DNA of 38,076 nucleotides from a bacterium (GTDB lineage Bacteria; SZUA-182; DTGQ01): NCBI GenBank assembly GCA_040755755.1, contig JBFLZW010000023.1, positions 1 through 38,076 on the forward strand, read 5' to 3'. Positions 1 through 38,076 of this stretch are shown here, in pieces (positions within the stretch are counted from its first letter, which is position 1; each line of letters begins with the position of its first letter). The notes beneath the pieces were generated by a model. The model did not search any database. It worked only from the letters and a program-made list of their open reading frames with translations, and was not told the origin of the DNA. A program made the position numbers and the translations under genes.

Positions 1-32
1 GACTTTCATCAGGACCTTGCCGGATTGGTTGT

Positions 33-60
33 TCTCTGCGTCTCTGCGTCTCTGCGGGAG
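33..60. repeat. CTCTGCGT short tandem repeat
   Basis: Three near-perfect tandem copies of an 8-base word (CTCTGCGT) followed by GGGAG. It lies downstream of the helicase gene in non-coding DNA. It resembles the low-complexity words seen elsewhere in the window, such as 5685-5720. No gene is seen in 1-208. Confidence 0.6.
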
Positions 61-208
61 ATCTTTTTTCCCTGTGTGCTTTGTGTCCTCTCTATATTAT
101 AAGCTTGGCTTATGTAAGTGCCATTCTTACTAGAGGTATTTTATCAAATTTAACCTATTGTACCCTAATCAAAAGACTCCGCCTGCGAACTTTTATGCGA
201 CATTCTCC

Positions 209-3200
209 CTACCCCTTAACCCCCTTGGCTCTCACTTCATCCCAGCCTACAACGTATCTGACAACTTCAACCCTTTCTTTATAATTCAGGTTCTCCGCCG
301 GATTCTGAATGATCATAAGCTCTGCAAGCTCTGGTTTTGAACCAGCCTGAAAGACCACATATAGATAGTATTCATCCTTGAATCTCTCCGCCTTGAACCA
401 TTCATTTTGAGTCAAAGCCACAGCGCCTACTCCTGCCCTGGCTTTAACCTCGATGTAGCGCATCCTTCCATCACTGTCCTTGGAGCGGATGTCAAAACCG
501 AGATCCTCGATGGAGACATCTTCAGGCACTCTTCCATTCCTGATCTCGTATTTCATTGCTTTTTCCATTCCAACGCGCTCAATTTCAGGATCGCTATGCA
601 TAGTCTTGTCAAGCCGCTCTGGGGGCTGTACCCTGATGATACCGACGAAACGAGGCATGTTCATGGTCAGACTTTTTTCTTTTTGGATCAGGTCCTGAAG
701 CTCTTTCAGGGCCTTTTCATATTCTTCTTTTCTTTCTTCTTTGTTTCTAATGACAAGATCAACATTTTCACCCTGGTTCCTCCGGTCATACAGTGAGATC
801 AACTGCCTATCGAGTTCCAGTATCAGGTAATCCAGCGACTTGATACCATATTTTTGCTTGATTTCTGTCTGCCGAATACGTTCTTTAGCAATCTCGGCCT
901 TATATTCTTCCAGTTTTACAATAACGCTCTTAGCTACCTGACGCTTAAGGGCCTCTACATCAACGGCAATATCCTTTCCATCCTTCCCTCGCTCGATACT
1001 CGGCATCTTCCCTCTGTTCTCCTCCTCCCTGTTAGCCCCGCTATCTGCCGTTTTCTTTTTATCTGCCTCCTCCAGGTCCCAAATTATGGCAGGGGAGACC
1101 GGCCTAACCTCGCTGCCAGTGGTATAAAACCCAAAAAGCCTTTTTCCGGCCACATCACCAGTGCCGTCTTTAATCTGGCCCTCATAGAAGAGAATGTACC
1201 CATTGAGCAATCCATCAGGGTCGATGAAACGCGCTCCTACAAGAAGCGAGTTTAAAAAGTTATTCTCTATCCAGACCATCATGGCTTCAAAGAGGGGATG
1301 GCCAAAGGAGATAAACTCTGAGTCAGAGTTCTTGAAGGCAACCTCTTTATCGAAGGTTACCTTGGGGTATTTCTTCAGCAGCCCGCCATAGGATTTCTTA
1401 AAGGTGTCCTGATCGGCAATTTTTCGGATCTCGAAGGGAATGGAATCTATGGCCAGGAATCCATCCTTGCGCACCCTGAGCTTTTGTTCTGCCTGTCCTG
1501 ACTGGGCCGCATGCGAGAATGCCTTTTTGAAGAAACTCTCCGTATATTCAGGGATAAGGCGGTATTCCCGTGCCCGCTGCTCCATCTCCTTGATGCGGGT
1601 ATAATCGATGTAGTGGGTAGCCAGACTCTCACCAAGGTTCTCCTTGACCTTGGCTATGTAGTCGTTATCTACGGTGATATCGATCTCTTTGAGAATCTCA
1701 TCAATGGTTCTGGCATTGGCTGCCGCTTCCATCAGGAGTTGGGAAAGGTTTTTGTTGTAGAGCACTTCATTCAGGACATCGAATACCTTATCGCTTCCCA
1801 GTGCCCGCCCGATCTCTGCCAGTTTTTCAAATAGCTTATATAATACTTTTCCTTCACGGGTATCCATAGCCACCAGGTTAAAGACGTAAACCTCCTTTAC
1901 CTGCCCATAGCGGTGTATCCTGCCCATGCGCTGCTCAAGGCGATTGGGATTCCAGGGGATATCATAGTTTACCATGAGGTGGCAAAACTGAAGGTTAATA
2001 CCCTCTCCGGCTGCTTCCGTGGCTACTAAAACCTGCGTTTCAAGCTTGAATTTTTTCTCAGCCTCTATCCTCTCTTCAAGCTTCATCCCACCATGAATGG
2101 TATTGGTTGCATATCCCCAATTCCTGATTTTCTCCTCAAGATACTTCAACGTGTCCTTTGACTCGGTAAAGATAAGGATTTTTTTGTCATCTTTCTCTGG
2201 ATAGATCTCCTCCAGGTGTCTAAGTGATTTCTTGAGCTCCCTTATCTTTATCTCTTCCTCATGGTGAATAATGTCCCTCGACCGGTCAATGAGATCCTCA
2301 ATAGTCCTTATCTCTTTCTCCAGCTCCTCTCGGTTTTCAGAAACGCTTAAGGTTTCCCAGACCTCTTCCTCTTCCCATCTTTCCTCTTCGCTCATGTCTT
2401 CTACGGTATCGAAATCGGTAACGCCTTTATGAGGAGTGCCATTATGCGTGCCTTTATTGGAGCCCAGAGCACCCTTACCCTTTTCCTGCGGGCCTTTCGG
2501 AAGATCCTCCAGCCGTTTTTTCCTCCTCTCCAGAGAGCACAGGAGAGCAAAGGTGCTGGAAGCCAGGCGGCGTTGCAGGATCACCAGAGCAAAGGCCACA
2601 TTTCTCTTTTTGTCCTTCATGAGGGCCTTGTTGTACTGCGTATTCACATACTCTGATAAGGCATTGTAGAGCTCCTTTTCCTTGGGTGATTCGACTCCCA
2701 GGTTGAAAGGAACAGTATCGACATACCGTGGCAGGAAAAGCGGCTGGCCCTCAAAATCCTTCAGATCCTCTTTGACTCGCCTGATAAAGAGGGGATTATC
2801 CTTGTTAGCGATGGACTCTTGAATGATCTCATTGGTAGCGTAGAAGCCTGGTTCCAGGAGGTCTAAAAACAGTCTGAAGTTTTCAGGATCTCCTTTGTGG
2901 GGTGTGGCGGTTAAAAACAGCAAGCGGTCAGTGATACGGGAGAGCACTTCACCTAACCTGTACCGGCTGGTCTTTTCCGTTTTATCCCCGTATCGGTAAG
3001 CACTCATTTTGTGGGCCTCATCAACAATGACCAGATCAAAGTGAGCGGCAGATATGGAAGGGAGAACATCATCTCTCTTGGCAAAGTCAATGGAGGTAAT
3101 GATCTGATTCTCCCGCATCCAGATATTTTCTCCATAGAGGGCACCCAGAAGACCACGGTCAATCACCATGAACTTTTCTTCAAATCTCTCGGCTAATTCC

Positions 3201-3691
3201 CTGCGCCATTGATCCTTGAGGTGCCCTGGTGCCACGATCAGGGTTCTCCTTGCCAGGTGGCGAAGCTTCAGTTCCCTGATGATGAGTCCGGCCATGATCG
3301 TCTTACCGGCCCCAGGGTCATCAGCAATCAAGAACCGAATCCTTGGGATCTTCAGCACATACCCATAGACAGCCTCGATCTGGTGGGGAAGCGGATCAAC
3401 CTTGGAAGTATTCATGGCCAGCAGGGGATCATACATGGAGGCAAACCGATAACGGGTCGTCTCAACTGCCAAAAAGACCTTCCAGGGATCTTCAGAGAAA
3501 TCAGCCTCCATCCCCTGGATGAGAAACTTCGAAAACTCATCGCGGGAAATAATCTGGTCAATATGGCCTCTGGAAAGGGTAGTGGCACCAACAATGTGGA
3601 TGTACTCTCCCTCTTCCTCAATAAATTTAATTTCAACCGGCTCCGGCCAATAAGATCCCTCGATGACACTTCCTGGTTTGATGCTATCCAT
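209..3691 (-). CDS. SNF2/RapA-type helicase with C-terminal DUF3883-like domain
   Basis: A 1160-residue superfamily 2 DNA translocase. The Walker A motif is at about residues 124-131 (DDPGAGKT), the DEAH box at 224-227, and motif III TATP at 261-264. The second RecA lobe carries ESKDT, ATEAAGEGINLQ and the RMGRIHRYGQ arginine-finger motif. A charged low-complexity stretch sits between the lobes at about 400-455. The last 115 residues (around GFDIRSKD and IEVKAR) look like DUF3883, a PDDEXK-like fold often attached to such helicases. Helicases of this build are common in restriction-like and DISARM-like (DrmD) defence loci, but no methyltransferase or other partner gene is visible here, so a defence role is inference. 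An AAGGTAA ribosome site precedes the ATG. What lies downstream is outside the window. Confidence 0.9.
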   Translation of the reverse strand: MDSIKPGSVIEGSYWPEPVEIKFIEEEGEYIHIVGATTLSRGHIDQIISRDEFSKFLIQGMEADFSEDPWKVFLAVETTRYRFASMYDPLLAMNTSKVDPLPHQIEAVYGYVLKIPRIRFLIADDPGAGKTIMAGLIIRELKLRHLARRTLIVAPGHLKDQWRRELAERFEEKFMVIDRGLLGALYGENIWMRENQIITSIDFAKRDDVLPSISAAHFDLVIVDEAHKMSAYRYGDKTEKTSRYRLGEVLSRITDRLLFLTATPHKGDPENFRLFLDLLEPGFYATNEIIQESIANKDNPLFIRRVKEDLKDFEGQPLFLPRYVDTVPFNLGVESPKEKELYNALSEYVNTQYNKALMKDKKRNVAFALVILQRRLASSTFALLCSLERRKKRLEDLPKGPQEKGKGALGSNKGTHNGTPHKGVTDFDTVEDMSEEERWEEEEVWETLSVSENREELEKEIRTIEDLIDRSRDIIHHEEEIKIRELKKSLRHLEEIYPEKDDKKILIFTESKDTLKYLEEKIRNWGYATNTIHGGMKLEERIEAEKKFKLETQVLVATEAAGEGINLQFCHLMVNYDIPWNPNRLEQRMGRIHRYGQVKEVYVFNLVAMDTREGKVLYKLFEKLAEIGRALGSDKVFDVLNEVLYNKNLSQLLMEAAANARTIDEILKEIDITVDNDYIAKVKENLGESLATHYIDYTRIKEMEQRAREYRLIPEYTESFFKKAFSHAAQSGQAEQKLRVRKDGFLAIDSIPFEIRKIADQDTFKKSYGGLLKKYPKVTFDKEVAFKNSDSEFISFGHPLFEAMMVWIENNFLNSLLVGARFIDPDGLLNGYILFYEGQIKDGTGDVAGKRLFGFYTTGSEVRPVSPAIIWDLEEADKKKTADSGANREEENRGKMPSIERGKDGKDIAVDVEALKRQVAKSVIVKLEEYKAEIAKERIRQTEIKQKYGIKSLDYLILELDRQLISLYDRRNQGENVDLVIRNKEERKEEYEKALKELQDLIQKEKSLTMNMPRFVGIIRVQPPERLDKTMHSDPEIERVGMEKAMKYEIRNGRVPEDVSIEDLGFDIRSKDSDGRMRYIEVKARAGVGAVALTQNEWFKAERFKDEYYLYVVFQAGSKPELAELMIIQNPAENLNYKERVEVVRYVVGWDEVRAKGVKG

Positions 3692-3720
3692 GTCTGTTAC
3701 CTTAACCTTATCACCCTTGT

Positions 3721-3813
3721 TCGAGCGATCTATTATTTCTTATCCGAGTGCTACGGTGTATCTGTTATTTGTCATCCGAGTATTATGGGAAGCATGCTAC
3801 CTGTTATTCGAGT
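3721..3813. repeat. Imperfect 32-bp spaced repeat upstream of the helicase
   Basis: The word ATCCGAGT or ATTCGAGT recurs with CGAG cores at 3722, 3745, 3777 and 3809. The last two intervals are both 32 bp, and the units share TGTTATT just before the core. This is the 5' region of the helicase gene, so it could be a run of binding sites or simply tandem duplication. Confidence 0.4.
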
Positions 3814-4279
3814 GCTGCCGATATCCCATGATTCTCAGACAGTTACAGTTATCATCGATATAAAAGTATACATTTCTATAGAGTTTGATAATAATGCCAA
3901 AGTCCGCCTCAAATATAGCCCCATTTTTCTTAAGGAGTTCTTCCGGCACACCACCTTGGACATAGTACTTTGTCCATTCTTCAACTGGGATATCGGATGG
4001 GTCTTTAAACTCCAAAATGGATTCTCATAGAGAATCCAATACCCCTTCTACAATCACTGAAGCAGTTATTTCCTCACCCGAATCAGCATCCTCATATACA
4101 ACAATATCTTCACGCCCCCCTTCTTCAAGATCTTCATTTGACAGGGCATGATAGATTTTTTCGACATCGTACTCCCTGGCACCACAGGGTTCACACTCCA
4201 GATTATACCCAGGCAGTATGCTCTTCAGAGAATCTAAAATGTATTTTTCAACCTTCAGAAAACCACGTCTTCCATTATC
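3797..4279 (-). pseudogene. Decayed gene with in-frame stops, unknown product
   Basis: One reading frame on the minus strand gives protein-like sequence across an in-frame TGA (4025-4027). The upstream part (4279-4028, about 84 codons) contains GFLKVEKYILDSL and CEPCGAREYDVEKIY but has no ATG or TTG start, and is bounded by TAA at 4280-4282. The downstream part (4015-3797, 72 codons from a TTG) contains EFKDPSDIPVEEWTKYY. The frame stays coherent across the TGA, ending in VLDSL and resuming with ESILEF. A missing start and at least two stops suggest a dead gene rather than recoding. The family is not recognised. Confidence 0.45.
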
Positions 4280-4440
4280 TTAGGCTTTGCCATCTATGCT
4301 GATGTGCTCAGAAAAAGGTTACGATAGAATTTTTTCAATATCTCAAAAAATAGTAATATAAAATGGGTATATTTGCAAGAGATACATCAGGCGACCAATA
4401 TGATTTCTATGATTGCAATAATGGTTGGTTGAAAAATAAC

Positions 4441-4482
4441 CATCACCCCCACCCAGACTCCCCCCTCAAGGGGGAGGGGAGT
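4441..4482. repeat. CCCTC/GAGGG inverted dispersed repeat
   Basis: A C-rich run followed by a G-rich run around CCCCCCTCAAGGGGGAGGGG forms a strong palindrome. A related element lies at 13191-13240. The type is common as an intergenic repeat in environmental genomes. Confidence 0.5.
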
Positions 4483-4502
4483 TATTGAGGCTTTCATACA
4501 AG

Positions 4503-4713
4503 ATGGGGAACATCTGTCGGCTAGATAAAGTAATCCCTTCGTTCAGGATCTCCTATCGTATAGAACTTTTGGATCATGGAAGGATAGTCTATGAGGAAAG
4601 ATTTAAAAGCTCACTTTTTGAAGGGTGACGATGGAGTGAAATATGTAACCTATGTGGGGAATGATCTGGAAAGCAAAAAATGGAATGGCAGGTGTTATTG
4701 CTTAATTGGTTGA
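4503..4713 (+). pseudogene. Short overlapping gene-like fragments
   Basis: Two short open frames overlap in different phases. 4503-4628 encodes 41 residues including FRISYRIELLDHGRIVYEER. 4591-4713 encodes 40 residues including GVKYVTYVGNDLESKKW. Both read like protein interior rather than random translation, and the shift of frame between them suggests a frameshifted remnant. No ribosome site or family match is seen. Confidence 0.25.
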
Positions 4714-4731
4714 TATTTACTAATAATTTAA

Positions 4732-4806
4732 TGGTGGGCGATACTGGGATCGAACCAGTGGCCCCTGCCGTGTGAAGGCAGTGCTCTCCCGCTGAGCTAA
4801 TCGCCC
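4732..4806 (-). tRNA. tRNA-Val (anticodon CAC)
   Basis: A 75-nt cloverleaf with encoded CCA. The acceptor is GGGCGAT/ATCGCCC, the D arm GCTC/GAGC, the anticodon stem CTGCC/GGCAG around loop TTCACAC (anticodon CAC, reading GTG), and the T arm ACTGG/CCAGT with loop TTCGATC. All stems pair fully. It lies beside the decayed region 3797-4713, as tRNA genes often do at island edges, but no duplicated 3' end was found. Confidence 0.97.
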
Positions 4807-5011
4807 ATGAATAATACCCTGTAGGGTTATATCTTTAACAAATTTTCTTTGTTATGTCAAGCAATTCGTTCAACTCCCGGATGTTCCCATTCTTCTTCTC
4901 TTCGAGGGATAATACAATCCCGTGAGGGACAATATCATGAGCTGAGGAACTACCTGCCTTCCGGACATCATGAGTATTCCCTTTATTTTCAAGGTATGAT
5001 AAACTTCGCTC

Positions 5012-5650
5012 ATGAATTCACTTGGCGGAATTTTTATCACCTCATTCCTGCTTGCCTTTTCCGGAGCGGTTGCTCCGGGGCCGGTGCTGACCATGACCAT
5101 TGGTGAGGCTACCCGGCGGGGGTTCTGGACTGGACCGCTGATCATTCTTGGGCATGGGATTCTGGAGTTACTCCTGTTTGTAGCTGTTATATCGGGTGCT
5201 GGCCGCTTTCTCACCTTACCGGCTGTCAAGGAGACCACCAGCATTCTGGGAGGCGGCATTCTGGTCTGGCTTGGAATCGGGATGATCCGGCAATCGAACC
5301 AGGTCCAGGGCACTCTTATGGCTGCCTCACCAGGCGGCACTTCAAATCTGGTCCTTGGCGGATTCCTGATCAGTATTTCCAACCCGTATTGGACCATCTG
5401 GTGGGCAACGATTGGACTGAGTTACATTGCCCTGTCACTTCCCTTCGGCAGGTGGGGACTGGCCAGCTTTTACTGCGGCCATATTCTGGCCGACTTATGC
5501 TGGTATACCTTTGTTTCCGGGATCATTGCCCTGGGGAAAAAGACTATCTCACCGAAGGTCTACCATTTCATTATCCTGCTGTGCGGTCTATTTCTTCTTA
5601 TTTTCGGCCTCTATTTTTCCTATTCCGGGTTCCATTCTTTCCTCAGCTAA
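5012..5650 (+). CDS. LysE/RhtB-family amino-acid exporter
   Basis: A 212-residue integral membrane protein with about six hydrophobic segments. The N-terminal FSGAVAPGPVLTMTIGEATRRG is the LysE/RhtB signature region with its conserved PGP. ISNPYWTIWW in the second half is also typical of the family. Members export amino acids or similar small metabolites across the inner membrane; the substrate cannot be told from sequence. The ribosome site is weak. It is a single gene just after the tRNA. Confidence 0.88.
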   Translation: MNSLGGIFITSFLLAFSGAVAPGPVLTMTIGEATRRGFWTGPLIILGHGILELLLFVAVISGAGRFLTLPAVKETTSILGGGILVWLGIGMIRQSNQVQGTLMAASPGGTSNLVLGGFLISISNPYWTIWWATIGLSYIALSLPFGRWGLASFYCGHILADLCWYTFVSGIIALGKKTISPKVYHFIILLCGLFLLIFGLYFSYSGFHSFLS

Positions 5651-5660
5651 CCTCATCATA

Positions 5661-5738
5661 TAGATAGCGCGTAGATAGCGCGGTTCCCTTTCTCCTTTGT
5701 GCCTTTGTCCCTCTGTGCCTTTATGCCTGAGTAGTTAC
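5661..5738. repeat. Intergenic simple repeats and solo CCTGAGTAGTTAC
   Basis: Contains TAGATAGCGCG twice in tandem, then CTTTGTGCC-like words, then CCTGAGTAGTTAC at 5726-5738. The last word is identical to the terminal repeat of the element at 17551-17693, so this may be a solo end of the same family. Confidence 0.4.
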
Positions 5739-5812
5739 CTTCTCCCTTTCTTTCTCCTCAATATACACGTATTTTGGCCTCAAATCAAATCTATAAATTA
5801 GATTAAAAACAC

Positions 5813-5846
5813 TAAAGATTTATTTTATTAACGTACGAAAAGAGAT
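5813..5846 (+). promoter_or_regulatory. Conserved 34-nt upstream box, copy A
   Basis: This block, with core TTAACGTACGAAAAGAGAT, is repeated at 10873-10906 with only two mismatches. It lies 58 bp before the start of propeller copy 1. The second copy lies 45 bp before the relic fifth gene. Conservation at the same relative position in two paralogous loci suggests a shared operator, promoter or leader. The central CGTACG is palindromic. Confidence 0.5.
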
Positions 5847-5904
5847 TAAAAATTACTACATGTTTTTACCAATGACTCACCAGGCACTGAGAAGGGAGGG
5901 TAAC

Positions 5905-7659
5905 ATGAACAAAGCTGGAAAACTGCCCATAAAAACACTTATAAAAACACTTATAAGATCAGTTTTAAAACCACTCATGATGACAAGCCTTCTTGTTTTT
6001 ATTCTCTGGCATTACGCCGGGGCAGAGTGCTGGGAAGAGGTTGTGAGCAATGGATTCGGGGAGTTTAGTAACGATTATGCCTGGAGTATGGCAACTTTTC
6101 AGGGGAAACTGTATGTCGGAACACTCAATTCGCTGAGGGGGGCAGAAATCTGGAGCAGCAGCACCGGTGAACAATTCACCTGGAGGAGAGTGTACAACAC
6201 GCTGACTGCCAGTAATTCGGGGATACGCTGTCTGTATGCAGATGGGGATAAGTATCTTTATGCCTGTACATCCAGTGTATCTGGAGCTGATATAGTAAGA
6301 ACCGGCAATGGGTACTGGTGGATCCCTATCAGCAGAAGGGGTTTGGGAGATATGAGAAACACCACCGTTCGGTGCATGGCCCGGTTCGGAGAATATCTTT
6401 ATGCCGGCACCGGCAGCAAGATAGCCAGGTTGTACCGAAGCCGGGATGGGCTGAGCTGGGAACCGGTCAATACCGGAATGGAATCCACTCTGGTCAAGTA
6501 TCCGAAAACCTCGGTCGAGGTTATCAATAACATCCTGGTTGGAGAGCTGGAGGTATTTAACGGCCATCTCTACGCTTTCACCTGGACTGATGATCTGGCC
6601 GCGATTCGAGGCCCCTTGAGCAGGGTCACACTCAATGAACCGATCCTGAATGCTGCGCATTATATTCCAGGACATACTCCAGGATATACTCCAGGATTTC
6701 AGGGCGAAAATCATACTGTGGACGGCAATGCCGCCGCTGCCGCCGCCGCTGCTGTCGATGATACTGCTTCTCTTGCTGCTGCTGCTGACGATGAAAAAAC
6801 GTTTAAGAGTAAGTACGGATTCCTGGTACCAAACTATTTCAACCTCCAGGTATCGCGGGCTCCCGGTGCCTTTGAGGTGTGGCGAAGCAGTAATGGGACA
6901 AACTGGGAAAAGGTGGTGGGTCAGAATGATATTTACGGCAATGGGATGGGCTTTTCTCTGTACGATGCGGATAACCTGATGAACGATCTGGTTACCTGCG
7001 TGGCTGTTTTCAGGGATCAGGAGTCCCAGAAGGAGCATCTCTACCTGGGAACAGGCAATAGTGAAGGGAAAACAGGCATATGGAGAACATCCGAAGGTAC
7101 CCGATGGGTGAAGGTTTTGGATTTTTATGAATTGGGAGAAAGGAATAACTTTTATGTCTGGCGTATGATCCCATTCAAGGGAAGGCTCTTTGTCGGCACC
7201 TTTAACATGGGACCGGCTTCAGACCCTGGAGTAACCGGAGCGCAGATCTGGGTATCCGATACCGGCACACACGGCAGCTTTCACAAGCTGGTAGGCGATG
7301 GTTTTGGTGGAGACACCATAAGATTTTCAGGGATAACCATCCCGAAAAACTATGGAATTCGCTCCTTCGGCATCCTCAACGATACCCTGTTTGCAGGTAC
7401 CGCTACCATGCTCAGCGCGGTTGTTCCGGGCTTGCCGTTTGGAGTGACCATCGCTGGCAAATATTCCGGCTGTGAAATCTGGAAACTGGTCCCCGACGAG
7501 GAGTGCAACCAATATTTACCAGCCCCGGCTGCATTGTCAGGTTCATCGGAACAAGTCCAGCCTTCAGGCAAAATCACCCGGTCTTCAAATACCACACCAG
7601 GCACTGCGAATAATCACCGCTGGCAACGATTATCAGGTAAAAACCCAACCTATCGGTAA
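5905..7659 (+). CDS. Exported beta-propeller-like repeat protein, copy 1
   Basis: 584 residues from the ATG at 5905, chosen because GGGAGGGTAAC precedes it; the frame is open further upstream. A hydrophobic signal segment ends near HYAGAE. The body has repeating units of the form LYVGT-N-GAEIW-SS-G-W, typical of BNR/Kelch-like propeller blades. The exact family is not recognised. Compared with its three paralogues it has an insert at about 6658-6810 (repeated PGHTPGYTPGF and a run of eight alanines) and a C-terminal tail of about 50 residues after GCEIWKLVP. The blocks NDYAW, RCM, NGMGFSL, YVWRMI and GCEIWK are shared with the other copies. Copy 2 follows 11 bp later, so the two are probably co-transcribed. 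Confidence 0.8.
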   Translation: MNKAGKLPIKTLIKTLIRSVLKPLMMTSLLVFILWHYAGAECWEEVVSNGFGEFSNDYAWSMATFQGKLYVGTLNSLRGAEIWSSSTGEQFTWRRVYNTLTASNSGIRCLYADGDKYLYACTSSVSGADIVRTGNGYWWIPISRRGLGDMRNTTVRCMARFGEYLYAGTGSKIARLYRSRDGLSWEPVNTGMESTLVKYPKTSVEVINNILVGELEVFNGHLYAFTWTDDLAAIRGPLSRVTLNEPILNAAHYIPGHTPGYTPGFQGENHTVDGNAAAAAAAAVDDTASLAAAADDEKTFKSKYGFLVPNYFNLQVSRAPGAFEVWRSSNGTNWEKVVGQNDIYGNGMGFSLYDADNLMNDLVTCVAVFRDQESQKEHLYLGTGNSEGKTGIWRTSEGTRWVKVLDFYELGERNNFYVWRMIPFKGRLFVGTFNMGPASDPGVTGAQIWVSDTGTHGSFHKLVGDGFGGDTIRFSGITIPKNYGIRSFGILNDTLFAGTATMLSAVVPGLPFGVTIAGKYSGCEIWKLVPDEECNQYLPAPAALSGSSEQVQPSGKITRSSNTTPGTANNHRWQRLSGKNPTYR

Positions 7660-7670
7660 GGAGAAAGAAC

Positions 7671-9032
7671 ATGAAAAAAGCTATTAAACTATTCATCATA
7701 ACCAGCTTATTTATCCTTTTCTTCCACAATTCCTCCAGGGCGGATCATTGGGAGAGGGTTGTCGGTAAGGGATTCGGCGATCCAGCGAATGATTATGCCT
7801 GGAGCATGGAAACTTTCCGGGGAAAGGTATATGTCGGAACACTGAATCCCATCCGGGGTGCAGAAATCTGGTGCAGCAGCAGTGGAGAACAGGGGACCTG
7901 GAAAAGAACCTATAATGCCCGCACTCCCCTGGCCAATCTTGGGGTGCGCAGCCTGTATACCGATGGCAATCAGGCTTTGTATGCCTGTACCTTTAATTTC
8001 AGCGGGGCTGAAATTTTACGGACAACAGATGGGCAATCATGGGACAAGGTCAAGAAAAGCAGGGGAGGGGAAAACCGGAAAGATGATACCATCAGATGCA
8101 TGATCCGGTTTGGAAATTATCTGTATGGAGGAGGCGGTGGTAAAGGGGCTCAGTTGTATCGAAGCAGGAACGGCTCGAACTGGACAATGGTCAAGACTAA
8201 TCCGAGCTTTGAATCAACCAAGGTACCTGATCCGAATACCGGCGATATGGTCACCAACAATATTCTGATCGGAGAGATGGAGATCTTCAAGGGTCAGCTC
8301 TACGCCTTCACCTGGACCAGGGACATGGATATGGGCAACCTGATCGGGCAGGATATCAAGGACATGGCAGCACTCATTCCCAACTCTCCGGGAGCCTTCG
8401 AGATATGGCGGAGCAGCGATGGGACAAATTGGGAAAAAGTGGTCGGTAAGAATGATCCGTATGATAATGGAATGGGTTTTTCCCTTCATGATCCTGAAAA
8501 CCTGGCCAACGATGTTGTTACTTCAGTGGCGGTATATAAGGGAAAGTTATATCTGGGAACCCAGAATGATAATGGGAACAGCAGCATCTGGAGAACAGAG
8601 GATGGAGAGGAATGGGAAGAGGTTCTGGATTTTTTCAGCCTGGGCGAAAAGTTTAATTTCTATGTCTGGCGCATGATTCCCTTTAACGACAAGCTGTACA
8701 TCGGTACTCTGAATGTGGCCCTGAACTATGGCAACGGCTCAGCAGCAGGAGGCGAAGCAACCGGTGCTCAGGTCTGGGCTACCGACTCAGGTGATCGCGG
8801 TACTTTTTACAATCTCGTTCATAATGGATTCGATGGCGAAACCATATCTTTCAAAGGTAAGGACATTCCCAAAAATTACGGCATTCGCTCCTTCGCCATT
8901 CTGGAAGATACTCTTTTCGCGGGTACGGCAACCATAGCCAGTGTTCCCGTTCCGGATGATGATGATCCGGGCCGGAGAACCATTGCCGGCAAGAATGTTG
9001 GCTGTGAAATCTGGAAGCTGATACAGGACTAG
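7671..9032 (+). CDS. Exported beta-propeller-like repeat protein, copy 2
   Basis: 453 residues beginning MKKAIKLFIITSLFILFF, with signal cleavage likely after NSSRA. The mature protein starts DHWERVVGKGFGDP and runs through six or so repeats (KVYVGT, ALYACT, YLYGGG, QLYAFTWT, KLYLGT, KLYIGT, LFAGTAT), each followed by an IW/QVW strand and S-G-W turn. It ends in GCEIWKLIQD without a tail. AAGGAGAAAGAAC is a good ribosome site. It is the most compact copy and shares its first six residues with the relic at 10952. Function unknown; probably periplasmic, surface or secreted. Confidence 0.82.
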   Translation: MKKAIKLFIITSLFILFFHNSSRADHWERVVGKGFGDPANDYAWSMETFRGKVYVGTLNPIRGAEIWCSSSGEQGTWKRTYNARTPLANLGVRSLYTDGNQALYACTFNFSGAEILRTTDGQSWDKVKKSRGGENRKDDTIRCMIRFGNYLYGGGGGKGAQLYRSRNGSNWTMVKTNPSFESTKVPDPNTGDMVTNNILIGEMEIFKGQLYAFTWTRDMDMGNLIGQDIKDMAALIPNSPGAFEIWRSSDGTNWEKVVGKNDPYDNGMGFSLHDPENLANDVVTSVAVYKGKLYLGTQNDNGNSSIWRTEDGEEWEEVLDFFSLGEKFNFYVWRMIPFNDKLYIGTLNVALNYGNGSAAGGEATGAQVWATDSGDRGTFYNLVHNGFDGETISFKGKDIPKNYGIRSFAILEDTLFAGTATIASVPVPDDDDPGRRTIAGKNVGCEIWKLIQD

Positions 9033-9191
9033 GGCGGGCAGGGGGTATTCCTCCTCACGGGATTTATCTGGGGTATCTGTTCATTATGACCTTGCGGATG
9101 GGGGACCGGCACAGGTGCAATTTACGGCTTGTATATGATAAATCGGTAAGTTGCCAGAAATATGTAAAAAAAGGTTAAATGTAATGTTGTC

Positions 9192-9222
9192 TTATACACG
9201 AAAAGGTATAAAACGTGTATAA
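9192..9222. promoter_or_regulatory. Perfect 9-bp inverted repeat upstream of propeller copy 3
   Basis: TTATACACG (9192-9200) and CGTGTATAA (9214-9222) flank 13 bases. The element overlaps TATA-like hexamers and ends 41 bp before the start of copy 3. It could be a dimeric repressor site over the promoter or a leader hairpin. The ACGAAAAG word is shared with the boxes at 5813 and 10873. Confidence 0.45.
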
Positions 9223-9263
9223 ATTTAGTAATGAACAGATTAACCTTAATCGTGGAGAGGATC

Positions 9264-10622
9264 ATGAGAAGAGCTTTGAGATTATCAATCATGGCAGCCG
9301 GTTTTTTAGTTTTCATATTGGTCCACAATTGCAGTGCAGAAACCTGGGAGAGGGTTGTCAGTAACGGCTTTGGCGATCCGGGTAACGATTACGCCTGGAG
9401 TATGAGCATATTTAAAGGGAAATTATATGTCGGGACCCTGAATATTACCGGAGGAGGTGAAATCTGGAGAAGCAGCAACGGGGAGGCGGGAAGCTGGCAA
9501 AAGGTTTACGATCATATCCCTCTCTCCAATCTGGGGATACGGCATTTGTATGCTGACAAGGACCAGGCTCTTTATGCCTGTACGGTAAGTTTTACCGGCG
9601 CTGAGATTTTAAGGACAACCGATGGGCAAAAATGGACCAGGGTTGAAAAGGGAATGGGAAACCGGGCTGATATTGCCTTTCGATGCATGACCCGGTTTGG
9701 AAATTACCTGTATGCCGGCGCCGAAAACTCGGCAGATAAAGGGGCACAGCTCTATCGAAGCACAAACGGCCTCAGATGGAGCCCGGTTATGACCAAACCC
9801 GGCTTTGATTCGACGAAAGTTCAAGATCCTAACACCGGCAAACTGGTTATCAATAATATCATGATCGGAGAACTGGCGGTCTTCCACGATCAGCTCTACG
9901 CCTTTACCTGGACAAGAGAAGGCAGACATTCTGACGTTATCGAGTACATGCTCGGTCTGGAAGCTGATAATCCCAGGGTTCAATCGCCTCCTCCCGGTGC
10001 TTTTGAGGTGTGGCGAAGCAAGGACGGAGTCAATTGGGAAAAGGTGGTGGGCCAGGATGACCCGTATGGTAATGGTATGGGCTTTTGCCTTCACGATCCT
10101 GATGGATTGTCCAATGATGTCGTCACCTCAACCACGGTTTTCAAGGGGCAGTTATACCTGGGAACCATGAATGATAATGCCTGCAGTACTGTCTGGAGAA
10201 CGGCTGATGGGACGCAGTGGACCAAGGTACTGGACTTCTTTGACCTGGGAGAGAGAGCCAATTATTATGTCTGGCGCATGATTCAGTTCAAGGATAAGCT
10301 TTTTATCGGGACTAATAATGTAGGGCCGATTACAGCTCCCGGAGTGACCGGAGCGCAAATCTGGGCTTCCGAGTCGGGTGACCGCGGCACCTTTTACAAC
10401 CTTGTTCACAATGGGTTTGATGGAGAAACCTGGTCCAATGGTTCGGGTGTAGAAATACCGAAAAATACCGGCATCCGTACCTTTGCTGTTTTCAATGATA
10501 CCCTGTTTGCAGGTACAGCTACGATACCGAGCGTTCTTATAGTTAACAGGAACAGCCTGGTTGATCGGCTGACTATCGCTGGCAGGGATGCAGGATGCGA
10601 GATATGGAAGATGGTCCCCTGA
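9264..10622 (+). CDS. Exported beta-propeller-like repeat protein, copy 3
   Basis: 452 residues from the ATG at 9264 (MRRALRLSIMAAG), preferred over the ATG at 9231 because GGAGAGGATC lies just before it. Signal cleavage is likely after NCSAE. The repeats run as in copy 2: KLYVGT, ALYACT, YLYAGA, QLYAFTWT, QLYLGT, KLFIGT, LFAGTAT. The C-terminal part (VTGAQIW, FYNLVHNGFDGE, AGRDAGCEIWKMVP) is closest to copy 4. It has its own upstream inverted repeat and a clear terminator at 10648-10705, so it is probably a single transcription unit. Confidence 0.82.
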   Translation: MRRALRLSIMAAGFLVFILVHNCSAETWERVVSNGFGDPGNDYAWSMSIFKGKLYVGTLNITGGGEIWRSSNGEAGSWQKVYDHIPLSNLGIRHLYADKDQALYACTVSFTGAEILRTTDGQKWTRVEKGMGNRADIAFRCMTRFGNYLYAGAENSADKGAQLYRSTNGLRWSPVMTKPGFDSTKVQDPNTGKLVINNIMIGELAVFHDQLYAFTWTREGRHSDVIEYMLGLEADNPRVQSPPPGAFEVWRSKDGVNWEKVVGQDDPYGNGMGFCLHDPDGLSNDVVTSTTVFKGQLYLGTMNDNACSTVWRTADGTQWTKVLDFFDLGERANYYVWRMIQFKDKLFIGTNNVGPITAPGVTGAQIWASESGDRGTFYNLVHNGFDGETWSNGSGVEIPKNTGIRTFAVFNDTLFAGTATIPSVLIVNRNSLVDRLTIAGRDAGCEIWKMVP

Positions 10623-10647
10623 GATTATGATTGAGAGGCGAAAGCCG

Positions 10648-10705
10648 GGAGCCAGAGATCTTCGAGGTGACTAAAAAGACACCTATTCTGGCTCCTGCCT
10701 TTTTT
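10648..10705 (+). terminator. Rho-independent terminator after propeller copy 3
   Basis: GGAGCCAGA (10648-10656) pairs with TCTGGCTCC (10687-10695), with an inner AGGTG/CACCT helix. TGCC and a run of six T follow at 10700-10705. It lies 25 bp after the stop codon. Confidence 0.75.
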
Positions 10706-10872
10706 CCGGATTTCCGCCATTTTAACACCTTTTTCTCTAACTCTTTCCTCTCTCCTGCTGGCAGGGATTCACCCCGGCGTTCTCATCATCCCCTCGAATA
10801 TCTCCAGTCAGCCAATTATTTCCGATACTTGGGTACCAGGTGCCAAAAATCAAAAAAATAAATAAAACAGGA

Positions 10873-10906
10873 TAAAGATTAAATTTATTAACGTACGAAA
10901 AGAGAT
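10873..10906 (+). promoter_or_regulatory. Conserved 34-nt upstream box, copy B
   Basis: Second copy of the block at 5813-5846 (two mismatches in 34). It precedes the relic gene at 10952, where it no longer controls a full-length propeller protein. Confidence 0.5.
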
Positions 10907-10951
10907 GTAACACCACTGGTCATAATCACTCTCAAAGCTAAAGAGGTTTGC

Positions 10952-11146
10952 ATGAAAAAGGCCATTAAATCGATTATCATTGTCGTACTTCTCGTTCTCT
11001 TCCTGCACCCTTCCTCTCATGCAGAACAGGCGAACCGGGTTATACCTGGCGGAGAGTTTATCGTGCTCTTCCCTTTACCAGTTCGGGAATACGCTCAGCC
11101 AGCCGGTACCGTCAGTGGCCAGTGGTCAGCAGTTGGTGATCAGTGA
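10952..11146 (+). pseudogene. Relic of a fifth propeller-family gene (signal peptide only)
   Basis: 64 codons. The first 26 (MKKAIKSIIIVVLLVLFLH to SSHAEQ) form a signal peptide nearly matching copy 2, including MKKAIK and the P/N-SS-A cleavage region, and it has the upstream box of copy 1. After the cleavage site the propeller body is missing. The rest is unrelated and ends in a low-complexity GTCAGTGGTCAG-type stretch (11112-11155). An inverted repeat element follows at 11214. This looks like a paralogue whose body was lost by deletion or repeat insertion. A new short secreted peptide is possible but less likely. Confidence 0.6.
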
Positions 11147-11213
11147 TCAGTAAGTAAGAAAAATGATAATTAAAAACCGATTCGCTTATATTTATTTTAA
11201 CCAGCATACCGTT

Positions 11214-11290
11214 TGTCATTCTCGCGTAAGCGGGAATCTAGAAATAGCTGCAATCTCCGGATTCCCGTTTACGCGGGAATGGCAGGACTT
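11214..11290. repeat. GTCATTC...GGGAAT inverted repeat element
   Basis: GTCATTCTCGCGTAAGCGGG near 11214 is mirrored by CCCGTTTACGCGGGAATGGC ending near 11285, giving a long imperfect palindrome of about 75 bp. It belongs to the widespread type of intergenic repeat built on GTCATTCCCGCG. It sits between the relic gene and copy 4. Confidence 0.65.
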
Positions 11291-11425
11291 AATGCCTTTT
11301 AAAGGTATGATACTTACCAATGTGAGCGAACCGATTAATTTTTTACGTTCTTCCACCATTTGTTTCAGCGGATAGTCTGATGTACTGATAATTGTGTGCA
11401 GGTATTCATAATCTTCAACGAACAT
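11291..11425 (-). pseudogene. Possible antisense gene fragment
   Basis: The minus strand from an ATG at 11425 reads MFVEDYEYLHTIISTSDY and then PLKQMVEERKKLIGSLTLVS before running into the repeat element at 11290. The composition is protein-like, but there is no ribosome site and the family is not recognised. It may be the start of a gene cut off by the repeat. Confidence 0.2.
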
Positions 11426-11437
11426 AGGGAGGGTCAC

Positions 11438-12808
11438 ATGAAAAGGGTTTTGTCATTACTTATTACCGCTGCCTGTTTGATTCTCTGTCTGAACTGCGGC
11501 TCCTTTGCAGAAGAATGGGAACAAGTCGCCAGTAATGGGTTTGGCAATCCATCCAATGATTATGCCTGGTGCATGGCTACGTTTAAAGGAAAATTATATG
11601 TTGGAACCCTCAATACTCTCAGTGGTGGGCAGATATGGAGAAGCGGCACAGGAGACCCTGACAGCTGGGAAATGGTGTATGATTCTCGCTCTTCCATTTT
11701 CTCCAATGCCGGGGTGCGTACCTTATATTCTGACAATGATCAGGCCCTCTATGCCAGCACCTTGAACTCTCTTGGGGCTGAAATCATGAAAACGACGGAT
11801 GGGAAATCCTGGAGCCTGGTGAAAAAAGTGATCGGGAGGCGGTGGAATACCACCATCCGGTGCATGGTCCGTTTTGGAGACTATCTTTATGCAGGTGCGG
11901 GAGGCTACGGAGCCCAGTTATATCGGAGCAAGGATGGCGTGAATTGGAGACTGGCCAAGACCAATCCGCCCTTTCAGTCTATCAGGGTCTATGATCCCCA
12001 AATCGGGACAGCGGTTGTCAATAACACCATGATCGGAGAGCTGGCGGTTTTCCATGATCAGCTCTATGCTTTCACCTGGACCAAAGAGGCCAGATATCGT
12101 GATGTGGCTGACCATGTCTTCGGTTACGAAGTGGACAGACCGACTTATTATTCCAACTCTCCCGGTGCTTTCGAGGTGTGGCGAAGCAGTGACGGCATCA
12201 ACTGGGAAAAGGTAATCGGTAAGGATGACAAATACGGCAATGGAATGGGACTGAGCCTGCGTGATCCCGAGGGTCTGGCCAACGATGTAGTTACTTCAGC
12301 TATCGTTTTCAACGATCGGCTGTATATGGGCACACAGAACGCCAATGGAAACAGCTCCATCTGGCGAACATCCGATGGGACGACATGGACCAAGGTGCTG
12401 GATTTCCTTGAGTTGGGAGAGATAGCCAATTACTATGTCTGGCGCATGATTTCCTTCCAGGACAGGTTGTTTGTCGGCACCATGAATGTTGGCCCGGCTA
12501 CAGCCCCAGGGGTGACCGGAGCACAGGTCTGGGTTTCTCCATCCGGTGATCCCGGTTCGTTTCAGAATCTCGTCCACAATGGCTTCGACGGAGAAAGCTG
12601 GACCAACGGCGCAGATCTGGAAATACCCAAAAATATTGGTGCCCGTACGTTCGGCATTCTGAACAATACTCTTTATGTAGGCACGGCTGTCATACCAAGT
12701 GTTTTGATTCCACGGAGATATAACGGCGGCGGATATAAATTCGGCGATCGTCCGTTAGCGATTGCCGGAAGAGATGTCGGGTGCGAAATCTGGAGGCTGG
12801 TCCAATAG
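11438..12808 (+). CDS. Exported beta-propeller-like repeat protein, copy 4
   Basis: 456 residues from the ATG at 11438 (MKRVLSLLITAAC), chosen because AGGGAGGGTCAC precedes it. Signal cleavage is likely after GSFAE; a cysteine in the hydrophobic region makes a lipoprotein conceivable but no clean lipobox is seen. It has the same order of repeats as copies 2 and 3 and the same ends (EEWEQVASNGFG and GCEIWRLVQ). It differs in having YAST where the others have YACT, so that cysteine is not essential to the fold, while the RCM and GCEIW cysteines are kept in all four. No terminator is evident downstream; repeat DNA begins within 70 bp. Confidence 0.82.
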   Translation: MKRVLSLLITAACLILCLNCGSFAEEWEQVASNGFGNPSNDYAWCMATFKGKLYVGTLNTLSGGQIWRSGTGDPDSWEMVYDSRSSIFSNAGVRTLYSDNDQALYASTLNSLGAEIMKTTDGKSWSLVKKVIGRRWNTTIRCMVRFGDYLYAGAGGYGAQLYRSKDGVNWRLAKTNPPFQSIRVYDPQIGTAVVNNTMIGELAVFHDQLYAFTWTKEARYRDVADHVFGYEVDRPTYYSNSPGAFEVWRSSDGINWEKVIGKDDKYGNGMGLSLRDPEGLANDVVTSAIVFNDRLYMGTQNANGNSSIWRTSDGTTWTKVLDFLELGEIANYYVWRMISFQDRLFVGTMNVGPATAPGVTGAQVWVSPSGDPGSFQNLVHNGFDGESWTNGADLEIPKNIGARTFGILNNTLYVGTAVIPSVLIPRRYNGGGYKFGDRPLAIAGRDVGCEIWRLVQ

Positions 12809-12873
12809 CAGGCCTCAGCACACGGCGCGGGAATTACCCGGCCAGATGGATGCTGCTTTCCCTGGAGCTATTT

Positions 12874-13112
12874 TATACTGCGAACGGGTGAAGATTGAAC
12901 TTTTTGCTCAGGAGTCAGAAGTCAGAAGTCAGGAGTCAGAAGTCAGAAGTCAGGAGTCAGAAGTCAGAAGTCAGGAGTCAGAAGTCAGAAGCCAGGAGCC
13001 AGAAGAAGGTAAAAGAACTCCTTATTTAAGATGGCCCATACCTCCTTCTGAATTCTGACTCCTGACTCCTGGCTCCTCTGGAAAAGTTCAGTTCTAAGCC
13101 GTTTATAGTATA
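12874..13112. repeat. MITE-like element with GGAGTCAGAAGTCAG core
   Basis: The ends are imperfect inverted repeats of about 31 bp, both reading TATACT...AACGG...GAACTTTT inwards (12874-12905 and, reversed, 13112-13081). Between them, 12910-13004 is a 21-bp tandem array (AGGAGTCAGAAGTCAGAAGTC, about four units). The unit 13112 to 13006, read on the minus strand, is the same as 35989-36087 on the plus strand. No coding sequence is present. Confidence 0.6.
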
Positions 13113-13190
13113 ATGTAGGGTGGGGCTGCTTTTTTGCCTCACCAGATACCGCCATTATGGTCGCTGCCTTTCTCATGGGAGAGAGCCATC

Positions 13191-13240
13191 CTCCACTCCC
13201 TCGCCCCCTTTTTGGGGGAGAGGGCTGGGGTGAGGGGGCT
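13191..13240. repeat. CCCTC/GAGGG inverted dispersed repeat, second copy
   Basis: CTCCCTCGCCCCC and GGGGGAGAGGG flank TTTT, followed by TGGGGTGAGGGGG. Related to 4441-4482. With the element at 12874 it accounts for most of the gene-free stretch 12809-13371. Confidence 0.5.
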
Positions 13241-13371
13241 GTTATTTAACCAGCCTCGTAATTCCCGCGACCTGTACTTCAGCCAGCCACCTCCGTAACA
13301 AACTGGTAATGCTCCCTACAGGCACAGCTTGGAATTAAGGACCCGCAGACTATCCTTGAGTGAAAGAATTC

Positions 13372-14745
13372 TCATGCAATCCCCAGCTTGATGAGTTTAT
13401 ACCGGAGGGAAGAGTAGGGCATGCCGAGGATTTTGGCTGCCTCACGGCGGTTCCACCGGGCATCTTCGAGGGCAATGAGGATTTTTTTGCGCTCCCGCTC
13501 CTCACCTGAACAGCCCGGACAGGAAGGAGCTTCAGGCTTGTGTTCTTTCGGCAGGTTGAGGTGTTTTGGCTCGATCAGGCCGGAGCGGCACAGGATAGCC
13601 GCCCGCTCGACCATGTTGCGAAGCTCCCTGGCGTTGCCGGGAAAGCTGTATCCAGCGAGCACATTCCTGGCCTCGGGTGAAAAGCCTTCAACGCGAAGGC
13701 CGCGACCGATCAGGTAGGTTGAAAGAAAATGTTCAGCCAGGGGAATAATGTCCGAGGGTCTTTCCCGGAGAGGCGGGAGTTTGATGGTAAACACATTGAG
13801 CCGGTAGAACAGATCCTTGCGGAACTTGTATGATTCGACAAGCTCTTCCAGGGGAACGTTGGTCGCGGCGATTACCCGGATATTGACATCGATCTTCCGT
13901 GCTCCGCCCAATCGCCGCAGCTTGCGGGTTTCCAGCACCCGGAGGATTTTTGCCTGGGCCTGGGGGGAGAGGTCGGCGATTTCATCCAGAAAGAGGGTGC
14001 CTCCGTCAGCCAGTTCGAAGTAGCCTGCCTTGTCAATGGCAGCTCCGGTGAATGCACCCCTGACATGGCCAAACAGCTCGCTCTCGACCAGGGATTCCGG
14101 CAGGGCAGGGCAGTTGACGGCGATGAATGGCCGGTCATCCCCGCCGGTCATGAAGTGGATCTGCCGGGCGGCAACCTCCTTGCCGGTACCGGTTTCTCCG
14201 CTGATCAGGATGGTCTCGCACCGGGCCTTCACGGCCAGTTGTATCTGTCCGCGCACTTCGGCGATAGCCTGGCTGACCCCCACCAGGCAGCGGTTCCTGT
14301 GGCGGATATCTTCCGACATCTGTATCCCCCTGATGGTTTCCTTCAACCGGCGGTGACCCTGGCGCAGGTGGCGGATGCGCATCGCTTTTTCCAGAACCGC
14401 ATCCAATTCGAGGAGCTTGACCGGTTTGGTGAGAAAATCCGCCGCTCCCAGTCTCAGGGCCTGAATGACGGCCTCCATATTCCCGTGGCCGGTAATAATG
14501 ACCGCAGACAATTCAGGCCGAATATCTCCCATTGCCGACAGCACCGAGAGCCCGTCCATGCCCGGCATTCTGAGGTCAACAATGGCCAGATCATAATCAT
14601 GGGCTTCGACTAATTTGAGCGCGGTATCTCCTGCCGGGGCATGGGTCACCCGATGCCCGCAGTCCTCAAGGTAGGGGCCTACGGTCTGATGCACGATTTG
14701 CTCATCGTCAACCAGCAGAATGCGTAAGCGTGGTTCATCCGCCAT
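13372..14745 (-). CDS. NtrC-family sigma-54-dependent response regulator
   Basis: 457 residues in the standard three-domain order. The receiver domain (about 7-120) has the acidic pair D13/D14, phosphoacceptor D57 in IVDLRMPG, T85 and K107. The AAA+ domain (about 150-390) has Walker A GETGTGKE (183-190), the sigma-54 contact loop GAFTGA (230-235) and Walker B LFLDEI (251-256), followed by the arginine-rich RKDLFYRLNVF region. The C-terminus (about 425-457) is a Fis-type helix-turn-helix. All key residues are intact, so it should open sigma-54 promoters on phosphorylation by the kinase encoded just upstream, whose gene it overlaps by 11 bp. Its target genes are not evident here. Confidence 0.95.
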   Translation of the reverse strand: MADEPRLRILLVDDEQIVHQTVGPYLEDCGHRVTHAPAGDTALKLVEAHDYDLAIVDLRMPGMDGLSVLSAMGDIRPELSAVIITGHGNMEAVIQALRLGAADFLTKPVKLLELDAVLEKAMRIRHLRQGHRRLKETIRGIQMSEDIRHRNRCLVGVSQAIAEVRGQIQLAVKARCETILISGETGTGKEVAARQIHFMTGGDDRPFIAVNCPALPESLVESELFGHVRGAFTGAAIDKAGYFELADGGTLFLDEIADLSPQAQAKILRVLETRKLRRLGGARKIDVNIRVIAATNVPLEELVESYKFRKDLFYRLNVFTIKLPPLRERPSDIIPLAEHFLSTYLIGRGLRVEGFSPEARNVLAGYSFPGNARELRNMVERAAILCRSGLIEPKHLNLPKEHKPEAPSCPGCSGEERERKKILIALEDARWNRREAAKILGMPYSSLRYKLIKLGIA

Positions 14746-17017
14746 AGTTTATTCCTCCCGGTTTCTGCCTCATGGCCGGCAGGGTCACAGTTACGGCTGT
14801 ACCCTGATTGACCACCGATTGAATACTGATTGTGCCCTGAAAACTCTCGACGATCGATCTCGATATCGTCAATCCAAGTCCGGTTCCCTTATCCGGATCC
14901 TTGGTAGTGAAGAAGGTTTCAAATACCTTGGGTATCAGATTCTGGGGAATGCCTACCCCATGATCGATCACCTCGATCTTCACCAGGGAACCTGACTCTG
15001 ACTTCTCTTCAAAGGTACGCACAACGATCCGGCTGGACCGCTCAGGGCAGCCAGAGCCTGGCAATCTGGATTCCGGCGGGCCGGTTTTCAGTTTATCCGC
15101 AACTGCGTCACGGGCATTGTTGATCAGATTCAGGACGACTTCTTCCAGTGAAAAGGGGTTGGCCAATACGGGAGGAAGGTCTTCAGCCAGCTCACAATCG
15201 AGAATGAATCCCCGAAAACGCAGTTGTGCTCCAATAAGCTCCATGCATGATTTGATGGCCTCATTGACCTGCACTGGAAGGAGCTCGGTATGCTCGGATC
15301 CCCTGGCAAACAGGCGTGCATGCTCGATCACGTGGGTCATCCGGTCGGTTTGATCGACAATGAGCTGGATCTTTTCTTTTATCATTGCCTCCGGTATATT
15401 CCAGCCTCTTTTGAAGCCGATGAGGATGTGCTCGGCCAGCCCGCGAATGCCCAGCAGAGGCTGGTTCAACTCATGGGCCATGCCGGTGGCCATTTCACCG
15501 AGGGACCGCAGGCGATCGGAGACGATCGCCCTGGCCCGCTGCTCCTCCAACTGGCGTTCGGCTTCCTTCCTGGCTTTTTCCATCTGGATACGGTCAGTGA
15601 TATCGATACCCAGCTCGAGAATCATCCGGGAATTGTCTATGTCGGTAAACAGGGTATCGTACATCTCGTAGATCCGGCCATCGGGGGCAGTGAGCCTGCG
15701 ATTCAGAATCTCCTGTTCGTGCAGCAGGACAGCAGCGATCCGGCAATCCGCACAGGGCTCCTGCAATCCATGCAGTATCTCGAAGCAGCGCTTTCCCTTC
15801 GGATCATCGAAGATTTCCCGGAACGCGCGGTTGGCAAAGGGTATGGAATAGTCAGGAGACTGAAGATAGACAATGGCCGGAAGCACATCCAGCACGGCAA
15901 AGAGCCGCTGCCGCTCCTCCCTGGCCACTTTCCCCTGGCGCAGCAGTTCTTCCGTCCGCTTGCGTTCGGTAATGTCTTTGAAATCCTCCACAATGCCGAT
16001 CAATTCACCTTCAGGGCTGCGAAAGGGAGTGGCGGTCATGATGCAGGTTATCTTATCGCCGTTTATACGCCACTTTTCCACATCGTACTCGACGTGCTCT
16101 TCACCGCCCATGATCCTGGTCAGCGGACAGTCCGGAGTATGACAGGTAGTGCCGGGAAACACCTCGAAACATTTTTTCCCGGCCATTTCAACCTTGCGCT
16201 GGCCAGCCAGAAGAGTGAAAGTATCATTGATCCTCAGCATGTTGAAATCCCGGTCGATTACCCGCATGCCGTCAGCCGCGGCATTGAAGATCTGATCAAG
16301 CTGCCGGTGAGCCACCTTGATCGCATCCTCGGCGCGCTTGCGGTCGGTAACATCCCGGAAAACAAGAACGACTCCGATAATATTTCCTTTCTCATCCTTA
16401 ATCGGTGCGGCACTGTCGTCGATGATCAGTCTCACGCCGTTTCTCGCCTCCAGAATCGTGTTATTGTCCAGGCTGACCACATCGCCTGCCCGGATCACTC
16501 TGGATACGGGCTCTTCTTTTGGTTCACCGGTCCTGCCGTCAAGAATGATAAATATTTCCGAAAGAGGTCTCCCTACCGCCTCTTCCTCCTTATGACCGGT
16601 GAGAACCTGAGCAGTAGGGTTCATAAAGGTGATATAGCCATTGATGTTGGTGGCGATCACCGCATCTCCAATGCTTTTCAAGGTGGTAAAGAGCCATTCT
16701 CTGCTTTCTCTGGCTGCTTCTTCCGAGTGCTTGATGGAGACGAAAAGAGGGGCAATCCAGGCTGCTCCGGTTACCATAAATGTTGACAGCACCAGCCCGA
16801 CCAGTTCATTGGTCAAGTCGGGCAAATAGGACGTATCCCCTGAAATTACCCGGAATAAGGGGATGGAACGCCGCACAGCCATGAGCAGGATTGCTGTCGA
16901 GATGAGTATCCAGGCCTTGCGCTTTCCCGTGATCCGAATCAGCCTGAAGGCCAAAAAGGCGGCTATCGTCTGAAGCAGTAAAGAAACGCTCAGAATTACA
17001 ATCCCCAGAGCAACCAT
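14735..17017 (-). CDS. Membrane PAS-domain sensor histidine kinase
   Basis: 760 residues. Three hydrophobic segments (about 4-26, 35-50, 70-93) anchor it. PAS domains follow at about 105-235, 238-360 and 372-490. The HisKA box has H515 in MAHELNQPL; the catalytic domain has the N box NLINNARDAV (630-639), G1 DHGVGI (685-690), F box FETFFTTK and G2 GTGLGL (711-716). PAS2 and PAS3 each carry a clustered cysteine pattern (C283, C292, C297 and C411, C422, C425), which could bind a metal or respond to redox. It surely phosphorylates the overlapping regulator. There is no long periplasmic loop, so the signal is probably cytoplasmic or within the membrane. Confidence 0.95.
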   Translation of the reverse strand: MVALGIVILSVSLLLQTIAAFLAFRLIRITGKRKAWILISTAILLMAVRRSIPLFRVISGDTSYLPDLTNELVGLVLSTFMVTGAAWIAPLFVSIKHSEEAARESREWLFTTLKSIGDAVIATNINGYITFMNPTAQVLTGHKEEEAVGRPLSEIFIILDGRTGEPKEEPVSRVIRAGDVVSLDNNTILEARNGVRLIIDDSAAPIKDEKGNIIGVVLVFRDVTDRKRAEDAIKVAHRQLDQIFNAAADGMRVIDRDFNMLRINDTFTLLAGQRKVEMAGKKCFEVFPGTTCHTPDCPLTRIMGGEEHVEYDVEKWRINGDKITCIMTATPFRSPEGELIGIVEDFKDITERKRTEELLRQGKVAREERQRLFAVLDVLPAIVYLQSPDYSIPFANRAFREIFDDPKGKRCFEILHGLQEPCADCRIAAVLLHEQEILNRRLTAPDGRIYEMYDTLFTDIDNSRMILELGIDITDRIQMEKARKEAERQLEEQRARAIVSDRLRSLGEMATGMAHELNQPLLGIRGLAEHILIGFKRGWNIPEAMIKEKIQLIVDQTDRMTHVIEHARLFARGSEHTELLPVQVNEAIKSCMELIGAQLRFRGFILDCELAEDLPPVLANPFSLEEVVLNLINNARDAVADKLKTGPPESRLPGSGCPERSSRIVVRTFEEKSESGSLVKIEVIDHGVGIPQNLIPKVFETFFTTKDPDKGTGLGLTISRSIVESFQGTISIQSVVNQGTAVTVTLPAMRQKPGGINYGG

Positions 17018-17346
17018 GCCGGCTTTTTCCTTTCAACAGCGGCAGCAGCAGCAGATCAGCCAGATACTTTGCTGTCCTGCACCCCCTGCAGGAGGGCTGG
17101 AGTATATTTCACCATATTGCCGGGGATCATAATATGGATGTGGAACCTGTGATCAGGAAGTATTTATCTAAGATTATAGCATAGTCAAAAAGAAGAGATC
17201 AAAAGTAAAAAAGGGAAGTTAAGGTGGTGCCGGAGAAGATTGCCAACATTTGCCTCTGACAAAAATTGTCCATATGACCAAAAATAAGCAGTCGGTGATA
17301 AATTCAAATATTATTGGCATAACCCTGCACTGGTAAACGAAGAATG

Positions 17347-17399
17347 ACCCTGCAAAGGTGCCAGGGTTTAATCGCTTCTCTGATACCGGAGAAGCGATT
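17347..17399. other. Two adjacent hairpins in the kinase upstream region
   Basis: ACCCTG (17347-17352) pairs with CAGGGT (17362-17367); AATCGCTTCTC (17370-17380) pairs perfectly with GAGAAGCGATT (17389-17399). Only two bases separate the helices. No T-run follows on either strand, so a simple terminator is unlikely. This could be a structured leader RNA or an operator pair. The gene-free stretch 17018-17839 otherwise holds the element at 17551. Confidence 0.4.
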
Positions 17400-17550
17400 T
17401 CACGACCCTTCTCACTCTGATCAACCATCTGATAAACCAAGCTTTTTTGATTATGAACCACTCCCCTGCACCAAATGGCATCTCTTATGCGTTCGGCCTT
17501 CGATAGGATTGACAATTCAGTTTGACAATAGTGAACCTTTTGGCTTTTTT

Positions 17551-17693
17551 GTAACTACTCAGGTAAATAGGCTGTAGGCATTGAGACTGGAGGAGAAGAC
17601 AATGTGTCCCGACCACAAGGAAAAGCCTTTAGACTAACAGCCTTCAGCCTGCAGTCTGCAGCCTCTTGCAGCCTTACCAACCTGAGTAGTTAC
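17551..17693. repeat. MITE-like element with 14-bp perfect terminal inverted repeats
   Basis: GTAACTACTCAGGT at 17551-17564 and its exact reverse complement at 17680-17693 bound a 143-bp segment. The match extends imperfectly inward through GGCTG. The interior contains repeated CAGCCTGCAGTCTGCAGCC words and no open frame. Another copy of the end word occurs at 5726-5738. Confidence 0.6.
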
Positions 17694-17839
17694 TGTTTCC
17701 CTTGATAACACCCTGGGGGAATACCTTGGAAAGGAGAGAGTGACAGCAGCAAAGATACAAGTATTGGGAATAACGGGAAACCTTTTATTAAGCACGGCAG
17801 TCCTTCAGACTGCTGAAAAACGAAAGGAAAAAAGGAAAA

Positions 17840-18586
17840 ATGAAAAAAGCTGGTTTGTATTACCTGATTACCCTGACCGCGATAGCGACAGGTATCTTTT
17901 TATATTCTCCTGTCCATGCCCAGGATTCTCCCCTGCTTAAAGATTTTACCTTCAGTGCTGATTATGCTTATTACACTAAATACGTGAGCAAGGGTTTCAC
18001 CTGGGATAATGATCCGGCCCTGCAGGCAGGATTCTATATGGGTTTTCATGGGCTGACCCTGACTGTCTGGGACAGTATGGATATCAGAAACCAGGAAGGG
18101 GTTGTTTCTGATGAAGTCGATTATGTGGCTGAATATGCCTACAGCATCAAGAGACTGAAACTCAGCATCGGCCATGCCTACTTCGATTATCCAGGCACTA
18201 ATCTGTTCTCCAGAGAGATATCAGCGGGTGTTGCCTATGATATCCTTCTTTCCCCCTCGCTGTCCTGGAAGATCGATTACTCGGATGAAAAACGGGGTGG
18301 AGCGGATGGAAACTACGTAGCTGTTGCCATTGCCCATAGTTTCCCGGCGGGCAAGCTGATGAGTGTGGACCTGTCCGGGCATGTCGGATACAATGATGGT
18401 TATTTTATTCGGGGCAAAGGCGGTGATGTAGCCCTGACCGCAGGCTTGAGCATTCCCTTGACCGACAAACTGACCTTTAAGCCGAACATCAACTATGCCC
18501 TTCCCTATGCTGATCAGGCCGATGAACAGGACGGCAACCAGGACAGCAGGGTATTCGCCGGTGTAGTCATGGGGTACAGCCTGTAA
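17840..18586 (+). CDS. Outer-membrane barrel protein, gcw_chp (TIGR02001)-like
   Basis: 248 residues with a signal peptide (MKKAGLYYLITLTAIATG, cleavage after VHA). The mature protein alternates amphipathic strands and ends in an aromatic-rich strand closing with YSL, as outer-membrane barrels do. The N-terminal FSADYAYYTKYVSKGFTWDNDPALQ region fits the proteobacterial gcw_chp family, whose members begin with a strand, then YVS-RG/KG, then a PA-Q motif. Function of that family is unsettled; transport or surface display is possible. AAAGGAAAAAAGG precedes the ATG. A strong terminator at 18658-18700 ends the unit. Confidence 0.75.
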   Translation: MKKAGLYYLITLTAIATGIFLYSPVHAQDSPLLKDFTFSADYAYYTKYVSKGFTWDNDPALQAGFYMGFHGLTLTVWDSMDIRNQEGVVSDEVDYVAEYAYSIKRLKLSIGHAYFDYPGTNLFSREISAGVAYDILLSPSLSWKIDYSDEKRGGADGNYVAVAIAHSFPAGKLMSVDLSGHVGYNDGYFIRGKGGDVALTAGLSIPLTDKLTFKPNINYALPYADQADEQDGNQDSRVFAGVVMGYSL

Positions 18587-18657
18587 CGTGACAATGGTGA
18601 ATGAGGCAGATTGCCTCGATCATACTGGAATGACCGTGATACCGTACGGTGTACTAA

Positions 18658-18700
18658 CAAAGAAACAAGGGCAGAAGCGGCATCTGCCCTTGTTTCTTTG
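18658..18700. terminator. Bidirectional terminator hairpin
   Basis: A perfect 18-bp stem: CAAAGAAACAAGGGCAGA (18658-18675), loop AGCGGCA, then the exact complement 18683-18700. It lies between the convergent genes 17840-18586 and 18783-19337. The A-rich 5' arm and T-rich 3' arm allow termination from either side. Confidence 0.8.
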
Positions 18701-18782
18701 CGGAGTTGAGGAGAACTGCCTGGTAATTCTCGATGGCAGCACTACCCGATAATTGAGATAATCGCACTTTTAAATAATCGCA

Positions 18783-19337
18783 CTAGATAATCGCACTTGG
18801 CGTCAGGAATACCGGCACAGGCGGCGGACCGGGCACAGCAGGTGGCCCTGCAGGAGCAATAGTCTTGAGGTAGGCTATCAGGGCTGAATTGCCCAGTGGT
18901 ATATTCGTCGTGAGCCAGGTGGAGCTTGTTATCGGCAGTGTGGCATAGTTGGCCGGCAGAGTCAATGGCTTGGGCAGGCCTGCGCCGGTCAGAAGTCCGG
19001 TTGCTGGCCAGAGGTTAACCCCAAGGAGGGGATCATAGTAGGCCAGGCCAAGCGGAGTATTATACAGCAACCAGGGATTTTTCAGAGCCGGGTTCCAGGT
19101 TAATCCGGGTTGCACGGGTAAAACGGTAGTCGGGGTCAGACTGGTTACGATCGGGGTCGGCAGCCCGGAAACAGGATCAACAGGGGACAGGGCAGGGGAC
19201 CAGAGCGGCCACAGCGTATTATAGGGCGGCATGGCCATCCAGTTCTGGGCCTGAGCAATTGGGGAACAGACGAAAAATACAGCTATAATACCGATCAATG
19301 CCAAAAAGATATAACTGGGGATTCTCTTAACAACCAT
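18783..19337 (-). CDS. Exported PPYNTLWPLWSP-family protein, member A
   Basis: 184 residues from the ATG at 19337 (MVVKRIPSYIF), chosen because GGAGGAAG lies before it. The signal peptide ends SPIAQAQ. The mature part begins NWMAMPPYNTLWPLWSPALS and is rich in proline, tryptophan and leucine, with no cysteine. Further shared blocks are PTPIVTSL, VLPVQPGLTW, PWLLYNTPLGLAYYDPLLG, NLWP and NIPLGNSA. Two paralogues (30187 and 31195) share all these blocks. The C-terminus has a PPAVPGPPPVPV stretch and ends in TPSAII. I do not recognise the family. It is probably a periplasmic, outer-membrane or secreted structural or binding protein; that is inference from the signal peptide alone. Confidence 0.8.
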   Translation of the reverse strand: MVVKRIPSYIFLALIGIIAVFFVCSPIAQAQNWMAMPPYNTLWPLWSPALSPVDPVSGLPTPIVTSLTPTTVLPVQPGLTWNPALKNPWLLYNTPLGLAYYDPLLGVNLWPATGLLTGAGLPKPLTLPANYATLPITSSTWLTTNIPLGNSALIAYLKTIAPAGPPAVPGPPPVPVFLTPSAII

Positions 19338-20290
19338 TTTCAACGCTTCCTCCATCACTTTACGAGTCGAAGATTAAAGTGATCTCAAAAATGGCTAACG
19401 AAATTAATTCCTTCCGTATTCCAAACACCCACTTCCAAACTTCTTGCCTAACTTCCTTTGAAACTTCTTATTGCACTTACTGCTTTCAAAACTACCCATA
19501 CGACAGAAAACCTCATCCCTTCAAAAACTTATTCCCTTCACCTCCTTTTTTGTCAGGATCCCCGCCGCTTTCTTAAAGCCCATCAGAATATTCCCTCAAT
19601 CCTCTCTCATCATGAAACTCTCAGGATTTTGGTATGCTTGCGGCGGACCGAATAAAAGCACGACAACCCGACACCTTCGGATTCTCCTGCTTGTTGTTTT
19701 TAGGGAAATCAGCAAATTTCACCCAGGGTAAATCCTGAATCCTGGCCGAGGGCCATTGAATATAGGAAAAAATACGAGCTGTTTGATAAGGAAAAATAAC
19801 AACCGCGTGATGAGGAAATCCTACAGGACAGGGAACTGAATTCGAGCATGAAGAATTGAGTTATGGATCAAGCTCAAAGAGTATAGGGTGAAATAGCAGC
19901 CTCCTCCTGATTTTCAAATCATTCTCATGGAATAAATACAAATTGAACGGTCACGAGTGTAAAATGAATAGCTATCCTTATATACACTCCTGACTTACGA
20001 CAATATATTTTTGCTTCCTCAACTTCTTGTTATGAGCATATTTGATGCCATACTGCTAACTGATTGTCTTATAAAGATAAACATGAGGACATTTTGAAAG
20101 GCTGGGAGACCCGTTCAGACCAGGAAAAGAATTCTCCATATTTTTTCAGAAGAGGGTAAGCAAAATTGGGTGGCGGGAGGAATGACTAGAATCCATTTGC
20201 TCTTATATATCCGAGAGCTATGGAGGACACATAAAATTTATGGTATTTTTACCAAGTTTTCAGATAAAGGATAAGCCCTGATAAAGTGAG
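19338..20290. other. Gene-free AT-rich stretch
   Basis: About 950 bp without a convincing gene. The part 19430-19560 is pyrimidine-rich on the plus strand. No tRNA, strong hairpin or tandem repeat was seen. It is the upstream region of PPYNTLWPLWSP member A and presumably holds that gene's promoter. Confidence 0.5.
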
Positions 20291-20311
20291 CCCCTGAAAA
20301 AATTCCAGGGG
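20291..20311 (-). terminator. Stem-loop directly after the phosphatase-like gene
   Basis: On the minus strand CCCCTG, loop GAATTTTTT and CAGGGG form a 6-bp hairpin immediately after the stop codon. The T-run is in the loop rather than after the stem, so it is a poor Rho-independent terminator. Confidence 0.3.
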
Positions 20312-20797
20312 TTACGCCTGGCCAGATTTTGTATCAGCACCGGCATCGAGTTTTTGGATATGGCGATACTCGTTGAGAATGGTTTCATAGATAAGCTTGT
20401 TGGGAATGTATGGCGGCTTAAGGAATATCCCCTCACCGCCGCGGAATATCTTCGATAAGGCGGCAGCCGTACCCGCGGACCTGCTCATACCGGCATCGCA
20501 CTGGCAGATGATCATCTCGACTTCATGGAGATGGCTGTGAACAAATTCCAATATTCTCCTGGCATGAAGCTCATGAAAAATCTTGTCCTTTGGTATGCGG
20601 GGAGCGCCAAAATTGTACAGGCTCCGAAAATATACGCCATCTTCCGTATCCCAAACTGCGATCCTCAATACTCCCTTGCAGTTTTTTTCCGGAATATCAG
20701 GGAAGAATTGATCATCATCGGTCATTGATATGACTATGTGCGGAAAGTCAATGTATGCCTTTTGGATATCATACCTGTTCATGGTCAATATGTTCAT
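20312..20797 (-). CDS. Predicted protein-tyrosine-phosphatase-like protein
   Basis: 161 residues. The sequence IICQCDAGMSRSAGTAAAL contains the C-x5-R phosphatase loop (C100 to R106, then S107) of the dual-specificity/tyrosine phosphatase superfamily. The preceding strand VEMII and the following helix agree with the fold. The N-terminal half has an unusual DDDQFFPDI segment. It is probably soluble; no signal peptide. The ribosome site is weak at both candidate starts (M1 and M6). It is a single gene with a hairpin just after the stop. Substrate unknown: protein phosphotyrosine, nucleotide or polyphosphate are all possible. Confidence 0.75.
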   Translation of the reverse strand: MNILTMNRYDIQKAYIDFPHIVISMTDDDQFFPDIPEKNCKGVLRIAVWDTEDGVYFRSLYNFGAPRIPKDKIFHELHARRILEFVHSHLHEVEMIICQCDAGMSRSAGTAAALSKIFRGGEGIFLKPPYIPNKLIYETILNEYRHIQKLDAGADTKSGQA

Positions 20798-20992
20798 TGT
20801 CCCGTCCCAATAATGGTTATCGGATATTTGCCTGCCAGTATCTGAAATTAGCTTGGAAGTTCAATTTTATCATTGAAAGATCAATACTACAAGAGACTTT
20901 TTGGCTATCGGCGGCGAATGCCTGAGCATTTTTTCCAGTTTTATATTTGTGCTTTATACTCACTGGGTGTTAAAATATATATAGCTGCTATT

Positions 20993-21119
20993 GCTATAAG
21001 CCAGGCTCGGTTAGGCTATCAGCAGGGTTTCGCCAGGAGAGCTCAAGACCGGAGCTTATAGCAGCCGCAGCGACACTTTCATATTTCTCCTTTCATTCTG
21101 GCGAAACCTTGCTGATGGC
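20993..21119. other. Two interleaved inverted repeats (pseudoknot-like layout)
   Basis: Repeat 1: GCTATAAGC (20993-21001) with GCTTATAGC (21054-21062). Repeat 2: GCTATCAGCAGGGTTTCGCC (21015-21036 in full) with its 22-nt partner 21098-21119, 20 of 22 matching. The arms alternate (1, 2, 1', 2') rather than nest. This fills most of the gap 20798-21157. Confidence 0.45.
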
Positions 21120-21157
21120 AATTGAGCCGGAAATCGGCAGGTCTCAAGGTATTCCAC

Positions 21158-21346
21158 TCACTCTTTCTTTTTTGCCTCGAAATCTGAAAACGCCCAATAA
21201 CCGAGAATAACCAGGTTTATCGGAGAAATAACGGACAGTACCCCATAGAGGACAGGGTTTTTGCCATGTTTGGCAGCTATCTTGCCAAAGCATACCGCGA
21301 TGTAGACAATAATAAGGAAAACGCCTATTCCCCCGAAGACGTGCAT
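21158..21346 (-). CDS. Small inner-membrane protein, unknown function
   Basis: 62 residues with two hydrophobic segments (about 5-20 and 33-50) joined by a basic loop (KIAAKHGKNP), ending in a charged FEAKKKE tail. An excellent ribosome site (GGAAGGAGG) precedes the ATG, which supports a real gene despite its size. No family recognised. Similar two-helix proteins are common in bacteria and often poorly characterised. Confidence 0.7.
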   Translation of the reverse strand: MHVFGGIGVFLIIVYIAVCFGKIAAKHGKNPVLYGVLSVISPINLVILGYWAFSDFEAKKKE

Positions 21347-21514
21347 CGTGAATACCTCCTTCCGAAAGGTTCGTAAATTGTGTCCTGCTGCCTGGGTGAT
21401 AATAGATAATTCGGCGAAATCGAATACTTGCTCATTATGCTCGCTCCAAATATACCTGGGAAAGTTCCCGGTGAGCAGAGCCGATATATGAACAGGAGGT
21501 TATACAAGAGAGGG

Positions 21515-22273
21515 ATGGATCGGGACATGAATACGAGCGGACCCGGAAGAAGAATCAGGATTGGCTGCTCCGGATGGAGCTATCCTCACTGGAGGGGACG
21601 GTTTTATCCGGAAGGAATGAAGCAGGATGAGTGGTTTGCTTTTTATAGCTCTTCCTTCGACACTGTCGAAATTAACAACACCTTTTACCAATTGCCGCAA
21701 GAGGATGTTTTTCGCCGATGGGAGAAGCAAGCCAGTGGAGAATTCGTCTATGCTGTCAAGGTTAACCGCTATCTTACCCACGTGAAAAAGCTTCATAATG
21801 CCCGTGATCCCCTGGAGAAGTTCATTGCCCGTGTCCGACTGCTGGGAGGGAAACAGGGACCGCTTCTCTATCAGCTGCCACCCCGCTGGACAAAAAATTA
21901 TCGAAGGCTGGAAAGCTTTCTCGATCTGTTGCCCGGGGATATGATTCATGTGTTCGAATTTCGGGACCAATCCTGGATGTCGGATGACATTTTCCATCTT
22001 CTGGATCAGCACGGATGCTCGTTCTGTATCCATGATATGCCCGGTTTGAGCTGCCCCCGCACGGTTGTGGGGCCGGTCTGCTATCTTCGCTTCCACGGGA
22101 CTCAAGGGAAGTATCAGGGAGGATACTCCGAGCCCGCTCTGAAAGAGTGGGCTGCATGGATTGAAGAACAGGCAGGAGATGTCTACGCCTATTTTAACAA
22201 CGATGCTCTGGCCCATGCTGTTTACGATGCCAGGCAACTGAAGGATTATCTCAAGAGCAGTCTGAGCCGATAA
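21515..22273 (+). CDS. DUF72 (YecE-like) family protein
   Basis: About 252 residues. The N-terminal IGCSGWSYPHWRGRFYP, then FDTVEINNTFYQLP, FVYAVKVNRYLTH, LLYQLPPRW, VFEFRDQSW and YLRFHG are the full run of DUF72 signature blocks, a TIM-barrel-like family found across bacteria. The C-terminal DVYAYFNNDALAHAV is also typical. Activity is unknown. The start is uncertain: the frame is open from 21428 and ATGs occur at 21488, 21515 and 21527. 21515 is chosen because AGGAGG and GAGAGGG precede it, although the spacing is not ideal. Confidence 0.9.
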   Translation: MDRDMNTSGPGRRIRIGCSGWSYPHWRGRFYPEGMKQDEWFAFYSSSFDTVEINNTFYQLPQEDVFRRWEKQASGEFVYAVKVNRYLTHVKKLHNARDPLEKFIARVRLLGGKQGPLLYQLPPRWTKNYRRLESFLDLLPGDMIHVFEFRDQSWMSDDIFHLLDQHGCSFCIHDMPGLSCPRTVVGPVCYLRFHGTQGKYQGGYSEPALKEWAAWIEEQAGDVYAYFNNDALAHAVYDARQLKDYLKSSLSR

Positions 22274-22566
22274 GGGCTAACCTGGAATAGTGGTAATATA
22301 TGATTACATCTTGACTATACCTGGAAAATAATCTATTATGGAAAAATATTAAGATCGGGTTTCAAGATAAGCCCCAGGCTTGCCAGTACGCCGTCTGACT
22401 CAGAGAACAAGCAACGTTATCCGAGCGATATCCAGTTTTCAGCAGGTTAATCCTCGATACTCAAAACCTGGACCATCCCGGCTCCTGAACGCCTCGCTAT
22501 CCCGGCTCCTGAACCTCTTCCCCTGTAACGGGCAAATAATACCACAAAAACCGCTGTAAATTCGAA

Positions 22567-22617
22567 GTATTACCAGAGGAAGACCATATTATATAATATT
22601 ATATATTATGGTAATAC
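22567..22617. other. AT-rich palindrome
   Basis: GTATTACC (22567-22574) and GGTAATAC (22610-22617) bound an almost entirely A/T near-palindrome built from CCATATTATA and TATATTATGG. It could extrude as a cruciform or act as a promoter or terminator for the gene at 22729. The rest of the gap 22274-22728 shows nothing else. Confidence 0.35.
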
Positions 22618-22728
22618 AGATTTTATTTTATTGTACCGACAATTCATTATTATAACGTATTCAGGCGCGGGTGGCATTATTTTTCAGCATTGATCAATTG
22701 CCCGGCAGCTCAAAGAGGGGGAAGGCAA

Positions 22729-22941
22729 ATGGGCATGGTAATTCGAATATTTCTGGGACTTGGTGTGCTTGGCAACATAGCATATTTTACAGTAAAACCC
22801 TTTAGTAAAAAGGTAGGACTGATCATCATCCTTATGGGGATTATAGCTGGTTTGGCTGAAGGATTTGTCATCGGCCTGCCGATGATAGGAATAGGGGTTT
22901 TATTGCTGCTCATACAACTTATCTACCAGCGCTGCTGCTGA
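22729..22941 (+). CDS. Small membrane protein, unknown function
   Basis: 70 residues from the ATG at 22729, preceded by GGGGGAAGG. Three hydrophobic stretches (MVIRIFLGLGVLGNIAYF, VGLIIILMGIIAGLAEGFVIG, MIGIGVLLLLIQLIY) make it almost wholly membrane-embedded, ending in QRCC. The frame extends upstream to 22690, but the internal start has the ribosome site. No family recognised. Confidence 0.6.
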   Translation: MGMVIRIFLGLGVLGNIAYFTVKPFSKKVGLIIILMGIIAGLAEGFVIGLPMIGIGVLLLLIQLIYQRCC

Positions 22942-22975
22942 TACTTTTTCCGTCGAGGGATTCCTATTCTCGCTT

Positions 22976-23521
22976 TCAGACGATTGGAGGATAACCCCGG
23001 AGGTGGGAAATGATTCCCTCCAGAGTTGCGAGATGGAGTGCTCCTTCTTTGGAATAATCCGGCATAAGGGCAAAGGGGTCGAAAATCAGGAGAGGTTTGC
23101 GGTATTCCAGCGCAAGCTCAATTTCAGAGACAGTTCCCGCGCCACCGGGTAAAGCGATGATCACCCTGGGAGTAAGGACATTGATATGATTGCGGCTCAG
23201 ATTTTCTTTTCCCCGGGTTCCGCTGAAGGGAAGATGGGTAATGACCGGAATATCCACCCATTCGTTGGGATAGCCTGGCTTTGGCCGGAAATTCGCCCGG
23301 CCGGTATCCTGATAGAGATCCTGAGCCGGAATGATGCCGATAACCATCCCTTGCCGATCAGGGACAGAGGAAAATGCCTCTGAGACTGATGCCATCACTC
23401 CCTGCCCCCCTCCGGTGAGAAGATGGTATCCATGCTGACCAAGCCACACCCCCAAGGGCGAAGCCAGTTCTTCATGCCTTTCCCGGCCTGATCCTATAAC
23501 ACCAATGATGGTCCGGCGCAT
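22976..23521 (-). CDS. LOG-like Rossmann-fold protein (TIGR00725-type)
   Basis: 181 residues. It begins with a nucleotide-binding-like strand (IIGVIGSG), followed by LLTGGGQGVMASVSEAF and LPGGAGTVSEIELAL (P125 to E133), the two signature motifs of the LOG / 'lysine decarboxylase' / molybdenum-carrier-like group. Members such as LOG cleave cytokinin-type nucleotide 5'-monophosphates; TIGR00725 members are uncharacterised. GAGGAGAT lies just before the ATG. A one-domain protein, length normal for the group. Confidence 0.85.
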   Translation of the reverse strand: MRRTIIGVIGSGRERHEELASPLGVWLGQHGYHLLTGGGQGVMASVSEAFSSVPDRQGMVIGIIPAQDLYQDTGRANFRPKPGYPNEWVDIPVITHLPFSGTRGKENLSRNHINVLTPRVIIALPGGAGTVSEIELALEYRKPLLIFDPFALMPDYSKEGALHLATLEGIISHLRGYPPIV

Positions 23522-23559
23522 ATCTCCTCAAACATCAGAAACCTTCACCCCCCATTCCG

Positions 23560-23769
23560 CTACCTGTCATCCCGGTAAGAGTACCGGCCGACATGTTCAT
23601 CCCCCTCTGAAGGACAGGAAAGCTGGAAGAAGACCTCGTCACTCCTGGATAACTGTTTGTTGATCGTCCGAAGATCCTGGACCAGGACTCCTACAAAGAC
23701 TCCCATAATCAAACCGAACGGGAATGCCAAAAGCGCAATGATAGCCAGAATAATAGCCTGCATGGACAT
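23560..23769 (-). CDS. Small single-pass membrane protein, unknown
   Basis: 69 residues. A single hydrophobic segment (AIILAIIALLAFPFGLIMG) at the N-terminus is followed by a polar tail with a few aromatic residues ending GRYSYRDDR. An AAGG sequence lies about 8 bp before the ATG. It lies 38 bp upstream of the LOG-like gene on the same strand, so the two may be co-transcribed. No family recognised. Confidence 0.5.
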   Translation of the reverse strand: MSMQAIILAIIALLAFPFGLIMGVFVGVLVQDLRTINKQLSRSDEVFFQLSCPSEGDEHVGRYSYRDDR

Positions 23770-23936
23770 AAAAAAACCTTACCCTTCTCTTGTCACTTGA
23801 TGATAGCCAAAGAGCAATCCTGGAAATTCACCCTCATCATTATTACCTATATTATCATTTATTATATAGAGATCGGCTGAAAATTTCCATTTTTTATGAT
23901 AATGAAGGTGAAAAAAAGGGGGAAAAAGACCGGGAG

Positions 23937-23974
23937 AAAAACTGAGGAGAGCAGGGGCTGAGCCTGATCTCCTC
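23937..23974 (-). terminator. Terminator after the bacterioferritin-like gene
   Basis: On the minus strand GAGGAGA and TCTCCTC form a 7-bp stem (plus-strand arms 23968-23974 and 23944-23950) followed by AGTTTTTCT. It lies 10 bp past the stop codon. Confidence 0.6.
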
Positions 23975-23984
23975 CATTCGGATA

Positions 23985-24398
23985 TTATTCCAGCACCCTG
24001 CTGAAAAAGTCGTGGTGCTCTTCTTCCTGGGCCAGAATTGATTCGAATAACTGGCGGGTGGTAGGATCATGTTCGCGATCAGCCAGATCGATGATCCCCC
24101 GGTAATGGTTGATCGCATCCTCTTCCTGTTTCTTGTCCAGTTGAATCATCTCGTGAACGCTCGTTCCGACATTGATTGGACCCGGCTGGGTAGTGGGAAT
24201 TCCACCCAGATAATTCAATCGGTCAGCGATAGCCTCTGCATGCTTCATTTCCACGATGGATATTTTCCGTAACTCGTCTTTCAGTGTCTCTCCGGTGATG
24301 CCTTTTTCCTGAACGTGCTGCCACATATACTGGATACTTACCGCCAATTCCCTGGCAATTGCCTGATTTAACATTTCTTTCAACTTATCTGAAGCCAT
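23985..24398 (-). CDS. Bacterioferritin-like (ferritin-superfamily) protein
   Basis: 137 residues predicted to fold as a four-helix bundle. Candidate di-iron ligands are E17 (IARELAVSIQYMWQH), E50 and H53 (VEMKHAE), E92/E93 and the EEEHHDFF motif near 125-131. This E, ExxH, E, ExxH pattern defines ferritin-like iron-storage or peroxide-handling proteins. It is shorter than classical bacterioferritin (about 155-160 residues) but normal for the ferritin-like proteins of anaerobes. AAGGAGGGAAGG is a very strong ribosome site, suggesting high expression. It is transcribed divergently from vapB. Confidence 0.88.
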   Translation of the reverse strand: MASDKLKEMLNQAIARELAVSIQYMWQHVQEKGITGETLKDELRKISIVEMKHAEAIADRLNYLGGIPTTQPGPINVGTSVHEMIQLDKKQEEDAINHYRGIIDLADREHDPTTRQLFESILAQEEEHHDFFSRVLE

Positions 24399-24494
24399 CC
24401 TTCCCTCCTTGTGTGGTTAGAGTTATCTGCCCGAATAAAACTTACTGATTATTTTCTGGTATCATGTATTCGGATGAAATATCGTTTTGTCTCT

Positions 24495-24517
24495 ACCCTG
24501 ACTGGACAGATCAGGGT
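24495..24517. promoter_or_regulatory. 7-bp inverted repeat in the divergent promoter region
   Basis: ACCCTGA (24495-24501) and TCAGGGT (24511-24517) lie between the bacterioferritin-like gene and the vapB promoter. Possible operator for either gene. Confidence 0.3.
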
Positions 24518-24549
24518 AATTTAACTGACAACCGGACTTGCAACCGGGC

Positions 24550-24578
24550 TTGACGTAAAACTTTTCCTTGGTTATAAT
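24550..24578 (+). promoter_or_regulatory. Sigma-70 promoter of the toxin-antitoxin operon
   Basis: TTGACG (24550-24555), a 17-bp spacer and a consensus TATAAT (24573-24578). The vapB ATG lies 33 bp downstream with GGAGTAAGAAG before it, leaving a short leader where VapBC-type autoregulation would act. Confidence 0.8.
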
Positions 24579-24610
24579 TTATTCAGGTAAGAAATCATAG
24601 GAGTAAGAAG

Positions 24611-24889
24611 ATGAGTCTGGTAAGAATGTCCACGAAGGGACAGATTGTCATCCCGAAAGTAGTAAGAGAGAAATTGGGGTTAAAACCAAATTCCAGGATC
24701 AAATTGGAATTGTTTGAAGACCATGCTGAAATTTCAGCTTTGCCGGATTATGTTCAGGAATTGAGAGGGATATTAAAAGATAAGCCTTCCATGACCGAGG
24801 ATCTGCTGAGGGAGCACGGAAATGAAGTTAAAGCAGATGAGGGGCTATTAATCAGAGTGCTTCACCAGGAACCTGAGAGCGAAGGGTAA
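24611..24889 (+). CDS. vapB: AbrB/SpoVT-type antitoxin (VapB-like)
   Basis: 92 residues. The N-terminal 45 (MSLVRMSTKGQIVIPKVVR, EKLGLKPNSRIKLE) form a swapped-hairpin AbrB DNA-binding domain with the usual STKGQIVIP motif. The C-terminal half (LRGILKDKP, TEDLLREHGNE) is the likely toxin-binding tail. It lies 15 bp upstream of a PIN-domain gene, the standard antitoxin-first order. It should neutralise the toxin and, with it, repress the promoter at 24550. Confidence 0.88.
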   Translation: MSLVRMSTKGQIVIPKVVREKLGLKPNSRIKLELFEDHAEISALPDYVQELRGILKDKPSMTEDLLREHGNEVKADEGLLIRVLHQEPESEG

Positions 24890-24904
24890 AAAGAGGCTTC
24901 GGGA

Positions 24905-25318
24905 ATGAGAAGTTATCTTTTTGATTCCTTTGCTCTCCTCTGTTGGCTTCAGGAAGAGGAAGGATTTAAACTGGTTGACCGGTTTATTCTGGACGCCCAA
25001 GCCGGTAAGGTCAATCTTTATCTCAGCATTATCAACCTGGGAGAAATTTACTACCGGATTGCTAAGGTCGCTGGCCTTAAAACTGCCCGTAACGTGCTGG
25101 AAAAGATCAGATTTCTTCCTCTTAGGATTATATCCGCTTCGGATAACTTGGTGATGAAAGCTGCTGAACTGAAAGCCCGATATCCTATTGCCTATGCTGA
25201 TGCCTTTGCTTTAGCTACCGCCCTGGAGCATCAGGCAGTTATTATTACCGGTGACCCTGAATTCAGGGTGATCAAGGAAAAGTTTGAGATTATCTGGATA
25301 AGAAGTTATAACGAGTAA
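24905..25318 (+). CDS. vapC: PIN-domain ribonuclease toxin (VapC-like)
   Basis: 137 residues with the four acidic PIN residues in place: D7 (YLFDSFALLCWL), E47 (NLGEIYYR), D99 (AYADAFALATA) and D117 (IITGDPEF). PIN toxins of this type cleave specific RNAs, often tRNA, in a metal-dependent way when free of antitoxin. The start has only a weak ribosome site, as expected if translation is coupled to vapB. The length is normal for the family and all catalytic residues are present, so the toxin is probably active. Bacterial chromosomes commonly carry such pairs. Confidence 0.9.
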   Translation: MRSYLFDSFALLCWLQEEEGFKLVDRFILDAQAGKVNLYLSIINLGEIYYRIAKVAGLKTARNVLEKIRFLPLRIISASDNLVMKAAELKARYPIAYADAFALATALEHQAVIITGDPEFRVIKEKFEIIWIRSYNE

Positions 25319-25481
25319 TAAATTTTTGTCTCCTGCATTTCTTCTGTTTTCACAACCCTTCCATCATGAGCGTCTTAATATTCTTCAATTTATACAAAAT
25401 ATATTGATCTCTTTCCTATTGACTGTATTTAATTTTAACTAATCTCTAATATAATTTACTTTCTATTTTATATTTTTATAT

Positions 25482-25511
25482 TTGACAAATTCTGCTTAAA
25501 TTTAGTATACT
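25482..25511 (+). promoter_or_regulatory. Sigma-70 promoter of the cohesin/dockerin gene
   Basis: TTGACA (25482-25487), an 18-bp spacer and TATACT (25506-25511), in a strongly AT-rich stretch 72 bp upstream of the ATG. AAGGAGGAAATC is the ribosome site. Confidence 0.65.
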
Positions 25512-25582
25512 AATTTTTATACAGGCAATATATTGTTTGTTCTGGTTAGTATTTTGGATAATAGCTTTATAAGGAGGAAATC

Positions 25583-28501
25583 GTGAAAAAGAATTTCGTG
25601 TCAACTTTTCTGGTAATATTTGGATTAGTGGCTGGAGAAGCGATATTGGTGATGTTTTACGCTCCCCGCCGGGCCGGAGCTGATAGTCAGAGCATCGCCC
25701 GAAATCAGGCCATCATCGAAGGAGTCAACTGGCTGATCGACCGTCAATCAGCAGCAGGCGGGTGGGAGCCTTACTCCCTGGTTATCGGCAATTCTCTGGC
25801 TGTCAGGGCTTATGCGGCTGCGCAGGAACGCTTTTCTTCCCCCTGTGCTCTTCTTATCGACAGGCTCAAGAGGCTGCAATCACCTGACGGAAGCTGGGAT
25901 GAAAATATCACCGGCACTGCTCATGCGGTCTGGGCTTTAATTGAGGCCGGGGAGGACAGAAACTCACTGATCATGCAAAATGCCCTCGGGTGGTTAAGGT
26001 CTCAGGCCCGGCGCGATTGTGCGGATATCGGCACGGGAAACACGAAAAATATTTCTTTAACCCTTATCGCTTTACTGAAAGCGGGTGAACCCCGTGATTC
26101 TCAGGTGATTGTCGATGGAATAACCTGGTTAAAGGCTAACCAGAATTTCGACGGATTCTGGGGTGCATTTGCCGGTGAATCGAGTGTGGCCTGGGTGAAA
26201 GAGGCGGTTATAGCCTTGATTCTGGCTGAATCGGAATCCAGTCCGCAGGTCCGGAAAGCCCTTGAATATCTGCGCGCTCATTATTCGGAATACAGCGGCT
26301 GCGACGCTACCGAAGGATTTGAGGTTTTCATCTCTGCCGGGAATACCGCTTTCGTGCAGGTTGGTCAGGCAAAGGTACTGGCAGGACAAAATGAGGATTT
26401 TGGCTGGGGAAAGTTTCCCGGCTGGCCCAGCCAAAATATCGAAACCGCCAGAGCCGTACTGACTCTGGCCCAAAGCGGCTATGAGAGCGAGCGGCTTAAG
26501 AATGCCTTAGCCTGGATGGAAAGCCACATTTCAGAGACCGGGGATTATGGAGGCGATTATCGTGTGCCATCGTCAACAGCATGGGCTGTTTTAGGGTTAT
26601 CCGCGGCTGCTGACATCTCCGCCTCTTTGCAGGATGATGTGCTTCCCGCAAGCCTCGAGCTGGCCACCGGGCTCTTGATGCAATCCCAGAATGGAGGCTG
26701 GGCCTGGTGGAGCCTCTATCATCCGGAGGTCATCGGCAGTGAAACGGATAATACCGGGCTGTGCGTCTGGTCATTATATCAGGGCAATGAAGAAAATTCC
26801 TTTTTCGCCAGACAGCAGGCAGCCGCGTCACTTTCCTCTGGTCAGAACAGGGATGGCGGATGGGGTGGCCTGTGGAGAGGGGCCACGGTGAAGAGCACAG
26901 TTTCTTCCACGAATTTTGCTTTACTAGCCTTACTAAGTGCGGGATACGGCAGGACAAATCCAAATCTCGCTCAGGGAATTGACTATCTTATAGCCAACAG
27001 GGCAGATGGACATTGGGAAAGTGTGGGTCAAACAGCCATGTCAACGATTATTATCAAAAAATCCCGATACGATGACCAGGTCGCGGACAAGGCCGCAACA
27101 TGGCTGCTCCAGAGCCAGAATGACGATGGCGGCTGGGGTCCGAAGAAGGGTGATGTCAGCACTGTGGCCAGTACGTCCATGGCCATGCTGGCCCTGGCTG
27201 AATGTGAACACGAGGGCTTTCCCCTGGCCAGGGGCGCTGCCTGGCTGCTGGCTGCCCAAAACGACGATGGAGGGTGGGGCGATCTTTCCGGAGCATACGC
27301 AAGCAATACGGCCAGCACTGCCCAGGCAGTCTGGGCTTTGTCCCAGGCCGGGTATCCTGCGGGAGTGGAGTTTGAAATCGTGCTGGATCGGGAATCCGCC
27401 TGTCCCGGTGACCAGGTGGTGGTGAATCTCCTGGCTGACAATGAGATCACCAGTTCACTGGCCCGGATTATTGATCCGCAGGGAAACGTCACCTCCATCG
27501 ACCTTGCACCTGCCTTCAATGACAGCACCGGGCAGTCATCCTGCCACTGCCAGGCGACCTGCTCTCTCGATATCAGCGCTCCGGCAGGTACCTATACCGT
27601 GGCTGTCGATGCCTACTCACCGGCAGGAGATTCCAGTATCGCCGCCACCTTCGCCGTTTATCCACTGCATTCCTTCTTTCGGGACGCTGATGCTGACGGC
27701 TGGGGCAATCCGGATGATATCTTCACCAGCTGTCAGATGCCGCCAGGGTATGTGATGAATCATCAGGATTCCGACGACAGCGATCCGAATACCGGTCCCC
27801 GTGCCACCAAAAACAGCGTTCATGCAGATTGTCCTGAAATTTCCGGACAGGTAAGCGGCAGTCTGGAAATCAAGGGAGCCAAGGGCAGGTTGGAGCAGGA
27901 TATTCTGATTGGAGTAAAGATTAAAAATACAGCCGGTCAAATCTCTTCCTTTGGATTTCAGGTTACTTATGATGCCGGTGTCCTGGAGTACACCGGTTTT
28001 GAGAGCGGTGAGCTGCTCAGCTCCTTCCTTTTTTTGAATGTCAACCCTGTCGGTTCAGGCTGTCTCAAGGTGGGAGGATTAACCTCCCTGGGTGGTATCC
28101 CTCAAGATGCGAACGGTTATCTGGTCTGGTTGAAATTTACGGTAAGAGGCGGACAGAAAGGCGGACTTTATCCCATACAGCTCAAGGAACTGAGAGATCA
28201 TCTGGCCTGTTTCTCTTCATCTCATGGCTCCTTTGTTTATCTCTGCCCTGAGGATCTCAACGGAGATGAAAATGTAACCCTGGATGATGTAGCCCTGGCC
28301 TTCCATTGCTACCTTGAATCCGGTCTCTGTGCCGATTATTTCGATCTCAATCATGATGGTGAAGTGACCCCCCTGGATGCTCTGCAAATTTATCAAAGGT
28401 GCCGGGAGCACGATTCTGCACAATCTCAAAGCACTTCAACTATAAGACCGCTAATTCCAATGCCAAAACACCCAGGCAGGCCAGCAGGGTCAGAGGGGTG
28501 A
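25583..28501 (+). CDS. Secreted toroid-repeat protein with MopE-like, cohesin and dockerin modules
   Basis: 972 residues. After a signal peptide (cleavage near RRAGA), residues 40-615 hold many prenyltransferase / squalene-cyclase-type alpha-toroid repeats, each with a QW-like motif such as QSPDGSW, QNFDGFWG, QNRDGGWGG, QNDDGGWG. No DXDD catalytic motif is seen within them, so terpene cyclase activity is unlikely. An Ig-like linker is followed by a MopE-like calcium/copper motif (DADADGWGNP with CQMPPGYV, about 695-740). Residues 752-888 look like a cohesin domain (GVKIKNTAGQISSFGFQVTY). Residues 887-945 form a type I dockerin with two EF-like loops, DLNGDENVTLDDV and DLNHDGEVTPLDAL. A 30-residue proline-rich tail ends the protein. 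It likely sits at the cell surface. It overlaps the next gene tail-to-tail by 62 bp. Confidence 0.85.
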   Translation: MKKNFVSTFLVIFGLVAGEAILVMFYAPRRAGADSQSIARNQAIIEGVNWLIDRQSAAGGWEPYSLVIGNSLAVRAYAAAQERFSSPCALLIDRLKRLQSPDGSWDENITGTAHAVWALIEAGEDRNSLIMQNALGWLRSQARRDCADIGTGNTKNISLTLIALLKAGEPRDSQVIVDGITWLKANQNFDGFWGAFAGESSVAWVKEAVIALILAESESSPQVRKALEYLRAHYSEYSGCDATEGFEVFISAGNTAFVQVGQAKVLAGQNEDFGWGKFPGWPSQNIETARAVLTLAQSGYESERLKNALAWMESHISETGDYGGDYRVPSSTAWAVLGLSAAADISASLQDDVLPASLELATGLLMQSQNGGWAWWSLYHPEVIGSETDNTGLCVWSLYQGNEENSFFARQQAAASLSSGQNRDGGWGGLWRGATVKSTVSSTNFALLALLSAGYGRTNPNLAQGIDYLIANRADGHWESVGQTAMSTIIIKKSRYDDQVADKAATWLLQSQNDDGGWGPKKGDVSTVASTSMAMLALAECEHEGFPLARGAAWLLAAQNDDGGWGDLSGAYASNTASTAQAVWALSQAGYPAGVEFEIVLDRESACPGDQVVVNLLADNEITSSLARIIDPQGNVTSIDLAPAFNDSTGQSSCHCQATCSLDISAPAGTYTVAVDAYSPAGDSSIAATFAVYPLHSFFRDADADGWGNPDDIFTSCQMPPGYVMNHQDSDDSDPNTGPRATKNSVHADCPEISGQVSGSLEIKGAKGRLEQDILIGVKIKNTAGQISSFGFQVTYDAGVLEYTGFESGELLSSFLFLNVNPVGSGCLKVGGLTSLGGIPQDANGYLVWLKFTVRGGQKGGLYPIQLKELRDHLACFSSSHGSFVYLCPEDLNGDENVTLDDVALAFHCYLESGLCADYFDLNHDGEVTPLDALQIYQRCREHDSAQSQSTSTIRPLIPMPKHPGRPAGSEG

Positions 28502-29822
28502 TCATCAGACCATAGCGCACGAACTCACTGAAAGAAAGATGGAAATCTTTGGTATGCAGAATGCTCATCCACATGATCCCGGCCAGGGCTCCGATAGGGG
28601 TTATATTGGCTCCGAGGTTTGATCCGGCGGCTGTAGCCAGGGCAGCGGCAAGAAGGTTTTTCCCGGTGAGGCCGCGAATAACGGATACCGAGGCCACCGT
28701 CATCGGGATGTTATTGAGGAAGTTGGCCGAGAGGGCTGAAACCGTTCCATAGACGAGGCCATAGGCAGCAGCCGATGGACCGCAGATATTTCTGAAAAAA
28801 AGCCCGATTTCACTGGTCACTCCGTAAAGATGCAGGGCCTCGACAGTGACGAACAGCGACAAAACAAAGGGAACTACTGTCCAGGGCATTCTTTGCAGGG
28901 TTGAGCCAAGGACAAATCTTTTCTTTTCCCTTATGCGCTGCCGCAGCAGGGCCATTGATGAATCCCGGAGAATAAGAATAAAGAGCAGTGCCAGGGCAAA
29001 GGCTAATGAAATAGTCCACATTTCGATCCCCAGGTAGGGTGCAATGGCCAGCGCCACAATGCACCCGCCGAGCAGCAGGAGCCCAAGTGCGGCTCCGGTC
29101 TTGTCGGTCAGGGCTTCGAAAGGATCGATCTTTTGGCTGACCGTGAGCGGCCGGGAAATGCTCTTTCGAAAAACGGTGAACAGCCCGAATACACTGACCA
29201 GTCCTGCGGCCAGGGTAGGTAAAAACATCCATTTGAAATATCTGTCAAAATGCAGGTTGAAGGCTGCTGCCAGCAGGATATTGGTCGGATTGCCGATGTA
29301 GAGCATCATACTCCAGGTGTTGGCTGCAAAGAATTCGGCAATCAGATAGGGTTTTGGATCTATCCGGGCATTTTTGGCAAAATAGTAGATGAATGGGGTA
29401 AAGGTAAGAATGATAATGTCATTTGAGGTAAAGACGGTAAGCACTGCAACCATGATGTACAGGGAGAAAAACAGGCGCTTGCCATCCGATCCGGCCCACT
29501 TCAGAGCGAGCCGGGCGCAGCATTCGAAAAAGCCGGTGATGTCGAGGAAAATGCTCATGAACACCATGGACAGGAACAGAACCAGAATACCGAATGGGTT
29601 GAGTCCGTGTCCTCCTTTGAGCCCATTGAGGACCTGGCTGTAGTCGAGGATGCCGAAGGTCATGATCAGGGTTGGCCCAAGGAGTGCGCCGAGAAAATAG
29701 CTTTCGAGTTTCAGGTGCCGCCTGCCCATTCTGATATAGAGGTAGGGCCTCCTGAGAATGAGGTAAATGGTCAAGAGACAACTGATGATGAATATGCCGT
29801 GAACGGAAAGTTTTCCTGCCAT
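28440..29822 (-). CDS. ArsB/NhaD-type ion transporter (IT superfamily)
   Basis: About 460 residues from the ATG at 29822; a TTG two codons upstream is an alternative. Eleven or so hydrophobic segments. TSNDIIILTFTPFIYYFAK, AEFFAANTWSMMLYIGNPTNILLA and the second-half mirror NFLNNIPMTVASVSV with GSNLGANITPIGALAGIMW are the inverted-repeat signature of the ion transporter superfamily closest to ArsB and NhaD. The substrate could be arsenite, sodium/proton or a dicarboxylate; no ars genes are nearby, so arsenic export should not be assumed. The ribosome site is poor. Confidence 0.88.
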   Translation of the reverse strand: MAGKLSVHGIFIISCLLTIYLILRRPYLYIRMGRRHLKLESYFLGALLGPTLIMTFGILDYSQVLNGLKGGHGLNPFGILVLFLSMVFMSIFLDITGFFECCARLALKWAGSDGKRLFFSLYIMVAVLTVFTSNDIIILTFTPFIYYFAKNARIDPKPYLIAEFFAANTWSMMLYIGNPTNILLAAAFNLHFDRYFKWMFLPTLAAGLVSVFGLFTVFRKSISRPLTVSQKIDPFEALTDKTGAALGLLLLGGCIVALAIAPYLGIEMWTISLAFALALLFILILRDSSMALLRQRIREKKRFVLGSTLQRMPWTVVPFVLSLFVTVEALHLYGVTSEIGLFFRNICGPSAAAYGLVYGTVSALSANFLNNIPMTVASVSVIRGLTGKNLLAAALATAAGSNLGANITPIGALAGIMWMSILHTKDFHLSFSEFVRYGLMITPLTLLACLGVLALELAVL

Positions 29823-29994
29823 TAACAACTTATTGAAATAGAAAACCTATTGAATAATTCTCCAATTTAACGATGAAAATGCCACCCAGGTATGCCCTGT
29901 AACCGGAATTTTTTGAATGTAGCCTGATGATGGCCCGCTTGTCAAGAACAAAAGCATGCTCTTTTGTGTTTGCATCTGGAAGAGAATAGCCAAA

Positions 29995-30044
29995 AATCAA
30001 AAGGAGGCTGCGTCGTAATGTTTCTTGGCAGCCTCCTTTTGATT
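29995..30044 (-). terminator. Terminator after PPYNTLWPLWSP member B
   Basis: A perfect 17-bp stem, AATCAAAAGGAGGCTGC (29995-30011) with its complement at 30028-30044, and a 16-nt loop. It is downstream of the minus-strand gene ending at 30187. The A-rich outer arm gives a T-rich 3' end on that strand. The gap 29823-30186 holds nothing else. Confidence 0.75.
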
Positions 30045-30186
30045 AACGCATTGTAAATAAATAACTCAGCGCTTTTTAAGTTTGTTTACGTTCCACTATT
30101 GAGCCAAGTGGATTAAAAGCACTGAGTTAATATTGTACGCTGCATAAGGCTCAATTCTTTGTGAGCACCGCATCAGACAATCACCA

Positions 30187-30711
30187 TTAGATAAGCGCCG
30201 CAGGATCCAGATATATTGGCGGCGGGGCGAGTGGCCCGAAGTTCGTCTCCAGGTAAAGGAGAGCGGCAGCATTAGCTGGCGGCACATTTCCAAAGAGCCA
30301 GAGTGGATCAGTAGGTGGCAGGAAATCATAGAAAGGAGGAAGGGGCAGCAGAATCGGATCTCCGACTGCATCCAGCAAATAGGCAGGTGGCCAGAGGTTT
30401 ATCCCAAACAGAGGATCGTAATAGGCCATGCCTATGGGAGTATTATAGAGCAGCCAGGGATTTGGCAGGGCAGGATCCCAGGTCAGGCCCGGCTCCACAT
30501 CCAGGATGGTGGAGGGGACTAATTCGGTGACAATCGGTTCGGGTAAACCCGTAAGCGGATCAACGGGAGACAGGGCTGGAGACCATAATGGCCACAGGGT
30601 GTTATAAGGAGGCATGGCAACCCAGTTTTGGGCTTTGGCAATCGGTGAATATACTAAAAAGAGAGCAAGCAGGCTGACCAAGATAATGGCGAAATTTCTT
30701 TTGCTGACCAT
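30187..30711 (-). CDS. Exported PPYNTLWPLWSP-family protein, member B
   Basis: 174 residues from the ATG at 30711 (MVSKRNFAIILV), chosen because AAGGAAAGGAAA lies before it; the frame is open 20 codons further. The signal peptide ends SPIAKAQ. The mature part starts NWVAMPPYNTLWPLWSPALS and matches member A closely in the first two thirds (PWLLYNTPIGMAYYDPLFG, NLWPPAYLL). The last third is divergent and proline-rich, ending LDPAALI. The mature protein has no cysteine and few charged residues. It has its own terminator and is separated from member C by a large inverted repeat, so the two are not one operon. Confidence 0.8.
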   Translation of the reverse strand: MVSKRNFAIILVSLLALFLVYSPIAKAQNWVAMPPYNTLWPLWSPALSPVDPLTGLPEPIVTELVPSTILDVEPGLTWDPALPNPWLLYNTPIGMAYYDPLFGINLWPPAYLLDAVGDPILLPLPPFYDFLPPTDPLWLFGNVPPANAAALLYLETNFGPLAPPPIYLDPAALI

Positions 30712-30784
30712 CTCAAATTTCCTTTCCTTATTTTGCTGGGGGGTTAGTAAACACAGTGGTGGACAACACAATTCCTTGCGTGGT

Positions 30785-31001
30785 GGACACGCGACTTCCT
30801 GCCAGGCTAAAGGAGCAAGAGATGTCTTCAGGCGTCGCTTAGTACACCCTCCCTGTATTTGGCTGTCATGACTATGCTGTCCACCTTTTCTGTTACAGGT
30901 AAAATATGTCTGTTAACAAGGTAAAACATGTAGTAGTAGGGTGGACCAAGCGACGCCAAGAAGGTTTAAGCCATCTCTTGGTAATGTGAAGTCGCGTGTC
31001 C
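30785..31001. repeat. Large imperfect inverted repeat element
   Basis: The left arm (30785-30849) and right arm (30938-31001, reversed) share GGACACGCGACTTC, AAGAGATG, GGCGTCGCTT and CACCCT in the same order. The arms are about 65 bp with about 90 bp between. No open frame inside. It looks like a small non-autonomous mobile element or a very long hairpin, placed between the two paralogous genes. Confidence 0.6.
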
Positions 31002-31129
31002 AGCGGAGTTCTTTTACCTCATGGCTCGTTCTGTAAGTGCCATTCGCACTCCAGAACATCACCTCCCTTGATTTTCTCCCCTGGTGTTTCCCGATCCTTG
31101 AGGACACGGTCGCCCCCCTTTTACAAACA

Positions 31130-31163
31130 GCAGGGCGGCGGCCTGAATACGCCGCCGCCCTGC
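31130..31163 (-). terminator. GC-rich hairpin after PPYNTLWPLWSP member C
   Basis: A perfect 13-bp stem GCAGGGCGGCGGC / GCCGCCGCCCTGC with an 8-nt loop, 32 bp past the stop codon. The following TGTTTGT on the minus strand is only moderately T-rich. Confidence 0.6.
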
Positions 31164-31194
31164 AAGAAAGTTTTCGTAAGTTCCTCTCTGGCGA

Positions 31195-31749
31195 TCAGAT
31201 GAGAGTCAACCCGGCAATTGCACCGGTAGTCAATAAAGGAGCAAATTGCGGATAGCTGGTATAATAGGCGCTGTTGCCCACCGGAACATTGGCACTGAGC
31301 CAGCTTGTGGCAGTCGGCAGCAGGGTAGTCCACTTGATCAGGCTCAGGTTGAGGGGCAGAGGAACTCCCAGAGGGCTCAGGAGATAGGATGGCGGCCACA
31401 GGTTAATACCGAATAAAGGATCGTAGTACACCATGCCTGATGGGGTATTGTACAAAAGCCACGGATACTTCTGATTGACTGCATCCCAGGTCAGTCCCGG
31501 CTGGACGGGAAGAACAGTGTCTTTGGTCAGACTGGTGACAATAGGTGTCGGGATACCAAGAGCATTGGGTGGAGAGAGAACGGGCGACCAGAGTGGCCAC
31601 AGGGTATTATAGGGAGGAAGGGGCCACCAGTTGAGGGTTGTAGGCACCAAGGCAGCCTGACTGAGAGAAGTCAGGGCTAAAAGAGCAAATGCAAGAACAG
31701 CCAAACCTAATAGACTTTTTTTTGGGCAGATTACCTTTCGTAAATTCAT
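31195..31749 (-). CDS. Exported PPYNTLWPLWSP-family protein, member C
   Basis: 184 residues from the ATG at 31749 (MNLRKVICPKK), chosen because AAAGGTGG lies before it. The signal peptide has a longer basic N-region and ends SLSQA. The mature part begins ALVPTTLNWWPLPPYNTLWP and keeps the family blocks: PTPIVTSL, TVLPVQPGLTW, PWLLYNTPSGMVYYDPLFG, NLWPPSYLL, NVPVGNSAYY. It lacks the proline-rich end of A and B and stops at GAIAGLTLI. The ends therefore vary while the core of about 100 residues is fixed. Function unknown. Confidence 0.8.
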   Translation of the reverse strand: MNLRKVICPKKSLLGLAVLAFALLALTSLSQAALVPTTLNWWPLPPYNTLWPLWSPVLSPPNALGIPTPIVTSLTKDTVLPVQPGLTWDAVNQKYPWLLYNTPSGMVYYDPLFGINLWPPSYLLSPLGVPLPLNLSLIKWTTLLPTATSWLSANVPVGNSAYYTSYPQFAPLLTTGAIAGLTLI

Positions 31750-32002
31750 ATCTAACCACCTTTCCAATTAATAATGACGTTGAGAATCAGACAAACACTT
31801 AGCTAAAATCTGCTCTGTTCATACCCCCTTTTCTTTTATCCCCCCTTTAACATGGACCGAGACTGCTGGAAACATAAGCCAATAAATACCTCCAAAAACA
31901 ATGGACGAGCAATATATCAATAGCATTATTATAAGGACAATCAAACACAAAACTGATTGACAACAGTCTGCATGCGGATTAACTCACGCAGGAAGGAGAC
32001 AG

Positions 32003-32224
32003 ATGCTCAGGGACTTGAAATCAAAATCAAGGGAGCAATCATCAGCAGGAAACCCGGGGGAAGATACAACAGGCACTACTTACAGCCGGAAATCTCATCT
32101 ACTCTTGGCGTTTATGCATTCTTGTTACCTATCAGCTTTATTATCTAGTAACCTTGACACCACAGAAATTATCTACGGTCATCGTAATATACTGCATAAA
32201 ATATGCCTTGCGTTTGACTTCTGA
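32003..32224 (+). CDS. Possible small ORF with strong ribosome site
   Basis: 73 codons starting MLRDLKSKSREQSS, preceded by AGGAAGGAGACAG, a very good ribosome site. There is a short hydrophobic stretch (LLLAFMHSCYLSALLSS). Codon use and composition are not convincing and no family is recognised. It is the only candidate in the otherwise empty stretch 31750-32450. Confidence 0.25.
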   Translation: MLRDLKSKSREQSSAGNPGEDTTGTTYSRKSHLLLAFMHSCYLSALLSSNLDTTEIIYGHRNILHKICLAFDF

Positions 32225-32450
32225 TAGAGCTAATAGTCACTTATTTTTTCTGGTCAATACTTAAGGTGAGAGCCAAAATCGGCCTTCAAACCGCGGGATA
32301 CTGTGCAGGATATTTCATATCTCTCTGATATTGAGCATAACACCTTGTTTATGCAAATCTTTCCCAAGCAGGGATATGAAAGAAAATTCACTTATTACCT
32401 GGCCTGTCTCATTGTTGAATCCGGTTTGTCTCAGGATAGATAAATTTGTC

Positions 32451-33191
32451 TCACTGTGCCAGAATAGCGGTAATGTTTAAAACATAGTTCTCCTGACTGA
32501 GGGACAGGGGCCGCTCGATATTGAGTCTTCGTTCACAGTATTCAGCCAGGTCTGTGAATAACTGAAGGCGGGCAGGGAGGGACAATTCCTCCCGGCGAAG
32601 ACAGATCGTGATCAGCACCTCCCGCTCGGTAAGGCTGATGAGGCTGGTAATCCGCCGTGCAAGCTGCGGGTCCTCCTGAAAGCTGTTGTACCTTTGGGAT
32701 TCAGGCAGAATGACTTCCGGCCGCAGATGAACCTCCTCCTTGATGACCAGAGTGCCTGCGGCCAGATCCCCCAGTCGTCGAAGCTGGGGGGAGAAAAAGG
32801 AAGCAATGAAGCCAGCCAGGTAAAAAAAGGGCAGGCTATCGACAATGCGCAAAAGGTTTCTGATCATGCTTTGAAACAGAGTGATTTTTGCGCCATTGTT
32901 TTGAATAACCCGAAGGTGAAAGAGTTTTTTCCCTGGAGATTGTCCCCCGGTTTTCCATTCCCAGAAAACGAAATATCCCCAGTTTATCAGGAAAAAGGTG
33001 ACCAGTCCCAGAGCAGCGGATATTCCCTGGCTGATGGGAAATATGAAATTCGCCCCGTAACTGACACCCAGAATCGTGGTGGCGATAAATAAGAGATCGA
33101 TCAGCCAGGAAAGCAGCCGGCTGCCATAACCGGCTATGAGAAAAGAAAATTCAACGTTTTCCGGTGTAGTTATGGTATAGAGGTCATCCAT
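32451..33191 (-). CDS. RDD-family membrane protein
   Basis: 246 residues. The first 150 carry an RDD domain: YGSRLLSWLIDLLFIAT with the arginine and aspartate of the motif, several membrane helices, WEWKTGGQSPGKKLFHLRV and RNLLRIVDSLP. The C-terminal 95 residues are soluble and helical (RRITSLISLTEREVLITICL) with a weak relation to other RDD proteins. Members have been linked to ion or compatible-solute transport, but function is mostly unknown. The ribosome site is weak. Confidence 0.85.
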   Translation of the reverse strand: MDDLYTITTPENVEFSFLIAGYGSRLLSWLIDLLFIATTILGVSYGANFIFPISQGISAALGLVTFFLINWGYFVFWEWKTGGQSPGKKLFHLRVIQNNGAKITLFQSMIRNLLRIVDSLPFFYLAGFIASFFSPQLRRLGDLAAGTLVIKEEVHLRPEVILPESQRYNSFQEDPQLARRITSLISLTEREVLITICLRREELSLPARLQLFTDLAEYCERRLNIERPLSLSQENYVLNITAILAQ

Positions 33192-33279
33192 GAGCCCTGC
33201 CTGCTTCTCTGCACCTCAATATCCGATATGGCAAATCCACGGCCAGTACGGATTGTCAATGAGATCGCGTGCGGTATTT

Positions 33280-33300
33280 GGTGGGGCGAAAAGCCCCACC
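33280..33300 (-). terminator. Hairpin between the PRC-barrel and RDD genes
   Basis: GGTGGGGC / GCCCCACC, an 8-bp stem with loop GAAAA. It is downstream of the PRC-barrel gene on the minus strand. No long T-run follows. Confidence 0.4.
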
Positions 33301-33486
33301 CTCCCTGTTCTCCATCACACACACTATATTTGATCTTTCAGCTAAAAGTCAAGCGCAATGGGAGATAATGACAGAAGGGGGTAATGACAGAAGGGCTGTC
33401 TGTGATCCCCCGGATCCATATACAGTCTTCCAAAGCCTGCTGCTGCCGCCCATAGCTTCAGTATAGTGACCGTACACCCTTGTGGC

Positions 33487-33861
33487 CTATCTCTTTTCCC
33501 AATGAGGCTTGGTGCCAAAAAAGGAGTGAATGTCCCTGCCCCATTGCTCATCAGCCATATCCGGCCAGTTATCTTTATCAAAGCCCGAGGCGCTTTTCAG
33601 CTTATCCTTGGAAACATTCAGAATAAAAACTCGTTCGTCTTCGTCGAGAGCCAGGGCATCCATGGGGACAGCGAAAAATTTGTCACCCAATCCCAGGATA
33701 CCGCCAAAAGACAGGACAGCATAGGCAACACAGCCAGACCGTAAGTCAACGGCAAAATCCTCAATCTTTCCCAGATTTTCCCGATCCGGATTGATCACCC
33801 GATCACCGGCCAGTTCAGTGGCGGGCATTACATACCGCACTTTTGTTCCCCGTACTTGCAT
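33487..33861 (-). CDS. PRC-barrel domain protein
   Basis: 124 residues. The N-terminal half (VMPATELAGDRVINPDRENL, then KIEDFAVDLRSGCVAYAVLS and FGGILGLGDKFFAVPMDAL) is a PRC barrel, the domain shared by photosynthetic reaction centre H subunits and RimM. Stand-alone PRC proteins are common and of unclear role, often stress-linked. The C-terminal tail (GFDKDNWPDMADEQWGR) fits the usual ends of these proteins. AAGGAGGAATAAACG is a strong ribosome site. Confidence 0.9.
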   Translation of the reverse strand: MQVRGTKVRYVMPATELAGDRVINPDRENLGKIEDFAVDLRSGCVAYAVLSFGGILGLGDKFFAVPMDALALDEDERVFILNVSKDKLKSASGFDKDNWPDMADEQWGRDIHSFFGTKPHWEKR

Positions 33862-34011
33862 CGTTTATTCCTCCTTTTGTGTATGACATTCTCTTATCAG
33901 TTACCTTCTCATATAACCTCTGGCCATCTTTTTCAAACAACCTGGCTCTCGGCAGCAGCAGCACAGCTCAAGATCCTTGAGACATTCTTTTCACGATCCA
34001 TCAATCATCTT

Positions 34012-35172
34012 TTACCTTTCCCAGGCTTCTTTTCCTCCCGGAGCACGGGAAAGCTCCAAGCCGGCCAGCGGGGTGCCGGGATCGATTCCCAGGTCACGGC
34101 AGATGGCATACAGCTCCTGAACCCGGTGGGCACAGGTGTGCTGGGAGACAATCGTATTATAGGCATGATGAGTCAGTTCCCTGGCCATCTCCCGGTCATG
34201 GAGAAGATTTTTCAGAAGGCGCTTCATTTCGTCTCCATTGGCTGCGACCAGGAAATCCTGGCCGGGCTTAAACAATCCCTCGATATCCACCCAAGGCGAG
34301 ACGATCAGGGGAATGCCGCAGGCCATAGCCTCGAAGGTGCGGATGGTGGGAATGCCGGGCAGGGCTTTTCCATAAGGGCGCCGCGGCACATGAATAGTGG
34401 CCCGGAACTTCGAGAACATCTCCGGCACTTCATAGTCTGGCAGCCATCCGGCATAGTCTATGCCTGCCTCTCTGAGGGCAATCCGGGCATGGTCCGGATA
34501 GCGGACTCCATAGGCTACAGCCCGCAGTCCAAGATCTTTAACCGGGTCGATGAGGAATTCATAAAGCTCCAAAGCCCTCTCTCCATCTCCCCAGTTACCG
34601 ATCCAGACCAGGTCATCCTGTTCATTGGCCTTCTCCCGCGGGTAAAAGATACGGGTATCCGCGGCCTCGTGCCAGGTCCAGGCCCGCTGAGCCCAGCCCT
34701 GCGAAAGATAGAGATCACGAATCACTTTTCCAAAAGCCAGAACACCGTCATAGTTTTTCAAGTTAACGGCAGCCCGGCTTGTCCGGTCAGTCACCATACG
34801 GTAGTGAGTATCGTGGAAGAGAAGGCGCAGGTTCCGGGTGCGGGCGCGGCAACTGCCAATGCGCTCAACCAGCTCAGGCTCATTCCACTCATGAACGATA
34901 ACCAGATCGGCATTGTCAAGAACCTGATCAAGGTCAAGAGAGTCAGGTGCGTAGCGGTTGCTGACCAGGTGAGGGAAAGCTGACTGGAACTTTCGAATCG
35001 GCTCATACCTGTGACTGGCGATGAGGTTTTGGATGCTCCAGGCATCCTTGGGCTCATAAATCCGCAGGTCATGTCCATGCCTGATAAGCTCGGTGGCAAT
35101 ACCCCGCAGGAAATGGGCAGTGCCGTGGTTCCAATCAGAAATCAGGGAATGATAAAACATAACAATACGCAT
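34012..35172 (-). CDS. Glycosyltransferase, GT-B fold, CgeB/GT4-like
   Basis: 386 residues. The N-terminal Rossmann domain begins MRIVMFYHSLISDWNHGTAH with a glycine-containing turn. The C-terminal domain holds LVWIGNWGDGER, the acceptor-side HVPRRPYGKALPGIPTIR and the sugar-nucleotide-binding segment TFEAMACGIPLIVSPW, the E-x7-E-like region of GT4-type enzymes. It resembles CgeB-type spore/surface glycosyltransferases. No sugar-biosynthesis or polysaccharide genes are nearby, so its acceptor is unknown. AAGGAGAGATTTC is the ribosome site. Confidence 0.85.
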   Translation of the reverse strand: MRIVMFYHSLISDWNHGTAHFLRGIATELIRHGHDLRIYEPKDAWSIQNLIASHRYEPIRKFQSAFPHLVSNRYAPDSLDLDQVLDNADLVIVHEWNEPELVERIGSCRARTRNLRLLFHDTHYRMVTDRTSRAAVNLKNYDGVLAFGKVIRDLYLSQGWAQRAWTWHEAADTRIFYPREKANEQDDLVWIGNWGDGERALELYEFLIDPVKDLGLRAVAYGVRYPDHARIALREAGIDYAGWLPDYEVPEMFSKFRATIHVPRRPYGKALPGIPTIRTFEAMACGIPLIVSPWVDIEGLFKPGQDFLVAANGDEMKRLLKNLLHDREMARELTHHAYNTIVSQHTCAHRVQELYAICRDLGIDPGTPLAGLELSRAPGGKEAWER

Positions 35173-35216
35173 GAAATCTCTCCTTATTCATCTCTCCCCT
35201 TTACCGTATCAGTGTG

Positions 35217-35254
35217 GGAGCCAGAAGCCAGAAGTCAGGAGTCAGAAGTCAGAA
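35217..35254. repeat. GCCAGAAGTCAGGAGTCAG simple repeat
   Basis: Imperfect array of CAGAAGYCAG/CAGGAGTCAG words, the same low-complexity type found inside the elements at 12874 and 35856. Here it stands alone upstream of the glycosyltransferase gene. Confidence 0.6.
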
Positions 35255-35449
35255 CAAATATAAGTATAAATCGCCGTTATTGGCAGAAATCCTGCATTTA
35301 CAATACAAATTCCTCTATGGTCACGATAACCTCAACTGATGGTTTGAAAAAATCCGAAAGCTCATTTTGAAATAATGGACTTTTCCGCCAAGTAACGAAT
35401 AGATACTAGAGTTAAGTTACCAGTTTTCAGTTATCATAAGGAAACCGAA

Positions 35450-35848
35450 ATGACTAACTATAGATTGACAAAAGAACTGAACATGCAGTTTGAGGAGACG
35501 TTGGAAAAAGTGTCGGAAGAATTGAAAAAATCAGACCTTCTGGTCTTAAGCATTATCGATTTGAAGGAAAAATTTAAGGAAAAACTGGGCATTGATTTCA
35601 GAAAATATGTGGTCCTGGGTGTCTGGTGTCCGCAGAATACGTATAAGGCCATTCTGACTGAAGAAAATATCGGTCTGATGCTTCCCTCCAATATCGCCCT
35701 CTACGAACAGGATAAAAAAACCATCCTTTCGGTCATTAAACCGACGACAGTCGCAGAAGTGTCTGATAACTCTGATCTTCAGGAGATTGCTATGGATATG
35801 GAACGCAAGCTCAAGAGAATATTCGATTCTATCACCGACCGCAAATGA
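35450..35848 (+). CDS. DUF302-family protein
   Basis: 132 residues. EETLEKVSEELKKSDLLVLS, IDLKEKFKEKLGIDFRKYVVLGVWCPQ and NIGLMLPSNIALYE are the characteristic blocks of DUF302, a small alpha/beta domain widespread in bacteria with no assigned activity. The cysteine in the VLGVWCP motif is conserved in the family. AAGGAAACCGAA precedes the ATG. Two repeat units lie just downstream. Confidence 0.9.
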   Translation: MTNYRLTKELNMQFEETLEKVSEELKKSDLLVLSIIDLKEKFKEKLGIDFRKYVVLGVWCPQNTYKAILTEENIGLMLPSNIALYEQDKKTILSVIKPTTVAEVSDNSDLQEIAMDMERKLKRIFDSITDRK

Positions 35849-35855
35849 AGAAGCT

Positions 35856-36087
35856 TATACTGCGAACGGCTGAATATTGAACTTTATTCAGGAGCCAGAA
35901 TTCAGGAGCCTCTGTCGCCGCAGGTTTTCAACGACAACTGGCGCTTGCCTTGACTTCTGAAGGCGGACTTTATACAATTAATGGCGAATATACTATAAAC
36001 GGCTTAGAACTGAACTTTTCCAGAGGAGTCAGGAGCCAGAATTCAGGAGAAGGTATGGCCATCTTAAGTGAGGAGTTCTTTTACCTT
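35856..36087. repeat. Tandem pair of TATACT...AACGG...GAACTTT repeat units
   Basis: Unit 1 starts at 35856 (TATACTGCGAACGG) and is followed by CAGGAGCCAG words. Unit 2 runs 35989-36087, starts TATACTATAAACGG and ends AGGAGTTCTTTTACCTT. Unit 2 is the same sequence as 13112-13006 read on the minus strand. At 12874 the two units face each other; here both point the same way. Unit 2 ends only 12 bp before the ribosome site of the gene at 36116. Confidence 0.6.
35950..35978 (+). promoter_or_regulatory. Candidate sigma-70 promoter for the selenoprotein-like gene
   Basis: TTGACT (35950-35955), a 17-bp spacer and TACAAT (35973-35978). It lies between the two repeat units, about 138 bp upstream of the ATG at 36116. 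Confidence 0.45.
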
Positions 36088-36115
36088 AACAGATAATTAA
36101 GGAGATCGGAAAAAG

Positions 36116-36283
36116 ATGAGCATCAAGCGAATTCTTGGAGCAGTTGTCGGAGGAATCGTCGGGCTTTCTCTGGGATATCTCAACCGCTGTATGGGTGGAG
36201 GCAGGGGTTGAGCTTTAACCGTCAGCCCCTGGTCAGGGGTAATCCTTGGCGCCGTATTCGGGTATCTGCTGACTCCGGAATGA
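36116..36283 (+). CDS. Candidate selenoprotein, small two-helix membrane protein (DUF6132-like)
   Basis: AAGGAGAT lies 9 bp before the ATG. The frame encodes 31 residues (MSIKRILGAVVGGIVGLSLG and so on), then TGA at 36209-36211, then 23 more codons to TGA at 36281. Read through, it is a 55-residue protein with two glycine-rich membrane helices (about 5-22 and 40-52). C25 and the TGA-encoded residue 32 lie in the loop between them. The layout C...G-x-U-x-L-T-x-x-P-W followed by ILGAVFG resembles DUF6132-type proteins, whose loop reads roughly GTCPIT-NP-W; the TGA falls where the family has cysteine. A SECIS-like hairpin lies 19 nt after the TGA (36226-36239). Family resemblance is from memory, not a search. 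The alternative is a pseudogene or a 31-residue peptide. Confidence 0.6.
36226..36239 (+). promoter_or_regulatory. SECIS-like hairpin after the in-frame TGA
   Basis: CCCCT (36226-36230), loop GGTC, AGGGG (36235-36239). The loop starts 19 nt after the TGA. Bacterial SECIS elements have a short stem-loop with its loop roughly 16-37 nt past UGA and a G in the first two loop bases; the E. coli fdhF element also has a GGUC-type loop. The stem is short and lower-stem pairing is weak. Confidence 0.55.
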
Positions 36284-36337
36284 TGAATGGCCACCCGAAT
36301 TCCCCAGCAGCCTGCAGTCTCAACGACCTGAGCTGAA

Positions 36338-38076
36338 TCATTCAATCTCTTCTTCCTCTTTCTCTTTGGCTCCAATATCCGGAGCCAGACCATTGAATAC
36401 TTCGTTCACGCCGGGAATCAGCTCGGCTGCATCAATGCAGGGAGAGTGCAGCATGAGGCAGTAACTGCTGGTCAACAGGGGGTCATCGAGGATGACCTTA
36501 TCGCCGACAATTCCCTTATCGGAAAATCCTGCCATCTGGTAGAAGCAGTTCTGGGATGCCTGTACACGGCCTTCGGCCACGATCTCCTCTTGATCATTCC
36601 TGTTCACACCCCTGCTGATGCCCCTGGGAAGGCAGGAGAAGATGTTATTGCGGACATCCGCCCGGCTGGTGGCATCAACGTGCAAACCGTCACCCGGCCC
36701 CTGGTTGAAAGGCCCTCCTTTCCCGTCAGCCTTGCCGACAATGGTGTTATGATATACCCTGCAATCTGATCCCTCCAAAAGCGCGATCTGATGATGGAGA
36801 CCTGCAGGATCATGGAGCACGTTCCGGACGATGCGAAGATTACTGCGGCTGATAGTTATCTGGCCGCCTGCGGCCAGGGCGTTCCGGTAAAATTCACATC
36901 CCTCGATACTTCCGGTGCAGTTGGTGGCTGCCAGGGCATGATGAGGACTGTTGCAGACAGTGATGCCCTTCAGGGTTATCCGGCAGCCGTCAATCATCAG
37001 TCCGCGGGTGCCATCTGTGCCGTTATTGTCAAATACCGTATCCCGGATATTGATTATTGCCCCGCCACTGGCTGCCAGTCCTGGTTTGGCACTTCTCTCG
37101 ACCCTGCCGCCGGTCATATCCAGGAGGGTTTCGCTGCCGCTGGCCATAATGTTCGGAGAGCCCTGCGTGCCGTCCAGACTGCACCCGCTCATCCTGACGG
37201 ATGCGCCTGACTGAACGGTAAGGTTTGGCCCCAGACCGCATTGACCGTTGTTGCTGATGGTGCAGTTTTCCAGCACTACGGAGGTTCCGGGGTCGAAGAT
37301 GCCGATACCCGCCCTGCCGCTGTGGCTGATGGTCGTATTTCTGATGGTGGCAGATGAAGCGCCGAGCACTGCCAGGCCGGCAGTCCCGCCGGTATTCTCC
37401 CCGGCAGTCCCCCCGTCACTCCCATCAGTAGCGCCATTATAGTCGAGCGTATTGCCGGTGATCAGCCCGGCAACCGACCCGCCGATAACCGTGATGCCGG
37501 GTGCGGCATTATATTCGATCACATTGTCGCGAATCTCGGTTACGTCCGAAGAGATAATGCCGATTCCGGCTGCTCCGTTGTGGTGGATCCTGTTCGTGGA
37601 TTCAAGTCTTACCACGATCCTCCCGGCTGATGAGCCCTCATGGCCGATTCCGGCGAGGGCATTATGGTGAAGGTCATTCCGGCTGATCTCACCAACCCTG
37701 GCCCCCTGAGACAGGCCGATCCCGGCTGCGCCGTTTTCGTATGACTCATTGTCCGTGATCAGCTCACAGCGTGCGCCGCCGCGCAAACCGATTCCAGCGT
37801 CATGATTGCCGTAGGTAAAATTATGGCTGATCTCCGATGCATGGATTACCCCATTGAGGCCGATACCGCTCCCCATCCCTTTGCGGCCTGCGCCGGTGAC
37901 CTCGTTGCTGATGATTCTGACATAGCCGGAGCCTGAATCCCCGCAGCGGCAGCCAATGGCAGCGTTGGCAGCCCCATTGACGTAATTGCCTTCGATCAGG
38001 TGATAGACTATTTTCCCGGTCTTTGGATCGAAGCCGCCGGTTTCATCGGCACCGATGCCTGCGCCGCACTCTCCGG
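36338..38076 (-). CDS. Right-handed parallel beta-helix repeat protein (5' end beyond window)
   Basis: The frame is open from the window edge to the stop at 36338, at least 579 residues; the ATG at 37876 is internal. The sequence is a long series of 22-25-residue rungs such as NRIHHNGAAGIGI, NVIEYNAAPGITV, NTLDYNGATDG, TISHSGRAGIGIF and CTISNNGQCGLG, the asparagine-rich PbH1 pattern of pectate-lyase/NosD-type beta-helices. The part visible upstream of 37876 also contains rungs (HLIEGNYVNGAANAAIG). The C-terminus (LTSSYCLMLHSPCIDAA, FNGLAPDIGAKE) is the usual end of surface beta-helix proteins. It is probably secreted. It converges on the candidate selenoprotein gene with 54 bp between. Confidence 0.9.
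   Translation of the reverse strand, partial: GECGAGIGADETGGFDPKTGKIVYHLIEGNYVNGAANAAIGCRCGDSGSGYVRIISNEVTGAGRKGMGSGIGLNGVIHASEISHNFTYGNHDAGIGLRGGARCELITDNESYENGAAGIGLSQGARVGEISRNDLHHNALAGIGHEGSSAGRIVVRLESTNRIHHNGAAGIGIISSDVTEIRDNVIEYNAAPGITVIGGSVAGLITGNTLDYNGATDGSDGGTAGENTGGTAGLAVLGASSATIRNTTISHSGRAGIGIFDPGTSVVLENCTISNNGQCGLGPNLTVQSGASVRMSGCSLDGTQGSPNIMASGSETLLDMTGGRVERSAKPGLAASGGAIINIRDTVFDNNGTDGTRGLMIDGCRITLKGITVCNSPHHALAATNCTGSIEGCEFYRNALAAGGQITISRSNLRIVRNVLHDPAGLHHQIALLEGSDCRVYHNTIVGKADGKGGPFNQGPGDGLHVDATSRADVRNNIFSCLPRGISRGVNRNDQEEIVAEGRVQASQNCFYQMAGFSDKGIVGDKVILDDPLLTSSYCLMLHSPCIDAAELIPGVNEVFNGLAPDIGAKEKEEEEIE

Follow-up and report, generated by a model that had tools for sequence, protein, structure and literature searches.

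Cohesins and dockerins outside cellulosomes have been listed from many genomes, and the assemblies they form are largely open. In cellulosomes, the dockerin of a scaffoldin is usually of another type than its cohesins, by which self-binding is avoided. From the non-cellulosomal Archaeoglobus fulgidus, few cohesin/dockerin proteins are known. ANME archaea encode an extensive set, in which some proteins combine a dockerin with up to five cohesins, and what these proteins assemble is largely open (PMC9012536). For the syntrophic sulfate-reducing partners of ANME, cohesin/dockerin complexes are described, including one adhesin with adjacent modules, and a role in adhesion is proposed (PMC10553843). 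‘Ca. Stygibacter’ (Cloacimonadota) has dockerin-tagged peptidases and glycoside hydrolases and a large scaffoldin in a cellulosome-like complex (PMC8542988).

The system proposed here is a variant of this kind, of which Archaeoglobus, ANME with their sulfate-reducing partners, and Cloacimonadota offer known examples. The window, a stretch of 38,076 nucleotides (contig JBFLZW010000023.1 of assembly GCA_040755755.1), encodes a protein that we consider, with a probability of about 0.7, to belong to a non-cellulosomal system of assembly by cohesins and dockerins that spans the genome; we infer its binding, its surface location and the function of its toroid domain.

The Toroid Protein and Its Modules

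An open reading frame for 972 amino acids lies at 25583-28501 on the forward strand, with a GTG start and the Shine-Dalgarno sequence AAGGAGG closely 5' of it (25571-25577). The same-genus genome G001 encodes a 1109-aa orthologue with 61-63% identity that keeps all modules and has an additional E/P/S-rich repeat linker, placed between the MopE motif and the cohesin. In both genomes the gene is flanked by genes that Pfam and synteny identify as encoding a ferritin-like protein (23985-24398, reverse strand) and a convergent ArsB/CitMHS-type transporter (28440-29828, reverse strand). The reading frame is a real one, and chance is excluded because the orthologue retains every module and the flanking genes. 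A phage origin was also considered, and phage records gave no match.

Several other secreted proteins are encoded in the window. Similar ones stand in tandem at 7671-9032, 9231-10622 and 11396-12808 (forward strand), and also at 5860-7659, with a GCEIWKL/GCEIWRL-like motif close to each end; in three of them DUF6242 matched weakly, below its cut-off. Two related small proteins rich in Pro, Leu and Trp (30187-30771 and 31195-31767, reverse strand) both contain the motif PPYNTLWP and have no Pfam match.

The first-pass annotation had described a secreted protein with cyclase-like toroid repeats but without the cyclase DXDD motif, and this description is supported. The N-terminus reads by eye as a signal peptide (aa 1-34, MKKNFVSTFLVIFGLVAGEAILVMFY...AGA; 25583-25684). 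It is followed by an alpha/alpha-toroid of the squalene-cyclase/prenyltransferase type (about aa 39-600, 25697-27382), which matches SQHop_cyclase_C (8e-26) and Prenyltrans (1.2e-9) above the curated Pfam cut-offs and terpene cyclases in the PDB (3.7e-12), and along which a motif scan found repeated QW-like motifs. A model built from two sequences was too weak (pLDDT 62) to draw conclusions from; its best Foldseek matches were squalene-hopene cyclases, at high rmsd. The motif scan found no catalytic DXDD in the toroid of the window protein or its orthologue; the only D.DD of the window protein (aa 729) falls within the MopE-like stretch. The protein thus shares the QW-repeat toroid with squalene-hopene cyclases but differs from them in being secreted and in lacking the DXDD motif and any further evidence of a cyclase. 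With DXDD missing and a signal peptide present, it seems unlikely that it is a functional terpene cyclase, and the toroid is probably a binding domain.

Next comes a putative Ig-like beta stretch (about aa 603-695, 27389-27667), which has no Pfam match and is proposed from the sequence and from homology to a sister protein (match over aa 659-745). A MopE-like metal motif had also been proposed between the toroid and the terminal modules. Its position (aa 698-740, 27674-27802) stands, it recurs in sister proteins, and the orthologue has it intact, with 42.2 bits for PF11617 against a cut-off of 27; in the window protein it is degenerate, having lost its Cys and its second half, and stays below the Pfam threshold.

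At the end of the protein cohesin and dockerin indeed stand side by side, as they do in the orthologue. The cohesin (aa 752-885, 27836-28237) matches PF00963 at aa 761-868 (6.9e-7, 30 bits vs. a curated cut-off of 24.1) and the dockerin (aa 888-940, 28244-28402) matches PF00404 at aa 890-937 (1.5e-6, 28.7 bits vs. 22.9). Lineage-specific HMMs gave 6e-55 for the cohesin (aa 752-885) and 2e-21 for the dockerin (aa 888-939), values that are not independent because rows of the window protein were in the underlying alignments. Structure prediction, which the first-pass annotation had suggested as a check, gave an AF2 model of the two-module cassette with pLDDT 92.1 and pTM 0.79. In this model the cohesin is a nine-stranded jelly-roll, with strands between model residues 11 and 137, and the best 50 Foldseek matches are all cohesin structures, including 2xdh of A. 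fulgidus (9.1e-11). The dockerin is modelled with two F-hand helices and matches solved dockerins in profile searches. The suggested sign against the modules, loss of the calcium-binding residues, was not seen: calcium-ligand positions are all retained in loop 1 (aa 891-902, 28253-28288; D-L-N-G-D-E-N-V-T-L-D-D) and in loop 2 (aa 921-932, 28343-28378; D-L-N-H-D-G-E-V-T-P-L-D), as read from the sequence and the dockerin alignment.

The Altered End of the Dockerin

The dockerin of the window protein has a different C-terminal end (28395-28501, forward strand). DNA homology to G001 stops at 28394 and restarts at 28444, and about 425 bp separate the same two points in G001, where about 450 bp lie between the dockerin-protein gene and the transporter gene. 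The final residues of the dockerin are therefore replaced (DALQIYQRCREHD... vs. DALLIFRHYLKYLK in the orthologue) by a tail without homology in the orthologue, and the reading frame overlaps the convergent gene. The family ending DALC[LI]FxxYLGxPSCLD is accordingly missing, and the second F-hand helix is predicted at model residues 181-200, where the sequence end is replaced. A frameshift was considered and rejected: the +1 frame yields DALCKF and then loses similarity, and the frame as it stands keeps the I/Y hydrophobic pattern. Replacement or deletion is favoured because the DNA homology simply ends at 28394. There may also be an assembly error at this place.

Against the tag family of its own genome the dockerin scores 79.6 bits. 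Among the other full-length members a single one is similarly low, with 77.2, and all others lie at 102-131, so that these two are the most diverged. The dockerin of the window protein is strongly diverged and, because of this divergence and the loss of its original end, may be weak or non-functional.

Cohesin and Dockerin Proteins in the Genome

A genome search, also suggested by the first-pass annotation, found cohesins or dockerins in about 37 proteins in all. The genome of the window species (5.26 Mb, 97.6% complete) gave 28 cohesin matches, of which 25 exceed the cut-off, and 41 dockerin matches; matches to the tag-type dockerin number 34. In protein sets built from stretches of genome, and with HMMs made in this analysis, fourteen proteins are fused, with a cohesin followed after 1-7 residues by a dockerin, 16 have a dockerin without an adjacent cohesin and seven have only cohesin; the corresponding numbers in G001 are 13, six and five. 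Relatives in the class have smaller numbers, and the tag-type dockerin fades beyond the genus. At several loci cohesin and dockerin genes adjoin (contigs C67, kept in C122 of G001, C27 and C61). In one pair of proteins (L039:206-1558, forward strand; G001 L239:6806-8173, reverse strand) the cohesin is apparently split by an inserted domain, which is DUF333 in the copy of the window species.

The dockerins form a distinct, Cys-rich family with conserved cysteines and the alignment consensus C.GDLNGDG.ITP.DALIAF.CYL..GPC..CADVN.DG.VTP.DALCLF.KYLG.PSCLD, and their two repeats are near-symmetric (D.N.DG.[IV]TP.DAL), like those of type I dockerins. C-terminal dockerins often finish exactly in CLD, and KYLGxPSCLD directly before a stop codon also occurs in two Desulfobacterales. 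Desulfococcaceae bacterium HSG8 has at least five nearby cohesin/dockerin reading frames on one contig (L083:1533-14600), with the ending KYLGNPSCLD. A tree places ten cohesins of cohesin-only proteins in a group separate from the fused cohesins; its support is moderate (87). This split between most cohesin-only and fused cohesins fits what two partner specificities would give.

Most tagged proteins have secretory N-termini as judged by eye. They include gingipain-like C25 proteases and one papain-like protease, CotH, PQQ and NHL propellers, NosD beta-helices, VWA, a polysaccharide deacetylase, a META-domain protein and a CO dehydrogenase with a Tat signal. The latter is a 751-aa protein (L058:4713-6965, forward strand; L242:5674-7968, on contig C55 of the same genome) with the Tat motif SRRNFIK and a C-terminal dockerin tag. 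It is the catalytic subunit of an anaerobic Ni-Fe CO dehydrogenase (TIGR01702, 578 bits vs. 478; CO dehydrogenase in the PDB, 9e-170) and, judging from its motifs, is apparently exported. The flanking reading frames listed beside its gene include no obvious CO dehydrogenase accessory gene. A secreted protein with GGLYGLYG repeats is encoded close by (L242:2195-3031, reverse strand).

Among the cohesin-only proteins, both species have a lipoprotein-like one in which a long disordered linker lies between two cohesins (L046:6558-8039; G001 L227:6923-8758; both forward strand). Its lipobox, read by eye, is FPGC or LAGC. These proteins are candidate surface anchors. Three cohesin-only proteins (L041:7521-8621, L030:5804-9001 and L051:5150-11101) and three in G001, where this kind is kept (L235, L223 and L233), have low-complexity tails rich in Gly, Tyr, Trp and Ser with aromatic ends, for example WFTWF, TSWSF and SWYLLY. 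Surface location of the tagged proteins is suggested by the signal peptides and lipoboxes.

No glycoside hydrolase family matched any tagged protein scanned, and GH9, GH48 and CBM3 gave nothing above cut-off in the genome; on these grounds a cellulosome was rejected, in line with the non-cellulosomal setting that the first-pass annotation had proposed. Its statement that no scaffoldin is near holds locally, but the genome as a whole is rich in cohesins and dockerins. A scaffoldin with many tandem cohesins was not found, with at most two cohesins per protein above the cut-off, at which more divergent cohesins could be missed.

Clostridial cellulosomes share with it the type I-like cohesin and dockerin folds with two calcium loops. 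ANME resemble the present genome in having many cohesin/dockerin proteins without cellulose degradation, dockerin and cohesins in one protein and a proposed surface attachment, but they are archaeal and S-layer based, often with ABC substrate-binding proteins as cargo (PMC9012536), whereas here the cohesins are on bacterial lipoproteins, the dockerins are Cys-rich and the cargo consists of proteases, propellers and the toroid. In one ANME-2 genome the tag profile matched 83 times, with scores of no more than about 50 bits. The sulfate-reducing partners of ANME likewise have secreted bacterial proteins in which a cohesin adjoins a dockerin, with a proposed role in cell-cell adhesion, but no toroid is reported in the part of that account drawn on here (PMC10553843). 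‘Ca. Stygibacter’, likewise outside Clostridia, has C25 and other peptidases with dockerins, but also GH18/GH57 cargo and a scaffoldin of 3,755 aa that bears CBMs and cohesins in tandem (PMC8542988), whereas the proteins found in the present genome include fused cohesin-dockerin cassettes but neither a scaffoldin of that sort nor a tagged glycoside hydrolase. A. fulgidus has the same cohesin fold, but its few cohesin/dockerin proteins contrast with the number found here.

A Proposed Docking Network and Its Alternatives

In the reading we favour, the Cys-rich dockerins would clip varied secreted proteins to others that are secreted and carry a cohesin. The envelope anchors would be cohesin-only proteins, chiefly the two-cohesin lipoprotein, and fused cohesin-dockerin units would act as adaptors that extend the network. 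Through it the toroid of the window protein would be displayed. A simpler arrangement, proposed by the first-pass annotation, is that each fused unit binds the next head to tail, giving chains of the toroid protein at the surface. This is possible and compatible with the 14 fused proteins and the 13 of the same genus, in which the very short linker probably disfavours canonical self-pairing on structural grounds. However, the cohesin-only anchors and the large number of dockerins that lack an adjacent cohesin suggest a heterotypic network, scaffoldins of cellulosomes usually avoid such self-compatible types and the dockerin end of the window protein is altered. We therefore consider such chains unlikely, and simple homopolymers account less well for the wider set than a general docking network that includes anchors. 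The same short and conserved spacing could also mean that the two modules of a chain pack on each other as a rigid, calcium-stabilised C-terminal domain without a linking role. The pTM of the cassette model is a hint that the modules are oriented to each other in a defined way, and there is a shared Cys close to the junction. Nevertheless, this seems quite unlikely: 16 proteins have a dockerin and no adjacent cohesin, seven have cohesin and no dockerin, and since the dockerin covers a face of the cohesin in solved complexes, a tether of 1-7 residues may not reach.

It is highly improbable that the dockerin-like tail serves for recognition by a machine of export or anchoring and not as a partner of cohesin. 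It is at the extreme C-terminus in 21 of 30 dockerin proteins of the genome, often with the exact CLD end, and two Desulfobacterales have the identical ending at the stop codon, but five copies are internal and four are N-terminal, and this varying position fits a binding module better than a sorting signal. Moreover, the calcium loops are intact and the same genome has many cohesins. A last alternative concerns only the window species, where the toroid protein could be a decaying copy whose tail is no longer functional. The degenerate MopE motif, the read-through tail that overlaps the next gene and the low score of the dockerin against its own family would agree with this; against it, no stop interrupts the 972 codons of the gene, conservation extends over toroid and cohesin, and none of the calcium ligands is lost. 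Decay appears somewhat doubtful.

Within the docking network, we tentatively suggest, at less than even odds, that two cohesin specificities, lipoprotein anchors, fused adaptors and varied cargo make up a general protein-wiring kit on the bacterial surface and not a polysaccharide-degrading machine. The genus gives a compact, repeated parts list of anchors, adaptors and cargo with clear sequence classes, so that a small matrix of binding assays could test partner specificity directly. Similar systems can be searched for with the KYLGxPSCLD tag and with the fused cohesin-dockerin module, and a CO dehydrogenase that bears a dockerin and is exported by Tat would extend the docking idea to redox enzymes.

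Follow-up and report, generated by a model that had tools for sequence, protein, structure and literature searches.

An in-frame TGA at codon 32 of a very small gene in the window, the whole 38,076-nucleotide stretch of DNA analysed here, raises the question of whether this codon ends translation or encodes selenocysteine (Sec). The frame opens with an ATG at position 36116, reaches the TGA at codon 32, continues for 23 sense codons and closes with TGA TGA, and the mechanical list of open reading frames gives only 31 codons at this locus. An earlier note, made from the letters of the window, had proposed a selenoprotein gene here on the grounds of its AAGGAG ribosome site, the TGA at codon 32 and the 23 codons beyond it, and all three were read in the sequence as described. 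The second membrane helix that it had placed beyond the TGA was also recovered, with moderate confidence, in the AlphaFold2 model of the 55-residue protein, in which Sec lies in the loop between two helices (pLDDT 68, pTM 0.42, values from which the placement of the helices alone can be read). The comparison of the protein with solved structures gave no significant match. The features of the locus and the related loci are collected in Table 1.

Table 1. Features of the locus and related loci (positions are those of the window unless a genome or locus is named).
Feature	Position	Strand	Description or basis
Predicted selenoprotein gene, 55 residues, Sec at 32	36116–36283	+	TGA stop 36281–36283; homologue comparison
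Ribosome binding site AAGGAGAT (AAGGAG)	36099–36106	+	Sequence
In-frame TGA, predicted Sec32 codon	36209–36211	+	Common column in 58 TGA genes; other homologues Cys
Cys25 codon, invariant, putative redox partner of Sec32	36188–36190	+	Joint alignment
First helix, residues 3–26	36122–36193	+	AlphaFold2, moderate confidence
Second helix, residues 38–52	36227–36271	+	AlphaFold2, moderate confidence
Candidate SECIS hairpin	36225–36240	+	Stem 36226–36230 with 36235–36239; loop GGTC 36231–36234; outer G-T pair 36225/36240
DUF302 protein gene, upstream neighbour	35450–35848	+	E = 3e-16; 267 nt upstream of the selenoprotein gene
selB, selA and tRNA-Sec loci (L010, L011, L027, L003; L002)	G000 C31:87859–91283, C2:79295–81350; C7:658–751		
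DUF6132-thioredoxin fusions	L102, L105, L115–L121, L123–L126, L146		Pontiellaceae phylum

The source genome (G000; 5.26 Mb, 97.6% complete) was found to encode the machinery for Sec decoding, with selA, selB, selC and selD, the genes that the earlier note had asked to be sought, all present: two tRNA-Sec genes above the Rfam cut-off, both with a UCA anticodon, two selB genes above the cut-off, one selA and one selD, the last with an in-frame TGA of its own. One selB adjoins selA and the other adjoins the second tRNA-Sec gene, and this arrangement suggests two parallel decoding sets. A tRNA-Sec above the Rfam cut-off was also found in 7/7 other checked genomes that carry a TGA form of the gene; an eighth genome included in the same check, G002, has no detected homologue of the selenoprotein gene.

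The search of the genome contigs with the window protein as a single sequence found no homologue. Within the order of the window, the search with the Pfam DUF6132 profile returned two relatives, each with one TGA inside, and a search with an alignment of three proteins yielded TGA-containing homologues in Chitinispirillaceae, Chitinivibrionales, another Fibrobacterota genome, Pontiellaceae and Desulfuromusa. A TGA codon within a match need not encode Sec, and the sequence of each TGA form in the counts given here was therefore inspected. One candidate, L106, was rejected as a Sec form on this inspection: it is a Cys form, and its TGA stands at another position. In total, 58 TGA genes were verified, the window gene and 57 others, with the TGA at the identical column in all of them; the 57 are spread over Desulfuromonadia, Fibrobacterota, the phylum of Pontiellaceae and two relatives in the family of the window. 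The family occurs in 44 of the 277 genomes searched of Desulfuromonadia, the class of genome G013, where the TGA occupies the same column in each of the 44 and the Sec form is the only DUF6132 form found. Fibrobacterota hold both TGA and Cys forms. In the phylum of Pontiellaceae, where 68 of 388 genomes match, Cys forms prevail, and four TGA forms were verified among the loci read. Both forms can coexist in one genome, as in G009 (L079 and L091) and in G740, where the TGA form L098 accompanies a Cys-thioredoxin fusion (L146). Cys- and TGA-containing homologues, which the earlier note had asked to be sought, were thus both found, none of them ending at the TGA, and neither TAA nor TAG was seen at the TGA column among the homologues. 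A tblastn search of plasmids with a relative as query gave no match. In a tree of 61 columns, which is too short to settle how often Sec arose, the Sec and Cys forms cluster, with 3 label changes against 21.5 after shuffling, and the window protein groups, in this weakly resolved tree, with the Fibrobacterota Sec forms. As judged from these sequences, the TGA-containing selenoprotein family is present in at least four bacterial groups.

Against the DUF6132 profile (PF19628), the window protein scored 22.0 bits, just below the Pfam gathering cut-off of 23.2, and six close relatives scored 28–43 bits. The joint alignment of 48 proteins has U or C in every row of the TGA column (C32), encoded by TGA or by TGC/TGT, and the upstream cysteine, Cys25 of the window protein, is invariant as well. 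The TGA accordingly falls in the inter-helix loop at the conserved cysteine of DUF6132, where it had been placed beforehand, and the two helices around a Cys-pair loop that mark DUF6132 were found in the alignment and in the moderate-confidence model. The Cys forms of DUF6132 resemble the Sec forms in their length, their two helices, their glycine-rich sequence and their loop of the two-cysteine type, with N/S-P after the second position, but carry a second Cys where the Sec forms have Sec. The motif of the Cys forms is G/K-C-x-x-G-x-C-P-I/L-T-x-N/T-P and that of the Sec forms is C-x(about 4–7)-U-x-x-x-x-S/N-P-W-S-G, the spacing from Cys to Sec (about 4–7 residues) being more variable than the corresponding one in the Cys forms. 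Beyond the second position, C-P-I-T-S-N-P-(Y/W/F)-I-S of the Cys forms contrasts with U-x-x-x-S/N-P-W-S-G of the Sec forms, in which the W-S-G codons are part of the SECIS.

The sequence past the TGA was compared between close pairs of genes. Codon positions 1, 2 and 3 differ by 0.30, 0.05 and 0.42, respectively, on the 3' side of the hairpin, and by 0.10, 0.04 and 0.38 on the 5' side of the TGA. Second codon positions differ far less than third positions downstream, a pattern of protein-level selection that continues through the TGA. A genuine 31-residue frame, or alternatively a DUF6132 gene in decay that is interrupted by a nonsense mutation, with a relic of similarity downstream, would accord with the 31 codons of the mechanical list and with the unexceptional folding energy of the window hairpin, but is refuted, and can be given practically no credence, by the presence of TGA at this same codon across several phyla (58 genomes), by the lack of any TAA or TAG homologue seen at that position and by the protein-level selection downstream.

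The window hairpin, CCCCT-GGTC-AGGGG, has its loop 19 nt 3' of the TGA, the GGTC loop that the earlier note had described. Taken alone, its folding energy is ordinary for its composition (z = −0.01 against shuffled sequence); the window alone would therefore not carry the selenoprotein claim, and the case is made by comparison. Of the 58 TGA genes, 57 have the canonical motif, whose GGNC loop is set 19 nt beyond the UGA; in L053 the motif retains four core pairs out of five. Most TGA genes show GGUC as the loop sequence, a few have GGAC or GGGC, and L140 has UGGAU. This last gene (genome G061) is the only TGA homologue read with Met for Ser; by inspection it has a shifted hairpin, CTCCC-TGGAT-GGGAG, the register of which seems displaced, and it constitutes a natural test of SECIS plasticity.

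All five core pairs are present in 39 of 40 TGA genes, against 0.8/40 expected from synonymous resampling, in which the amino acids were kept and synonymous codons were drawn from local usage, and in 0/12 Cys genes. GGG is the codon used for the stem Gly in 39/40 genes, against 1/40 for the conserved Gly four codons further on. RNAalifold recovered exactly the same helix. The outermost core pair among the 40 TGA genes is C-G in 19, U-A in 14 and U-G in 7, which amounts to compensatory change. Changes on both sides of a pair exceed those in all 500 shuffles, from which sequence relatedness was not removed, and sliding the partners abolishes the signal. As the shuffles keep sequence relatedness, most weight falls on the synonymous resampling and on the comparison with the Cys genes. 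The lowest-energy fold differs from the hairpin in a few genes (L047, L053 and L063). The SECIS of E. coli fdhF has a bulged U, which the plain short stem found here lacks. A small loop starting with GG and a stem of at least 4 bp are shared with fdhF and with the consensus bacterial SECIS model (PMC13188914). The rules published for bacterial SECIS elements ask for an upper stem of 4–16 bp, a loop 16–37 nt past the UGA and a minimum free energy (MFE) of −7.5 kcal/mol or lower (PMC13188914), and the hairpin agrees with them in its stem of 5–6 bp and its spacing of 19 nt, which bears out the spacing argument made beforehand. The MFE of the window hairpin is −13.0 kcal/mol, and among the 40 TGA genes L053, at −7.4, is alone in missing the −7.5 limit, by a narrow margin. 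The Rfam search at the selenoprotein locus gave no match.

Downstream coding conservation would fit readthrough of any kind, and a UGA read by a near-cognate tRNA, for example that of Trp or Cys, would give a mixture of the 31-residue peptide and the full-length protein; the tolerance of Cys among the homologues also agrees with this explanation. It is nonetheless very improbable, given that a hairpin of SECIS geometry is confined to the TGA genes, that all the TGA-form genomes checked have a tRNA-Sec and that the counterpart residue in the homologues is Cys, the usual Sec/Cys exchange. The reading of the TGA as Sec rather than stop is thus supported by the machinery, the homologue column and the conserved hairpin, and positions 36116–36283 very probably constitute a genuine selenoprotein gene, a degree of confidence that covers the selenoprotein claim and not the function. 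The actual insertion of Sec at residue 32 appears almost certain on the same comparative grounds. SelB carrying Sec-tRNA would bind the hairpin just 3' of the UGA, and Sec would be put in at residue 32, as in other bacterial selenoproteins. The resulting protein, 55 residues long, would form a membrane hairpin of two helices, and Cys25 and Sec32 would lie at or within the loop between these helices.

A lead to the function of this protein was found in the company that the family keeps. A thioredoxin gene lies directly upstream of five of the seven Fibrobacterota Sec genes (L022, L024, L072, L076 and L088). Among these five, L022 adjoins a gene for a Pyr_redox/rhodanese/TusA/DsrE sulfur-transfer protein, one adjoins a Pyr_redox protein gene, and L088 also adjoins an ArsP-type permease with a heavy-metal-associated domain. 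In the phylum of Pontiellaceae, at least 14 Cys forms are DUF6132-thioredoxin fusions by sequence, a count that is no frequency, as the regions fetched were partly chosen for long open frames; Pfam confirmed 10 of the 10 tested. The fusion proteins have the same two-helix module as the Sec forms at their N terminus, here with a Cys pair, but differ in having Cys only and a C-terminal thioredoxin domain, the Sec forms being stand-alone. The neighbours in Desulfuromonadia are mixed, with no constant partner, and the nearest upstream gene in the window encodes a DUF302 protein, not a thioredoxin; the thioredoxin link therefore rests on the Fibrobacterota Sec genes and the Cys fusions of the Pontiellaceae phylum. 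The DUF302 gene is probably transcribed separately from the selenoprotein gene. In the spacers that flank the DUF302 gene on both sides, four copies of a 21-nt repeat around TCAGGAGCCAGAATTCAGGAG are scattered (35221–35255, 35888–35908 and 36029–36049). On the minus strand at 36338–38074, a gene that runs off the window encodes a large protein of the right-handed beta-helix/NosD-like type, in which AGIGL motifs recur.

The Sec forms carry on average 2.4 Lys/Arg in the first eight residues and 0.3 in the loop, and by the positive-inside rule this N-terminal positive charge suggests that the N terminus is inside and the loop outside. A loop facing outward could not be touched directly by a cytosolic thioredoxin. 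As a Cys-Sec pair in a membrane hairpin is tied to thioredoxin, thiol/selenol exchange is indicated. Cys25 and Sec32 would, with good likelihood, form a reversible Se-S bond, and a direct partnership with thioredoxin is somewhat favoured. An alternative is that the protein is a selenoprotein but not a partner of thioredoxin, its Cys-Sec loop serving at the membrane to bind or detoxify a metal, sulfide or a selenium species. The mixed neighbours in Desulfuromonadia, the ArsP-type permease beside L088 and the sulfur-transfer protein beside L022 speak for such a role, which is nevertheless doubtful in view of the thioredoxin genes that adjoin five of the seven Fibrobacterota Sec loci and the thioredoxin fusions. 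The membrane-anchored selenoprotein is probably, as far as gene order and fusions can tell, a redox partner of thioredoxin. A more specific and tentative proposal is a membrane selenium relay, in which the Cys-Sec loop might shuttle reducing equivalents between thioredoxin and other partners, either at the membrane or across it, and the protein would be among the smallest transmembrane selenoproteins. Under the same tentative proposal, the redox system would employ a Sec form standing alone in some lineages and a thioredoxin-fused Cys form in others.

The inventory of 2026 comprises 119 prokaryotic selenoprotein families and subfamilies, and DUF6132 (PF19628) is absent from it (PMC13188914). 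NCBIfam gave only weak, irrelevant matches to the family proteins, and the search of the open full-text literature for DUF6132 returned nothing but unrelated work on EamA (DUF6) transporters. The Sec form of DUF6132 thus appears to be new as a selenoprotein family, the decoding of UGA as Sec being itself known. The known prokaryotic selenoprotein families (PMC13188914) share the same decoding machinery, and a redox role with a Cys-Sec pair is probable here too. The finding adds a selenoprotein family not found in the published inventories, in a gene so short that the UGA leaves a 31-codon open reading frame that is easily missed. It offers thioredoxin as a functional lead for the DUF6132 family, whose function is unknown, and with the natural Sec/Cys pairs within one genome (G009 and G740), the reason why Sec is kept becomes testable.
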